Positions 1 through 64,000 of a stretch of DNA of 64,000 bases are shown in pieces. Every line of letters starts with the position of its first letter. Position 1 is the first letter of the stretch. Source of the stretch: Prochlorococcus sp. scB241_528O2. Its GTDB lineage: Bacteria > Cyanobacteriota > Cyanobacteriia > PCC-6307 > Cyanobiaceae. Under the pieces are notes generated by a model. It had not been told where the DNA came from. It worked only from the letters and a program-made list of their open reading frames with translations, and searched no databases. The stretch is taken from the NCBI GenBank assembly GCA_000634115.1, contig JFLJ01000113.1, forward strand, positions 62,001-126,000, written 5' to 3'. A program made the translations under genes and the position numbers.

Positions 1-104
1 TTTACACATTCTCCCATATTTGCCCAATCTGCGGGTAATACAGAAGGAATTATTTGAATTGGTCTATTAACACCAGCTAAATTCTTTTGGTTTGACTCAG
101 TCAT
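1..104 (-). CDS. rpe: Ribulose-phosphate 3-epimerase, N-terminal part (runs off window start)
   Basis: Reverse complement of 1-104 reads MTESNQKNLAGVNRPIQIIPSVLPADWANMGECV..., typical cyanobacterial Rpe N-terminus. Confidence 0.8.
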   Translation of the reverse strand, partial: MTESNQKNLAGVNRPIQIIPSVLPADWANMGECV

Positions 105-290
105 TTAATTTTTAAAATATTTAATAAAGATACTATATTTAGTTGTTTATTCCTAATTTCAAGTCACGGCCTGATAAAGTAACAGCTGTAAAGAGTTAAA
201 AAAGCTTATCAGCATAAAAATTCTTATGAAAAATGACATTTTTTATGAGATTATACTCAAAACCTTTTAGAAATCCTTAAAAATTTAATT

Positions 291-1292
291 GTGAATCAAA
301 CTTTAATTCAAGAAATTCTCGAAGTCGTCGAGCAAGCAGCAATTGCCTCAGCAAAACTCACAGGACTTGGTCAGAAAGATGAAGCTGATGCTGCAGCTGT
401 CGAAGCAATGAGATTGCGAATGGGCAAAATTGAAATGAAAGGAAAAATTGTAATTGGAGAAGGTGAAAGAGATGAAGCACCTATGCTTTATATTGGTGAA
501 GAGGTAGGAAGTGGAAGTGGCCCAGGAGTTGATTTTGCTGTAGATCCTTGTGAAGGAACTAATCTTTGTGCAAATAATCAAAGAGGTTCTATGGCTGTCT
601 TGGCTGCCTCTGATACTGGTGGTCTTTTTAATGCACCTGATTTTTATATGAACAAATTAGCAGCTCCTCCTTCTGCAAAAGGTAAAGTTGATATTAGAAA
701 TTCGGCTACCGAAAACCTGAAGATTCTTAGTGATTGTTTGGATCTTTCTATTGATGAACTTACTGTTGTAGTAATGGATAGAACTAGACATAAGAATTTA
801 ATTAAAGAGATTAGAGGGTGTGGAGCAAAAGTTCAACCTATCTCTGATGGTGATGTCCAAGCTGCTATTGCATGTGGTTTTGCAGGAACTGGAACACATT
901 GCCTGATGGGTATAGGAGCAGCTCCTGAAGGGGTTATTTCAGCTGCTGCAATGAGGGCTTTAGGTGGACATTTTCAAGGACAACTAGTATATGATCCAGC
1001 AATCGCTCAAACTTCTGAATGGGCTGATTACACAAAAGAAGGAAATATAAAACGTCTAAACGAAATGGGAATAACTGATATAGATAAAATATATGAGGCA
1101 AATGAACTGGCATCCGGAGAAAACGTTGTTTTCGCGGGAAGTGGAATTACAGATGGATTGTTATTTGACGGAGTAAAATTTGAAAGGGATTGCGTTAGAA
1201 CAAGCAGTCTAGTAATTAGTACATTGGATAGTACTGCAAGATTCACAAATACTGTCCATATAAAAGATGGTGCCAAAAGTATCAGCCTTTAA
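291..1292 (+). CDS. glpX: Class II fructose-1,6-bisphosphatase / sedoheptulose-1,7-bisphosphatase
   Basis: ORF 333 aa, GTG start; motifs [21 protein letters not shown] and [10 protein letters not shown]. Confidence 0.95.
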
Positions 1293-1310
1293 AAATTTAC
1301 ATTTGATTTT

Positions 1311-2621
1311 ATGCATATTGTTGTCGTCGGACTAAGTCATCGCACGGCACCTGTCGAAGTGCGTGAGAAGTTAAGTATTCCTGACCAATCTATAAAAGAA
1401 TCATTGAAAGCATTAAAAACTTTCAATGATGTTTTAGAGGTTTCAATTTTAAGTACTTGTAATAGGCTAGAAATATATGCTCTTGTAAAAGATAAAAATA
1501 CTGGAATTTCATCTATTAAAGAATTCATCTCAAATTATTCGGGAATTATCTTTGAGGATTTAAATCCACATCTTTTTTGCTTCAAACAAGAAGATGCAGT
1601 TTTGCATTTAATGAAAGTTTCGGCAGGACTAGATAGCCTAGTTTTAGGTGAAGGTCAAATCCTTTCACAGGTAAAAAAAATGATGAGATTAGGTCAAGAG
1701 AATCAATCTACTGGTCCTATTCTTAATAGATTATTAACTCAATCAGTTAGTACAGGTAAAAAGGTAAGATCGGAAACTAATTTAGGAACTGGTGCTGTTT
1801 CAATAAGTTCAGCGGCAGTAGAACTTGCTCAATTAAAAATTGGACAAGAACAGGGGGTTGATGCTCTTGTAAGTCTTGAATCAGAGAAGGTTCTCATTGT
1901 TGGCGCTGGACGGATGAGCAGGCTTCTAATTACTCATTTAAAATCAAAAGGATGTAAAAAACTCATTCTTGTTAATAGAAATATTGATAGAGCATTAAAT
2001 CTTGCTGTAGACTACCCCGACTTGGAGATTATTTGTAAAGGGTTAAACGAATTAGAAGAAAATATATCAATATCTTCTCTTGTTTTCACTAGTACAGCTT
2101 CTGAAGAGCCAATAATTGATCTAGCAAAAATTGAAAAAATAAATTTTACTAACAAACTTAAATTTATTGACATTGGTGTACCGAGAAATATATCTAATGA
2201 TGTTAAACAACATCAATTTGTAGAGTCATTTGATGTAGATGACTTACAAGAGGTCGTTTCAAGAAATCAAGAATTTAGACAGAAAATTGCAAAGGAAGCA
2301 GAATCTTTAGTAGAAGAAGAAAGAATCCTTTTCCTTGAGTGGTGGGCAAGTTTAGAAGCAGTTCCTGTAATTAATAAACTTAGATCAGATTTGGAGTTAA
2401 TTAGAAAAGAGGAATTGCAAAAAGCACTTAGTCGAATGGGACCAGATTTTTCTGCTCGAGAAAGAAAAGTTGTGGAAGCCCTTACTAAAGGAATTATCAA
2501 TAAAATTCTTCACACCCCTGTTACTAAGTTAAGAAGTCCGCAATCAAGAGAAGAAAGACAAGCTTCTTTAAAAATAGTAGAAAAATTATTTTCTTTGGTA
2601 GAAGAGGATAAAAAAGACTAA
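1311..2621 (+). CDS. hemA: Glutamyl-tRNA reductase
   Basis: 436 aa; N-term MHIVVVGLSHRTAPVEVREKL, STCNRLEIY, GLDSLVLGEGQILSQVK. Confidence 0.97.
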   Translation: MHIVVVGLSHRTAPVEVREKLSIPDQSIKESLKALKTFNDVLEVSILSTCNRLEIYALVKDKNTGISSIKEFISNYSGIIFEDLNPHLFCFKQEDAVLHLMKVSAGLDSLVLGEGQILSQVKKMMRLGQENQSTGPILNRLLTQSVSTGKKVRSETNLGTGAVSISSAAVELAQLKIGQEQGVDALVSLESEKVLIVGAGRMSRLLITHLKSKGCKKLILVNRNIDRALNLAVDYPDLEIICKGLNELEENISISSLVFTSTASEEPIIDLAKIEKINFTNKLKFIDIGVPRNISNDVKQHQFVESFDVDDLQEVVSRNQEFRQKIAKEAESLVEEERILFLEWWASLEAVPVINKLRSDLELIRKEELQKALSRMGPDFSARERKVVEALTKGIINKILHTPVTKLRSPQSREERQASLKIVEKLFSLVEEDKKD

Positions 2622-2749
2622 ATTTTCTAAATTTATATTAAGTTTTTCAAGCGATTTATTGAAATACCTTTATAAACTGACCATTACTATTTCTAAATCT
2701 GCCCATAATCAGTTACTTTAAATAGTTGTATCTACCTCCATTAGATTGA

Positions 2750-4045
2750 ATGAAGCGTGTGTTGGCAATCATCCTCGGAGGAGGAAAAGGTTCTAGACTT
2801 TATCCCTTAACAAAAATGAGGGCGAAACCTGCTGTCCCATTGGCAGGAAAGTATCGATTAATTGATATCCCAATAAGTAATTGCATCAATTCAGGCATTG
2901 AGAAAATGTACGTATTGACTCAGTTCAATAGCGCATCTTTAAATAGACATATAGGAAGAACTTATAATCTAAATGGACCTTTTGGTCAAGGTTTTGTTGA
3001 AGTCTTGGCTGCTCAACAAACACCTGATAGTCCAAAGTGGTTTGAAGGTACCGCAGATGCTGTAAGAAAATATCAATGGTTATTTGAAGAATGGGATGTT
3101 GATGAGTATTTAATATTGTCAGGCGATCAACTCTATAGAATGGATTACAGTTTATTTGTCCAACATCATAGAGATAATGGTGCTGATTTAACTGTTGCAG
3201 CACTACCTGTTAATGAAGCTCAGGCAGAAGGTTTTGGACTCATGAGAACAGATGATTTAGGCAACATAAAAGAGTTTAGTGAAAAGCCCACCGGAGAGAA
3301 GTTGAAGGCAATGGCTGTTGATACTTCTAAATTTGGATTAACTAAGGCATCAGCCCAAGAGAAACCCTATCTTGCGTCTATGGGTATATACGTTTTTAGT
3401 AGAAATACTCTGTTTGATCTTCTAAATAAATTTCCTAGTTATACAGATTTTGGTAAGGATATCATTCCTGAAGCTCTTAATAGGGGCGATATTCTAAAGA
3501 GTTATGTATTCGATGATTATTGGGAAGATATTGGAACTATTGGAGCATTCTTTGAGTCAAACTTGGCATTAACCGAGCAACCAAAACCCCCATTTAGTTT
3601 TTATGATGAAAAATTTCCAATTTATACAAGACCTAGATTCCTACCTCCTTCTAAACTTGTCGATGCTCAAATTACTAATTCAATAGTATGTGAAGGTACA
3701 ATCTTGAAGGCCTGCAGTATTTTGCATTGTGTTTTAGGGGTAAGAAGCAGAATCGAAAGTGATTCTGTTCTTGAAGATACCTTAGTAATGGGCGCAGATT
3801 TCTTTGAATCACCTGAAGAGAGGATCGAATTAAGAAAAGGAGGCGGTACTCCTCTTGGAGTAGGTGAAGGAACTACTGTAAAAAGAGCGATTCTTGATAA
3901 GAATACAAGGATTGGTGATAATGTTGTTATAATTAATAAAGATCGAGTAGAAGAAGCAGATAAGCCAGAATTGGGTTTCTATATAAGAAATGGGATTGTT
4001 GTAGTAGTTAAAAATGCAACTATTGCAAACGGAACTGTTATTTAA
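2750..4045 (+). CDS. glgC: Glucose-1-phosphate adenylyltransferase
   Basis: 431 aa; [42 protein letters not shown]. Confidence 0.97.
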
Positions 4046-4141
4046 ATCTATTCGATCATTTTTCGCTGACATAAGTACTTTTTTTTGAGCAATTTTGTTG
4101 AGTTGCATGCACACTATATTTATTGAGTTTTTTAAATTTTT

Positions 4142-5560
4142 ATGTCCAAGGCACATTTTGGTTTAATAGGTCTTGGTGTTATGGGCGAGAATTTAGTTCT
4201 TAACGCAGAGAGAAATGGATTTTCTAGTGTAGTTTTTAATAGAACGTTCTCAAAAACCGAACAATTTTTGCAAGGTCGGGGCCTTGGAAAGAATATAGAG
4301 GGAGCTGAAACCCTTCAAGAATTTGTTAACAAGCTAGAGAAACCTAGAAGAATTCTAATGATGGTAAAAGCTGGACCAGCAACAGATGCTGTGATAGACA
4401 ATATTTCTGAATATCTCGAGGAAGGAGATTTATTAATAGATGGTGGTAATTCTCAATTTAAAGATACAGAAAGAAGGGTAAATACCCTTGAAAGTAAAAG
4501 TTTTGGATACATAGGAATGGGAGTCTCAGGTGGAGCCAAAGGGGCTCTTGAGGGCCCAAGTATGATGCCTGGGGGTACTAAGGCTTCATATCATGCAATA
4601 GAAAGCTTATTAACTAAGATGGCTGCCAAAGTTGAAGACGGACCATGTGTCGCATATGTTGGGCCAGGAGGTTCAGGTCATTTTGTAAAAACTGTTCATA
4701 ACGGAATCGAATATGGAATAGAACAAATACTTGCAGAAGCTTATGACCTTATGAAGAGAGTCAAAGGTATGAATGGACAGCAGATGTCAGAGGTATTTGG
4801 TATTTGGAATAATACTGATGAATTAGCTTCTTATCTTGTTGAGATAACTGAGATTTGTCTAGATACAAAAGATGAGATAACTGGAGAGGATGTTGTGGAA
4901 AAAATATTAGATAAGGCTGGCCAGAAAGGTACTGGGTTATGGACCGTTGTAAGTGCTTTAGAACTTGGTGTATCAGTCCCAACGATTTATGCATCGTTAA
5001 ATGCAAGAGTAATGAGTTCTTTAAAAGATCAACGTAGTGAGATTGAAAAAACTATTCCAATTAAAGAGATAGAGGATTTTGATTTAGGAAATATATCAGA
5101 TGGGATGAAACCTTTATTTGATGCTGTAGTCCTTGCCACAATTGCTAGCTATGCCCAAGGTATGGATATTTTAAGAGAAGCATCTTCAGTATATAACTAT
5201 GGTTTGAATATGCCCTCAATTGCTCAAATATGGAAAGGTGGGTGCATAATTAGATCAAAATTATTAAGTAAAATTCAAGATGCTTATAACAAAGACCCTA
5301 ATCTAAAAAATTTAATTTTTGATGATTGGTTCAATAATGAAATTTCAACAAGATTAGATAACTTAGCCAAAGTAGTTTCGTTATCCACAAAGGCTGGTAT
5401 ACCAGTCCCATGTCTATCCAGTACTTTAGATTATTTGAATAGTTACAGAACCAATAGACTTCCTCAGAATCTTGTTCAGGCTATGAGAGATTGTTTTGGC
5501 TCTCATACATATGAAAGAATTGATAAGGAAGGTAGCTTTCATACCGAATGGATGAAATGA
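4142..5560 (+). CDS. gnd: 6-phosphogluconate dehydrogenase, decarboxylating
   Basis: 472 aa; GLGVMGENLVLNAERNGF, GMGVSGGAKGALEGPSMMPGG. Confidence 0.97.
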   Translation: MSKAHFGLIGLGVMGENLVLNAERNGFSSVVFNRTFSKTEQFLQGRGLGKNIEGAETLQEFVNKLEKPRRILMMVKAGPATDAVIDNISEYLEEGDLLIDGGNSQFKDTERRVNTLESKSFGYIGMGVSGGAKGALEGPSMMPGGTKASYHAIESLLTKMAAKVEDGPCVAYVGPGGSGHFVKTVHNGIEYGIEQILAEAYDLMKRVKGMNGQQMSEVFGIWNNTDELASYLVEITEICLDTKDEITGEDVVEKILDKAGQKGTGLWTVVSALELGVSVPTIYASLNARVMSSLKDQRSEIEKTIPIKEIEDFDLGNISDGMKPLFDAVVLATIASYAQGMDILREASSVYNYGLNMPSIAQIWKGGCIIRSKLLSKIQDAYNKDPNLKNLIFDDWFNNEISTRLDNLAKVVSLSTKAGIPVPCLSSTLDYLNSYRTNRLPQNLVQAMRDCFGSHTYERIDKEGSFHTEWMK

Positions 5561-6285
5561 TTAAAAAGGTTAAAAATGGATATACACTAAATATTTACAA
5601 AGACAAGTTAGAGCTTTCAACAGAGGTTTTTAAGTTTATTGAAAGTCAAATGATTCATATTTTAAAAAAGAAAGATAGATTCAAATTTTGTGTAAGTGGA
5701 GGTTCAACCCCTAAACCTGTTTATAAGCTTCTATCAAAAAGTGATCTTAGATGGGATATGGTTGATGTCTTTTTAGGAGATGAAAGATGTGTTGATCCGA
5801 ATTCAGAATTAAGTAACTCGTTAATGTTGAAAAATTCATTGTTAACTAATTTTGGATCTAAAGCTTTTTTTTATGAAATTTTCGATGATTTAAAGGCTGA
5901 TGATGCTGCTATAAAAAATCAATTTATTTCTAAATTATTTGAAAAATGCGGATCAAACCCTCCAACTTTTGATTTAACATTATTAGGTCTTGGAGACGAT
6001 GGTCATACAGCTTCACTATTCCCTTATCAAAAAAATAATAATGTAGATGATTTTGTGATTTTTAATGAAGGTAAAGGATTAAAAAGAATTTCATTAACTC
6101 CAAAGGTCCTTTCAGCCTCTTCAAAGATAGTATTTTTGGTTAGTGGAGCTTCTAAAAGAATTGCTCTTGAGAGGTTATTAGATGAAAAAGAGCTCCCAGA
6201 TAGAACACCATCAAAATTAATAAAATCTGTTAATCAAATTTCAATATTTTGTGATCAGGAATCAGCAAAAGAATTAGAAATTTAG
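5548..6285 (+). CDS. pgl: 6-phosphogluconolactonase
   Basis: 245 aa; SGGSTPKPVYKLL, FLGDERCVDPNSELSN, LLGLGDDGHTASLFP; overlaps gnd stop (start may be ATG at 5557). Confidence 0.93.
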   Translation: MDEMIKKVKNGYTLNIYKDKLELSTEVFKFIESQMIHILKKKDRFKFCVSGGSTPKPVYKLLSKSDLRWDMVDVFLGDERCVDPNSELSNSLMLKNSLLTNFGSKAFFYEIFDDLKADDAAIKNQFISKLFEKCGSNPPTFDLTLLGLGDDGHTASLFPYQKNNNVDDFVIFNEGKGLKRISLTPKVLSASSKIVFLVSGASKRIALERLLDEKELPDRTPSKLIKSVNQISIFCDQESAKELEI

Positions 6286-6315
6286 TTAAAATATATTAAT
6301 AATTTAAATTATTTA

Positions 6316-6864
6316 ATGAGTGAGAAGAAATTTTTATTCCAGAAAAAGGAGTTCGATGGTTGGAAAACATTAAATGATACTGTTATGGGCGGATCAAGTT
6401 CAGCTTTTTGTGATATTTCTAATTCTGGTTTGTTATTAAAGGGTAATATTGTCGAGAAATCAGGAGGATTTGTTAGTTGTAGATCGTCTATTTATAAACC
6501 CTATTTAAATGTATCTGAATATTCATCCTTTGAATTAAATATTGATGGACAAGGAAGAACTTTTAAATTTGCTGTCGCTTGTGAAGATGATCTATTAGGA
6601 CTAACCGAATTTATTCCGGGTGGTCTTAGGTGGATTAAATCATTCCCAACAAAAAAATTCGGAACAACAAATGTTCAAATTCCTTTTAGTGAGCTAAAAC
6701 CTTCAGTAAGAGCAAATAAGGTACGGTTTCCATTTAAATTCAAGCCTTCTAAAATTAAAAGATTGCAACTACTACACTCTAAGTTTGGTGATGATGGATT
6801 ACTTAATAATGAGTTTAAACAGGGTTCTATAAAAGTTTTAATTAAATCAATAAGTGTTATTTGA
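6316..6864 (+). CDS. CIA30-family protein (complex I intermediate-associated protein 30 domain)
   Basis: 182 aa; W-x-TLNDTVMGGSSS N-terminus and overall pattern resemble CIA30. Confidence 0.7.
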   Translation: MSEKKFLFQKKEFDGWKTLNDTVMGGSSSAFCDISNSGLLLKGNIVEKSGGFVSCRSSIYKPYLNVSEYSSFELNIDGQGRTFKFAVACEDDLLGLTEFIPGGLRWIKSFPTKKFGTTNVQIPFSELKPSVRANKVRFPFKFKPSKIKRLQLLHSKFGDDGLLNNEFKQGSIKVLIKSISVI

Positions 6865-7240
6865 AAATCCACCTAAAAATATAGAGAGCTTAATCGCTAA
6901 GTCAGCAGATTTAACAAATAAGCCTTTTGTTCATTCTGTCGTAAAAATAAATGGTCAATACGAAATCGAAGAAGAAGATATTGATTTGACGGTTAATATC
7001 TTATGTCGAGATAAAGAAGGTAAAAGATTAGAAATTTACGATCTTGAATTAGAACTTTTTAAATCAAATAATGAATTGGTTTTAGTTATCTCTAAGCTTA
7101 ATTTCCCAGATGAACCAATATTATGGTGTGGAGTTAAAACATTGTGGATGAATAGCAATAATGGGAAAAAATGTAACTCACCAAAATACAGTGCTAGATT
7201 GGAAAACTTAGCAAATAGGATAAAAAGCTTTATTGATTAA
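6854..7240 (+). CDS. Conserved hypothetical protein
   Basis: 128 aa ORF overlapping the previous CDS by 11 nt; same strand and spacing suggest a co-transcribed gene. Confidence 0.6.
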   Translation: MLFENPPKNIESLIAKSADLTNKPFVHSVVKINGQYEIEEEDIDLTVNILCRDKEGKRLEIYDLELELFKSNNELVLVISKLNFPDEPILWCGVKTLWMNSNNGKKCNSPKYSARLENLANRIKSFID

Positions 7241-7261
7241 GAAAATAAACTTTGAGCTGAT

Positions 7262-8935
7262 CTATAAATCAGTAACAGCACCTAAACTTGATGTGCTTAC
7301 GATTCTCGAATATTTTGAAAGTATCCCTCTTTTGTATTTTGGGGTAGGTTTTACCCAATCTTTTTTTCTTTTTTCTAATTCTTCGTCAGATAAATCAACT
7401 TCAATTAGTTGTTTTACCGCATCTACCGTAATTAAATCACCTTGTTTTATTAGAGCAATATTTCCGCCAACAGCAGCCTCTGGGGCTATGTGACCCACAA
7501 CCAGACCATAAGTACCCCCGCTAAATCTACCATCGGTAATTAAAGCTACTTTTTCTCCAAGGCCTTGACCAACAATCGCAGATGTAGGGGCTAACATCTC
7601 TCTCATACCTGGTCCTCCTACAGGCCCTTCGTTTCTAATAACAACAACATCACCAGCTTTGATATCATTATTTAATATGGATTTTAGACAATCCTCTTCA
7701 CTTTCAAAAATCTTTGCTGGACCTGTTAATACAGGATTTTTTACTCCGCTAATTTTGGCTACGGAACCTTCGCTCGCTAAGTTACCTTTTAATATCGCTA
7801 GGTGTCCTTTTTTATAAAGAGGGTCATCTATTTCTCTTATGACATTTTGATTTGTTGGAGGCTTATCTGGAATATTCTGTAAGTATTCTGAGATGGTTTT
7901 GCCTTCAATGTTTTTGCAATCGCCATGAATTAATCCTGCATTCAAAAGTATTTTCATTACCTGTGGAATCCCACCTGCATTATGAAGATCCACCGTCACA
8001 TATTTACCACTCGGTTTTAGGTCACAAATAACGGGTACTTTTTGTCTGATTCTCTCAAAATCATTAATTTTGATATCTATTCCTGCAGTATTTGCTATGG
8101 CTAAGATGTGCAATACAGCATTTGTTGATCCTCCAATTGCCATAATTACTGATATTGCATTTTCAAATGCTTTCTTTGTCATTAGGTCTAGAGGTTTTAT
8201 ATCTTTTTCAATTGCAGAGACTAATATCTCAGCACTTTTATCTGCACTTATTTCTTTTTCAAGATCTTCAGCAGCCATGGTGGAACTGTGAGGAAGACTT
8301 AACCCTAATACTTCAATAACCGCAGACATTGTATTAGCTGTAAACATCCCTCCACAGCTACCAGCACCAGGAATACAATTTTTCTCAACTTGGATTAGCC
8401 TTTCTTCATTAATTTTGCCTGATGTTAATTGTCCAACAGCTTCAAATGCACTAACAACAGTAAGATCTTCTCCATTCAATTTCCCAGGTTTTATTGTTCC
8501 TCCATAAATGAAAATTGAGGGAATATTCATTCTTGCAATCGCTATCATGGCACCCGGCATATTTTTGTCACATCCACCTATAGCAAGCACTCCATCCATA
8601 CTTTGAGCATTGCATGCTGTTTCAATTGAATCAGCAATAACTTCTCTTGAAACTAGGGAATATTTCATGCCCTCTGTTCCCATAGAAATGCCATCACTTA
8701 CTGTTATCGTTCCAAACATCTGAGGCATCCCACCTGATCTTCTTATTGACTCTTCAGCTTTGAGAGCTAACTTATTTAAACCTATATTGCATGGTGTTAT
8801 GGTGCTGTATCCATTTGCAATTCCAATAATAGGTTTATTAAAATCTTCATCATTAAATCCAACAGCTCTTAACATTGATCTGTTAGGGGATCTTTGCACA
8901 CCTTGGGTTATTGCAGATGATCTGAGTTTATTCAT
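7262..8935 (-). CDS. ilvD: Dihydroxy-acid dehydratase
   Basis: 557 aa; [44 protein letters not shown]. Confidence 0.97.
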
Positions 8936-8958
8936 ATTATTTGAGAACCTTTTTTATT

Positions 8959-9249
8959 CTATTGCCCCAACTCTTCAAGTTGCTTCCTCACATCAGCAAT
9001 TGCAGAATTAAGTTGTTCAACTTTCTTCTCCAGATTCTCTCCTTCAACTTCATTTATATTTTCATTTGAATCAATAGCTTCAGAGCCGTCTTGAATTCTG
9101 GAGGAATACATCATTGCTTTTTGTTTTTTTTCCTCCTTTCTTTTGTCTGCTTCGGATATTAACCACCAAGCTAGACCTGCTGCTCCAATAAAAGCACCGC
9201 TTATTAATGATAAAAGATTATTTGAAGACGAATCTCTGTATTCAGACAT
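8959..9249 (-). CDS. Conserved hypothetical small membrane protein
   Basis: 96 aa with one N-terminal TM segment (GAFIGAAGLAWWLI) and acidic coiled-coil-like tail. Confidence 0.6.
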   Translation of the reverse strand: MSEYRDSSSNNLLSLISGAFIGAAGLAWWLISEADKRKEEKKQKAMMYSSRIQDGSEAIDSNENINEVEGENLEKKVEQLNSAIADVRKQLEELGQ

Positions 9250-9278
9250 TGGTAAAATATTTACTCCTATATTCTATA

Positions 9279-9896
9279 TTAGTTCTTATCTTGAAATTTA
9301 GTACTCAAACGCAATAAAGGATTCCCAATACCTGGTACCAATAATTTTGTGCTTTCATCTTCCTCATCTATGCAAGTGGTGTAGATTACCTGATTAGGGA
9401 ATAACTTCGCAATTTCATTTAACCCTTTATTTGAGCAAATAGCAGTTATTAACAAAATCCTATTGGACTCAACACCTAATTTCTTTAATTTAATTAAAGT
9501 TTCTAATGTTGCTGATGTTGTGGTTATTTGTTCGGAATAAAATATAACACCTTCATTTAATTCGATACTCTTAGGTAGTTCTCCCAATGAAAGGGTCGAA
9601 TTAGGAATTACCTCTTTAGATCCGTACCATAGAGATAAGCCTTCAGGCATCATTGCAAAAACTTTTATTGGATATTCATTATTAATAAAAAATCCATCCG
9701 CTTCCCCATTGTCAGTATTTATAATTTCTTTTTTATATGGGAGCCAATTACGTAATGCTTCATAAGTAAGCCATTTCCCCAATTGTTCATATCCTGTTGA
9801 GTACAAAATATTTGGAGTGTTTTTTTCTCGCAATATAGAAAGCCAATGTTTTATTAATGGATGAGGAGGAACAATAACCTTTAGTGACATTGCCAT
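9279..9896 (-). CDS. upp: Uracil phosphoribosyltransferase
   Basis: 205 aa; N-term SLKVIVPPHPLIKHWLSILREKNTP; UPRTase-like overall, PRPP region less canonical. Confidence 0.75.
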   Translation of the reverse strand: MAMSLKVIVPPHPLIKHWLSILREKNTPNILYSTGYEQLGKWLTYEALRNWLPYKKEIINTDNGEADGFFINNEYPIKVFAMMPEGLSLWYGSKEVIPNSTLSLGELPKSIELNEGVIFYSEQITTTSATLETLIKLKKLGVESNRILLITAICSNKGLNEIAKLFPNQVIYTTCIDEEDESTKLLVPGIGNPLLRLSTKFQDKN

Positions 9897-9959
9897 ATAT
9901 TTTCCTTTAAGATACTCTTACAAACTTTAAATACTTAAGTTCTAAAATACAGTCTTATT

Positions 9960-10472
9960 ATGATTAAATCAATTGTTTTCTCCTCTCTAAAGAATGCATT
10001 AATTACTTTGTTATTCGTTGGGATTTTATTTTTTAACTCTGTAAATTCTGCATGGGCTAAAAGACCTCCCGAGATTAGAAACCAACAAGACCTTAATTTA
10101 GAGCCAGATATGCATGGTCAAGATTTAAGCGGTAACGAATATGTTAAGTTTGATTTGAAAGGTTTTAATTTCAGTGAAAGTAATTTAGAAGGTGCGGTAT
10201 TCAATAATAGTAAATTGCAAAATGCAACTTTTACGGGTGCTAATTTGAGAGACGCTCTTGCCTATGCTACGGACTTTACAGACGCAGATCTTTCGGATGT
10301 TAATTTTACAAATGCTTTATTAATGGAGAGTAATTTTGAAGGAGCAAAAATAGATGGTGCAGATTTTACTGATGCTGTTCTTAGTCGAACACAACAAAAA
10401 CAATTATGTGCGATTGCTAATGGCACAAATAGTTCTACGGGAGAGAGTACAGAATATAGTTTAGGATGTTAA
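9960..10472 (+). CDS. Pentapeptide-repeat protein with N-terminal signal/anchor
   Basis: 170 aa; repeated A(D/N)LxxAxF-type pentapeptides (NFSESNLEGAVFNNSKLQNATFTGANLRDALAYATDFTDADLSDVNF) after a hydrophobic leader. Confidence 0.9.
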   Translation: MIKSIVFSSLKNALITLLFVGILFFNSVNSAWAKRPPEIRNQQDLNLEPDMHGQDLSGNEYVKFDLKGFNFSESNLEGAVFNNSKLQNATFTGANLRDALAYATDFTDADLSDVNFTNALLMESNFEGAKIDGADFTDAVLSRTQQKQLCAIANGTNSSTGESTEYSLGC

Positions 10473-10481
10473 TAACTAACT

Positions 10482-11546
10482 ATGAAAAAGAGAATACCAG
10501 TAATAATAGTTTCAGGTTTTCTTGGCTCAGGTAAAACAACTTTTCTTAGATATTTATTAAAAGAGAGTAATAAAAAATTTGGTTTAATAATCAATGAATT
10601 TGGTGATGTTGGAATTGACGGTGATTTGATTAAAAGTTGTGATAGATGTGATGAAACTGAAGACGACTGTGTAATCGAATTAAATAATGGATGTTTATGT
10701 TGTACTGTTCAAGATGATTTTGTTCCATCAATAAAAGCACTCCTCGAATTTAATCCTCCTATCGAATCAATAATTATTGAAACAAGTGGCTTGGCACTTC
10801 CAATTCCCTTAATTCAAGCACTTAACTGGCCTGAAATTAGGTCTTCCATCTACCTTGATGTTGTTGTTGGTATCGTTAATGGAGAATCAATGCTTAATGG
10901 TTTACCAATTAATGATCTAAATAAAATAACAAAACAATATAAAGATATAGATAAAATTGATCACAACGCCTCTATTGAAGAACTTTTTGAGGAGCAACTT
11001 GAAGTCTCTGATATCGTTTTAGTTTCTAGATCAGACATCTTAAATGATGATCAATTTCACTTTGTAAAAAACAAAATCAAGGGAAGTCTAAACTCATATG
11101 TGCCAGTCCTCAAATCCAAAAATGGCAAAATTGATTTAAATTATCTATTTGATTTTAAATTTAAAAAAGAGACTTATAAAGAATTTTTAACTGAAGAACA
11201 TGATCATAATCATGTTGATCTTATAGCAGATTCAATTAAATTAAATTGTTTTCTTGAAAAAAATGACTTTGAAAAAGAGATGTCAAAAATCTTGGGCGAA
11301 TTAAACATTCTTCGAATAAAAGGACGTATTTGGATACCAAACAAATCGTTGCCTTTACAAATACAAATTGTTGGAAAAAAAATTAATACTTGGTTTGAAG
11401 AAGCTCCAGATAATTGTTGGAGACCAAATGATAATGCTGGGCTTGAATTAGTAATAATTTCCTTTGATGAAAAATCGATAAAAACTTTAAATAGAAAAAT
11501 TAAAGAGAAATTTAAGATTTTAATTGACCCAAAAATATCAATTTGA
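10482..11546 (+). CDS. CobW/P47K-family GTPase, putative metal chaperone
   Basis: 354 aa; Walker A GFLGSGKTT, INEFGDVGIDG, CLCC motif (NGCLCCTVQDD), ETSGLALP; His-rich EEHDHNHVD segment. Confidence 0.93.
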   Translation: MKKRIPVIIVSGFLGSGKTTFLRYLLKESNKKFGLIINEFGDVGIDGDLIKSCDRCDETEDDCVIELNNGCLCCTVQDDFVPSIKALLEFNPPIESIIIETSGLALPIPLIQALNWPEIRSSIYLDVVVGIVNGESMLNGLPINDLNKITKQYKDIDKIDHNASIEELFEEQLEVSDIVLVSRSDILNDDQFHFVKNKIKGSLNSYVPVLKSKNGKIDLNYLFDFKFKKETYKEFLTEEHDHNHVDLIADSIKLNCFLEKNDFEKEMSKILGELNILRIKGRIWIPNKSLPLQIQIVGKKINTWFEEAPDNCWRPNDNAGLELVIISFDEKSIKTLNRKIKEKFKILIDPKISI

Positions 11547-11592
11547 CTTTATAGTTAGCTGTCAGGATACTTACTACAGTAGATAGTCCTAA

Positions 11593-11757
11593 ATGGAAAA
11601 TCCAAAAATTGCTTTAAAACAAATAATCTCTGACGATTTAATATCAATTGATAAAATCAAATGTTCAAAATGTGGAGGAGCAGGAAATTTTAAAACTCCT
11701 GAAAATTCAAGAAGAACTTGCTTGGTTTGTTTTGGTAAAGGCTACATAAACATTTAA
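11593..11757 (+). CDS. Small DnaJ-type zinc-finger protein
   Basis: Manual translation (not in ORF track): MENPKIALKQIISDDLISIDKIKCSKCGGAGNFKTPENSRRTCLVCFGKGYINI, 54 aa; CxxCxGxG ... CxxCxGxG. Confidence 0.75.
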   Translation: MENPKIALKQIISDDLISIDKIKCSKCGGAGNFKTPENSRRTCLVCFGKGYINI

Positions 11758-11854
11758 TAATTCAGAAAACATTAAGGTAAAAATATTTGTTTATTAATCA
11801 ATAGTACTTTTTATTAAAATTTAAACTAATCTTCTATTAGAAATTAATTTTTAA

Positions 11855-12109
11855 TTGGACCAATTTGCTGTAAAAGTTTTTGTAAGACTAAGACCCTCAG
11901 TTTTAGATCCAGCAGGCGAAGCTACTAAATCTGCCTCTATTAAACTTGGAGCCGAAGGAATAAAATCATTACGAATAGGAAAAATGATTGAATTAAAAAT
12001 AGAAGGTAATGGTGAAAACGAAGTAAGAGAAAAAATTGATTTATTGTGTGATAGGTTATTCGCAAATACTGTTATTGAAGATTATGAATATTCACTAGCA
12101 AAATTATAA
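11855..12109 (+). CDS. purS: Phosphoribosylformylglycinamidine synthase subunit PurS
   Basis: 84 aa; [24 protein letters not shown]; followed by purQ. Confidence 0.95.
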
Positions 12110-12110
12110 G

Positions 12111-12776
12111 ATGGAAAATTTTACTGTAGGAGTTGTTGTCTTCCCTGGTTCTAATTGTGATCGTGATGTTTCATGGGCACTGGAAGGTTGTTTAGAAATA
12201 AGAACAAAATACTTGTGGCATGAGTCTTCAGATTTAAGCGATGTAGATGCAATAGTTTTGCCTGGAGGATTTAGCTATGGTGATTATTTAAGATGCGGAG
12301 CAATTGCGAGATTCTCTCCATTAATTAATGCTTTGGATGAGTTTGTTAAGAGCGGAAAAAGAGTATTAGGAATTTGTAATGGGTTTCAAATTTTGACAGA
12401 ATCTGGTTTTTTGCCTGGCGCCCTGGTTGCAAATAAAAATCTAAATTTCATCTGCGATGATGTTGAACTTGATATTGTTTCTTCAAAAGGAGGTTGGTTT
12501 TATAATAGAGATGAAAAACAAACTATTAAGTTACCAATAGCGCATGGGGAAGGAAGATATTATTGCGATTCTGATACTTTAAAAAAACTTGTAGATAATG
12601 AATTGATCGCTTTGAGATATAAGAATAACCCTAACGGATCTTCATTCGACATAGCAGGTATAACTAATGAACAGGGAAATGTTTTAGGTTTAATGCCTCA
12701 TCCAGAGCGTGCCTGCGACAAGGCAATTGGTGGAACTGATGGTCTCTTTACACTAAAATCATTAATATTGAAATAA
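12111..12776 (+). CDS. purQ: Phosphoribosylformylglycinamidine synthase subunit PurQ
   Basis: 221 aa; [46 protein letters not shown]. Confidence 0.97.
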
Positions 12777-12808
12777 AAAAACCCCCAATTTTGGAGGCCT
12801 TTTTGTTT
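12777..12808. terminator. Putative bidirectional Rho-independent terminator between convergent purQ and class II fba
   Basis: aaaaaacccccaattttggaggcctttttg: CC(C)CCAA/TTGG(A)GG stem with A-run 5' and T-run 3'. Confidence 0.65.
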
Positions 12809-12822
12809 GATTAAGTAATGAC

Positions 12823-13896
12823 TTAAACAGTAGCTTTTACTTTTGGATCTAAATCACCTTTAGCGTAAAGATCTGCAAAATAATTTGTACTGTTTTGTTT
12901 AATCTTACTTGCTTGACCTTCGCACCAGAACTGCTTGTATCTATCAAGACAAACTTGCTTCATGTATTTTCGGGCAGGTTTGTTGAAATGTCTAGGGTCA
13001 AAGTTTGCTTTATCAGCAAATGCTGCCTCTCTAACCGCGGCAGTGAAAGCAAGCCTGTTATCGGTATCAATGTTAACTTTCCTGACTCCATTTCTTATTC
13101 CCTCTTGAATCTCTTCAACAGGAACTCCATATGTTTGAGGAATCTCACCACCATATTTATTAATGATATCTAACCATTCTTGAGGAACTGAACTAGATCC
13201 ATGCATTACAAGATGAGTATTTGGAAGTGCTTTATGTATTTCAGCAATTCTACTTATTGCAAGGACTTCTCCTGTAGGTTTTCTTGTGAATTTATAGGCA
13301 CCATGACTTGTACCTATAGCGATGGCTAAAGCATCAACTTTTGTTTTTGCAACGAAATCTGCAGCTTCTTCGGGGTCAGTCAAAAGCATATCTGTAGAAA
13401 GTTCACCTTCAAATCCATGACCATCTTCTGCTTCACCTTTTCCTGTTTCTAATGAACCTAAGCAACCCAATTCTCCTTCAACACTAACTCCAACTGAATG
13501 AGCAAAATCTACTACTTTTTTAGTAACTGCGACATTATATTCATAACTAGCTGGTGTTTTTGCATCTGCCTCTAGAGAACCATCCATCATTACTGATGTG
13601 AAACCATTTATTGCTGCTGAATAGCATGTTGATGGTTCGTTACCATGGTCCTGGTGCATTACGACTGGAATATTAGGATATGTTTCAGTTGCAGCAAGAA
13701 TAAGATGACGTAGGAAAATTTCTCCTGCATAACTTCTTGCCCCTCTTGAAGCTTGGAGTATTACAGGACTATCAGTCTCATAGGCTGCTTCCATAATTGC
13801 TTGAACTTGCTCAAGATTATTAACATTAAAAGCTGGAATACCGTAACCATTCTCAGCAGCGTGATCTAAAAGTAGTCTTAGTGGGACGAGGGCCAT
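12823..13896 (-). CDS. fbaA: Fructose-bisphosphate aldolase, class II
   Basis: 357 aa; [38 protein letters not shown]. Confidence 0.96.
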
Positions 13897-14043
13897 AATT
13901 AAAATAAGTTAGATGCTACATAAAGCATTTGTTTCAGAGAGTTTAGTATAAATAGGTATCAAATGTCACGTCATTAGATATACAAAATACTAAATTATAG
14001 AAACCTTTTTTATGGCCCTGAGTATATTTATTAGGTTTTTTAG

Positions 14044-15111
14044 TTAGTAAGTGTAGCCTGCAACAAATAATTGCTCATCAGAAGAAGGTTGAGATCCTGC
14101 TACATAAACACCTTTTGAAGCTTCAGAATTTGCTTGAGCTCTTGATATCAATGCCTTTTGACCTCCTTCTATATCACTGCCCTTCCAGGCCTTTAAGCAA
14201 GAGTGTTGTAAGGCTCTTCCATAGGAGAATGAAACGTTCCATAAAGCTTTCCTGTAAAGAGTGTTCATATTATTCAAATAAACGGATGCAGCCTCTTCAC
14301 TTAATCCTCCTGATAAGAATACTATTCCAGAAACAGATGCAGGAACGCATCTTTCCATAGTTCTAATTGTCATTTCAGCAACTTTCATAGGATCAGCCTT
14401 TGTTGGACAATCTGCTCCATTTACTGTCATAGAAGGTTTTAATAGTGTTCCTTCTAGAAAAACTCCATTTGTTTGACAGGCAATATAAACCTGTTTTATT
14501 ACTTCTTCTTGGACTTGAGCAGTTTTTTCAATAGTATGGTCGCCATCCATTAAGATTTCAGGTTCGATAATTGGGACCAAACCAGATTCTTGAACTGATC
14601 TTGCATACCTTGCTAATCCCCAAGCATTCTCTTGTATTGATAGTTTTGAAGGACAACCATCATTTGTTATCTGTAGTACTGCTCTCCACTTCGCAAATCT
14701 TGCCCCTTGTTCGTAATATTTTGCTGCTCTTTCAACTAACCCGTCTAGGCCAGAGCAAAAAGTTTCTACATTTCCTGCTCCAGGGAGTGGATTTAAACCT
14801 TTATCAACCTTTATACCTGGAATAATACCTAAGTCATTTAGTTTCTTAACCATTGAATCACCATCTAGGTGATTCTGATAAAGAGTTTCTTCGAAGAGGA
14901 TTGCTCCACTTATGTATTTCCCAAGCCCTTCTGTAGTAAAAAGCATTCCTCTATATGCCTTCCTATTATCTTCAGTATTTTCAACACCAATTCCAGCTAG
15001 TCTTTTCCCTACTGTTTTAGTGGATTCATCTACTGCTAATATCCCTTTGCCTTTAGAAGCTAGTAATTGAGCATTTTCTTTAAGCTCATTTTTGTAATAA
15101 TTTAAAGCCAT
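14044..15111 (-). CDS. Fructose-bisphosphate aldolase, class I
   Basis: 355 aa; GKGILAVDESTKTVGKRLAGIGVENTEDNRKAYRGMLFTT, IIEPEILMDGDH, FLSGGLSEEAAS. Confidence 0.96.
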   Translation of the reverse strand: MALNYYKNELKENAQLLASKGKGILAVDESTKTVGKRLAGIGVENTEDNRKAYRGMLFTTEGLGKYISGAILFEETLYQNHLDGDSMVKKLNDLGIIPGIKVDKGLNPLPGAGNVETFCSGLDGLVERAAKYYEQGARFAKWRAVLQITNDGCPSKLSIQENAWGLARYARSVQESGLVPIIEPEILMDGDHTIEKTAQVQEEVIKQVYIACQTNGVFLEGTLLKPSMTVNGADCPTKADPMKVAEMTIRTMERCVPASVSGIVFLSGGLSEEAASVYLNNMNTLYRKALWNVSFSYGRALQHSCLKAWKGSDIEGGQKALISRAQANSEASKGVYVAGSQPSSDEQLFVAGYTY

Positions 15112-15218
15112 TCTTTAATAATTAATTCAGTTCAATTGATTTTTCCAGAATATGAATAAAAAATAAAATTAATCTATTACTTTATAGGGTGATAATTGCT
15201 ACTTATATATGTATAGCC

Positions 15219-16316
15219 TTAAATTTTTATACTTAATCCGCTTTTCGATGATTCTCTTATTGCTTCGCAAACTTTATGACTGGCAAGTCCCTCCAACAAT
15301 CCTGGAATGATGGGTGTGTTATTAAAAATACTCTCAGCCCATAAATTTTGAATTCTCAAAACTGGAGCTATCCTGCCATCAGTCCATGTTTTCTCAAAAT
15401 TAAAATTTGAATCTGCAGGTAAATTTTGTATTTTATTTTCGTTGTTTGAATATTTCAAATTAAAACCATGTACATAATCTTTTTGGTTCTCGCTTTTAAG
15501 AATAAGTGAACCTTCGCTTCCATATATTTCTAAACTAAATCCTCTTCCATTTTTAGAAATCGATGATAAAGAAACCTGACATGGAATTAGATTTGATCTG
15601 TAGTTTGATATCTCTATGTTTGCTAGACAAACATCTTCGCTCGTAACATCAAATAATTCAGAGGAATTAGGCAATGGTCTTTTTTTAATTGATGTTGCTA
15701 ACTTGCCTGATACGTTTATTGCTTCTCCAAAAAACCAATTCAACATATCGAATGCATGAGTACCTAATGCGCCAATAACTCCTCCACCTTTTTCTTCCAA
15801 AGAATACCAATTCCAAGATCTTTTAGGGTCGGATCTGCTGCCCATTAACCAATCTAATTTGACTAAAAATATATCTCCTAATATATTTTCATCAATAAGT
15901 TTTTTTGTTTGAAGAAAAAGGGGTACTGCTCTATATTCGAAATCAACACATACGCTTAAGTTATTAATTAAAGTTATTCTCTGAAGCTCTTCAATTTCTG
16001 AGGAGGATAAAGCAACTGGTTTTTCTAGTAATAAATTTTTATTATTTTCAAGTGCTTCTTTCGCTAATTTAAATCTTGATTCAGGAGGAGTTGCAATTAT
16101 GATCCCATCAATTTCTGGAGATTTAATTAAGTCTTCCCAATTATCATAAAACTCTAATCCAGTTTCTTTTTCTAAAATCGATTTATACTTTTTTTCATAA
16201 TGATGAATAGCTACAGGAGTAAAATAATCCGACTCTTTTAATGCCTCTAAGTGAACTTTTTTGCCAAATCCTACTCCCGAGATGGCTATCTTTAATTTTT
16301 TGTTTTTAGTATTCAT
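15219..16316 (-). CDS. Gfo/Idh/MocA-family NAD(P)-dependent oxidoreductase
   Basis: 365 aa; GVGFGKKVHLEALKES Rossmann start, LLEKPVALSSSEIEEL (EKP motif). Confidence 0.92.
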   Translation of the reverse strand: MNTKNKKLKIAISGVGFGKKVHLEALKESDYFTPVAIHHYEKKYKSILEKETGLEFYDNWEDLIKSPEIDGIIIATPPESRFKLAKEALENNKNLLLEKPVALSSSEIEELQRITLINNLSVCVDFEYRAVPLFLQTKKLIDENILGDIFLVKLDWLMGSRSDPKRSWNWYSLEEKGGGVIGALGTHAFDMLNWFFGEAINVSGKLATSIKKRPLPNSSELFDVTSEDVCLANIEISNYRSNLIPCQVSLSSISKNGRGFSLEIYGSEGSLILKSENQKDYVHGFNLKYSNNENKIQNLPADSNFNFEKTWTDGRIAPVLRIQNLWAESIFNNTPIIPGLLEGLASHKVCEAIRESSKSGLSIKI

Positions 16317-16318
16317 AT

Positions 16319-16711
16319 TTATCCATTAATAAACTCTGAACAACTATTCTCAATAACAACATCTATTAGTTCGTCATTATTAGAATTTTGCCATTTTGAA
16401 TTAAATTGGTGAATTCCATTTATTGAAGTATCTTTATACTTTTTTTCATCGCAATTAATTCTCATTACATATAGTGATAACTCTCCATCATCATCGGAAT
16501 TAGTTGGATTTTTAAAGAACTTCGTTAGGACACTTATTTCACCATTTGAAAGTTGCTTAATACTTCCTCTATCAAGCCATTCTTTTCCATCATTATTCTC
16601 TTTTAAAAGAATCCAATCAACATTACCTATTGCATTTGAATAGGAAACAAAATTAAAAATGAAACATAAAAGAGTTAAAGAAAAATAAAATAAATTAGAA
16701 ATAATTTTCAT
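16319..16711 (-). CDS. Hypothetical exported protein
   Basis: 130 aa with N-terminal hydrophobic signal; tight spacing to neighbours. Confidence 0.55.
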   Translation of the reverse strand: MKIISNLFYFSLTLLCFIFNFVSYSNAIGNVDWILLKENNDGKEWLDRGSIKQLSNGEISVLTKFFKNPTNSDDDGELSLYVMRINCDEKKYKDTSINGIHQFNSKWQNSNNDELIDVVIENSCSEFING

Positions 16712-16712
16712 A

Positions 16713-17594
16713 TTATATTTTTGCTTCTGTAAGTTCTTTTACACCGTGGATCTTTAAAATTTTGGTCAAAGTATCCTTCAGATCGTTTCTTTTCACTATT
16801 ACATCAACAAAACCATGCTCTAGTAGATATTCAGCTGTTTGAAAATTATCAGGCAATTTTTCTCTTAATGTTTGCTCAATTACTCTTCTTCCCGCAAACC
16901 CAATGAGAGCTTTTGGTTCCGCTAAAATTAAATCGCCTAACATCGCGAAACTAGCTGTTACCCCTCCTGTGGTTGGATGAGTTAATAAGGGCATATATAG
17001 AAGATTTTTTTCCTTATGTTTTTTAAGTGCTCCTGATATTTTTGCCATCTGCATGAGACTTAACATGCCTTCTTGCATCCTTGCGCCTCCTGATGCGCAA
17101 ACAACCAGAATTGGGTATTTTTCTATAGTTGCTCTCTCAATAAGTCTTGTTATTTTTTCACCAACTACAGAACCCATTGATCCCCCCATAAATCTAAAAT
17201 CCATAACAGCTAATGCTAAAGGCATTGAATTTACAGAACAGAAACCTGTTTTAACACCATCTCTTAAACCTGTACCTGCTTGACTCTCTTTAATTCGATC
17301 TGCATAAGACCTTCTATCTTTGAATCCTAAAGGATCTGTAGGACTTAATGAACTATCAAACTCTTTAAATGAATTTTTATCAGCAATTATGTTTATCCTT
17401 TCATCGCTATTTATCCTATTGTGGTGTCCACAATTACTACAAACATTGAAATTTGAAATCAGGTCTTTTCTGTATGCTACTTGTGAACATTCTGGGCATT
17501 TAACCCACAAGCCATCAGCTTCGTCAGTATCTTGAGAAACTTTCCCAACAAATTGATCTTTACGCCTTGCGGCAAACCAGTCGATTAATGACAC
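16713..17594 (-). CDS. accD: Acetyl-CoA carboxylase carboxyltransferase subunit beta
   Basis: 293 aa; zinc finger [44 protein letters not shown]. Confidence 0.97.
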
Positions 17595-17737
17595 AATGTT
17601 ACCTGTTTTTTTCTATTTAAATCTAAATACGGTACTTTTATCAAGAAAGATATATAAAAATTTGAGATTCTATAGATGACAAAATCCTTGAAGTTTAATG
17701 ATAAATATAATGATTTGAGTTGATAATCGAAAATTAA

Positions 17738-18637
17738 TTATCCTTTATTTTTCTCTTCAATCATTTTATGAATTATTGGAGTAAGAATTAGTTCCATTGC
17801 GAAACCCATTTTCCCACCATTTACAACGATACTTGTTGGACTTGACATAAATGAATCGTGAATCATTCCAAGTAAGTATTGAAAATCAATTCCCCATTTT
17901 TCTCTAGCCCCTTTTCTGAAATGTATGATCACAAAGCTCTCATCAGGAGTTGGGATATTTCTACATATGAAGGGATTAGATGTGTCAATTGTTGGAATTC
18001 TTTGAAAATTAATATCGGTTTTACTGAATTGTGGACAAATGTGATTTATATAATCAGGCATTCTTCTCAAAATAGTATCCACAATTGTTTCAGCTGAGTA
18101 ACCTCTTTCTGCATTATCTCGATGTATTTTTTGAATCCACTCTAAATTTGTTATTGGGACAACGCCAACAAGTAAATCAGCGTAAGATGCTACATTATAC
18201 CCTTCACCTTCTACACCACCATGTAAACCTTCATAAAAAAGTACGTCTGTCCCTTTAGGAATATCTTCCCATGGAGTAAATTGACCTGGTTCTAGAGATG
18301 TTCCAAGTCTTGTATTATGTTCATCTGCTTCCTCTGGACTATGTAGATAATATCTTTTCTTACCCCCTCCAGTTTCACCATAGATTTTAAAAAGTTCTTC
18401 TAGCTTGTCAAAAAGATTAGCTTCTGGTCCAAAGTGAGAAAAATTTTCGCCTTTTGAAAGTGCTTCCGCCATAGCTTTTTTCATAGGCATTCTTTCAAAC
18501 CTGTGGTAACTATCACCTTCTACAACTGCTGGAACAATATCTTCTCTGGCAAAAATATGCTCAAAGGCTCGTTTTACGGTACTTGTTCCTGCTCCTGAAG
18601 ATCCTGTTACAGCAACTACTGGATGACGTTTTGACAT
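17738..18637 (-). CDS. prk: Phosphoribulokinase
   Basis: 299 aa; PVVAVTGSSGAGTSTVKRAFEHIF, EGDSYHRFER, YEGLHGG. Confidence 0.92.
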   Translation of the reverse strand: MSKRHPVVAVTGSSGAGTSTVKRAFEHIFAREDIVPAVVEGDSYHRFERMPMKKAMAEALSKGENFSHFGPEANLFDKLEELFKIYGETGGGKKRYYLHSPEEADEHNTRLGTSLEPGQFTPWEDIPKGTDVLFYEGLHGGVEGEGYNVASYADLLVGVVPITNLEWIQKIHRDNAERGYSAETIVDTILRRMPDYINHICPQFSKTDINFQRIPTIDTSNPFICRNIPTPDESFVIIHFRKGAREKWGIDFQYLLGMIHDSFMSSPTSIVVNGGKMGFAMELILTPIIHKMIEEKNKG

Positions 18638-18726
18638 TTTTAAAAAATAATATCTAATGATTCTGACAGGTCATATGCCAACTTTATGTTCAACTTAAAA
18701 ATATTTTTTTATTTATTAATTTTTTT

Positions 18727-19800
18727 TTAAATTTCATCAATTATTTTATCCCCGATCTCGCTACAAGATAATACTTCGGAAGATCCATCAGCTAAATCTA
18801 CTGTTCTAAATCCTTTTGATAAGACCTTATCAACAGCATTTTCTAAACTTTCTGCGGCTTCTTCTTCATTTAATCCAATCTTTAACATCATTGAAGCAGA
18901 TAAAAGCATTGCTATAGGATTTGCTATGTTTTTACCAGCTATATCAGGAGCTGAACCATGAACAGGTTCAAAAACTCCTGGACCATTATTGTTTAGAGAG
19001 GCTGATGGAAGCATACCAATAGAACCAGTTAACATTGCGGCTAAATCGCTTAAAATATCACCAAATAAATTACTAGTTAAAATTACATCAAATTGACTAG
19101 GATCTCTAACTAATTGCATCGCTGCATTATCAACGTACATATTGCTTAAAGATATATTTTTATATTTTGACGTGATATTTAAAACTGTATCTCTCCACAA
19201 TTGACTAACCTCTAGAACGTTTGATTTATCCACAGAACATATTTTTTTATTTCTTTGGTTAGCAATTTTTATTGCTATTTCAGTTATTCTCTCTATTTCG
19301 GCAGAATCATAAACCATCGTATTGAAAGCTTTTGGGATTTTTGTATTTGTTATATTTCCTCTAGGTTTACCAAAATAAATTCCCCCTATTAATTCTCTTA
19401 CAACAATAAGATCTACATTCTCAACTATTTCTTTTTTTAATGTACTTGCATCTAAGAGAGATTTTCTTATTTTGACAGGTCTGATATTTGCGAAAAGGTT
19501 TAGGGCAGATCTTAACTTTAGTAACCCACTTTCTGGTCTTAATTCTCTCGCTAGAGAGTCATATTTAATATCTCCAACACATGCTAAAAGTACCGCATCA
19601 CTTTTTTTGCATTGATCTAGTGTCTCATCTGGAGCAGGATTGCCATATTTTTCATAAGCTATCCCTCCAAATAATTTTTCAAGAATCTCAATATCGAAAT
19701 TATAATTTTTTGAAAGCTTTTTTAAAACTTTTTTTGAAACTTCTGAAATCTCTGGCCCAATTCCATCTCCTGACAATAAAACTATCTTATGCTTATTCAT
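18727..19800 (-). CDS. leuB: 3-isopropylmalate dehydrogenase
   Basis: 357 aa; LLSGDGIGPEI, RELIGGIYFGKPRG, PVHGSAPDIAGKNIANP. Confidence 0.97.
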   Translation of the reverse strand: MNKHKIVLLSGDGIGPEISEVSKKVLKKLSKNYNFDIEILEKLFGGIAYEKYGNPAPDETLDQCKKSDAVLLACVGDIKYDSLARELRPESGLLKLRSALNLFANIRPVKIRKSLLDASTLKKEIVENVDLIVVRELIGGIYFGKPRGNITNTKIPKAFNTMVYDSAEIERITEIAIKIANQRNKKICSVDKSNVLEVSQLWRDTVLNITSKYKNISLSNMYVDNAAMQLVRDPSQFDVILTSNLFGDILSDLAAMLTGSIGMLPSASLNNNGPGVFEPVHGSAPDIAGKNIANPIAMLLSASMMLKIGLNEEEAAESLENAVDKVLSKGFRTVDLADGSSEVLSCSEIGDKIIDEI

Positions 19801-19828
19801 TTAAATTTTTGTTTAATAGAACAATAAA

Positions 19829-20863
19829 TTATTGCTTGTCTAATTGTCTAAGTTTTTTTGCTAATTCCGGTAATTTTTTAAATATACTTGAACTCCTAAG
19901 CCATGATTTATTTTCCATCGCAGGGAAACCACTAATTACCTTGCCATCTTCTATATCACAATGGATCCCGCATTTTGAACTAGCTATGACATTATTCCCA
20001 ACTTTTACTCTATTATTAACTCCTACTTGCCCTGCTAAAATAACACCATTTCCGATATTTGCTCCTCCAGCGATACCAACTTGAGCTGCAAATGCGCAAT
20101 TCTTACCAATTTTAACTCCGTGACCTATCTGTACTAAATTATCTAACTTTGTACCCTCATCAATAAAAGTAAATCCTACTGCTGGTCTATCAATACAACA
20201 ATTCGTTCCAATTTCAACAAAACTCATTATTTTAACGCCACCTTTCTGAGGCATCTTTACCCATTTGCCATCTTTAGGGATAAATCCAAATCCTTCTGAT
20301 CCAATAACAGAATTTGAATTAATTACACAATTATTTTCTAGAGTGGTATTTTCGTAAATAACACAATTTGGATGAATTATATTATTATCTCCTATTTGAA
20401 CATTGCCTAAAATTGATGATCCAGGAAGAATATGATTATTGTCACCAATTAAAGTATTTTCTCCAATATAGACATTAGGTCCAATATGGCAATCTGCTCC
20501 AATTATTGCTGTTTTATCTATAACCGCTGAAGGGTGAATTCCTGTTTTTAAATTGATAGTTTTATATAAACAATTCAATACTTCTGCAAAAGCAATTCTT
20601 GGATTTTTAACGACTATGTTTGATATATTGAGTTTCTTTAGCGCACTAACGATTTCATCGTTGTTTGTAGTTATTATTGCTGATGCTTGAGTTTGATCTA
20701 ATTTTTCTTTAAGAGTATTATTTTCTTCTAAAAAAGATATTTGATGGTTAACTGCAACATCTAATGAGGCAGCATCATCTATATTTAAATCTTCATAAAT
20801 ATTAGCACTAATAAAATTTGAATTTCCTTTTTTTATTAGATCAACTAAATCACTTAAAAGCAT
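19829..20863 (-). CDS. lpxD: UDP-3-O-(acyl)glucosamine N-acyltransferase
   Basis: 344 aa; hexapeptide-repeat (IGxNxxIG) acyltransferase with LpxD-type N-domain. Confidence 0.93.
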   Translation of the reverse strand: MLLSDLVDLIKKGNSNFISANIYEDLNIDDAASLDVAVNHQISFLEENNTLKEKLDQTQASAIITTNNDEIVSALKKLNISNIVVKNPRIAFAEVLNCLYKTINLKTGIHPSAVIDKTAIIGADCHIGPNVYIGENTLIGDNNHILPGSSILGNVQIGDNNIIHPNCVIYENTTLENNCVINSNSVIGSEGFGFIPKDGKWVKMPQKGGVKIMSFVEIGTNCCIDRPAVGFTFIDEGTKLDNLVQIGHGVKIGKNCAFAAQVGIAGGANIGNGVILAGQVGVNNRVKVGNNVIASSKCGIHCDIEDGKVISGFPAMENKSWLRSSSIFKKLPELAKKLRQLDKQ

Positions 20864-20882
20864 TTTTCAGTTTTAATTTTTT

Positions 20883-21965
20883 CTAAGAGAGAGCAAGAAC
20901 ATCTCTGTGGACGACAATTATCGAGGAGTTGTTATTTTCTTTATTATTTAAGATACTTCTTAATTTGTCACTACTTATTGATACTAAACCTTTTGCAACT
21001 TCTTTATTATTTGAATTTACGATTTTAACTGCCTGATTAACCGTAAAGTTTCCTTCTACATTCTTAACACCAACCGCTAAAAGTGAGGCACCTTTTTTTT
21101 TAATTGCAAAAGAGGCTCCATCGTCTAAAGTGATTTTCCCTACTGTTTGAATTGCATGTGAAAGCCAACTTTTTTTGTTTCCTATAGGTTTTTCTACTGG
21201 ATAGAATAGAGTTCCAATTTTATTATCATTAAAAATTTCAATTAAATTTTTTTTATTCGTTCCATCAACTAGTTGGACTTCAACTCCACCTTTTGTTGCT
21301 ATTTCTGCAGAAATTAGTTTTGTAGAAATTCCTCCTGTACCCCATTCTTTATTTGAGTTTTGAGTGTTTTTATTTTTAATTTCTTTTAATTCACTATTAT
21401 GAACCTCTTTAATAGGATGCGCATCTTTATTCTTCCTTGGATCTTTGGAATATAGGTTTTCAATGTCGGTCAATAAAATAAGCTTATTAGCATTTATAGC
21501 TAAGGCAACTAAGGCAGAGAGGGTGTCATTATCTCCATATTTAAGCTCTTCATTTGCCACCGTATCATTTTCATTTACTATTGGAATAACATTCAAATCG
21601 ATTAATTTTCTTAAGGTTTTAGAGGCGTTATTGAATGATTCTCTCGAATTAAAGTCAGCTTTCGTGATTAAAATTTGAGCAATATTGTGACCTAATTTAT
21701 TAAATACTTTATCGTATAAAGACATTAAATTAACTTGACCTACTGCAGCAGTGGCTTGAAGGATACTTAAATCATTAGGTCTCTTTTTAATATTTAATTT
21801 TTGGCAACCTAATCCAACGGCTCCACTAGTTACTAAAACCAATTTGTTTCCTTTTAAAAGAAAACTTGTAAAGGATCTACAAAGGTTCTCAATAACTTCT
21901 TCGGTAGATACTTCTTCTGTTCCTCTTAAGATACTAGTACCAATTTTTATAACCCAGGTTTTCAT
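20883..21965 (-). CDS. proB: Glutamate 5-kinase
   Basis: 360 aa; [46 protein letters not shown]-terminal PUA-like region. Confidence 0.96.
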
Positions 21966-22456
21966 TTTATAAAAAGAGAAATTAATTTTTCTATTGTCAA
22001 AGTTAAATTAAATTTAATTGGCAAGCCATTTCTCTTTAATCGCTTAACTAATATTGTTTTTATATTACATCTATTCCCAACAATAATATCTGTGAAAATC
22101 CTATCACCAATTATTGCTATATTTTTTGATTCGCAACCAACTTCGTTAATAGCTGACAATGTAACTTTCTTTCTAGGTTTTGAAGCATTATATTTGTATT
22201 TTAATTTTAATTCGTTTGCTATTTTTGAGATTCTTTTTTTTGATGGATTATTACTTATTAGATATAAGGAGAAAAGTTTTTTAGAATCAATTATCCAATT
22301 TTGTACATCTTTTGGAATCTTGGTTGAGTTTCTATTCACTAAAGTTCCATCAACGTCAATTAGTAAACAATGAATTCCTTTTTTTTGTAATACAGATTGA
22401 GATATTTCATATATTGGTAAATTTGAATCCCAATGTACTTTTAGGATGGATCTCAT
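21962..22456 (-). CDS. YqeG-type HAD (subclass IIIA) phosphatase
   Basis: 164 aa; [33 protein letters not shown]; overlaps proB by 4 nt. Confidence 0.88.
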
Positions 22457-22461
22457 TTATT

Positions 22462-22998
22462 TTAGGAATTACTTTTTTCAAGCTCAGATTCAATCAAAGG
22501 TTGAATTTTATCAAACTCATCATCTTCAATTAATAAGGCCCCTTTGTCTTTTAATTTTCCTACAATAAAAAAAGGATCTAGTGGAATATATAAGCCATAT
22601 TCTTGGTCAAAAAGATTAAAGTTAACAAGCAATTCAAAACTCTCGCTATCATCATCAATGTAATCTTCTTCTAATTCATCATAAATTGGTTCTTCAAGCT
22701 CCCCCGATACTGTTAATGTTACTGCAGATCTTATAAGTCTTAAATCATGTTCTTGAAGAACGGCTTCAGCATTTTTTAGTATTTGTTCATTCTTATCTAT
22801 TTTTTCAATTAATTCAGGTTCATCTTTATCATTTATTTTAAAGAGACTTACTGGAGTATCAACTGGCGTTAATAAAGCATATTCTTCTCCCTCAATAATT
22901 ATTATTTGTTCAAGATAACAAAATAAATCGTTTCCATTTGAGTCATTCAATATTAGTGTCTGCGCATCATAATTATCATTTGATTTGGTTTCTTGCAT
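22462..22998 (-). CDS. DUF3727-type conserved cyanobacterial protein
   Basis: 178 aa acidic protein upstream of YqeG. Confidence 0.65.
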   Translation of the reverse strand: MQETKSNDNYDAQTLILNDSNGNDLFCYLEQIIIIEGEEYALLTPVDTPVSLFKINDKDEPELIEKIDKNEQILKNAEAVLQEHDLRLIRSAVTLTVSGELEEPIYDELEEDYIDDDSESFELLVNFNLFDQEYGLYIPLDPFFIVGKLKDKGALLIEDDEFDKIQPLIESELEKSNS

Positions 22999-23024
22999 TT
23001 AAAATTATCTAATTCATTTTAATA

Positions 23025-23486
23025 TTAATATTTTATTTGCCCTTTACCAGCTAATTCTTCTAATTCAGGACCTTCTTCGATCCATTGTTCAAGTATTATT
23101 TTTGCCGAAAAACTATCCACTAATCCAGATTTATCTTTTTTAATTCCAAATCTATTTGAAGATTCCCATGTCGAACTATGTTCGTTGACGAAAGAAAATG
23201 GAAGCTTTAATTCATTTGAAAGTAATTGACCATATTTTTTACAATCAATAGCTTGAGCGGTCATTTGACCTTCTTCATCAAGTGGAATACCAACAATAAA
23301 ACCAGTCAAATTTAATTCATCTATATGATTTCTAATGATTTTAATCTCTTGATGATTTTCAAACCTTCTAACTGCAGGAAGTATATTTGATGTTATGCAT
23401 AGTGGATCACAATAAGCTAATCCTATTCTTTTTGTACCTACATCCAAACTTAAAATTGACTTTTGTTTAGGTTTACAAAATTTCAC
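23025..23486 (-). CDS. ruvX: RuvX/YqgF-family Holliday junction resolvase-like nuclease
   Basis: 153 aa; [42 protein letters not shown]. Confidence 0.93.
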
Positions 23487-24538
23487 TTTGATTTTAATGG
23501 GGAAGGAGATGGATATGGATTTCCTTGAGGGTTCAATTTTTTAAATATTGATTCCAAAGATTGATTTATTTTATTAACTTGTTTGGTTTCATTCCTAAGA
23601 ATTGTGTTTCTGATTAGAATAATTTCTTGATGTTTTTCTTTTAATTTACATTCCTCTAGAAAGGTATTTAGTTGAATATTTTCTTTATAGGTTTTTAGTT
23701 TAGAAATGGGAGATTTTGCAAAAAATCTTTTTAAAAATTCTTGTAATATAGAATTGAGTCTGTTATCCCAATATCTACTTATGGTTAAAGTATAAATTTC
23801 TTCATTTTGATAATTTATATCCTTTAAAATTGTACATAAAACAGAATTTTCATAAATTAAGGCACCACTTTTAGAGTTATTTCTTTTAAAAATATCGTGT
23901 TGATCAAAATCTAAAATATTTCTTATTAAGGGCGACTGATTTGATCTTATGAAATTTACTATTTTTAATATATTTTCTTTATTAATATCTTTGAATTCAT
24001 TAATTAATTCAAAACTTTGAGGATTTCTTTTTGTATATTTATTCATATCATAACCATCCCAAAGTATTATCTCTCCTAGAGGTTGAAAGCCTAATTCTCT
24101 TGAGGTTGATATAAGGTCAAAATTGTTTATATCTGCGTTTATTATCCAACTTGAAGTCTTGATATCTGTAATAGAGATAGATTTTTTTATCAATCCTAAA
24201 GTCAATTGTTTCTCTGTTAAAGAGCAATTGTTATTAATTAATTTGGGCTTAGATATTTTTAAACAAGTTTCTTTTTTGTTCAAAGGAAAAATATTCAAAT
24301 AACCAATTATTTCATTTCCGCTTACTGCAATTATGCATTTATTTTTATTTTTCTTAAGATTGTTTAAAAATATTTTTAAGTCATCGAGGGTATTAATAAT
24401 TGCCATTTTAAAAAACCAATTATTCAATTTCTTATTTTTGATATCAAATAAGAGGTTTATGTGACGTATATGGAGTTCTTCAAAAGTTACTTTAATTCCC
24501 TTTTTTGACTTAAAAGAATTAAAGGTATCTTCTTTCAT
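23483..24538 (-). CDS. GNAT-like N-acetyltransferase-related protein
   Basis: 351 aa; N-terminal GNAT-like pattern ([19 protein letters not shown]); 4-nt overlaps with ruvX and the upstream CDS. Confidence 0.55.
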
Positions 24539-25704
24539 TTGATTTTTTCTCTTATTAACACTATAGGAGTTTTTTCATCACCATTGCCAGCGGGATTAGA
24601 TATTAAGTTTCTTTTGAGTATTTTATTTACTTTCTTATTTGAACTAGCTAATACTTTTACACCTCCAAGATCATTAACATCTACTACAGCAACATCTATA
24701 TTTAAATATTTTGAGACCTCCTTGCAAAATAAATCAGCGTTTAGAGGGCCCATAACTATACTTTTGTCATATGGCGTGACTGTACCACTTATATCATCAA
24801 TTAGAGATGACTCTGAGCCAGTTAATCTATAAAATATCCCCTTAATGCCAACTAATTTAAAGAGGAATCCAACAATTAGTGCAAAGGTTATTCTTGTGAC
24901 CCCAATTTTATTTATTAATAATTGCATACCGCAAGCAGTTGCGAGACTGCTTGTGGGATGAAAAAAATAACATAAAGCTTTCGAAAATAAACTATAGTCT
25001 AGATTTTGAGGAGAAAGATATCTATTCTGCATAATTGCAAGTGGACTCTCGCCGATTGTTAAGATATCATTTTTTTCTACAATTCCATTGCAATATTTGA
25101 TCACAGTATTTACTGGGTCATCAAAGCAACCAAGTAAATCAGTTTTAATAGACAGAGCATTATATTTATTATTTATTGGGATTTCAAAAATGGTTTTGGA
25201 GCTTTGTTTTTGCCCATCTAAATTAACTAAAAAACAATCCTTTTTTTTAGAAATACCAAAATGACCATAGTTATCCCAAAATACTTTTAACCATATATAT
25301 TTTAATCTTTTTCTAAAATTATTATTGCTAAATCTATAGATAACTCTTATGAATAATTCTGAGTTTGACTTGATAATAGTAGTAGGCCAATAATTATTTA
25401 AATTCTTTTGTTTATTATCATCGTATATAAATATGTCTTCTTGGTAATTAAATCCTTGGCAATATTCATTTCCTTTATTTTTAAAAAAATCTAATTCAAA
25501 ATTCATATTAGTCACCATTGTCTCTTTTGTTTTACTTTTATTAGTTATTTTTAAATCAATAATTATTTCGTTTAAACCTTCTCTTTTTTTGATTTTGTAA
25601 TTTAAAGGTACAAGAACTAACTTTGATTTGGGTGCTTTTTTAATATATAAATCTGTAAGAATTAAAAAAATTGTTAAAAATAAAAGGATATTTGCAAATA
25701 ACAT
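24535..25704 (-). CDS. CofE-like (F420-0:gamma-glutamyl ligase-related) membrane-anchored protein
   Basis: 389 aa; N-terminal TM, then DILTIGESPLAIMQNRY ... DVAVVDVNDLGGVKVLASS resembling COG1478. Confidence 0.6.
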   Translation of the reverse strand: MLFANILLFLTIFLILTDLYIKKAPKSKLVLVPLNYKIKKREGLNEIIIDLKITNKSKTKETMVTNMNFELDFFKNKGNEYCQGFNYQEDIFIYDDNKQKNLNNYWPTTIIKSNSELFIRVIYRFSNNNFRKRLKYIWLKVFWDNYGHFGISKKKDCFLVNLDGQKQSSKTIFEIPINNKYNALSIKTDLLGCFDDPVNTVIKYCNGIVEKNDILTIGESPLAIMQNRYLSPQNLDYSLFSKALCYFFHPTSSLATACGMQLLINKIGVTRITFALIVGFLFKLVGIKGIFYRLTGSESSLIDDISGTVTPYDKSIVMGPLNADLFCKEVSKYLNIDVAVVDVNDLGGVKVLASSNKKVNKILKRNLISNPAGNGDEKTPIVLIREKIK

Positions 25705-25718
25705 GTTTTCTGAAATAG

Positions 25719-26270
25719 TTAATTATTTTTTGTTTCTTTTGTTTCTGAGATTGTACTATTGTATTCATTAAAGGCTTCAACTGAATATGAGCTATCATTT
25801 TCAATTTCGATTCCTGTAGATTGACTAATAATATTGTTTAAATCACCAAAATCAACCATCCCATTGCTATCAAATTTAATTTGGCCATTACTATCTAGAA
25901 TGATAGTTTGAGGAATTAATCCATTCCAATAAAAATTAGGATCACTTGGTAGATCTGATTTCTCCTCATTTTGTAATTCATCTGTGGTTAAAGCAATAAT
26001 ATCTATATTTTCCCTCCATATTAAATCTAGACCTGATATAACTGGAGCCATAGCTTTGCTGTCAGAACTATCGTCAAGGTAGAAAAATAGGATTGATACC
26101 CTTTTTTTCTTTAATGAATCCTTGATGGTTGTCTTTGGAGGCACTATTGCTCCATTACCCGCATATATTGGAAAGATGTTGCCATCATAACTATTAGTAT
26201 CTCTATAAGCATTAGCTTTATATGGAATTAATAAAATTAATGCTATTAATAACCATTGAAATATTTTCAT
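25719..26270 (-). CDS. Exported thioredoxin-fold-like protein (possibly thylakoid photosystem I accumulation factor family)
   Basis: 183 aa; signal peptide; VSILFFYLDDSSDSKAMAPVISGLDLIWRENIDIIALTTDE ... IPQTIILDSNGQI. Confidence 0.6.
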   Translation of the reverse strand: MKIFQWLLIALILLIPYKANAYRDTNSYDGNIFPIYAGNGAIVPPKTTIKDSLKKKRVSILFFYLDDSSDSKAMAPVISGLDLIWRENIDIIALTTDELQNEEKSDLPSDPNFYWNGLIPQTIILDSNGQIKFDSNGMVDFGDLNNIISQSTGIEIENDSSYSVEAFNEYNSTISETKETKNN

Positions 26271-26284
26271 TAAAGATTTAAAAA

Positions 26285-27901
26285 TTACTTAGAACGTGAT
26301 CTTCCTAATCCTTGAAGGATTCCTTTCCCAATCAAACCAATAGCTTTGCCCACCACTTTTGTTAGGAAAGTTACGAAAAGATTACCGATATACTTTACCG
26401 CAACTTCTAACTGAGGCGCTACTGCATCTCTTATCTCAACTAATAATGTAACTTGTTTTTGAAGCCATTCTAAATTCTCCAGTTCTTTCTCCCTATTTTC
26501 ATTTTTAAAGTATCTGGTAAATTTATTATCAATAATATCAATATATTCTCGTTTACTCTCATATAAGTAGATAGGCATATAAATGTAGTCATGCCAACGA
26601 TTGTAGTTATTAATATTATTCCTAAATCTTTCAAAACTTCTTGTTGACTGTAATTCAGGATTTATTAGTACAGTTCTTAATTCAGGCCATGAAGAACAAA
26701 TATTAAAAATTTCAGAAGCTAATAAATTACAGTTCCTTATGGTCCAATTTGAAATTATATGTTCAAGGATTAGGAATGATTCTGTTTCATATAAAGGTAG
26801 TAATTTGCCATCATAATCAAGAGCTTCATTTTTAATAATTGGCTCGATAAACATTAATGATTCATGAGATTCTCTATCTATCTCGTCACAAGTTACTTCA
26901 CTATAAATAAAATCATTTATTGAAATAGACTCGTTCCCCTTTTTTAATCTAAAATAGCTGTCTGTAATGTTTGAAATTGTATTAACTTTAAGTTCTTTTA
27001 TAAGAGAACTTAAATCATCTTTAAAATCATTTTCTTTATAGTTCTCTCTAATATTTTTTACTAAATTATTTAACTCGTCTAACATTTTGATTATTAGACG
27101 TGAAATGAATTCTTTCTTTATTCCAGAGAGAATTATTGATGAATTATTAAATTCAACTTGTAGGTTAGTCGAGCTATATCTTTCTTTGAGTCTATTTATA
27201 ATCAAATTCCATATTTCTATAGTATTTTTATCTTTAATAAAGATAGTATTTTTATTTTCCAGATTAACTTTATTTTCAGTATAAATTGCCTCTGTATATA
27301 GTTCTAATGAATTACCCCATAAGAAAATAAGAAATGATTTAGCAGTTATAAGTTCTCTTAGTCTTCCTTTTAAAATAAATTTATAAAATTTTGGAGTTGA
27401 ATCAGAGTTAACATATTTGAATATATAATTAATCTCAGTATCTATTTGTTTAAGGCCTGAATTTAGTATTTTTTGACTAAAAGAAAGTGGCTTATCTTTG
27501 TTTAATTGAAGCCGTGAATTATTTTCGATATCAAATACTCTTCCCCCATTTAAAATGGCATCAATAGATTCGAGAACTTTTTCCGCACTTGGATTTAAAA
27601 GAAAACCTTCAGTATTTAAAGATGAAGTATTTTTTGCTTCATAAACAATTTCACCAGAGAGAATTATTAGAAACTTTGACTCATCCCATCTTTCTCTAAA
27701 TTTTAATAATTCTAACCTGATAAGATCTTCTGATTGGAAATTAAGAACATTCCATATAACTAAATCTGGAGGTGTATCAACTATTCCATTATTGAAATTA
27801 ATGTCTAAATTTTTGTCAAGTGATGTTAACTTAAGCGATAAAGATTCTGCTATTAAGCTTGGAGCTATAATTAATATTGATTTTTTTGAAATTAATTCCA
27901 A
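26285..27901 (-). CDS. DUF3685 / Ycf55-like protein
   Basis: 538 aa; receiver-like N-terminal region, conserved C-terminus (LLVEIRDAVAPQLEVAVKYIGNLFVTFLTKVVGKAIGLIGKGILQGLGRSRSK). Confidence 0.7.
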   Translation of the reverse strand: MELISKKSILIIAPSLIAESLSLKLTSLDKNLDINFNNGIVDTPPDLVIWNVLNFQSEDLIRLELLKFRERWDESKFLIILSGEIVYEAKNTSSLNTEGFLLNPSAEKVLESIDAILNGGRVFDIENNSRLQLNKDKPLSFSQKILNSGLKQIDTEINYIFKYVNSDSTPKFYKFILKGRLRELITAKSFLIFLWGNSLELYTEAIYTENKVNLENKNTIFIKDKNTIEIWNLIINRLKERYSSTNLQVEFNNSSIILSGIKKEFISRLIIKMLDELNNLVKNIRENYKENDFKDDLSSLIKELKVNTISNITDSYFRLKKGNESISINDFIYSEVTCDEIDRESHESLMFIEPIIKNEALDYDGKLLPLYETESFLILEHIISNWTIRNCNLLASEIFNICSSWPELRTVLINPELQSTRSFERFRNNINNYNRWHDYIYMPIYLYESKREYIDIIDNKFTRYFKNENREKELENLEWLQKQVTLLVEIRDAVAPQLEVAVKYIGNLFVTFLTKVVGKAIGLIGKGILQGLGRSRSK

Positions 27902-27981
27902 GACTAAAATTCTTACCTCTTATACAAAATTAACTAACAATTACTGCAAATACCAGTCTTAATTTAAATTTTATTCTCTAT

Positions 27982-28749
27982 TTAAGCGTAGTAATTTTTG
28001 TTTAAATCAAAGTCATTGATTCTGTCTGATGAAAGTACATTATTCGCATCGCTTATTTTAAATTTATTTTCATAAAGAGCTTTTCCAACAATTACACCAA
28101 ATAGTCCAGAATTTTCGAATTTTACTAAAGATAGTAGATCAGAAATAGAACCAACTCCACCTGATGCTATTACTGGAATATCAGTAATCTCAAGAATACT
28201 TCTTATGAATTCTTCATTAGTTCCTTCTAATGTTCCATCTGTATTTATATCTGTAATTATAAAACTCGCAATTTTAAATGAAGAAAACTCCTTAACTAGA
28301 TCTGTGGCTAAAACATTAGATTGCTCTAGCCACCCCCTTGTACTAACTTTCCCATCTTTTGCATCAATACCAACAATGATCTTTCCAGGAAATTTATTTG
28401 ATAAGTCTTTAACTAATTCTTTATTTTCTATAGCTGATGTCCCCATTATAACTTTTTCAATACCGTAAGAAAATAATTGTTCTATCCTTTCTTGAGACCT
28501 TATCCCCCCACCTATTTGAATAGGTATGTTAACGTTTTTAGCGATCTCTTTTATCGATTTATCGTTTGTTGGGGATCCTGTTTTCGCAGCATCTAAATCA
28601 ACTATATGTAAATATTGTGCTCCTTCGCTTTCCCAATATTTAGCTTGTTCATGTGGCACTTTTGTAAAGTCTTTTCGTTTATTGAAGTCGCCCTTAAAAA
28701 GCCTTACACACTTACCATTCATTAAATCAATAGCTGGTATTAGTTCCAT
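27982..28749 (-). CDS. hisA: ProFAR isomerase
   Basis: 255 aa; MELIPAIDLMNGKCVRLFKGDF, IQIGGGIRS, PVIASGGVGS. Confidence 0.97.
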   Translation of the reverse strand: MELIPAIDLMNGKCVRLFKGDFNKRKDFTKVPHEQAKYWESEGAQYLHIVDLDAAKTGSPTNDKSIKEIAKNVNIPIQIGGGIRSQERIEQLFSYGIEKVIMGTSAIENKELVKDLSNKFPGKIIVGIDAKDGKVSTRGWLEQSNVLATDLVKEFSSFKIASFIITDINTDGTLEGTNEEFIRSILEITDIPVIASGGVGSISDLLSLVKFENSGLFGVIVGKALYENKFKISDANNVLSSDRINDFDLNKNYYA

Positions 28750-28840
28750 AGAATCATCCTTTTCATTAATTACTTCTTAGTAGTACTATTCAATATGTAA
28801 TGTAATTCTAATTAAGATTACTACTTCAGTTAAACATTTT

Positions 28841-29767
28841 TTGAATATGAAAATTCTTGTAATGGGTGGTACTAGATTTGTTGGCAAGTCTTTGGTTGGA
28901 AAGTTATTAAGTCAAAATCATCATATTGATATTTTTACGAGAGGTAATAAAGCTAATCCTGAAAAAACCAATTTAATTAAGGGTGATAGGAATAAATTAG
29001 AAAGTATAGTTAATCTGAGAAATGAAAAGTATGATGTTGTCTATGATATTTCTGGACGAGAGTTAGAACAAACGAAACTTCTTATAGATAATTTAGATAA
29101 CTCTTTTCAGAGATATATATATGTCAGCTCTTCAGGGGTTTATAAAGATAATTGCGAACTGCCCCTATCCGAAAACGATCCCATTGATCCAGATAGTCGA
29201 CACAAAGGAAAATTTGAGACAGAGAATTGGTTGATAAAACAGAAAATTCCTTTTACTAGTTTTAGACCAACTTATATTTATGGTCCAGGAAATTATAATA
29301 AGATTGAAAATTGGTTTTTTGAGAGATTATTTACCAATAAATCCATCCCAATGCCCGGAGACGGTTCTTTAATTACTCAGCTAGGCCATGTTTCTGATCT
29401 GACTGATGTAATGATTAGGTGCATAAATTTTGAAAATTCTAAAAATAATATTTACAACTGCTCCGGTGAAAAAGGAGTTACGATTAAGGGCTTAATTTAT
29501 TTCTGTGCAGAAGTTCTTGGATTAAACCAAAATGAGCTTTCTTTAAGAACATTTAATTATCAAAAATTAGATCCTAAATCTCGAAAGGGTTTTCCAATTA
29601 GATTAAATCATTATCAGACTGATATCTCTAAGATTAAACGTGATTTAGAGTGGGTACCAACTTTTGATTTGCTTAATGGTTTAAAGGATAGTTTTATGAA
29701 TGATTTTAATTATAAAAAGAGTGAGGGGTTTGACGAAAATTCAGATAAGATTCTTTTTAATTCTTAA
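28841..29767 (+). CDS. NAD-dependent epimerase/dehydratase-family protein (CSP41-like)
   Basis: 308 aa; ILVMGGTRFVGKSLV, YVSSSGVYKD, FRPTYIYGPGNYN. Confidence 0.88.
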   Translation: MNMKILVMGGTRFVGKSLVGKLLSQNHHIDIFTRGNKANPEKTNLIKGDRNKLESIVNLRNEKYDVVYDISGRELEQTKLLIDNLDNSFQRYIYVSSSGVYKDNCELPLSENDPIDPDSRHKGKFETENWLIKQKIPFTSFRPTYIYGPGNYNKIENWFFERLFTNKSIPMPGDGSLITQLGHVSDLTDVMIRCINFENSKNNIYNCSGEKGVTIKGLIYFCAEVLGLNQNELSLRTFNYQKLDPKSRKGFPIRLNHYQTDISKIKRDLEWVPTFDLLNGLKDSFMNDFNYKKSEGFDENSDKILFNS

Positions 29768-30280
29768 ATAGCCCAATAAAGTCACAATAGTCAGGAAGAA
29801 ACCTAACCAATAAAAAATTAAAGCCAAATTATTCAATAAGCTTATTTGTAGTGGTGTAAAGAAGGTCATAACAGAAATAAAAAAGAAAAATGTTTTAAAT
29901 TTGCCTAACTGAGATGCTGGTAAACCGTCTTTTGTGGAGTTCCTTAGGCTAGAAATAATTAATTCTCTATATAAAATTAATGCCAAAGACCAGAAAGGTA
30001 TCAAATTATTTTTACAAAGGAAGATCAAAGGAATTAAATAGAATACTTTATCGCTCAAGGGATCAAGGATAGCTCCTAATCTTGTTTTAAGATTAAATTT
30101 CCTTGCAATTAACCCGTCTAAATAATCTGTTAAACCTCCAATAATAATAAATATAAAAACATAAAAAGGTCTGTTAATTTCTAAAAAAAGTATTAATGGA
30201 AATATAAGGAAAAGTCGAGATATCGATAATAAGTTGGGAATATTCAATGTCAAATTTTTAAGATTTTTTCTAAATAACAA
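29741..30280 (-). CDS. pgsA: CDP-diacylglycerol-glycerol-3-phosphate 3-phosphatidyltransferase
   Basis: 179 aa; GGLTDYLDGLIARKFNLKTRLGAILDPLSDKV = CDP-alcohol phosphotransferase signature. Confidence 0.94.
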   Translation of the reverse strand: MLFRKNLKNLTLNIPNLLSISRLFLIFPLILFLEINRPFYVFIFIIIGGLTDYLDGLIARKFNLKTRLGAILDPLSDKVFYLIPLIFLCKNNLIPFWSLALILYRELIISSLRNSTKDGLPASQLGKFKTFFFFISVMTFFTPLQISLLNNLALIFYWLGFFLTIVTLLGYLRIKKNLI

Positions 30281-30463
30281 ATTAGTTTTTGTATTTAAAA
30301 AATATATTACACTCTCAACATGCTTAAATTTTCAGTAAAAATTTTAAATGGTTTTAATGCTAGATTCAAAATTTAATTTAAATCAGAATCCTAAAGTTTA
30401 TAAACTCAACTTCTCTTTATGATTGATGATGTTTTATATTACAAAATTATTCCTTATATCTAA

Positions 30464-31075
30464 ATGCAGCCTCATAGCCTAAAGCTATCTCCAGAATCTG
30501 ATTTGATAAATTCAATTAAAGAATATTCTTTATCGAATAATTTATATGGGTATGTTTCTGGAGTGGTTGGTAATCTTAGAACAGTTTGTATTCAATGCCC
30601 TGGAAATCAAGATATAAATAAATTCGAGGGAAATCTAGAGATCGTTTCTTTAAATGGACATTTTAATAAAGGAGATGTTCATTTACATTTAAGTTTTGCA
30701 GATGAGGGATGTAATGTCTTTGGCGGACATCTTGAGGAGGGATGTATTGTAAAAAAAGGTACTGATATTTTATTACTTTCTTTTGAACAAAAAATTATTA
30801 ATATCTCAAATAATGATTTATTAAAAAATGAATCACGTGTAAAAGTATATATTTTAAAGGATTGTCCTTGGTCTAAAAGAGCAATTAGGTTGCTTAATTC
30901 TTTATCTATACCTCATGAAGTTACTTTAATAGACAATGATGAGATCTTTCAGAAAATAATGGCTCAAAGTAGCCATAATACTTTTCCTCAAATATTTTTG
31001 GATAATAAATTTTATGGAGGATATGATGAACTTTCAGAACAAGCAAAATTGGATAACTTAAGTTCACTTAAGTAA
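30464..31075 (+). CDS. DUF296 (PPC) domain fused to a C-terminal glutaredoxin-like domain
   Basis: 203 aa; GYVSGVVGNLRTVCIQCPG...LNGHFNKGDVHLHLSFADEGCNVFGGHL then VKVYILKDCPWSKRAIRLLNSLSIPHEVTLID...TFPQIFLDNKFYGGYDEL. Confidence 0.85.
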   Translation: MQPHSLKLSPESDLINSIKEYSLSNNLYGYVSGVVGNLRTVCIQCPGNQDINKFEGNLEIVSLNGHFNKGDVHLHLSFADEGCNVFGGHLEEGCIVKKGTDILLLSFEQKIINISNNDLLKNESRVKVYILKDCPWSKRAIRLLNSLSIPHEVTLIDNDEIFQKIMAQSSHNTFPQIFLDNKFYGGYDELSEQAKLDNLSSLK

Positions 31076-31085
31076 TATAAATTTT

Positions 31086-31274
31086 TTAACTATCACGATT
31101 AGAAAGCTTTTCAGAAACTAATTCGTCCTCTAACTGCTTTATTAATCTTGATACAAGACTTTGAAATTCTGGTTGACAGCCTTTAAATGCAGCTTTATGT
31201 CTTATTGGCTCATTTCTAGTTCTTAAATCAGTAAGCATTAATTGTAATGCGTCAATTTTTGGGTTTATTTTCAT
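31086..31274 (-). CDS. Small conserved hypothetical protein
   Basis: 62 aa ORF MKINPKIDALQLMLTDLRTRNEPIRHKAAFKGCQPEFQSLVSRLIKQLEDEL. Confidence 0.6.
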   Translation of the reverse strand: MKINPKIDALQLMLTDLRTRNEPIRHKAAFKGCQPEFQSLVSRLIKQLEDELVSEKLSNRDS

Positions 31275-31300
31275 AGTTTTATTTTATATATTTACATCTT

Positions 31301-31960
31301 TTAAATCATTTGCATAGCTTTTTTAAAAGATATCTTTTTATTATTATTCGAACTTGTTACTTCTATTAATTTATTTATGGATTCTTTGTTTTTTAAAGAA
31401 TTTATGCACAATTGCGCCACTAATCTTCTTGGGATTGATCCATTAATTTGAGTATCCTCCTTTGAATAATTAATGTTTTCTGATTTAATATCTTCATTTT
31501 CCTTTAATCCTCCTGGTCTAACAATAGTCCATTCGAAACTGGGATTTTTGAGAAAATTTTCACCAATTTTCTTCCAAATTAGTATAAAACCAAACAAGTT
31601 TAATGGGTGAAATAATTTACCACTACAAAGAGAACTTACTAAAATAACCCTCTTAATTCCAACTCTTTTGCAACTCTCTAATTGTCTGAATACTCCTAAA
31701 GCATCAACTTTTGCTGGACCAGTTAAGTCTAAAGATGCTCTCGCACCAGTGGCAATTATTAAAGCATCAATATCTTGTAAAGCTTTATCGAGTTCTTTTT
31801 TGTTTTGTAATGAAACTCTAAATGTTTCTAAACTCTCTAGTCCATCAGAAACTTTTGAATTCTTTCTAATGATTTGTCTTACATTAAATCCTTTTTTAAC
31901 TGCTTCTTCACATATTCTATAACCTGTTTTACCAGATGCACCAGTAATTGCTATTTTCAT
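31301..31960 (-). CDS. NAD(P)H-binding SDR-family (atypical) protein
   Basis: 219 aa; IAITGASGKTGYRICEEAVKKGF, VILVSSLCSG, WTIVRPGGL. Confidence 0.88.
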   Translation of the reverse strand: MKIAITGASGKTGYRICEEAVKKGFNVRQIIRKNSKVSDGLESLETFRVSLQNKKELDKALQDIDALIIATGARASLDLTGPAKVDALGVFRQLESCKRVGIKRVILVSSLCSGKLFHPLNLFGFILIWKKIGENFLKNPSFEWTIVRPGGLKENEDIKSENINYSKEDTQINGSIPRRLVAQLCINSLKNKESINKLIEVTSSNNNKKISFKKAMQMI

Positions 31961-31993
31961 AATTAAAAAGTAATTTGTTAATTATATTAATTT

Positions 31994-32647
31994 TTATGGC
32001 TTTTTACATATAAATTTTTTTTTTCTTTTGGGATAAAGAGTTCGACATAAATAACATTTTGTTCCATCACAACCTCTTGCAGTGCAATATTCTCTTCCAT
32101 AAAAGATTATTTGCAAATGCAAGGTATTCCATTCATTAATGGGAAATATCTTTTTAAGATCTTTTTCTGTTTGAATTACACTATCTCCATTCGAAAGGCC
32201 CCATCTTTGTGCCAACCTGTGTATATGAGTATCAACCGGGAATGATGGTATTTTAAAAACTTGGGACATAACTACTGATGCTGTTTTATGACCTACCCCC
32301 GGAAGAGATTCAAGCTTTTCAAAGGTATTTGGAACTATACTTTTATACTTTTCAATCAAGATTTTAGATAGGTTATAAATATTCTTTGATTTTTGATTAG
32401 ATAGCCCTAAATATTTTATGTATTCATAAATGCCATTAATACCTAGCTTTACCATTTTTTCTGGATTATCTGCAACCTTAAATAAACTCTTTGTTAATTC
32501 ATTAACTTTCTTGTCTGTTGACTGAGCACTTAAAACTACGGCGACGAGCAGGGTATATGCATTTGTATGATTAAGAGGGATTGGAGGAGATGGGTATAGT
32601 TTTTTGAGTTCCTTACGAATTATTTCTGATCTTTCAGCCTTTCTCAT
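31994..32647 (-). CDS. nth: Endonuclease III
   Basis: 217 aa; VVLSAQSTDKKVNELT, LPGVGHKTASVVMSQVFKIPSFPVDTHIHRLAQRWGL, Cys cluster CTARGCDGTKCYLC. Confidence 0.97.
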   Translation of the reverse strand: MRKAERSEIIRKELKKLYPSPPIPLNHTNAYTLLVAVVLSAQSTDKKVNELTKSLFKVADNPEKMVKLGINGIYEYIKYLGLSNQKSKNIYNLSKILIEKYKSIVPNTFEKLESLPGVGHKTASVVMSQVFKIPSFPVDTHIHRLAQRWGLSNGDSVIQTEKDLKKIFPINEWNTLHLQIIFYGREYCTARGCDGTKCYLCRTLYPKRKKKFICKKP

Positions 32648-32742
32648 TAATTTGAAAAATTGATTGGTGTATAAAATTATACAAGAGATATTTTAGGTGA
32701 ATATTATCTGCTAATTTAATATATTTAAAGAATAAGTATTTT

Positions 32743-33801
32743 GTGGAAAAAGATGCGTTAATAATTGATGATTTGCATCATAAATATGATACGAGAAAAT
32801 ATTCGAATTGGATATTAAATAAAATTAACCTAAAAATTGAAAATGGCGAATTATTAGGTTTGCTTGGTCCTTCTGGCTGTGGAAAGACTACTCTTTTGCG
32901 ATTAATCGCAGGGTTTGAATATCCTTCTAAAGGAAAGATATCTTTAAATGATAAGGAAATCTCAAGTAGGAAAAGAATTCTTAGTCCTGAGAAAAGAAAT
33001 ATTGGTATGGTTTTTCAAGATTACGCACTTTTCCCTCATCTAAATGTTTTGGAAAATGTAATGTTTGGTCTGAAAAACAAAAAAGATAGATCTAGAGTTG
33101 ACTATTTATTAAATGTTGTTGGTCTAGATAGCTTTGTTAGGAGATATCCACATGAATTATCTGGAGGCCAAAAGCAAAGACTTGCTATTGCGAGGGCGCT
33201 TGCTCCGGGTACAAATTTTATTTTACTTGATGAACCTTTTTGTAGTCTTGATATGCATGTAAAACTTAAATTGAGAAGTGAACTCCCAAATATTATAAGA
33301 GGTTGTAATGCAAGCGGATTAATGGTTACTCATGATCCTGAAGAAGCTATGTCGATTTGCGATAAAGTTGCCGTTATGAATGAAGGTAAAATACATCAAA
33401 TTGATACACCAATTAACCTTTTAAATAATCCAAGTACTAAATTTGTTAGTAGTTTTATTTTGGGGAATAATATTATTAATCTTAAAAAAAATGGTAATTC
33501 ATTTATATCTTGCTTAGGTGAAATAAATAGTTCAGGGTTATTAAACAATAATTACATCAAAAGCATGTCAATTTCGCCTAAATTTATTTCAATTAAAAGA
33601 TCAGAATCTGGTAATGCTAATGTAATATCAAAAGAATTTCTTGGAGAATTTCTTATCTATAAAGTATCTATTAATGAAGACATATTAAGGGTTAGAACTA
33701 ATATAAATAATCTTCTAAATAATGGCGATAAATGTTTTCTTACTATTAATAAAAATAGTCATTATTTTTTATATCCTGGAGCACATAAGGTATATATATA
33801 A
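32743..33801 (+). CDS. ABC transporter ATP-binding protein, Fe3+/FbpC-FutC-like
   Basis: 352 aa, GTG start; Walker A GPSGCGKTTLLR, LSGGQKQRLAIARAL, C-terminal TOBE-like domain. Confidence 0.85.
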   Translation: MEKDALIIDDLHHKYDTRKYSNWILNKINLKIENGELLGLLGPSGCGKTTLLRLIAGFEYPSKGKISLNDKEISSRKRILSPEKRNIGMVFQDYALFPHLNVLENVMFGLKNKKDRSRVDYLLNVVGLDSFVRRYPHELSGGQKQRLAIARALAPGTNFILLDEPFCSLDMHVKLKLRSELPNIIRGCNASGLMVTHDPEEAMSICDKVAVMNEGKIHQIDTPINLLNNPSTKFVSSFILGNNIINLKKNGNSFISCLGEINSSGLLNNNYIKSMSISPKFISIKRSESGNANVISKEFLGEFLIYKVSINEDILRVRTNINNLLNNGDKCFLTINKNSHYFLYPGAHKVYI

Positions 33802-33808
33802 ACTTTAT

Positions 33809-33931
33809 TTATAAGCAATTACACTTTCCACCCTTCCAATTAGAACATTTTTTCTTTTTACATTTCTTTTTTTTACTTAAATATATTTTATTAGTTAATA
33901 GCAGTTCAGAAAAACTGTATTCTAATTTCAT
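33809..33931 (-). CDS. Putative Cys/Lys-rich 40-aa peptide
   Basis: Manual translation: MKLEYSFSELLLTNKIYLSKKKKCKKKKCSNWKGGKCNCL*; below ORF-track size cutoff; divergent from ferritin across a Fur-box-like site. Confidence 0.45.
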   Translation of the reverse strand: MKLEYSFSELLLTNKIYLSKKKKCKKKKCSNWKGGKCNCL

Positions 33932-33941
33932 TTATAGTATT

Positions 33942-33960
33942 GCGATTGATTTTCATTATC
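33942..33960. promoter_or_regulatory. Putative Fur box upstream of ferritin
   Basis: GCGATTGATTTTCATTATC, 14/19 to the classical GATAATGATAATCATTATC by eye. Confidence 0.5.
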
Positions 33961-34045
33961 ATATTATTTATTTTAATTTAAAGTATTATTTAATTACTAA
34001 TTTATACAAAATGTTGTATTATTTATTTAGTTTCATTTTTGAATA

Positions 34046-34600
34046 ATGAATACAGATAATTTAAAAACAAAGAAATTAATTAATTTTGGACCATCTGGAA
34101 GAGCGATTGCACAACCGATGGACAATAGTTTATTGGATAATATTTTTGAACATTTAACAATGGAAAGATTTGCTAATGTTCAATATTTTTCTATATACCT
34201 ATGGTTTCAAGAGCGAGATTTGAATGGATTTGCCTCTCATTTCCTAAGTGAATCACAAGGTGAAATGGAGCATGCTCAAAAATTTGCAGATTACTTAATT
34301 GCAAGAGGACAAAGCGTGAAATTAGATGATCTTCCTGCACCAGTCCAAACATGGGATTCGATTGAAGATTTAATTTCTTATTCGTTCAACATGGAGGCTG
34401 ATTTAACTTCATCTCTGCAACAACTTTATTCAATTTCAGAAAGAATTTCTGATACAAGAACAAATGTATTTCTAGATCCAATTGTAGATGCTCAAACAAA
34501 ATCAGAAGATGAATTTGCAAATATACTTGGCAAAGTTAAATTTGCTTCTAATCAACCTTCCGCAATTTTATTAATAGATAGTGATCTAAAGAAAAAATAG
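34046..34600 (+). CDS. Ferritin
   Basis: 184 aa; ERFANVQYFSIYLWFQERDLNGFASHFLSESQGEMEHAQKFADYLIARGQ. Confidence 0.93.
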   Translation: MNTDNLKTKKLINFGPSGRAIAQPMDNSLLDNIFEHLTMERFANVQYFSIYLWFQERDLNGFASHFLSESQGEMEHAQKFADYLIARGQSVKLDDLPAPVQTWDSIEDLISYSFNMEADLTSSLQQLYSISERISDTRTNVFLDPIVDAQTKSEDEFANILGKVKFASNQPSAILLIDSDLKKK

Positions 34601-34873
34601 ATTACTTTCAAATTTATTTTCATTCAATGTCCTTTTGGTTATTTCAAAAAGTAGCTTAGAAAAGTTTATTTTCTCATTGTTTTTTCTATTTAAGAGCTCA
34701 GCTATTTTATAAATCTCATTAACTCTTTTAAAAATGTTTTTGTTTTCAGAAAATAACCTCTCTTTCAATACTTTATTATTTGTGGTTTTGAAAGATTGCT
34801 TTATATTTCTGAGTCTATTCGATAATACATCAACTTCCATTAACAAGTTGTTAGTTAGTGATTTTGATTCCAT
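34586..34873 (-). CDS. Hypothetical protein, downstream of crp-family gene
   Basis: ORF track gives start 34915; likelier start at MESKSL (34873) just after the regulator stop. Confidence 0.5.
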   Translation of the reverse strand: MESKSLTNNLLMEVDVLSNRLRNIKQSFKTTNNKVLKERLFSENKNIFKRVNEIYKIAELLNRKNNEKINFSKLLFEITKRTLNENKFESNLFFL

Positions 34874-34880
34874 TATGTTT

Positions 34881-35468
34881 TTATAGTGGTGATGTTTCAA
34901 TAAAAGAAGGTGCAACGCTTACTGTTTGGGTACCAATTGGGGCTATTAATAATTCAGATGATCTTAATTTAGAAATTAATCTTGTTGATGTTACGCGTGT
35001 TGAACCGATTAATTCACCTATCCTTTCGTGGGTTAACCTAAATGGAAGCTCACACCATTGACCACATCTTCTTCCTAAACGATTTACTAGTATCGAAAAT
35101 AAAGCTTGCAATCGTTGCTCTGCATTGCCCAAGTGTCTAATTCTTAGGAGTTGCAAAGTCCACTCATTTACAGCATCGTAACCGATATCCTCATCAATAT
35201 TTACATTGCTATGAAATGATAAATCTGTTAATGCTTCAACACAGACACCCTCGCTACATAAAAGCTCCGTTCTTAATTGATCACCTGATTGTAAAAATGC
35301 AAGTGTCATCCCTTCAGTTTCTTCGCAAGGACAATAAACTCTAGCAATTCCACTCTCAACTTCAAGGCAGGTACCTTTTGGCCTTGATGAAGGATCTATT
35401 AATACAGATTGACCAGTTATTATTCTTACTGATTTTAAAGGAGATTCTCCATAAGTATGGAACTTCAT
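34881..35468 (-). CDS. Crp/Fnr-family transcriptional regulator, Cys-rich
   Basis: ORF track start 35501; likelier start MKFHTYGESPL at 35468; C-terminal HTH RLTHERIGELIGSTRVTSTRLISKLRSSELL. Confidence 0.88.
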   Translation of the reverse strand: MKFHTYGESPLKSVRIITGQSVLIDPSSRPKGTCLEVESGIARVYCPCEETEGMTLAFLQSGDQLRTELLCSEGVCVEALTDLSFHSNVNIDEDIGYDAVNEWTLQLLRIRHLGNAEQRLQALFSILVNRLGRRCGQWCELPFRLTHERIGELIGSTRVTSTRLISKLRSSELLIAPIGTQTVSVAPSFIETSPL

Positions 35469-35480
35469 TAATGTAAATTT

Positions 35481-35499
35481 GATAATGAGAATTATTATC
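35481..35499. promoter_or_regulatory. Putative Fur box
   Basis: GATAATGAGAATTATTATC, 17/19 to GATAATGATAATCATTATC by eye; 12 nt from the likely regulator start codon. Confidence 0.75.
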
Positions 35500-35525
35500 A
35501 ATTATGCATTAAAAGACAGCTTATT

Positions 35526-35544
35526 GCAATAGATTCTCATTATC
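35526..35544. promoter_or_regulatory. Putative second Fur box, upstream of zinc-ribbon gene
   Basis: GCAATAGATTCTCATTATC, 13/19 to consensus with an intact right half. Confidence 0.4.
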
Positions 35545-35623
35545 ATATTAATTTTGAAAGTATTCTTAACATAAGCTTTAATGAATATAATTTAAATAGA
35601 ATTCTTAAAATCTTTATTGAGTA

Positions 35624-35815
35624 ATGAGTGTAAATAGAGTCTGTTTTAATTGTGGAAGTTCTTCATTCGTTTCTGATCGATCTTTAGGAGGTAAGATAGT
35701 TTGCTCTAAATGTGGATCTTCTTCGTTTAAAAGAAAATCGTCTTCATTTTTCAATAGTAATAAATTAATTTTTCTTGCTATTGGTATAGCTATTTTAATA
35801 ATTTTATTTAGATAG
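35624..35815 (+). CDS. Small membrane-anchored zinc-ribbon protein
   Basis: 63 aa; CFNCGSSSF...CSKCGSSSF plus C-terminal TM LIFLAIGIAILIILF. Confidence 0.75.
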   Translation: MSVNRVCFNCGSSSFVSDRSLGGKIVCSKCGSSSFKRKSSSFFNSNKLIFLAIGIAILIILFR

Positions 35816-36592
35816 TCTGTTGATTACCCATAACCCATTTTTGTTATTTACTTCTACCTCTATGCCATATAACTTTTTAAGATTTTCACTATTTATAACC
35901 TTATTTTGATTCCCGTTAGCGATTATCTCGCCACTTTTTAGCATTATAACTCGGTCATAAATTGATGTAATCATTGAGATATCATGAGTTACACATATGA
36001 TTTTGGTATTTAATTTTGATAATTCATTAATCTTATCAATTACAAAAAACTTTGATTTATAATCTAAATTTGTAATTGGTTCATCCAGGATTAATATATC
36101 TGGTCTTTTAATTAACGCTCTTGCAATGAGAGAAATTTGTTTTTCTCCATCAGATAAATGAGAAAAATATTTTTTAGATAAACTTGATATATTCATATTT
36201 TGCATAATACTATTTACGATTTCATGATCTCTTTCAGATTTATTTGATATATAACAATATTTTCCATATAGTCCACTTAAAATTAAATCAAAAACTTTTA
36301 GTTTTGGATTTATTCTATTTTTAATATCATTATTTACGGTACTTATTCTTTTTCTTAGTTCCCACAAATTTATAAGTTCTTTGTCAAAAACTTTAATTAG
36401 CGATTTACTTGTTACTACAGGATATATGTTTCTATTAATTACTTCTAACAATGATGATTTACCTGAACCATTTGGTCCAATTAAAATCACATTCTCTGAA
36501 TGTGATAACTTTAAATTTAAATCTTTAATTACTCTATAACCATTCTTATAACAATTTATATTTTTTGCCTCAAACCAAAATTGACTAATCAC
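35804..36592 (-). CDS. ABC transporter ATP-binding protein (ModF/COG1119-like)
   Basis: 262 aa; GPNGSGKSSLLEVI, LSDGEKQISLIARALIKRPDILILDEP. Confidence 0.88.
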   Translation of the reverse strand: MISQFWFEAKNINCYKNGYRVIKDLNLKLSHSENVILIGPNGSGKSSLLEVINRNIYPVVTSKSLIKVFDKELINLWELRKRISTVNNDIKNRINPKLKVFDLILSGLYGKYCYISNKSERDHEIVNSIMQNMNISSLSKKYFSHLSDGEKQISLIARALIKRPDILILDEPITNLDYKSKFFVIDKINELSKLNTKIICVTHDISMITSIYDRVIMLKSGEIIANGNQNKVINSENLKKLYGIEVEVNNKNGLWVINRLSK

Positions 36593-36693
36593 TAAAACTT
36601 ATTGCTCCAAAATATAATCAATTGAATCGAGCTTAAAATAAATATAAGAAGATAAAGCCAATTCAACCATGAAGGTCTATTTACTTTCTTCAT
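36592..36693 (-). CDS. Putative 33-aa single-TM protein
   Basis: Manual translation: MKKVNRPSWLNWLYLLIFILSSIQLIIFWSNKF*; stop overlaps GTG start of the ABC ATPase, start lies 3 nt after the Rieske-oxygenase stop. Confidence 0.55.
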   Translation of the reverse strand: MKKVNRPSWLNWLYLLIFILSSIQLIIFWSNKF

Positions 36694-36696
36694 AAA

Positions 36697-38019
36697 TTAT
36701 ATTATTAACATAAAAATTAGTAGTGGAGCAGCAAATCTTACAAATGTTTTTCTAATAATATCTATATTATTTATAATTTCTAATTTCTTTATCTCTGGGG
36801 GATATTTCAATATCACATTGTCGTATACGTTAAGCTGTTCAGTTTTATTAATATTTTTCCAAGGGTTATCTTTCTCTTCAGACTTCTTATACCATTTCCA
36901 AAAGTAATTTATTATTCTGTCTTCTCCCAATAATTTTATTTCATCTTTTTTAATTAATTCCAATTTGTGATTATATGTTTGGGTCTTTAAAATCATATAA
37001 TCCTCATCAAATATCTTATAAAAAATTTTTCTTTGAGTCTCTTTAAATAATATGAGGTTATTAAGTAGTTTATTTTTTAAAAATTTCCTGTAGTGCCTTA
37101 CTATTACTCTTGCTTTATTATTTCCTAGTGGAATATGATCCAGAACTTGTAAATATCGACATGCTGAAGGATTTCCTTTATAAATTAATATCCTTCCCGG
37201 TGGCATGTATTTTATACGGATAAATTCTTTTGAAGGATCATTTTTGTAGAAGTAAATACTTTCAATGTATTTATGAGTAACATTAATTTTTTGTTTAAAG
37301 CTAACAAGTACGTTTTTATTAACATCTTTATCAGGAATTGTATCCCCATGAACCCAAAATAGATGAAGTATATCTAAGTGATTTTCAATTATCCTTGACC
37401 AATCACATTTGAAGTCAACTAAAACCTGTTCCGATACAAAATCATCAATTAAAAAGCCATTATTAGATAATTCGTGATTACTTATAGGTGAATCCTCACT
37501 TAGATTATTTAAATCAGTCTCAGATTTTTTTGAAAAATGTACAAAAACATATCCATCTTTTTCTAAAGCTTTGTATTGAGATAAATGAATTTTTTTGGCG
37601 TAGTTATCATAGTTATTATCTATTATGTGGCTACAGGTTATTCGATCTAGATTTTGGCAACTTCCCTCAGATGAGAATTCTGCTCCGTGATATGGGCAAG
37701 TTATTACTCCATTTGATAATGTTCCTCCAAAAAAGGATGCACCCCTATGAGGACAAATATTCTTAATGCACTTTACATTTTCATTTCCATCTCTGTAAAG
37801 AACAAGAGGCTCATCATAGAGGGAAAAATAATGAAGTTTATTTTTTTTTAGTTCTGTTGAAGGACAAATTGCATACCAACCAAATAAACCTATATTTAAA
37901 TCATTTTTATTTTCTCTAAAATCAAACGAATCAATTTTTACTACCGATCCTTTCTCAAAAGGCTTAAGAACGGTATTTAAGTCTTTAGATTTAAAAAAAT
38001 TAATTTGTTTGTTTTCCAT
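36697..38019 (-). CDS. Rieske [2Fe-2S] oxygenase, pheophorbide a oxygenase-like
   Basis: 440 aa; CPHRGASFFGGTLSNGVITCPYHGAEF Rieske motif, NHLDILHLFWVHGDT, hydrophobic C-terminus. Confidence 0.87.
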   Translation of the reverse strand: MENKQINFFKSKDLNTVLKPFEKGSVVKIDSFDFRENKNDLNIGLFGWYAICPSTELKKNKLHYFSLYDEPLVLYRDGNENVKCIKNICPHRGASFFGGTLSNGVITCPYHGAEFSSEGSCQNLDRITCSHIIDNNYDNYAKKIHLSQYKALEKDGYVFVHFSKKSETDLNNLSEDSPISNHELSNNGFLIDDFVSEQVLVDFKCDWSRIIENHLDILHLFWVHGDTIPDKDVNKNVLVSFKQKINVTHKYIESIYFYKNDPSKEFIRIKYMPPGRILIYKGNPSACRYLQVLDHIPLGNNKARVIVRHYRKFLKNKLLNNLILFKETQRKIFYKIFDEDYMILKTQTYNHKLELIKKDEIKLLGEDRIINYFWKWYKKSEEKDNPWKNINKTEQLNVYDNVILKYPPEIKKLEIINNIDIIRKTFVRFAAPLLIFMLII

Positions 38020-38178
38020 AAATTAATTTCTTTTTATTGACTAGTTATCTATCGAAACTATAACCCAAGTAAATAATTAATTTCTATTAAAAGTAGAATT
38101 CTCTATTATTTGTAGCAATAATTGTGTCTTTCTAAAATATAATGAAACTCTTGTGTTTTTATCTATCTGTCTTTAATT

Positions 38179-38373
38179 TTATGATTCTTGAATCTTTTGC
38201 AATTCTTTTAAATTTTTTATGTAATCATTAGCATCTTCAATATTTTTGTGGAAATTGCACTGGCCGAGATAACAACCTATAAATCTTAAGAATGTTCTTT
38301 TACCACCACTAATTTCATATCTATGTATTGTTCCTCCATCAATAGGAGAATATATTAATTCTGGTAATGCCAT
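38179..38373 (-). CDS. Small hypothetical protein
   Basis: 64 aa ORF MALPELIYSPIDGGTIHRYEISGGKRTFLRFIG... Confidence 0.55.
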   Translation of the reverse strand: MALPELIYSPIDGGTIHRYEISGGKRTFLRFIGCYLGQCNFHKNIEDANDYIKNLKELQKIQES

Positions 38374-38736
38374 ATGTTTTTATCCGAAAACTTAATTAAA
38401 CAATAATTCAAGCAATAATACATTGCCATAGCTAAGGCATGTTTTTTAATAATTAATTTATTTATTTTTGGTTAATTATTTATTGAATCCCTAAGAATTT
38501 TTTGTTTTTTGTTATTTTAGATATAAATTTAAATTAGGCTAAAACTATATAGGTTCCTTTTAAAAAATTAACTAAAATATTCAATATTTAATATTCTCCT
38601 ATAGAAAGTTTTTAATTTCTTATTAATGAAATAACTAAATTGTATATACAAATTTTTAATTTCTATAATTTTTAATAAAAAATATTCGACAATTTTTGAT
38701 ACTAAATTATATTAAACGTGAAATTTATAAAATATA

Positions 38737-39078
38737 ATGATTAAAAGAGTTTTGTCGTTTTTCATTTTAACTTTGCTTCTTCTATTTAGTAGTCCAGTTT
38801 ACTCATTAGATACTTCATCTAAAACTCTTGAAAAGTATACAAAGAAAATTTCTAATAAATTCACTAGAACTTATTGCAACACTACCAAATTTGGTATTTC
38901 TTATGAAGGAGCTTTGGCCTTTGCTATTGGAGAAACAAATAAGGAATTTAAAAATAATAAACTCAATAAGTTTATAGATTATTATCTACTAAAAAACTCA
39001 ATAGTTGATGGTTTAGAAAATAATTGCCAGATTTATGATTTTGCTATTAGTAATTTAGATAATTTAGAATTTAATTAG
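38737..39078 (+). CDS. Hypothetical exported protein
   Basis: 113 aa with signal peptide (MIKRVLSFFILTLLLLFSSPVYS). Confidence 0.6.
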   Translation: MIKRVLSFFILTLLLLFSSPVYSLDTSSKTLEKYTKKISNKFTRTYCNTTKFGISYEGALAFAIGETNKEFKNNKLNKFIDYYLLKNSIVDGLENNCQIYDFAISNLDNLEFN

Positions 39079-39100
39079 ATAAATTGAAACTGTTGAAGTT

Positions 39101-39283
39101 TTATTTTCTACCTATCCAATCATTAGGTTTCTCCATCATCCACTCGAAAATACCTTTAGTATCAAGATTTATAGATACATAAACAAACAATATTGGAAAT
39201 AATAAAATTACACCTCCAATAACGGCTAACTCTATATTATTTATCCCCATCTCGCTGATTGTTAAGGCGAAATAATTAATCAT
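39101..39283 (-). CDS. Small membrane protein
   Basis: 60 aa, one TM (VIGGVILLFPILFVYVSI). Confidence 0.5.
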   Translation of the reverse strand: MINYFALTISEMGINNIELAVIGGVILLFPILFVYVSINLDTKGIFEWMMEKPNDWIGRK

Positions 39284-39451
39284 TATCTTTATAGTATTGA
39301 AGTTTATTTATTACATAATTTATAAAAAAATATTTATTCTTTCACATTTTTATTAAAAATCTTAATTCTTTATATTGAATGATTTGTATAAAGTACCTAT
39401 TTTATTTAGGTTTACTTTTTAATAATCTAAATATTATAAGTTAATTATTGA

Positions 39452-39601
39452 ATGGTAATGAATCATGAAATTATAATTTTCACACCTGTTTTTATAGTAT
39501 TAATTGGATTTATAGTTTTTTCAATTTTAAAGAAAAGAAAAAGATCAGCTAAAAGTATTTATAAATTGATAGATGATTTAGAAAAAAAATACATATATTA
39601 A
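39452..39601 (+). CDS. Putative 49-aa single-TM protein
   Basis: Manual translation: MVMNHEIIIFTPVFIVLIGFIVFSILKKRKRSAKSIYKLIDDLEKKYIY*. Confidence 0.4.
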   Translation: MVMNHEIIIFTPVFIVLIGFIVFSILKKRKRSAKSIYKLIDDLEKKYIY

Positions 39602-39626
39602 TAGTTTTTTAAATGAAAAATATTTT

Positions 39627-39923
39627 TTAATCAAATTCTATACCAACTTCTTCTTTTAAATCTCTATCCAAATCTGGAAGTTGCGTTTCAACCCAATGAT
39701 CTTTATTATCAATACCCGCTGCATTAACATAGTTCATAATATGTTGATCTACTTGTTTGTAAAGATCATGCAAATTTAAATTCATACGAATGTCATGTGC
39801 AATTTCAGATACTTGTTCTTCAGTTAGACAATGATCTGGATGAAGTAAATCACAGCATGGAATTCTCTTTTCAATCAATTCATTTAGATTGATTTTTATT
39901 TCATAATCTTGATGAACAGTCAT
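39627..39923 (-). CDS. Conserved hypothetical protein
   Basis: 98 aa, non-repetitive composition: RIPCCDLLHPDHCLTEEQVSEIAHDIRMNLN... Confidence 0.6.
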   Translation of the reverse strand: MTVHQDYEIKINLNELIEKRIPCCDLLHPDHCLTEEQVSEIAHDIRMNLNLHDLYKQVDQHIMNYVNAAGIDNKDHWVETQLPDLDRDLKEEVGIEFD

Positions 39924-40015
39924 TGATTTTATATCTTTATTTTGATTCTAATTACGGTTAAGGTTTTGTATATCATTAGTTTTGAAACAAAGTTTTTAAT
40001 TATCAAACAATTATT

Positions 40016-40165
40016 TTAAATAAATAAATCTTGCAAGTCTTTATATGATTCATCATTCTCTTTAGAGGTTGATAAAGGGACATCTTGATCCATCAAAAGT
40101 TCTTTTTTTGAAATATAGAAAAGATAAGCAAGGGCCACAAAAAGTAAGCAAACCGGTAAAATCAT
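40016..40165 (-). CDS. Putative 49-aa single-TM protein
   Basis: Manual translation: MILPVCLLFVALAYLFYISKKELLMDQDVPLSTSKENDESYKDLQDLFI*. Confidence 0.4.
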   Translation of the reverse strand: MILPVCLLFVALAYLFYISKKELLMDQDVPLSTSKENDESYKDLQDLFI

Positions 40166-40241
40166 TAGTAATTTATTGACTTATTATGAATATAGTGCAA
40201 CACTTATAACATTCAAGTGCTGAACTTTAGTTTGTTCTTAT

Positions 40242-40628
40242 ATGCCTACAAAGAAAAAAAGGGTTGGTTTTATTCCAAGAGATGATGTTATTAAAATAAT
40301 TGATCAATTAAGCATAGAGAATAATTTAAGTTATTCAAAAATAATAAGTATTTTAGTAGAGGAGGCACTCTCTATAAGAGGTATATTTAACAAAAAAACT
40401 GGTAAATTAAATTATAAGATTAAGGAATCTTCTGGATATTCCCCTAATGAATCTGTTTATCTTAAAGCTAGTGATAAATTTGAAATTAATACTAAATTTA
40501 TAAATAAAAATTTAGTTAAAACAAATCCTTCCAGTCATACAGATCAGGACACTTTTGATTTACAAACTTATAAAAAGTTCTTATCATTTCTTAAATTTCA
40601 GGAATTGATGGATGAATATAATACTTAG
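40242..40628 (+). CDS. Hypothetical protein, possible ribbon-helix-helix DNA-binding N-terminus
   Basis: 128 aa; KKRVGFIPRDDVIKIIDQLSIENNLSYSKIISILVEEALSIRG. Confidence 0.5.
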   Translation: MPTKKKRVGFIPRDDVIKIIDQLSIENNLSYSKIISILVEEALSIRGIFNKKTGKLNYKIKESSGYSPNESVYLKASDKFEINTKFINKNLVKTNPSSHTDQDTFDLQTYKKFLSFLKFQELMDEYNT

Positions 40629-40760
40629 AAAGTGTTGCTAAGTGCTTCACTATAAGTTAATTTTAATATGTAATTATTTTCTAGGGTATTTATCATTCAA
40701 AATTATTTTTTACTATTTCAAAGTAATGAAATTAATTAATCCATAAAATATTTATTTGTT

Positions 40761-41075
40761 ATGAATTCATCATCCCAAATTCTATCTATAAATCTTTTAC
40801 CTCCTGAAAAGTTATATTGTAATTTTAATTATTGGAGTTCCTTATTCTCTCAGGATATGCAAATCTTATGGGATCGAGCACATGGTGTCCCTCTAGAGCA
40901 ACTCCCAAAAGGAGCTTCTGATATGATTTTCCCGTATTTGTTGTTGGCACTTTCAGATTATAAGAGTTCTCAAATAAATAAAATGAATGGAATTGGATTA
41001 GATAATCTATTAAGCCTTTGGTTTGATAAGTACTTGTTGAATAAAAATGGTTACTTCGAACTAATTAAAAAGTAA
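40761..41075 (+). CDS. Hypothetical protein
   Basis: 104 aa ORF with balanced amino-acid composition. Confidence 0.5.
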   Translation: MNSSSQILSINLLPPEKLYCNFNYWSSLFSQDMQILWDRAHGVPLEQLPKGASDMIFPYLLLALSDYKSSQINKMNGIGLDNLLSLWFDKYLLNKNGYFELIKK

Positions 41076-41567
41076 ATTTTTAAGGTTAATTCTGTCCATT
41101 ATAAATAAATTTATATAAGGATATTTATTTCTCATGAAAAACTTATTAGTGTTTATTTTTTAATTGTAATATTATTAATTTTTCTATAAATTGAATATAT
41201 GTTCGATGATAATCTCATGAAATTGCTTTTAAAAAATATTCGTATTGCTGTCTTGATAATAATAAATAGAAGAGATATAAAATCAAGAATAAATAGATAA
41301 ATGAATTTTAATTCAAAGAACCTGAGTTTAATATTAAATTTATTATTTTTTTTGCTTATATTTATTATTTAATTTTTTATTCTAAAGTATTTTATTTTTT
41401 GGATCTTAAAGATAGGTTACAAAATTTTCGTAATACTATATTTTAAATTTTCTTAATAATGAAAGAAATATATTTATTTCTGATATTTCTTTTAAAATTT
41501 TCTCATTTATATATTTTGTTGACTTTTCTAGTTTAAGAGATGATAATGACAAAAATAATTTTTAATT

Positions 41568-41741
41568 GTGATTCCCCTCTCAGATACTTTTGATGATTTT
41601 GTTGACGATCTTCTAACTTCCGAAGATTATTTACTAAAGGGCGAACTTGATTTTTTACTTATGCAACATTTATTTAATTCAATTGATTTAAAGGTTATTA
41701 AATCAACTGAATTTTGTGATAAAGATTCATTAGCTGCTTAA
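41568..41741 (+). CDS. Putative 57-aa acidic protein
   Basis: Manual translation, GTG start: (M)IPLSDTFDDFVDDLLTSEDYLLKGELDFLLMQHLFNSIDLKVIKSTEFCDKDSLAA*. Confidence 0.4.
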   Translation: MIPLSDTFDDFVDDLLTSEDYLLKGELDFLLMQHLFNSIDLKVIKSTEFCDKDSLAA

Positions 41742-41747
41742 TTTTTT

Positions 41748-41867
41748 ATGAAATATTTATATGACAAGATTTGGGTTCCTATCTTTGGCTATATTTTGTC
41801 CAAATTTGTTTTTATAATTGAAGGTAAGAGTAAGAAGCAATATACTAAAGAAAACAAGATTAATTAA
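41748..41867 (+). CDS. Putative 39-aa small membrane peptide
   Basis: Manual translation: MKYLYDKIWVPIFGYILSKFVFIIEGKSKKQYTKENKIN*. Confidence 0.3.
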   Translation: MKYLYDKIWVPIFGYILSKFVFIIEGKSKKQYTKENKIN

Positions 41868-42000
41868 TTTTCAGCTTAATTAAGTATCTTTTAATACATA
41901 TTTAATATCAATATATTTTGATAACAACATAAGATATACTTTTATTTAATGAATATATCCATTTTTAAAATATAAATTAATTGCTTTTTAGCAAATAAAA

Positions 42001-42183
42001 ATGAGCTACAAAAATACTTTAAAGCCATATACTGTTCATTATCGTGACTATCAAAATATAAGATTAGAAAATTGTTTTTATGCTTTTGACGCTTATGAAG
42101 CTAGAACACTTGCAATGGAATTTAATAAGTATATTCATGAACATCCAAATAGTATTGACCTTATAAGATGTGAAAATGAATGA
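42001..42183 (+). CDS. Small hypothetical protein
   Basis: 60 aa: MSYKNTLKPYTVHYRDYQNIRLENCFYAFDAYEARTLAMEFNKYIHEHPNSIDLIRCENE. Confidence 0.55.
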   Translation: MSYKNTLKPYTVHYRDYQNIRLENCFYAFDAYEARTLAMEFNKYIHEHPNSIDLIRCENE

Positions 42184-42214
42184 AATTTTTAGTTATTTAA
42201 GAATAATTAATAAT

Positions 42215-42770
42215 TTAAACTTTTAAGAATTTGTCAATAACTGCTTGACTTAACTCACTAGTATTCCCGCTTGCAACAATTCCTCCGCGTTGCATCGCAT
42301 AATATCTATTTGCTTGTCTAACAAAATGCAATTGTTGTTCTACTAATAAAACACCAATACCCTGTATCTCTTATTATCTGATTGATTGCATTCTCAATAT
42401 CTAAAACTATATTTGGCTGGATTCCTTCAGTTGGTTCGTCAAGCAATAGTAGTTGTGGTTTGCCTAACAATGCTCTTGCAATAGCCAGTTGTTGTTGCTG
42501 ACCTCCACTAAGATCTCCTCCTTTCCTTTTAAAAAAGTCTTTTAAGATTGGAAATAAGTCATAAATAAATGGATCTATTCTTCTGTTCCTAGATAATCCA
42601 CCTGGCAGAGACTCCATTCCTAACATTAGGTTCTCTTCAACTGATAAGTAAGGAATAATTTCTCTGCCTTGAGGAACATAAGCCATACCTTTTCTAGCCC
42701 TCATATGAGGTACCTTTCTGTTAATATTTTCTCCACTTAAATAAATATCTCCTTTTTTTTGCTTTAGAAG
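42215..42770 (-). pseudogene. urtE: Urea ABC transporter ATPase UrtE, 5'-truncated and frameshifted remnant
   Basis: Two-frame translation: LLKQKKGDIYLSGENINRKVPHMRARKGMAYVPQGREIIPYLSVEENLMLG...LSGGQQQQLAIARALLGKPQLLLLDEPTEGIQPNIVLDIENAINQIIRDTG // (+1 nt at 42360-42362) // IGVLLVEQQLHFVRQANRYYAMQRGGIVASGNTSELSQAVIDKFLKV*; Walker A region missing. Confidence 0.88.
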
Positions 42771-43990
42771 TTTTTAATTAATTCTTTCTCATTAATCTTT
42801 ATATCTTTTGAACCCGCAATGGCCAAATCTTCTTGAAGTTTGTTTTCGCAAGAGAGAACTCTAGACCAACTTGGTAACTGCTGAGTTGTAGGGCAAGCTA
42901 GATAACCTTCGGTAGCGGGTCTCAATAATTTGGCAAATTTTTGTACTGACAGCTCTTCTTCATGTCTATCATATGGAAGTTGATTAACTGCTGAATCTAA
43001 TCCAAATTGTTTTACACGATCTTCACCAACCCTTTTATAAAGAACTTCTAAAGTCGCTAGTTGAGTGCTAGTTAGTGTTTCTGCTTGGTGCTCCATAAGA
43101 CCTCTCAAAACACTCGAAAGTATTTCAGTACACATTTTTTGCAACCCTTCTCTGGAAGAATCTCCAATATTTTTGTGTTTATGATCAAACAATCCTAGGT
43201 CAACCTGGGCTATTTTGGATGTTCTTACGTTTCTATATACTTCAGATAATAAACCAATTTCTAAACCCCAGTCGCAAGGAATTCTTAAATTCATAGCAAG
43301 ATCTTTAGTAAAGGCAAACTCACCCGCTAATGGATATCTAAATGATTGAAGATATTGTAAAAAAGGACCTTTGCCAACTAACTGTTCCAGACTAGCCAAT
43401 AGAGGACCAACAAATAATCTTGTCGCTCTACCTTGTAATTGATTTGTTTCTAAAGATAATCTACTGTAAAAAGCTTTTACATAAGATATTCCATATGATT
43501 CATCCAGAAGTGGAAGGATCATTCTGGAAGGATATAAAGGACTAAACGTTCTTATGTCAGCATCAAAAAGAGCTACAACATCTGATTTCCTAGTGGCGAC
43601 GCCAATGCCTTGCCAGACAGCCCATCCTTTACCTGGCGTTCCCAAAAGTTCTAGCCCATTTTTTTCTTGATTTTTTAAAAGTTCTATAACATAAGGAGAA
43701 TTAGTCCATTGCACATGAACTGGGAATGGCATCGAGTCAAAAAATGACTTTGCTGCTTTAACTTGCTCAAGAGTTTTTGCAGATAGCGCAATAACTAATT
43801 CGTTTAAACCTTTAAGGTTTTTTAAAACTTCTCTTATATCTTTTAATGCTGGTCGTTCAAATTCTTCATATAAGCAAGGAATTAATATAGTTGTTGGTCT
43901 TTTTTTTAGATTTTTGTTTAGTTCATTAAGTAGATCTAGAGTAACACCATATTCATGTATTGTTGTGATTAACCCTTGTTGAAAGTCCAT
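42764..43990 (-). CDS. gpgS: Glucosyl-3-phosphoglycerate synthase (GT81-like)
   Basis: 408 aa; TTILIPCLYEEFERPALKDIREVL, PGKGWAVWQGIGVATRKSDVVALFDADIRTF. Confidence 0.85.
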   Translation of the reverse strand: MDFQQGLITTIHEYGVTLDLLNELNKNLKKRPTTILIPCLYEEFERPALKDIREVLKNLKGLNELVIALSAKTLEQVKAAKSFFDSMPFPVHVQWTNSPYVIELLKNQEKNGLELLGTPGKGWAVWQGIGVATRKSDVVALFDADIRTFSPLYPSRMILPLLDESYGISYVKAFYSRLSLETNQLQGRATRLFVGPLLASLEQLVGKGPFLQYLQSFRYPLAGEFAFTKDLAMNLRIPCDWGLEIGLLSEVYRNVRTSKIAQVDLGLFDHKHKNIGDSSREGLQKMCTEILSSVLRGLMEHQAETLTSTQLATLEVLYKRVGEDRVKQFGLDSAVNQLPYDRHEEELSVQKFAKLLRPATEGYLACPTTQQLPSWSRVLSCENKLQEDLAIAGSKDIKINEKELIKNF

Positions 43991-44040
43991 TTTCTAATTG
44001 ATGTGCAGAATAGTATTAATACTTCAATGATTTTTTCAAA

Positions 44041-45801
44041 GTGAAGCAAATTGATTCAGAGAAAAAATTAGATAGATTAAAACTCAATAAATTGTTGAAA
44101 ACAATTTATTCAAATAATACTACAGAAGAAATTAATTTTATTTCTAGTCAATTATTACAGATTTTAGATAATTTCTCAGAGAAATCAGCTTATGAAGAAA
44201 AAAGCATTAAAGAAAGTTGGAATCAATCTCATTCGGTTTTAATAACTTATGCAGATAGCATTTATAAAAATGGGGAGTCAACATTAATTACTCTTCGAGA
44301 GTTATTAAGTAAATATTTTGGCAGTCTCTCTAAAGTTGTGCATATTCTTCCTTTTCTCAAATCTACAAGCGATGGAGGTTTTGCAGTCTCAAGTTATGAA
44401 TCCTTGGAAGAAAAATTTGGAAGTTGGGATGATCTCAGAAGTATTTCCAAAAATCATGTTTTGATGGCTGATTTGGTACTTAACCATGTTTCATCATCTC
44501 ACCCATGGGTTCAACAATTTATTAAATCTCAAGAACCAGGAATTTTAAATGTTTTTTCACCGGAACAAAATCTTGACTGGTCAATGGTCGTTAGGCCAAG
44601 AAGTTCATCCTTGTTTTCTCAAATAAATACGGAAGATGGTCCTAAACAAGTTTGGACAACTTTTGGTCCAGATCAGATTGATTTGAATTGGCATAATCCC
44701 AAAATGACTATTGAGTTTTTAAATTTAATTATTACTTATTTATCTTATGGGATTAAGTGGCTTAGGCTTGATGCTGTAGGTTTTATATGGAAGGAGTCAG
44801 GAACAACTTGTTTACATTTGCCAAAAGCACATTCAATTGTAAAAATTTTAAGAATTCTATTAAATGAACTTCTTGAGGATGGCGTTTTAATAACAGAAAC
44901 AAATGTTCCTCAGAAAGAAAATTTATCTTATCTTATTCCCGAAGATGAAGCTCATATGGCATATAATTTCCCGTTACCTCCTATTCTTCTAGAAGCAATT
45001 ATCACTTCAAGAGCTGATATTTTAAACTCTTGGATTTTTGATTGGCCAAAATTACCAGATAATACTACTCTTTTTAATTTTACTGCATCACATGATGGTG
45101 TTGGGTTGAGAGCTCTTGAGGGTCTAATGAATGAGCAGAGAATTAAGGATTTATTAATTAACTGTGAAAAAAGGGGTGGGCTAGTAAGTCATAGACGTTT
45201 ATCAAATGGGTATGATAAACCTTACGAATTGAATATTAGTTGGTGGAGTGCGATGGAAGACTCTGGTAGAGATTCTAATCGATTCCAATTTGAAAGATTT
45301 ATCCTGAGTCAATTATTAGTCATGGCTCTAAAAGGAGTTCCTGCCTTTTATTTGCCTGCATTACTGGCTTCCGAAAATGATATTAAAAGCTTCTCTATGA
45401 CAGGTCAAAGAAGAGACCTTAATAGAGAAAAATTTAAATTAGAGAATCTTTTTTCTATTTTTAATAATCCTGAATCTTATCCTAATAAAAATTTAAAATA
45501 TCTTCGTAATGCTATGGATGTCAGATCAGAATTAAATCAATTTCATCCTTCTTCAGAAATGGAATGTTTGTCTAAAGGTAGAAGTGATATTGTCGTAATC
45601 AAAAGAGGTAAAGGTCCTGAATCAGTTTTTGCAATCCATAATATGACAGAAAATAAAATTAATTATCAATTGAATGATAATGATTTACTTGGAAAAACTG
45701 ATAATGATTTTAATATGCGAGATTTTTTAGAGTCCAATAAATACAATTGTAAAAATATTAATCTTGATCCGTTTCAAGTTATTTGGCTTGGTTCTTTATA
45801 A
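44041..45801 (+). CDS. GH13 sucrose-phosphorylase-like protein, probable glucosylglycerate phosphorylase
   Basis: 586 aa, GTG start; LMADLVLNHVSSSHPW, GIKWLRLDAVGFIWKE, FNFTASHDGVGLRALEGLM; next to gpgS/gpgP. Confidence 0.85.
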   Translation: MKQIDSEKKLDRLKLNKLLKTIYSNNTTEEINFISSQLLQILDNFSEKSAYEEKSIKESWNQSHSVLITYADSIYKNGESTLITLRELLSKYFGSLSKVVHILPFLKSTSDGGFAVSSYESLEEKFGSWDDLRSISKNHVLMADLVLNHVSSSHPWVQQFIKSQEPGILNVFSPEQNLDWSMVVRPRSSSLFSQINTEDGPKQVWTTFGPDQIDLNWHNPKMTIEFLNLIITYLSYGIKWLRLDAVGFIWKESGTTCLHLPKAHSIVKILRILLNELLEDGVLITETNVPQKENLSYLIPEDEAHMAYNFPLPPILLEAIITSRADILNSWIFDWPKLPDNTTLFNFTASHDGVGLRALEGLMNEQRIKDLLINCEKRGGLVSHRRLSNGYDKPYELNISWWSAMEDSGRDSNRFQFERFILSQLLVMALKGVPAFYLPALLASENDIKSFSMTGQRRDLNREKFKLENLFSIFNNPESYPNKNLKYLRNAMDVRSELNQFHPSSEMECLSKGRSDIVVIKRGKGPESVFAIHNMTENKINYQLNDNDLLGKTDNDFNMRDFLESNKYNCKNINLDPFQVIWLGSL

Positions 45802-45802
45802 A

Positions 45803-46600
45803 ATGATTGAAAAATCTTCTCTTTGGGTTGTTAGTGATGTAGATGGCACTTTAATGGATCACGCATATGATTTAACGCCTGCAAAAGAAACTATCAAAAA
45901 TCTACAAAAATTATCTATACCTGTAATTCTTTGTACAAGTAAGACAGCAGCTGAAGTACAAGTTATTAGAGGGGAATTAAATCTAATTGATCCTTATATT
46001 GTTGAGAATGGTGCAGCAATATATGGAGAATCTCTTAAAAAGGTTAATGGAAAAATAATTCTTGGGGAAAAGTATGAAACTCTAGAAGAAATCTTAAACT
46101 TTATTTCTAAAGAAATTGACTATAAACTAACCCCTCTTAATAATCTTTCTGATAAAGAGGCAACCGAGCTTACAGGATTAAAAGGAAATTCTTTAGCTTT
46201 AATGAGAGATAGACATTGGAGTATGCCTTTTCTAAATCCGCCAGGTTTTTTAGAAGAGAGAATTAATATCTGTTGTAAAAAGTTTAAAGTTGATATTTTT
46301 AAAGGAAATAGAATGAGTCATTTATTATCTACAAATTCTAATAAAGGAAAAGCAATAAAAGCCCTTAAAAAATATTCAAATATTCCAAATATTAAAATTA
46401 TAGGTTTGGGAGATTCTCCAAATGATTTGCCTTTACTTTTAAACTCAGATATTAGAATTGTTATTCCAGGGAAAGATGGTCCTAATTTAAATTTACTAGA
46501 TAAATTAAAAGATTTGAAATTCACTTTAGCTTCTGAACCAAATGGATATGGCTGGAAAAATGAAATTAATAAATTATTAAATAACTTAGAAATCATATAG
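45803..46600 (+). CDS. gpgP: HAD-family glucosyl/mannosyl-3-phosphoglycerate phosphatase
   Basis: ORF track start 45764; ATG at 45803 gives MIEKSSLWVVSDVDGTLMDH; IIGLGDSPNDLPLL; MPGP-like. Confidence 0.85.
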   Translation: MIEKSSLWVVSDVDGTLMDHAYDLTPAKETIKNLQKLSIPVILCTSKTAAEVQVIRGELNLIDPYIVENGAAIYGESLKKVNGKIILGEKYETLEEILNFISKEIDYKLTPLNNLSDKEATELTGLKGNSLALMRDRHWSMPFLNPPGFLEERINICCKKFKVDIFKGNRMSHLLSTNSNKGKAIKALKKYSNIPNIKIIGLGDSPNDLPLLLNSDIRIVIPGKDGPNLNLLDKLKDLKFTLASEPNGYGWKNEINKLLNNLEII

Positions 46601-46604
46601 TAAC

Positions 46605-47549
46605 GTGAAAGATTTAGATATTAATTTTCCATTTGACAAGTTTGAAAAATTAATTATTGATATTGGCTGGGAATCATTAGATAATTGGATTTATTTTTGG
46701 AATAAACAAAAAAATATTCTTTCAATTGATCAATTTTGGACTGACAAAGTTAATGATGATTGGATTTGGGGTTTAGCTTTACCTCTATTATCTCAAGCTT
46801 ATAAATTTCACAATAATTCCTCTGAGCGAAAAATAATTGGAATTTCAGCTCTCCCTGGAACAGGTAAAACAACATTAGGTAAATGGCTTGAAGCAATTTC
46901 GTTAAAATTAAAATTTAAAATTTCTGTTATTTCAATTGATGATTTTTATCTTCCCTCAGATGAAATGAATTTAGCAATTAAGAATAATCCTTGGAATGTA
47001 TCAAGAGGTTTTCCTGGAAGTCACTCGGTAAATTTAATGTTTGAAAAATTATCAAATTGGAAACTAAATGGTCAATTAAATGTACCTGTATTTGATAAGT
47101 CATTAAGAAATGGATTAGGTGATAGATCTCATTGGATATCAGATAATCCTGATTTATTAATTATCGAGGGATGGTTTTTAGGAATAGAACCTTCTTTTAT
47201 TGATATAAATGATCAATCAATATATTCAGCAGAATTAAGTCCTCATGAGTCTTCTTATAAATTTAAAATACAAAATAACTTAAACAAATATTTAGAAGTT
47301 TGGAATTTAATAGATAATATTTGGCACTTAAAACCCTTGAAGTTTGAATATATGAATATGTGGAAGACAAATCAAGAACAAGAAATGTTTTTAAAGAAGG
47401 GCAATGCACTTCAAGATGAAAAATTATCTAATTTTTTGAGAATGCTTAATGTTTCTATTCCTCATCAAAGTTTTGATGATATAAATTCTTATGCTTTGTT
47501 GTTGATTGATCAAGATAGAAATTTAGTTGATGCTGGATTAAATTTGTAG
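46605..47549 (+). CDS. glyK: D-glycerate 3-kinase-like P-loop kinase
   Basis: 314 aa; IIGISALPGTGKTTLGKWLEAIS, SIDDFYLPSDEM, PDLLIIEGWFLGIEP. Confidence 0.85.
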   Translation: MKDLDINFPFDKFEKLIIDIGWESLDNWIYFWNKQKNILSIDQFWTDKVNDDWIWGLALPLLSQAYKFHNNSSERKIIGISALPGTGKTTLGKWLEAISLKLKFKISVISIDDFYLPSDEMNLAIKNNPWNVSRGFPGSHSVNLMFEKLSNWKLNGQLNVPVFDKSLRNGLGDRSHWISDNPDLLIIEGWFLGIEPSFIDINDQSIYSAELSPHESSYKFKIQNNLNKYLEVWNLIDNIWHLKPLKFEYMNMWKTNQEQEMFLKKGNALQDEKLSNFLRMLNVSIPHQSFDDINSYALLLIDQDRNLVDAGLNL

Positions 47550-47640
47550 CATTTTTAAATTTATTTTTTTTTCAGTAATTTCTTATACATTTTTTATAGT
47601 TTGGAATGGTGTTTAATTACTGTGATTTGTTGTTTAAGGA

Positions 47641-47867
47641 TGGTTGAGTTTTCTTACAAAAATGAAGGTTGTAGAATGGTTGTTCTGAGATGTATCGGGC
47701 CATCAAATTTTTTTTTAGAGAGGGTTTTATTCCCAACTGACATTCTGACTTTTATGGCCCCTAAGGATTCAAGAGTTGAGATCTGGGGAAATGAATTATA
47801 TGGCCCTAAGTTGGAAGAGAGAATAAGAGTTTCATCTGATAATGAAGATTCGCCTTTAGTTGCTTAG
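47641..47867 (+). CDS. DUF1830-type conserved cyanobacterial protein
   Basis: ORF track 47601; ATG at 47641 gives MVEFSYKNEGCRMVVLRCIGPSNFFLERVLFPTDILTFMAPKDSRVEIWGNE. Confidence 0.7.
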
Positions 47868-47983
47868 AAAAAGAATACTTTAATTGTCATCGAGTGAAAA
47901 TTTTTTACAAATACTTATTTTTTATTGATATTATCTAATTAGTTTAAGTAATTAGAGATGTTTCATTTTTAATCTTAATCCAT

Positions 47984-48082
47984 TTGGAGGTTTTTTCCTC
48001 TGCAGCTATTTCTGGGGTTCTATTATTAGTTGATTTAGTAGTCTTCTTTTATCTTGGTTTAAAAGTTCCTCCAGATTATTAA
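47984..48082 (+). CDS. Putative 32-aa single-TM micro-ORF
   Basis: TTG-start reading: (M)EVFSSAAISGVLLLVDLVVFFYLGLKVPPDY*; start uncertain. Confidence 0.35.
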   Translation: MEVFSSAAISGVLLLVDLVVFFYLGLKVPPDY

Positions 48083-48149
48083 AGCTGAGTTTAATTATCA
48101 ATTGTTTTTGATTAATTTTTTATTACTACAATAATCTAACTATTTAATT

Positions 48150-48284
48150 ATGGATTTAACCACTATTTTATTTATATTAAGTTTGCCCTTCGTTTTATTA
48201 ACACTTTACTTTGGCACAAAAAATGATTTTTATGAAAGTGAAAATTATAAGGGAGATGGTTGCGCTCATGATGTCAAAAGGTAA
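48150..48284 (+). CDS. Putative 44-aa single-TM protein
   Basis: Manual translation: MDLTTILFILSLPFVLLTLYFGTKNDFYESENYKGDGCAHDVKR*. Confidence 0.5.
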   Translation: MDLTTILFILSLPFVLLTLYFGTKNDFYESENYKGDGCAHDVKR

Positions 48285-48286
48285 TT

Positions 48287-48565
48287 TTAATTACCACCGC
48301 TAAATACACAAGTCCATTTACTATCAAATTGCCAAACCGGTTTATATATTTCATTAGTAATTTTTTGACCGGCCTCGTTACATTTATCTAAGTCTTTCAT
48401 GGGAATAGAATGTAAAGAAGGACTTGTTATTCCGCTAACCTCTGGCCTACCACCTGGTCCTTGTCTATAAGTTCCAATTACTAACCAATAATTAGCTTTT
48501 ACAGAATTAGAAAAATAAAATAGAGAAAAAAGAAATAATACTTTTATAATTTTATTTTTTTTCAT
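48287..48565 (-). CDS. Hypothetical exported protein
   Basis: 92 aa with signal peptide; YWLVIGTYRQGPGGRPEVSGITSPSLHSIPM. Confidence 0.65.
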   Translation of the reverse strand: MKKNKIIKVLFLFSLFYFSNSVKANYWLVIGTYRQGPGGRPEVSGITSPSLHSIPMKDLDKCNEAGQKITNEIYKPVWQFDSKWTCVFSGGN

Positions 48566-48612
48566 TTTTTTTATTTGCTTTTACTTATTAAGTGTAAATT
48601 CTTTTTGTTAAA

Positions 48613-49446
48613 TTGCTATTAATAAATTATATGATTTGCAGGTTATTGGAATATTTAGAATTTATTTTATATGGAATAATTCAAGGTTTAACAGAATTCA
48701 TACCAGTAAGTAGTACAGCTCATTTAAAAGTAATATCTCTTCTTTTAGGTTTAGATGATCCGGGAACCTCTTTGTCTGCAGTTATTCAACTTGGAAGCGT
48801 TTTTGCTCTGTTTTGGTATTTTAGGAATGATATTTTTAATTTAAGAAGTAAATCTTCAACTAAAATTTTTGACTATTTCATAAATGAAAGGTTATTAATA
48901 TCCATATTAATTAGTACTATCCCAATTGTATTTCTTGGAGGAGGTATAAAATTATTTTCCCCTTACTTTTTTGATAAGATTCTACGTTCAAATTTATCCA
49001 TAGCAATAGTTTCACTTTTAATGGCTATCTATATGTACGTAGCAGATACTTCGAAAAAAGGTTCTATAAATCTAAACAATCATAATTATTCAGATAGTTT
49101 TTTGATAGGTATTTCTCAAGCATTTGCTATTATTCCTGGTTTCTCAAGATCTGGTATTACAATTTCTACCGCTCTAATATCAGGATGGGAGAGAGCAGAT
49201 GCCACAAAATTTTCTTTTCTATTAGGTATTCCTGCTATATCTCTAGCAGCGATTGTTGAGTTCATATTTTCTTTTAATGAATTTTCCTCATTTTCTTTTA
49301 TACCTTTAGTTTTAGGACTTGTTTCTACATTTTTATCTTCTTTATTAGCTATCGATTTCTTATTAAATTATTTTTCTAAAAATGGTTTGAAATTATTTAT
49401 TATTTATCGAGTTATATTTGGTATTTTAATTCTTATAAAATTATAA
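48613..49446 (+). CDS. uppP: Undecaprenyl-diphosphatase
   Basis: 277 aa; ILYGIIQGLTEFIPVSSTAHLKV, QAFAIIPGFSRSGITISTAL; start codon uncertain. Confidence 0.94.
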   Translation: MLLINYMICRLLEYLEFILYGIIQGLTEFIPVSSTAHLKVISLLLGLDDPGTSLSAVIQLGSVFALFWYFRNDIFNLRSKSSTKIFDYFINERLLISILISTIPIVFLGGGIKLFSPYFFDKILRSNLSIAIVSLLMAIYMYVADTSKKGSINLNNHNYSDSFLIGISQAFAIIPGFSRSGITISTALISGWERADATKFSFLLGIPAISLAAIVEFIFSFNEFSSFSFIPLVLGLVSTFLSSLLAIDFLLNYFSKNGLKLFIIYRVIFGILILIKL

Positions 49447-49501
49447 GTTTTTTGTTTTTTTTGCAATTGTGTTAATGTTTAAAAAAAAATAACAAATTTA
49501 T

Positions 49502-49648
49502 ATGTTTATATCATTCCAGCTTGGTGAAGTTGAAGTTTCAAACCTTACAATAATAGTATTAACATTTTTCTCTTCTTTTACATTTATCGCTGTTGGCATT
49601 AGCTCATATAAACTGTACAAATCCCTTGTAAATGAAGACGATATGTAA
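49502..49648 (+). CDS. Putative 48-aa single-TM protein
   Basis: Manual translation: MFISFQLGEVEVSNLTIIVLTFFSSFTFIAVGISSYKLYKSLVNEDDM*. Confidence 0.45.
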   Translation: MFISFQLGEVEVSNLTIIVLTFFSSFTFIAVGISSYKLYKSLVNEDDM

Positions 49649-49722
49649 TCGGAACGGCGGGATTTGAACCCACGACCCCCACTACCCCAAAGTGGTGCGC
49701 TACCAAACTGCGCTACGCCCCG
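49649..49722 (-). tRNA. tRNA-Pro (anticodon GGG)
   Basis: Reverse complement CGGGGCGTAGCGCAGTTTGGTAGCGCACCACTTTGGGGTAGTGGGGGTCGTGGGTTCAAATCCCGCCGTTCCGA folds as a cloverleaf; loop TTGGGGT gives anticodon GGG; no encoded CCA. Confidence 0.95.
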
Positions 49723-49756
49723 TATTATTACTATAAAGATAAGATGTATTTAATTG

Positions 49757-50479
49757 TTATTCTTTAATAGGATTGTTATCAGATCTCAATACACACTTAT
49801 TGATTTCCCAATTAAAGTTTTCCCAAATATAATCTTTTAATTTGTAATTACTTCCAGGAAAATCTCTTAACTTAACTTTTGTTGGAGAAGCAGAACAATA
49901 CTGTCTGCTTCCTTCTGATGCAAGATATTGTTGATGGTAGTTTTCTGCATAATAATAGGTTTCAATCATTTTTATTTCTGTTTCAATTAGACCAAGATTT
50001 TTTTTCTTTAGTTCTTTTTGATATTGTTCTTTACTGGCTAATATGATTTTCTTATTATTTTCATTTTTATAATATATTGCTGACCTATATTGAGTACCTA
50101 GATCGTTACCTTGTCGATTTTTTTGAGTAGGGTCATGACATTCCCAAAACATTTTTAACAAATCACTTATATCTATTTTACTTTTATTCCAGATGACTCT
50201 TACAACTTCTGAATGATTAGTTAAACCCGAACATACTTCATAATAAGTTGGATTGCTTTTATTACCACCTGCATATCCTACAGAAGTTGATACAACTCCT
50301 GGAAGTTTCCAAAAACATTTTTCTGCTCCCCAGAAACAACCACACCCAAATATTATTTCATCTTCTTGAAAATTAGGCTCTTTTTTTATATCTGTTTTTA
50401 ATATTCTATGAAGTAAATTATCATCATTATTCAAAGTTGACTCTTCTTTATTCATAATGTTTTTTAGGAATTCAAACAT
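49757..50479 (-). CDS. msrA: Peptide-methionine (S)-S-oxide reductase
   Basis: 240 aa; IIFGCGCFWGAEKCFWKLPGVVSTSVGYAGG, WECHDPTQKNRQGNDLGTQYRS. Confidence 0.96.
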   Translation of the reverse strand: MFEFLKNIMNKEESTLNNDDNLLHRILKTDIKKEPNFQEDEIIFGCGCFWGAEKCFWKLPGVVSTSVGYAGGNKSNPTYYEVCSGLTNHSEVVRVIWNKSKIDISDLLKMFWECHDPTQKNRQGNDLGTQYRSAIYYKNENNKKIILASKEQYQKELKKKNLGLIETEIKMIETYYYAENYHQQYLASEGSRQYCSASPTKVKLRDFPGSNYKLKDYIWENFNWEINKCVLRSDNNPIKE

Positions 50480-50517
50480 AACTTAAATTTCATATATCAT
50501 AAATTAAAAAAATACTT

Positions 50518-52263
50518 TTAGCTCTTAACAATGTTGGTTGCAAGCTCTCTTTCCCAAAGTTGTTTATATAGACCGTTCTCTTTTAGTAATTCTTTATGAT
50601 TACCTTCTTGTACTATTACCCCTTTGTCCATTACTAAGACCCTGTCACATGTAGCAGCCACAGATAGCTGATGACTAATCATTAAAATTGTTTTATTACT
50701 TCTTTCTCTCATTTCATCTATTATTCTTGCTGCTGTATTATTATCCACGCTTGCTAAAGCATCATCAAGAATTACAACAGGAGAATTTACAAGTAATGCT
50801 CTTCCAAGAGCTGTTCTTTGTCTCTGTCCACCACTTAGTGTAATACCTCTTTCTCCAACAATTGTTTGAAACTTTTGAGGAAAATTATTTATATCATCTA
50901 TTAAAGCAGCTTTTGTAGCACTTTCTTTGACTAATCTCTTTGGCGCTTTTGGTTCTCCAAAACGTAGATTTTCTGAGATTGTGGAAGTAAATAAGAATGC
51001 TTCTTGCGGAACAATTGCAATATTTTTTCTAAGATCTTCTAATTTAATAGTTTTTACATCAATTTCATCTAAAAATAATTGACCGTCAGGAATTTCAATA
51101 GTTCTTCCTAGAGATTTTGCTAGTGTTGTTTTGCCACAACCTATAGGACCAACTATTGCGATAAGTTCCCCAGGATAAATTTTAAAATTTAGACCATTTA
51201 ATGAATTAAATTTTGATCCTGGATATCTTACTGTTAAGTGCTTTGCTTCTAAAAGTCCTTTTACTCTTTTCTTTAGAAATTTTGTGTTGGTACTATCTAC
51301 AATATTTGGATTGTTCTTAAATATTTCTTCTACACGATCTATACTTACTTGACCGAGTTGAAAAGTATTTAATGTAAAACCTAAAAGAGCGGTAGGGAAA
51401 ACTAGTCTTTCAACGTAAAGAATTAAAGCTACTAAACCACCTATTGTAATAAATCCACTCTCTAATTGAAATGTTCCTAATCCTAATAAAATCAATAATG
51501 AAATTGATGAAATACCTTGCAACAACGGAAAAAGTGTACTTGCTGTTCTTGCAAGTTTTATCGCCGAATTTCGATAAGCATCGTTGTGTATATTAAATTC
51601 TCTCTTCTCTGCATTTTCTTGTGCATAGATTTTTATAGCACTTATGCCAGAAAGATCTTCTTGTATTAAATCACTAAGTTTGGATAATGATTCTTGTTGA
51701 GCTTTTCTTTGGTTAACCATTCTACTGCCGAATAAACTTACAATTCCAAGGATTAATGGGAATATCATTAATGCAGATATCGTTAATATTCTATTAATCG
51801 AAAACATTGATGGAATTGTAAATGAATAGGCTAAGGTAATGTTGCATAAACTTAAAACAGTAAAACCTAAAAGCCTTCTTATGTTTTCGACATCACTAGT
51901 GGCTCTACTAATAATATCTCCACTACCTTTTTTTTGTATCCATTCTGGGTCCTGAATAAGCAAGTGATCGAATAGTTTCTGTCGCAGATTTACTTCAACC
52001 TTTCTACCTATACCAAATACAATCTGTCTAGAGAATAGTCTGATTAAACCCATACAAGTTGCTAATAAGATTAACCACAATGACTTAGAAAGAACAAAAT
52101 CTGATGAAAAGCCATTTTGTAATTGGTCAATTATATTTTTTACTTCTAAGGGTATTACAACGCTCAAAATATTTACTATCAAGAGAGCTAAAGCTCCATA
52201 TAAAAATTCTTTTTTGTATGGTCTGAGGTATTTAAATATAATTTTTAACTTTAAATTTTTCAT
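50518..52263 (-). CDS. ABC transporter, fused permease/ATPase (MsbA-like exporter)
   Basis: 581 aa; N-terminal TM domain, GPIGCGKTTLAKSLGR, LSGGQRQRTALGRALL. Confidence 0.93.
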   Translation of the reverse strand: MKNLKLKIIFKYLRPYKKEFLYGALALLIVNILSVVIPLEVKNIIDQLQNGFSSDFVLSKSLWLILLATCMGLIRLFSRQIVFGIGRKVEVNLRQKLFDHLLIQDPEWIQKKGSGDIISRATSDVENIRRLLGFTVLSLCNITLAYSFTIPSMFSINRILTISALMIFPLILGIVSLFGSRMVNQRKAQQESLSKLSDLIQEDLSGISAIKIYAQENAEKREFNIHNDAYRNSAIKLARTASTLFPLLQGISSISLLILLGLGTFQLESGFITIGGLVALILYVERLVFPTALLGFTLNTFQLGQVSIDRVEEIFKNNPNIVDSTNTKFLKKRVKGLLEAKHLTVRYPGSKFNSLNGLNFKIYPGELIAIVGPIGCGKTTLAKSLGRTIEIPDGQLFLDEIDVKTIKLEDLRKNIAIVPQEAFLFTSTISENLRFGEPKAPKRLVKESATKAALIDDINNFPQKFQTIVGERGITLSGGQRQRTALGRALLVNSPVVILDDALASVDNNTAARIIDEMRERSNKTILMISHQLSVAATCDRVLVMDKGVIVQEGNHKELLKENGLYKQLWERELATNIVKS

Positions 52264-52325
52264 TTAATTTTGCCGATATGATTAAGATAATGTTTCATTT
52301 TTAAATATGTGAGCTAATTTTATAA

Positions 52326-52640
52326 ATGATTCAGTATTTACCTATGAGTAACGAACAAACTCATCCTTTACACTCAACAGACAAGAATATTATAGATCTT
52401 CTTATCAGTAAAGAAAAACCAGAGGATCTTGACCTCATTAATTTAGCTAGACTAATAAATCGTTATAGTGATTTCCCAGGAGAAATGGAAATTAAAAACG
52501 ATATTGAAAAAATTCTAAAATTTTGGAAAATTTCTAAAAATGAACTTTTTTCAAAAACAAAAAATATTTGGTCAAAAAGCTTCAGGCCTTCTAATACAAA
52601 TAAAGATTTAGTAGGTTCAGGTTTTGATACTTCAAATTGA
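52326..52640 (+). CDS. DUF3288-type conserved protein
   Basis: 104 aa; QTHPLHSTDKNIIDLLISKEKPEDLDLINLARLINRYSDFPGE. Confidence 0.7.
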   Translation: MIQYLPMSNEQTHPLHSTDKNIIDLLISKEKPEDLDLINLARLINRYSDFPGEMEIKNDIEKILKFWKISKNELFSKTKNIWSKSFRPSNTNKDLVGSGFDTSN

Positions 52641-52674
52641 CTTTACTGAATAATTGTCTCATTTAAATAAAATA

Positions 52675-53724
52675 ATGTCTTCTAATCTATCCAACGCTGA
52701 AATCCTTAATAGTTTGTTGGAGGGGTCAAACCTTGATGATTTCAATGCTAGATCATTAATGAAAAGATGGCTTAATGATGAAATATCTGATGTTCAAACA
52801 GGCGCTTTTTTGAGCGCTTTAAGAGCTAAAGGTTGTACAGGTGTTGAATTGTTTTCTATGGCTGAAGAACTCTTAAAAGTTTGTGAATTGCCAGTTGAAA
52901 GACCAAATTTGTATATGGTAGATACTTGTGGTACTGGAGGTGATGGTGCTAATACATTTAATATTTCTACTGCAGTAGCATTTGTTGCTGCATCTTGTGG
53001 TGTAAAAATTGCAAAACACGGCAATAAAAGTGCAAGTGGAAAAGTTGGATCTGCAGATGTTTTATTAAATCTTGGTTTGAATTTAAATTGTCCATTAGAA
53101 AAAGTAGTCTCTGCAGTAAATGAAATTGGAATAACTTTTTTGTTTGCACCTGTTTGGCATAAATCTTTAATAAAACTCGCACCTTTGAGAAAGGCTCTTG
53201 GTATAAGGACTGTATTTAATCAACTTGGACCATTGGTCAATCCTTTAAGACCTAATGCTCAAGTGTTAGGTGTAGCCTCTGAGGATCTTTTAAGTCCTAT
53301 GGGAAGTGCATTATTAAAAATGGGGATGAATAGAGCAATAGTGGTTCATGGATCTGGAGGTCTTGATGAAGCCTCACTTCAAGGTGACAATAAATTAGTA
53401 TTTGTTGATAAAGGTGAATTGCGATTTTCAAAAATAAATATTTCAGATTTTAATCTTGAAAATATTTCAAACGAAAAGATTGTAGTCTCTAAAAATGACT
53501 CTAACGAGGAAATATTAAAGTCTGTTTTAAATGGCTCAGCACAAAAATCCCATAAGTATGTTGTTGCTTTGAATACTGCACTAGTTCTTTGGGTAGCTGG
53601 AATTGAGGATGATTTACATGAAGGTTTTAATAAAGCTTTATTATCGATTAATCAAGGAAATCCTTGGAAAAACTTTTTACTTTTAAAAAATTATTTATCC
53701 GCAAATGAATTAGATATAAATTGA
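52675..53724 (+). CDS. trpD: Anthranilate phosphoribosyltransferase
   Basis: ORF track start 52654; ATG at 52675 likely; [36 protein letters not shown]. Confidence 0.95.
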
Positions 53725-54863
53725 TGATTAATCAATATAAGAAAAATGCAAAATTGGTTTTAAGTAATGGAATTGTCTTCCCGGGTTTTTCTTTTGGAGC
53801 CTATGGTACCACTGTTGGTGAAATAGTATTTAATACAGGGATGACGGGATATCAAGAAGTTATTACTGATCCAAGTTATTATGGACAAATATTAACATTT
53901 ACTTATCCAGAGATTGGTAATACTGGTACTAATCTTGAAGATTCAGAATCTAGTATTAGTGTGAAAGGAATAATTGTCAGAAATTATTCATCAAATAATA
54001 GTAATTGGAGATCTTTAAATAATCTTAATAAATGGTTAGTTGAAAAAAATATAATAGGTCTATTTGGAATTGATACAAGGGCTCTTGTTAAGATATTAAG
54101 ATCTAATGGATCTATGAATGGTGTTATAACCTCTGAAGATATAACTGTAGAAAGCTGTTTAAAAATAATATACGAAGCTCCAAAAATGGAAGGATTAAAT
54201 TTATCAAAAGAAGTTACTACAAAGCAAAGATATTTATGGAAAAATCCTTCAAAAACAGATTTTGACGTTAGAAAGAGATATTCTGAAAATTCTAAAAAAT
54301 TAAAAATAGCAGCAATTGATTTTGGAATAAAAAAATCAATTTTAAATAGACTTGTCTCCCATGGTTGTGAAATTTTAATTTTACCTTCCCGATCTACTTT
54401 AAAAGATGTTCTATCTATTAATCCTGATGGGATTTTCTTCTCAAATGGTCCAGGTGATCCTTCCTCTGTTAGTGAAGGTATAGACTTAGCAAAAGCACTC
54501 ATTGAACTTGGTGAAATTCCTATGTTTGGAATTTGCCTTGGCCATCAAATATTTGGATTAGCCTTAGGAGGTTCAACATATAAACTTCCTTTTGGACATC
54601 GTGGTCTTAATCATCCTTGTGGAAAAAATAATCAAATTGAGATAACTAGTCAGAACCATGGTTTTGCTATTGACCCTAATTCTCTCCCAAAGGACATAGT
54701 TAAAATAACTCACTACAACCTTAACGACAATACTGTTGCAGGTTTAGAAGTTAAAAATAAGCCTATATTTAGTGTTCAATATCATCCAGAAGCAGGACCT
54801 GGTCCACATGATTCAGATTATTTATTTAAAAAATTTGTTTCTCTAATGTTAGAAAGATGTTGA
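53721..54863 (+). CDS. carA: Carbamoyl-phosphate synthase small subunit
   Basis: 380 aa; [40 protein letters not shown]; 4-nt overlap with trpD. Confidence 0.97.
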
Positions 54864-54927
54864 CATATTGTTTTCTTTTGATTTGATAATTACATTTGAT
54901 ACATTAATTTTTTGGAGGAATTAAATC

Positions 54928-55290
54928 ATAGAAGATTTCCAGAAGTTAACGGTTTCTTTAAGGGGAAACATTGATGTAAGAACAAATATTATTGTTTTTA
55001 CTTTTAAGGGCCAACTTGATGCCTTCTCAGAAAAACAATTTAAGAATTTCGTTATTAATAATTTTAAAAATGATCATCCATTCGTTATTGATCTTACAAA
55101 AATTGATTTTCTAGATTCTTCTGGTCTTGGTGCTCTTGTTCAGACAGCAAAAGAATGTAAAAAGTTAAAGTTAGGTTTCTCCGTTGTTGGTAATTCAAGA
55201 GTTGCTCAAACAATAAAACTTGTGCGTTTGGGTGATTTTCTTAACTTAAAATCTACTCTTGAAGATGCATTAACTTTTTTACAAAATTGA
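54928..55290 (+). CDS. STAS-domain protein (anti-sigma factor antagonist-like) with apparent ATA start codon
   Basis: Manual translation: (M)EDFQKLTVSLRGNIDVRTNIIVFTFKGQLDAFSEKQFKNFVINNFKNDHPFVIDLTKIDFLDSSGLGALVQTAKECKKLKLGFSVVGNSRVAQTIKLVRLGDFLNLKSTLEDALTFLQN*; in-frame TAA just upstream; GGAGGA at 54914-54919. Confidence 0.85.
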   Translation: MEDFQKLTVSLRGNIDVRTNIIVFTFKGQLDAFSEKQFKNFVINNFKNDHPFVIDLTKIDFLDSSGLGALVQTAKECKKLKLGFSVVGNSRVAQTIKLVRLGDFLNLKSTLEDALTFLQN

Positions 55291-55691
55291 ATTATTGGAT
55301 TCAAAACTTGGTTCCTTATGGATCTCCTGAAGAAATAGGTGTTATTCAACTTGCTTGGCTTGGTGATTCTGTATGGGAACTTCATCAAAGACTAAGATAT
55401 GTTCATTATCCTCTGAAATCAAAAGAACTCCATTTATCTGTAGTTAATGAAGTAAAAGCAAAATCTCAGTCAAAATCATTAAGTCAAATTGAACATTTAT
55501 TATGTTCCAATGAAATCGATTTAATTAGACGTGCTAGGAATAAGACTAAGAGATACCCCAAATCTTCAGACCCTACAATATACTCAAGAGCTACTGGTTT
55601 TGAAACCTTGATCGGTTGGCTTTTTCTAAAAGACCCAAAAAGATTATCAACAATTTTTGAATATCTTGAAATTAAATCTGATCATCTATGA
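55287..55691 (+). CDS. mrnC: Mini-ribonuclease III-like protein
   Basis: 134 aa, TTG start overlapping STAS stop; IQLAWLGDSVWELHQRLR...RARNKTKRYPKSSDPTIYSRATGFETLIGWLFL. Confidence 0.85.
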   Translation: MNYWIQNLVPYGSPEEIGVIQLAWLGDSVWELHQRLRYVHYPLKSKELHLSVVNEVKAKSQSKSLSQIEHLLCSNEIDLIRRARNKTKRYPKSSDPTIYSRATGFETLIGWLFLKDPKRLSTIFEYLEIKSDHL

Positions 55692-56698
55692 AAAACTCAT
55701 CAAAAATTAATCATTCTCGCAAAAATAGTAATCAATACAGAAAAGACTCTAATTCTAATGTTTATTCTAAAAATACAAAATCTTCAAAAAAAAATAATAG
55801 ATTTTTGATCAATTCTGATAAAAATAAGAGTTCTAAAGATTTATTTGAAAAAGATAATAATAAAAATAACTTTTCATCTTTAAAACGAAGAAAGCCAGGA
55901 ACTAAACCAAATATAAATGTTTCTAGTAATATTCATAACATTAATCAAGAGTATGCAAATAAAAGAAATTTTGATGATTGGATATGGGGAAAACATTCTG
56001 TATTTGAGGCCCTTATTAGTGAAAGAGCTATTAATAGGATTTGGTGTACATCAGAAATTTTTTCTTCAGAGAAATTCTATATTTTACTAAAGGACCTTAA
56101 ATCAAAAGGAATCCTTATTGAAGAAGTTTCTTGGAACAGACTTTCACAATTGACTTGTGGAGCATCACATCAAGGTGTCGCGTTACAGTTGGCATGTGCT
56201 AAAACAATATCGCTAGACAAATTAATCAATTTTTCTAAAAAGAACTCTACAAATCCAATTATTTTGGCCCTAGACGGAATTACCGATCCACATAATATTG
56301 GTGCGATAATAAGATCAGCAGAAGCATTTGATTGCAAAGGTATTATTATTCCTCAAAGAAGATCTGCTGGCTTAACTGGAACAGTTGCCAAGGTAGCAGC
56401 AGGGGCTTTGGAACACTTGCCAGTCAGTAGAGTTGTTAATTTAAATAGGTCACTAGAGGAGTTAAAGAAAAATGGTTTTTTTATTATTGGATTATCTGCA
56501 GATGCTCAATCATCGATATCAAAGTTTAAAAAAAATACTCCCTTGGTATTAATAGTTGGAGCAGAGGATAAAGGCATTTCTTTGCTTACTCAAAAAAAAT
56601 GCGATTTTCTATTAAGCATTCCTCTCAAAGGCAAAACATCAAGTTTAAATGCTTCTGTAGCAGCTGCAATATCACTATTTCACTTGACAAGTAAATGA
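55688..56698 (+). CDS. rlmB: SpoU/TrmH-family RNA 2'-O-methyltransferase, RlmB-like
   Basis: 336 aa; IWGKHSVFEALIS, LALDGITDPHNIGAIIRSAEAFDCKGIIIP, SLNASVAAAISLF. Confidence 0.93.
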   Translation: MKNSSKINHSRKNSNQYRKDSNSNVYSKNTKSSKKNNRFLINSDKNKSSKDLFEKDNNKNNFSSLKRRKPGTKPNINVSSNIHNINQEYANKRNFDDWIWGKHSVFEALISERAINRIWCTSEIFSSEKFYILLKDLKSKGILIEEVSWNRLSQLTCGASHQGVALQLACAKTISLDKLINFSKKNSTNPIILALDGITDPHNIGAIIRSAEAFDCKGIIIPQRRSAGLTGTVAKVAAGALEHLPVSRVVNLNRSLEELKKNGFFIIGLSADAQSSISKFKKNTPLVLIVGAEDKGISLLTQKKCDFLLSIPLKGKTSSLNASVAAAISLFHLTSK

Positions 56699-56845
56699 GT
56701 TTTTTTTAATAGTGAAACCTTAATAAGGGTATTTTAAATATTGTTGTTTCAATACATTTATATAATTAATGATAATATATTGAATTTTTACTACAAAATT
56801 GTATAGAATTTAACAAGAATTTAAGATCTTTTAAGATCAATAAAA

Positions 56846-57061
56846 TTGATTAGAAATTTTGGAAACAAACTCGGATTAGCTTGGTGGGCTAAGATTGAGA
56901 CAGAACAACCTAACGCTACCTACTGGTATGGGCCATTTATTACTAAACGTAGTCTAAAAGAAAATATCCCTTCTTTTATTAAAGATCTTTCTGATGAAGG
57001 CGCCACTAAAATCAAACATAGTTTAGTACGTTGCAAAAAAGAAGAACCTCTAACTGTTTAA
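56846..57061 (+). CDS. DUF1816-type conserved protein
   Basis: 71 aa; LGLAWWAKIETEQPNATYWYGPFITKRSLKENIPSFIKDL. Confidence 0.75.
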   Translation: MIRNFGNKLGLAWWAKIETEQPNATYWYGPFITKRSLKENIPSFIKDLSDEGATKIKHSLVRCKKEEPLTV

Positions 57062-57091
57062 TAACTTTTAATTTAAAAAATAAGTTTAAAA

Positions 57092-58540
57092 ATGGATTTT
57101 AATTCTTTAAGAAAGGAAATTAATAAAAAAAATATTTCTGTTAAGGAATTAATTAATGAAATTTATTTAAAAATCGAGTCAAAAGATGCTGTTATAAATT
57201 CATATATTTCTAATACTAAAGAAACTGCAATCATACAAGCTGATAATATTGATAAATTAATACAAAATGAAGAAATACTTCCTCCTCTTGCAGGAATTCC
57301 AATAGCCATTAAAGATAATATTTGTACAAAAGGAGTTTTAACTACTTGTGCAAGTAAAATGCTCAAAAGCTTTGTTGCACCTTATGAATCTACAGCTTCA
57401 AGAAAATTATGGTCTTCAGGCGCTATTTGTTTAGGTAAAACTAATCTGGATGAATTTGCAATGGGCAGTTCCACAGAAACTTCATTTTTTGGTGTTACTT
57501 CAAATCCTTGGGATATTAATAGAGTTCCAGGAGGTAGTTCAGGAGGTAGTGCTGCATCAGTTGCTGCTGGACTATCTATTGCTGCTATAGGTTCTGATAC
57601 TGGGGGATCAATAAGACAACCAGCTTCTTTTTGTGGTGTCGTAGGACTTAAGCCTACCTATGGAAGAGTAAGCAGATGGGGATTGGTTGCATTCGCTAGT
57701 TCTCTTGATCAAATTGGTCCAATTACAAATACCGTGTCAGATGCCGCTGAAATTCTTTATTCAATATCTGGTAAAGACCCCTTAGATTCAACATGTCTTG
57801 ATAAACCAGTTCCTAACTATTTGATTGATTTAAATAAATCTATTAAAGATTTAAAAATTGGAATCATTAAAGAATGTTTTGAGCATCAAGGCCTTAATCC
57901 TGAAGTTAAAGAATCTGTTCTTTCTGGAGTTGAGAGATTTAGAAATTTAGGAGCTGAAATCATTGATGTTGAATGTCCTAGGTTTAATGACGGAATTGCT
58001 ACATATTATGTAATTGCACCATCTGAAGCATCTGCAAATTTGGCCAGATACGATGGAGTTAAATATGGTTATAGAACTAATGAAGCTTCTAATCTGTTAG
58101 ATATGACCTCAAAAAGCAGAGCTGAAGGATTTGGAGATGAAGTTCAAAGAAGAATTTTGATAGGAACTTATGCTTTATCTGCTGGATATACTGACGCATA
58201 TTACAAGAAAGCACAAAAAGTTAGAACACTTATAAGAAGAGATTTTGATAATGCTTTTAAGAAAGTTGATATTTTATTAACTCCAACTTGTCCTACTACC
58301 GCTTTTTTGAAAGGTGATTTTGTTAATGATCCCCTTTCTATGTATTTATCTGATTTATTGACTGTTCCGGCGAATTTGGCCGGACTACCAGCCATCAGCA
58401 TTCCTTGTGGTTTTGATAGTAAAGGATTACCTATAGGACTTCAACTAATAGGCAATGTTCTGGAAGAGAATAAAATATTGAATGCTGCAAATATTTTTGA
58501 AAATGATGCCCAGATCATTAAGAATAGACCGTCATTCTAA
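57092..58540 (+). CDS. gatA: Aspartyl/glutamyl-tRNA amidotransferase subunit A
   Basis: 482 aa; [42 protein letters not shown]. Confidence 0.97.
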
Positions 58541-58619
58541 AAATTGTATTAATAATTAATTTGTAATCACAAACTATAGATTTTTTAAAAATCTTCTCTA
58601 TTTTATATATATAAATTAA

Positions 58620-61600
58620 TTGAGTATGGGTTTCGTTCCGCTTCATAATCATAGTGACTACAGTCTGCTTGATGGAGCAAGTCAAATTTCAAAAATAGTA
58701 GATAGGGCCTATGATCTTGGGATGGATTCTATTGCACTGACCGATCATGGAGTTATGTATGGTGTTCTAGATTTAGTCAAGAAGTGCAAAGAAAAAGGTA
58801 TAAAACCAATTATTGGTAATGAAATGTATGTGATTAATGGTTCTATTGATGATCCTCAACCTAAAAAAGAAAAAAGATATCATTTGGTTGTTTTAGCAAA
58901 AAATCATACTGGTTATAAGAATCTCGTAAAGTTAACAACAATTAGTCACTTAAATGGGATGAGAGGTAGAGGTATTTTTTCTAGACCTTGTATTGATAAA
59001 TTCCTTTTAAATAAATATAAGGAAGGTCTTATCGTTTCTACGGCTTGTCTTGGAGGAGAGATTCCTCAGGCTATCTTGAAAGGAAGATTAGATATAGCAG
59101 AGGATATAGCTCTTTGGTATAAAAAATTGTTTTCAGACGATTTTTATCTAGAAATACAAGATCACGGATCTGTTGAGGATAGAATCGTTAATGTTGAATT
59201 ATTAAAAATTGGTAAGAAGCATCAAATAAAAGTCATCGCGACGAATGATGCTCATTACATATCAAATATGGATGTTGAATCACATGATGCTTTGCTTTGT
59301 GTATTAACGGGAAAATTAATAAGCGATGAAAAACGACTGAGATATACCGGTACTGAATATATTAAAAGTGAAAATGAAATGCTTGAACTTTTTAAAGATC
59401 ATATTGATGATGAATTAATTAAAGAGGCAGTGAACAATACAGTAGAGATTTCTCAAAAAATTGAAGTATTTGATCTGTTTGGCAAATATAGAATGCCAAA
59501 ATTCCCTCTTATTAAAGATAAAGATTCATTTTCCCTACTAACACAATTATCCAATGAAGGTCTTTTAAAAAGACTTAAAAAAAACGATCTTACTGAAGTT
59601 GATGAGATTTACAAAGAAAGACTTTCTTCGGAATTAAAAATTATAAAAAATATGGGTTTCCCAGATTATTTTTTGGTTGTTTGGGACTATATCAAATTTG
59701 CTAGAGATAACTCTATCCCAGTAGGTCCAGGAAGGGGTTCTGCAGCAGGATCACTAGTAGCCTATGCTCTTCAAATTACAAATATAGATCCTGTTGAGCA
59801 TGGATTATTGTTTGAGAGATTTTTAAATCCTGCAAGAAAATCTATGCCAGATATTGATACCGACTTTTGTATCGATAGGAGAAATGAAGTGATTGATTAT
59901 GTTACTAATCGCTATGGAGAGGATAAAGTTGCTCAAATTATTACTTTTAATAAAATGACTTCTAAGGCTGTTTTAAAAGATGTTGCAAGGGTTCTAGATA
60001 TTCCTTATGGAGAGGCGGATAAATTAGCTAAGTTAATTCCAGTCGTAAGAGGGAAACCTTATAAACTTAAAGAGATGATTGATAAGAACACCCCTAGCCC
60101 AGAGTTTAGAGATAAATATATTAATGACAACAGGGTGAAAAGATGGATCGATTTGGCTTTAAGAATCGAAGGAACTAATAAGACATATGGAGTTCATGCA
60201 GCAGGAGTTGTTATTGCTTCAGATCCTCTTGATGAACTTGTACCTCTTCAAAGGAATAATGAAGGACAAATAATAACCCAATATTCTATGGATGATATTG
60301 AATCACTTGGATTATTGAAAATGGATTTCTTGGGTCTCAAGAATCTAACTATGATTGAAAAGACAGTTTCCCTAATTAATCAATCCACTGGTAAGACAAT
60401 AAATATTGATGAGTTACCACAAAATGATTGTAAAACTTTTGAACTTATCGGTAGAGGAGATCTTGAAGGTATATTTCAACTTGAATCTTCTGGTATGAAA
60501 CAGGTTGTAAAGGACTTTAAACCTAACTCTCTTGAGGATATTTCATCTATTCTGGCTCTTTATAGACCTGGTCCTCTTGATGCTGGGCTTATACCTAAAT
60601 TCATAAATCGAAAAAATGGGAATGAAAAGATTGATTTCCCTCATCCTTTTATTAAGTCAATTCTTACCGAAACCTATGGAATTATGGTTTATCAAGAACA
60701 AATTATGAAAATTGCTCAAGACTTAGCCGGTTATTCCCTTGGTGATGCAGATTTACTTCGAAGAGCAATGGGTAAAAAGAAAGTATCAGAGATGGTAAAA
60801 CATAGGAATATTTTTGTAGGCGGATCTATGAAGAAGGGTGTTAATGAGAAATTGGCAAATGATCTTTTTGATCAAATGGTTTTGTTCGCAGAATATTGTT
60901 TTAACAAGAGCCACTCAACGGCTTATGGAGCTGTAACTTATCAAACTGCATTTTTAAAAGCACATTTTCCAGTCGCATATATGGCAGCACTTTTAAGTGT
61001 AAATTCTGGCTCCAGCGACAAAATGCAAAGATATATTTCTAATTGTTATTCTATGGGAATAGAAGTTATATCACCAAGCATTAATTTCTCTGGAATTGAT
61101 TTTACTATTAAAAATAATCAGATTTTATTCGGTCTTTCTGCAATAAAAAATTTAGGAGATTCTGCCATAAGAAATATAATTGAAAATCGAAATAAGTTTG
61201 GTTGTTTTATTTCCTTATCTGATTTATGTGATCGTTTACCTTCTAATATTCTTAACAAAAGAAACCTTGAATCTCTAATTCATTGTGGAGCACTAGATGA
61301 ATTTTCAAATAATAATAATAGAGCTCAATTATTGTCAGATTTAGAACATGTTATTGAATGGGCCTCTTCACGAAATCGTGATAGATTGTCTGGGCAAGGT
61401 AATCTATTTGATTCTAAAGAAGAATTTTCAAAAGTAGCTTTTTCAGATTCACAATTAGCTAAAGTTGACGATTATTCACTTATTGAGAAGTTAAAGTTAG
61501 AAAAGCAGCTTTTGGGCTTTTACTTATCTGATCACCCTCTAAAACATTTAACTAAGCCAGCCAAACTTGTATCTCCAATTAGTATTTCCCAGTTAGAAGA

Positions 61601-62123
61601 AACAAAAGATAGAACAAAAGTCTCTTTAGTGGCGATGATCCCTGAGTTGAAGCAAATCACTACTAGAAAAGGAGATAGGATGGCTATAGTTCAACTTGAA
61701 GATCTTTCAGGAAGTTGCGAAGCTATAGTATTTCCGAAAACCTATCTCAGATTATCAGAATTTCTTTTGACAGATACAAGATTATTGGTGTGGGGCACGA
61801 TAGATAAAAAAAGTGATAAAACACAATTAATAATAGATGATTGTAGAGAAATAGATAACCTCAAATTGCTTATTATTAATCTTGAAAGTTCTCAAGCTTC
61901 AGATGTAAGAGTACAAAATACTTTAAGAGACTGTTTAATTAAATTTAAGCCAGATAAAGGAAAATGCGGAATAAAAATACCAGTTTTAGCCGCAGTAAGA
62001 AATAAAAATAATGTTACATACGTTAAATTTGGTGAACAATTCTGTATAGGAGATATCCAAGGTGCATGCAAATTACTAGAAGATAAATCATTCCAAATTA
62101 ATTTGAAATCATTAGTCTCCTAG
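58620..62123 (+). CDS. dnaE: DNA polymerase III alpha subunit (single, unsplit ORF)
   Basis: 1167 aa; PHP domain FVPLHNHSDYSLLDGASQ, GPGRGSAAGSLVAYALQITNIDPVEHGLLFERFLNP, PDIDTDF. Confidence 0.97.
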   Translation: MSMGFVPLHNHSDYSLLDGASQISKIVDRAYDLGMDSIALTDHGVMYGVLDLVKKCKEKGIKPIIGNEMYVINGSIDDPQPKKEKRYHLVVLAKNHTGYKNLVKLTTISHLNGMRGRGIFSRPCIDKFLLNKYKEGLIVSTACLGGEIPQAILKGRLDIAEDIALWYKKLFSDDFYLEIQDHGSVEDRIVNVELLKIGKKHQIKVIATNDAHYISNMDVESHDALLCVLTGKLISDEKRLRYTGTEYIKSENEMLELFKDHIDDELIKEAVNNTVEISQKIEVFDLFGKYRMPKFPLIKDKDSFSLLTQLSNEGLLKRLKKNDLTEVDEIYKERLSSELKIIKNMGFPDYFLVVWDYIKFARDNSIPVGPGRGSAAGSLVAYALQITNIDPVEHGLLFERFLNPARKSMPDIDTDFCIDRRNEVIDYVTNRYGEDKVAQIITFNKMTSKAVLKDVARVLDIPYGEADKLAKLIPVVRGKPYKLKEMIDKNTPSPEFRDKYINDNRVKRWIDLALRIEGTNKTYGVHAAGVVIASDPLDELVPLQRNNEGQIITQYSMDDIESLGLLKMDFLGLKNLTMIEKTVSLINQSTGKTINIDELPQNDCKTFELIGRGDLEGIFQLESSGMKQVVKDFKPNSLEDISSILALYRPGPLDAGLIPKFINRKNGNEKIDFPHPFIKSILTETYGIMVYQEQIMKIAQDLAGYSLGDADLLRRAMGKKKVSEMVKHRNIFVGGSMKKGVNEKLANDLFDQMVLFAEYCFNKSHSTAYGAVTYQTAFLKAHFPVAYMAALLSVNSGSSDKMQRYISNCYSMGIEVISPSINFSGIDFTIKNNQILFGLSAIKNLGDSAIRNIIENRNKFGCFISLSDLCDRLPSNILNKRNLESLIHCGALDEFSNNNNRAQLLSDLEHVIEWASSRNRDRLSGQGNLFDSKEEFSKVAFSDSQLAKVDDYSLIEKLKLEKQLLGFYLSDHPLKHLTKPAKLVSPISISQLEETKDRTKVSLVAMIPELKQITTRKGDRMAIVQLEDLSGSCEAIVFPKTYLRLSEFLLTDTRLLVWGTIDKKSDKTQLIIDDCREIDNLKLLIINLESSQASDVRVQNTLRDCLIKFKPDKGKCGIKIPVLAAVRNKNNVTYVKFGEQFCIGDIQGACKLLEDKSFQINLKSLVS

Positions 62124-62124
62124 A

Positions 62125-62574
62125 TTAACTTTTCTCTTCAAAATTTTGAGTTGCAGGTTTGAAGGCGTCTTTTGCTCGTTTTATGTTCATTGGAATATTC
62201 TCAATACCAAAAAAAGATCCAGGCTCCTTATCCCAACTAGCTGATAATATTCCAAAACTCAATCCTGCAATACCTAATAAGAAAAACAATGCTGAGATTG
62301 CAATTGTTGAAGAAGGAGGTATTTCAGCAATATTTCTTGTAACGATAATATAGCTAACGACAAAAACCGACATTCCTAATATCGTCGGTATTCCTGCTGC
62401 AAAAAAAATTCTTTTTGCCATTCTATCAGCTACATATTTAGGTATCCCACTTGTAGAAGACTTTGCTATATTAACTTTTTCTGATTTTTTTTCTAGATTT
62501 GCGAAAGCTGTTTTTTCTGATATATCTTTTTTCTTTTTATTAAGTATCTTTTTTTTTGATTGTTTGTTTTTCAT
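62125..62574 (-). CDS. PAM68-like (DUF3464) membrane protein
   Basis: 149 aa; IPKYVADRMAKRIFFAAGIPTILGMSVFVVSYII...GLSFGILSASWD. Confidence 0.85.
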   Translation of the reverse strand: MKNKQSKKKILNKKKKDISEKTAFANLEKKSEKVNIAKSSTSGIPKYVADRMAKRIFFAAGIPTILGMSVFVVSYIIVTRNIAEIPPSSTIAISALFFLLGIAGLSFGILSASWDKEPGSFFGIENIPMNIKRAKDAFKPATQNFEEKS

Positions 62575-62583
62575 AGATTGAAA

Positions 62584-62853
62584 TCATCCTCTGATTCCAA
62601 TTTTCTTTACTAAATCATGATATTTTTGGATGTTTTTGTCTTTTATGTAAGATAGTAATCTTTTCCTTTTTCCAATCATTTTTAATAATCCTTGCCTTGA
62701 GGCAAAATCATGGATATTTCCTTGTAGATGGTCACTTAATTTTGAAATTCTTTTAGAAAGCATTGCAATTTGTACTTCCGCAGATCCAGTATCAGTTGCA
62801 TGAACTTGATGGGATTTAATAAGTTCCTGTTTTTCAGCAGTATCTAATGACAT
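62584..62853 (-). CDS. rpsO: 30S ribosomal protein S15
   Basis: 89 aa; [26 protein letters not shown]...[18 protein letters not shown]. Confidence 0.97.
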
Positions 62854-62886
62854 AAATTTTATTATCCTTGAATCTATTCTACTATG

Positions 62887-63564
62887 TTATCTGACTATAT
62901 TACTACTATCATTTTCTAAATAGTTCATAGCCAACTTCAGTAAATTTTCAAATGATATATTTTTATCGTTCTTACTAATTAGTTCGTTGTCTTTTTTAAT
63001 AATTGTCAAAATACCATTGATTTCTTTCTTCGTATAATTTAAAGATTGAAGTGTTAACTGAAGGTCCTCTAACATTTTATTTATTTCATTATTCATAATT
63101 GGAAATTCTTCGTGAGTGGTATTTTCGTCAATTTGTAATTCATTTATAAATTTACTCTTTAATTCTAAAATTAACCTATCAGCCATTTTTTGACCTATAC
63201 CAGGAACGGTACAAATTAATTTTCTGTTTTGGGTTTTAATTGCATTGATTACTTCAGTGATGGTAAATTTATTTAATATACCCATACCGATTTGAGATCC
63301 AATACCTCTAATATTTAAAATTTTAATAAAAAAATTTTTTTGATCGTTCGATTTAAATCCAAAAAACAAATCTGAATCTTCTTTCTTTATGTGTTTTATC
63401 CAAAGAGTAATGTTCTTATTACAAAGCTTATTTGTTTTTAATTTGAGAAATAAGGACTCTAGTATTTGAATTTCGTATCCTAATCCTTGACAATTTATTA
63501 AAACAAAAAATTTTTGATTTGTTTGCCATGATTCGACTAGATCCCCACTTATCCAGCTAATCAA
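62887..63564 (-). CDS. ruvA: Holliday junction branch migration protein RuvA
   Basis: 225 aa; MISWISGDLVESW, LNIRGIGSQIGMGIL, VPGIGQKMADRLILELKSK. Confidence 0.93.
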   Translation of the reverse strand: MISWISGDLVESWQTNQKFFVLINCQGLGYEIQILESLFLKLKTNKLCNKNITLWIKHIKKEDSDLFFGFKSNDQKNFFIKILNIRGIGSQIGMGILNKFTITEVINAIKTQNRKLICTVPGIGQKMADRLILELKSKFINELQIDENTTHEEFPIMNNEINKMLEDLQLTLQSLNYTKKEINGILTIIKKDNELISKNDKNISFENLLKLAMNYLENDSSNIVR

Positions 63565-63921
63565 TTAACCACCATCCACTTGACATCCAATAAGTGCTCC
63601 GGCGGTTCCACCAGCAGGCACTGCCCAAAATCTATCTTTCCCTCTAGAGGAAGAAAGTGCTATTCCGGCTCCTAGAATGCCCCCAATAACAGAACCTTCT
63701 CTACAGTCATTATCATCTATTTTTTCAACTTTAGTTTGACCTCCACAGGGGATAACAACATCAACTTCATAGCTTTTTACGAAGCCTGGGCTTGATTTAG
63801 TTCCGGGAATATATTCTTCTCTATATTCAGTTCTTGTACAAGTTACTGATTTTGGAGTAGTTGCATTAACTTGAAGAATAGGAGAAAAACAAAACAAAAA
63901 AGTTAAATAGAAAAATTTCAC
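63565..63921 (-). CDS. Hypothetical exported glycine-zipper-like protein
   Basis: 118 aa; signal peptide; SVIGGILGAGIALSSSRGKDRFWAVPAGGTAGALIGCQVDGG. Confidence 0.7.
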   Translation of the reverse strand: MKFFYLTFLFCFSPILQVNATTPKSVTCTRTEYREEYIPGTKSSPGFVKSYEVDVVIPCGGQTKVEKIDDNDCREGSVIGGILGAGIALSSSRGKDRFWAVPAGGTAGALIGCQVDGG

Positions 63922-64000
63922 TGTTTTTTTTATTCTATTAACAGTCTAGGTCTTTTTGATTATTTTGGGAGTAGAAATAATAGTTCCTAATAAAACTAAT

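Follow-up and report, generated by a model that had tools for sequence, protein, structure and literature searches.

To our knowledge, very few bacterial genes keep a start codon outside AUG, GUG and UUG over long evolution. The textbook case is infC, whose AUU start in E. coli and many other bacteria places IF3 under its own control (cited in PMC9845219). IF3 rejects the AUH codons (AUA, AUC and AUU), whose third base mispairs with the initiator tRNA. In Streptomyces, sigR begins with GTC, a start that is repressed by IF3 and sets the SigR/RsrA stoichiometry (PMC5472188). For rsbW of Listeria, translation falls in the order ATG > ATA > ATT with an altered sigma activity, from which it follows that AUA works but weakly (PMC13068326). 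In Synechocystis, Ssr1600 is an anti-sigma antagonist, while Slr1861 is both its kinase and the anti-SigC factor; overexpression of Ssr1600 slows growth in high CO2, mutations lowering its level bring rescue, its loss rescues a mutant, and the ratio of Ssr1600 to the kinase is critical (PMC12329169). The same study, from 2025, gives TTG as the initiation codon of ssr1600 and reports its replacement by ATG for overexpression (PMC12329169).

We analyzed a window of 64,000 nucleotides from Prochlorococcus sp. scB241_528O2, in which a gene for a STAS-domain protein lies on the forward strand at 54928–55290. This frame is a real coding sequence. It opens with ATA (54928–54930), GAA, GAT and TTC, preceded by ATC at 54925, and closes with TGA at 55288–55290. 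The preliminary description had recognized a complete STAS protein here, and this is borne out: the product of 120 residues, with a DSSGLG motif, matches Pfam STAS (PF01740; E = 1.5e-18, 66.9 bits against a cut-off of 22.6) and TIGR00377 (63.4 bits against a cut-off of 53.45). Its score for the SpoIIAA equivalog TIGR02886 (31.3 bits) is under the cut-off of 114.75, and it is therefore not filed as SpoIIAA. The AlphaFold model has a mean pLDDT of 92, with alternating strands and helices in a compact, STAS-like α/β fold, and the nearest sequence relatives in the PDB are TM1442 and SpoIIAA. Also correct were the earlier statements that the frame has no ATG, GTG or TTG ahead of the fold and that the gene is absent from the mechanical list of open reading frames (at least 60 aa). 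That absence is explained by the first canonical start of the frame lying near the end of the gene: trimming to it leaves 18% of the frame, the largest loss among the 69 stop-to-stop frames of at least 110 codons in the window. Among the relatives, we observed one with a frameshift in the gene and one in which the LTVSLRG motif, invariant elsewhere, is two residues short (L161 of G168 and L134 of G001).

The sequence just upstream is organized as an initiation region. A Shine–Dalgarno GGAGG at 54914–54918 on the forward strand recurs in 124 of 125 genus loci, 8–9 nt (once 10) before the ATA. Here it forms part of GGAGGA at 54914–54919, which the preliminary description had placed about 9 nt before the ATA; 8 bases lie between GGAGGA and that codon. 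Across the genus the distance is 8 in 21 loci and 9 in 102. Most loci from other families have AGGAGG, usually 5 nt before the AUH codon, and other Cyanobiaceae have weaker G-rich forms. The TAA said to stand immediately upstream does exist in frame at 54922–54924 on the forward strand, with the ATC intervening before the ATA; it bars in-frame initiation from further upstream, and 101 of 125 genus loci have a stop in frame at this codon. As a start, the ATC at 54925 was rejected, because relatives have AAC, GTC, ACC or AAA at this place.

We then compared the codon aligned with ATA across the class Cyanobacteriia, in 315 loci that are distinct after duplicate removal. These were not a random sample but best matches chosen to cover many genera. 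First, within the genus Prochlorococcus, all 125 intact distinct loci have ATA. The first 110 relatives compared all had it in the aligned position, downstream of a GGAGG and directly after a codon that varies, and the more divergent members of the genus have it too. Second, the other Cyanobiaceae (73 loci) have ATA in 36, ATC in 28 and ATT in 9. Third, the other cyanobacterial families (117 loci) have ATT in 101, ATC in 9, ATA in 6 and CTG in 1. Overall, 314 of the 315 loci carry an AUH codon, and none carries ATG, GTG or TTG at this position. The single CTG, itself non-canonical, belongs to a basal cyanobacterial locus (L412 of G832); ten codons upstream of it stands an ATG in the same frame, with the Shine–Dalgarno sequence between the two. 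Orthologues are present in essentially all genomes of the class that were searched; outside it, the search found weak matches at the level of paralogues and no orthologue. Initiation at the conserved AUH codon throughout the Cyanobacteriia is thus strongly supported by these comparisons. The ATA initiation proposed earlier holds up, and its own suggested refutation, ATG in the orthologues of close relatives, was looked for and seen in none of them. The start is indeed unusual in Prochlorococcus, as had been said, but the scope given to it was too small: ATA, ATC and ATT are common to orthologues throughout the oxygenic cyanobacteria, and the gene is part of a growth-control system already characterized, that of ssr1600.

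The same comparison bears on the source of the sequence. The assembly is fragmented (231 contigs, 88% complete), which could favor a sequencing error or a decaying gene. However, every intact relative, including those with single-contig genomes, has the same codon, and the protein is conserved over the class. The relatives refute this explanation, and we give it practically no weight.

A start elsewhere, with the AUH codon as an internal isoleucine codon, would have to lie upstream in frame or be reached by a frameshift from another frame. In-frame ATG, GTG or TTG codons do occur upstream in 15 of 125 genus loci, 36 of 73 other Cyanobiaceae loci and 34 of 117 loci from other families, and the basal CTG locus with its upstream ATG counts against an AUH start. 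These candidates are confined to a minority of loci and to scattered places. Between the upstream stop and codon 13, 106 of 125 genus loci are free of any in-frame canonical start, as are 38 of 117 loci from other families. Some such codon does lie nearby in roughly two thirds of the latter group and in almost every locus from other Cyanobiaceae, but its place is never conserved. Against an upstream start also stand the in-frame stops, at codon −2 in the 101 genus loci noted above and at codon −4, inside the Shine–Dalgarno sequence, in 30 of 117 other-family loci. Further, the distance from the Shine–Dalgarno sequence to the ATA shifts by one base within the genus, so that no single upstream frame can serve every locus. 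A frameshift from TTGGAGG was rejected for this reason, its frame relative to ATA differing between loci with 8- and 9-base spacing. Finally, the predicted leader is short, and conservation of the protein begins at the AUH codon. We consider an upstream or shifted start very unlikely.

The behavior of codon 1 is likewise not that of an ordinary codon. In 123 genus sequences, 67 degenerate codons specify a conserved residue, and all of these except codon 1 show synonymous variants; isoleucine codons elsewhere in the gene are mostly ATT, and an ordinary isoleucine codon would not be expected to be frozen as ATA in this way. On a protein tree of 212 sequences, built with the start codon left out, the third base of codon 1 must have changed at least 22 times, never to G, while leucine codon 7 changed at least 78 times. 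These counts speak to the possibility that translation does begin at the AUH codon but that the codon has no regulatory role, being an old, tolerated weak start offset by the strong Shine–Dalgarno sequence. The strength of that sequence in most loci is in keeping with such tolerance. However, ATA is a single transition away from ATG, and the chance that none of these changes would have reached G is about (2/3)^22, roughly 1e-4, if the three target bases are equally likely; the freezing of codon 1 as ATA in the genus is a further point against it. We therefore regard a start without regulatory meaning as rather improbable. Nor is AUH initiation a general habit of these genomes, since the readable STAS paralogues of the same genomes have canonical starts, as does the main infC in the loci read, including that of our genome (L316, ATG).

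Several features point to the identity of the protein. Each cyanobacterial genome has one clear best match (E about 1e-25 or better), with the next paralogue at about 1e-7 or weaker. The residues L24, G43, S59 and S60 named for Ssr1600 fit the orthologues only if numbering begins six codons after the AUH codon, a comparison with Synechocystis 6803 made through the residue numbers in PMC12329169. The predicted phosphorylation-site motif D63-S64-S65 of DSSGLG (55114–55122, forward strand), invariant in our alignment (A1), corresponds with this six-residue offset to S59/S60 of Ssr1600. Judged by sequence, then, this is the form that ssr1600, the gene for the anti-SigC antagonist, takes in Prochlorococcus.

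The offset also brings up the reading in which translation starts at codon 7, at the TTG adopted for ssr1600 in Synechocystis. In its favor, PMC12329169 names TTG as the initiation codon, and the four residue numbers agree with the offset of six. Yet TTG is found at codon 7 in only 47 of 315 loci (1 of 125 in the genus, 28 of 73 in other Cyanobiaceae and 18 of 117 in other families), the remainder having another codon, mostly for leucine, and it lies 18 bases further from the Shine–Dalgarno sequence. TTG was accordingly rejected as the start, and we see hardly any likelihood in it. Because the residue numbers call for a six-codon offset from the AUH codon, the annotated TTG start of ssr1600 is itself probably internal, six codons inside the conserved start.

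The genome further encodes a single RsbW/SpoIIAB-like kinase with an ATG start (L428, G000:C112; the distance to the STAS gene is about 24 kb) and a single SpoIIE-type phosphatase with a GTG start (L429, G000:C174). This streamlined genome therefore has a partner-switching module, in which the two are likely partners of the STAS protein.

The neighborhood suggests how the gene might be transcribed and with what it might be linked. Upstream on the forward strand is a carA-like gene for the carbamoyl-phosphate synthase small chain (53721–54863; Pfam CPSase_sm_chain and GATase), and the C-terminal motif of carA is found ahead of the STAS gene in nearly every genus locus (123 of 124) and in all 72 loci from other Cyanobiaceae. 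A TTGACA at 54860–54865 on the forward strand, overlapping the carA stop codon, is a candidate −35 element; all 124 genus loci have it at a nearly fixed place, against none of the 124 for a control stretch. The candidate −10 region is GATAATTACATT (54885–54896, forward strand), with either GATAAT (54885–54890) or TACATT (54891–54896) as the element; GATAAT is present in 118 of 124 genus loci. In other Cyanobiaceae, TACACT occurs at about −37 in 64 of 73 loci (0 or 1 in control stretches). These promoter candidates predict a leader of about 25–32 nt. No special structure was indicated in the leader RNA, whose mean folding energy is slightly weaker than that of a downstream stretch. Downstream, a mini-RNase III-like gene (55287–55691, forward strand; Pfam Ribonuclease_3, 1.7e-21) has a TTG start overlapping the STAS stop codon (ATTGA), an overlap seen in 123 of 123 genus loci scored and 12 of 16 loci from other Cyanobiaceae. 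The carA/mini-III context is common within the Cyanobiaceae and extends partly beyond. Given that its start lies on the STAS stop codon, the mini-RNase III gene is probably translationally coupled to the STAS gene.

A start codon that is "wrong" across a whole class suggests that the cell purposely keeps this protein scarce by limiting the initiation of its translation. The explanation that we favor, and as a whole hold to be probable, is that the AUH start, the strong Shine–Dalgarno sequence and IF3 discrimination together keep the antagonist scarce relative to its kinase. The short leader with its strong Shine–Dalgarno sequence would bring ribosomes to the AUA, where fMet-tRNA would initiate with a mispair at the third base. 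AUA, AUC and AUU would have been kept across the oxygenic cyanobacteria because such initiation is slow and dependent on the stringency of IF3; with the antagonist scarce, a growth-limiting sigma factor would not be released by default. In Prochlorococcus, coupling would also tie mini-RNase III to the limited STAS translation. The preliminary description had likewise associated ATA initiation with low expression or start-codon control. By analogy with the systems above, we infer that expression of this gene is lowered by its start codon, with IF3 as the discriminator and dosage as the property under selection. More speculatively—and we lean against this stronger form—the start codon could be a checkpoint as old as the oxygenic cyanobacteria, through which the status of IF3 and the ribosome would set the amount of antagonist and hence the growth program, and in Prochlorococcus also that of a coupled rRNA-processing enzyme.

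If correct, this would be a second, class-wide case after infC. The gene concerned would be one that matches growth to CO2 supply, in Prochlorococcus as elsewhere, and the strength of a start codon would be a conserved regulatory setting. Current work on Ssr1600 would have to adopt the N-terminus given by the conserved AUH start. That start also explains why the gene is missed or truncated by gene finders that accept canonical starts alone. We found no report of an AUH start for this gene in cyanobacteria in the literature searched, which did not extend to subscription journals or arXiv. An arXiv survey by Gvozdjak and Samanta (2020), cited in PMC9845219, reportedly covers genes that prefer non-AUG starts and may be partial prior art. 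The class-wide AUH start in a sigma-pathway regulator appears to be new, whereas the kind of control is already known.

As a separate observation, some cyanobacteria (loci L318, L319, L320 and L321, from G552, G542, G548 and G547) have a second, diverged infC-like gene without a canonical start near its N-terminus. At the beginning of the protein, an ATC comes after a site of the GAG(G) type, and translation of this diverged IF3 paralogue may thus also start at AUC.

Genes of the infC and sigR type have in common a conserved start other than AUG, GUG or UUG and a Shine–Dalgarno sequence at initiation distance, and the STAS gene shows both. Like infC, it has a conserved AUH start, which in infC is discriminated by IF3 and for which the part of IF3 is here inferred; unlike infC, it encodes not IF3 but a regulator of a sigma-factor pathway. 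The main cyanobacterial infC, where checked, has a canonical start, which leaves no ground for proposing an autocontrol circuit common to both genes, and the infC of the genome itself was set aside as a second case of the same control since it starts with ATG. The likeness to sigR lies in a non-canonical start with a strong Shine–Dalgarno sequence, in a sigma/anti-sigma circuit where stoichiometry matters, and in a publicly annotated start that is wrong, for ssr1600 probably so; sigR differs in using GTC, with conservation reported within Streptomyces (PMC5472188), whereas the STAS gene uses AUH, would encode an antagonist and spans a whole bacterial class. Listeria rsbW resembles it in that start-codon strength within a partner-switching module alters sigma activity, but the variants there are selected mutants of the kinase gene rather than a conserved natural state (PMC13068326). 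A further close system is the Ssr1600/Slr1861/SigC cascade of Synechocystis PCC 6803, in which the STAS antagonist likewise carries DSSGLG and a SpoIIAB-like kinase phosphorylates it (PMC12329169). The difference is that TTG is taken as the start there and that the main text of that study does not mention the AUH codon conserved six codons upstream.
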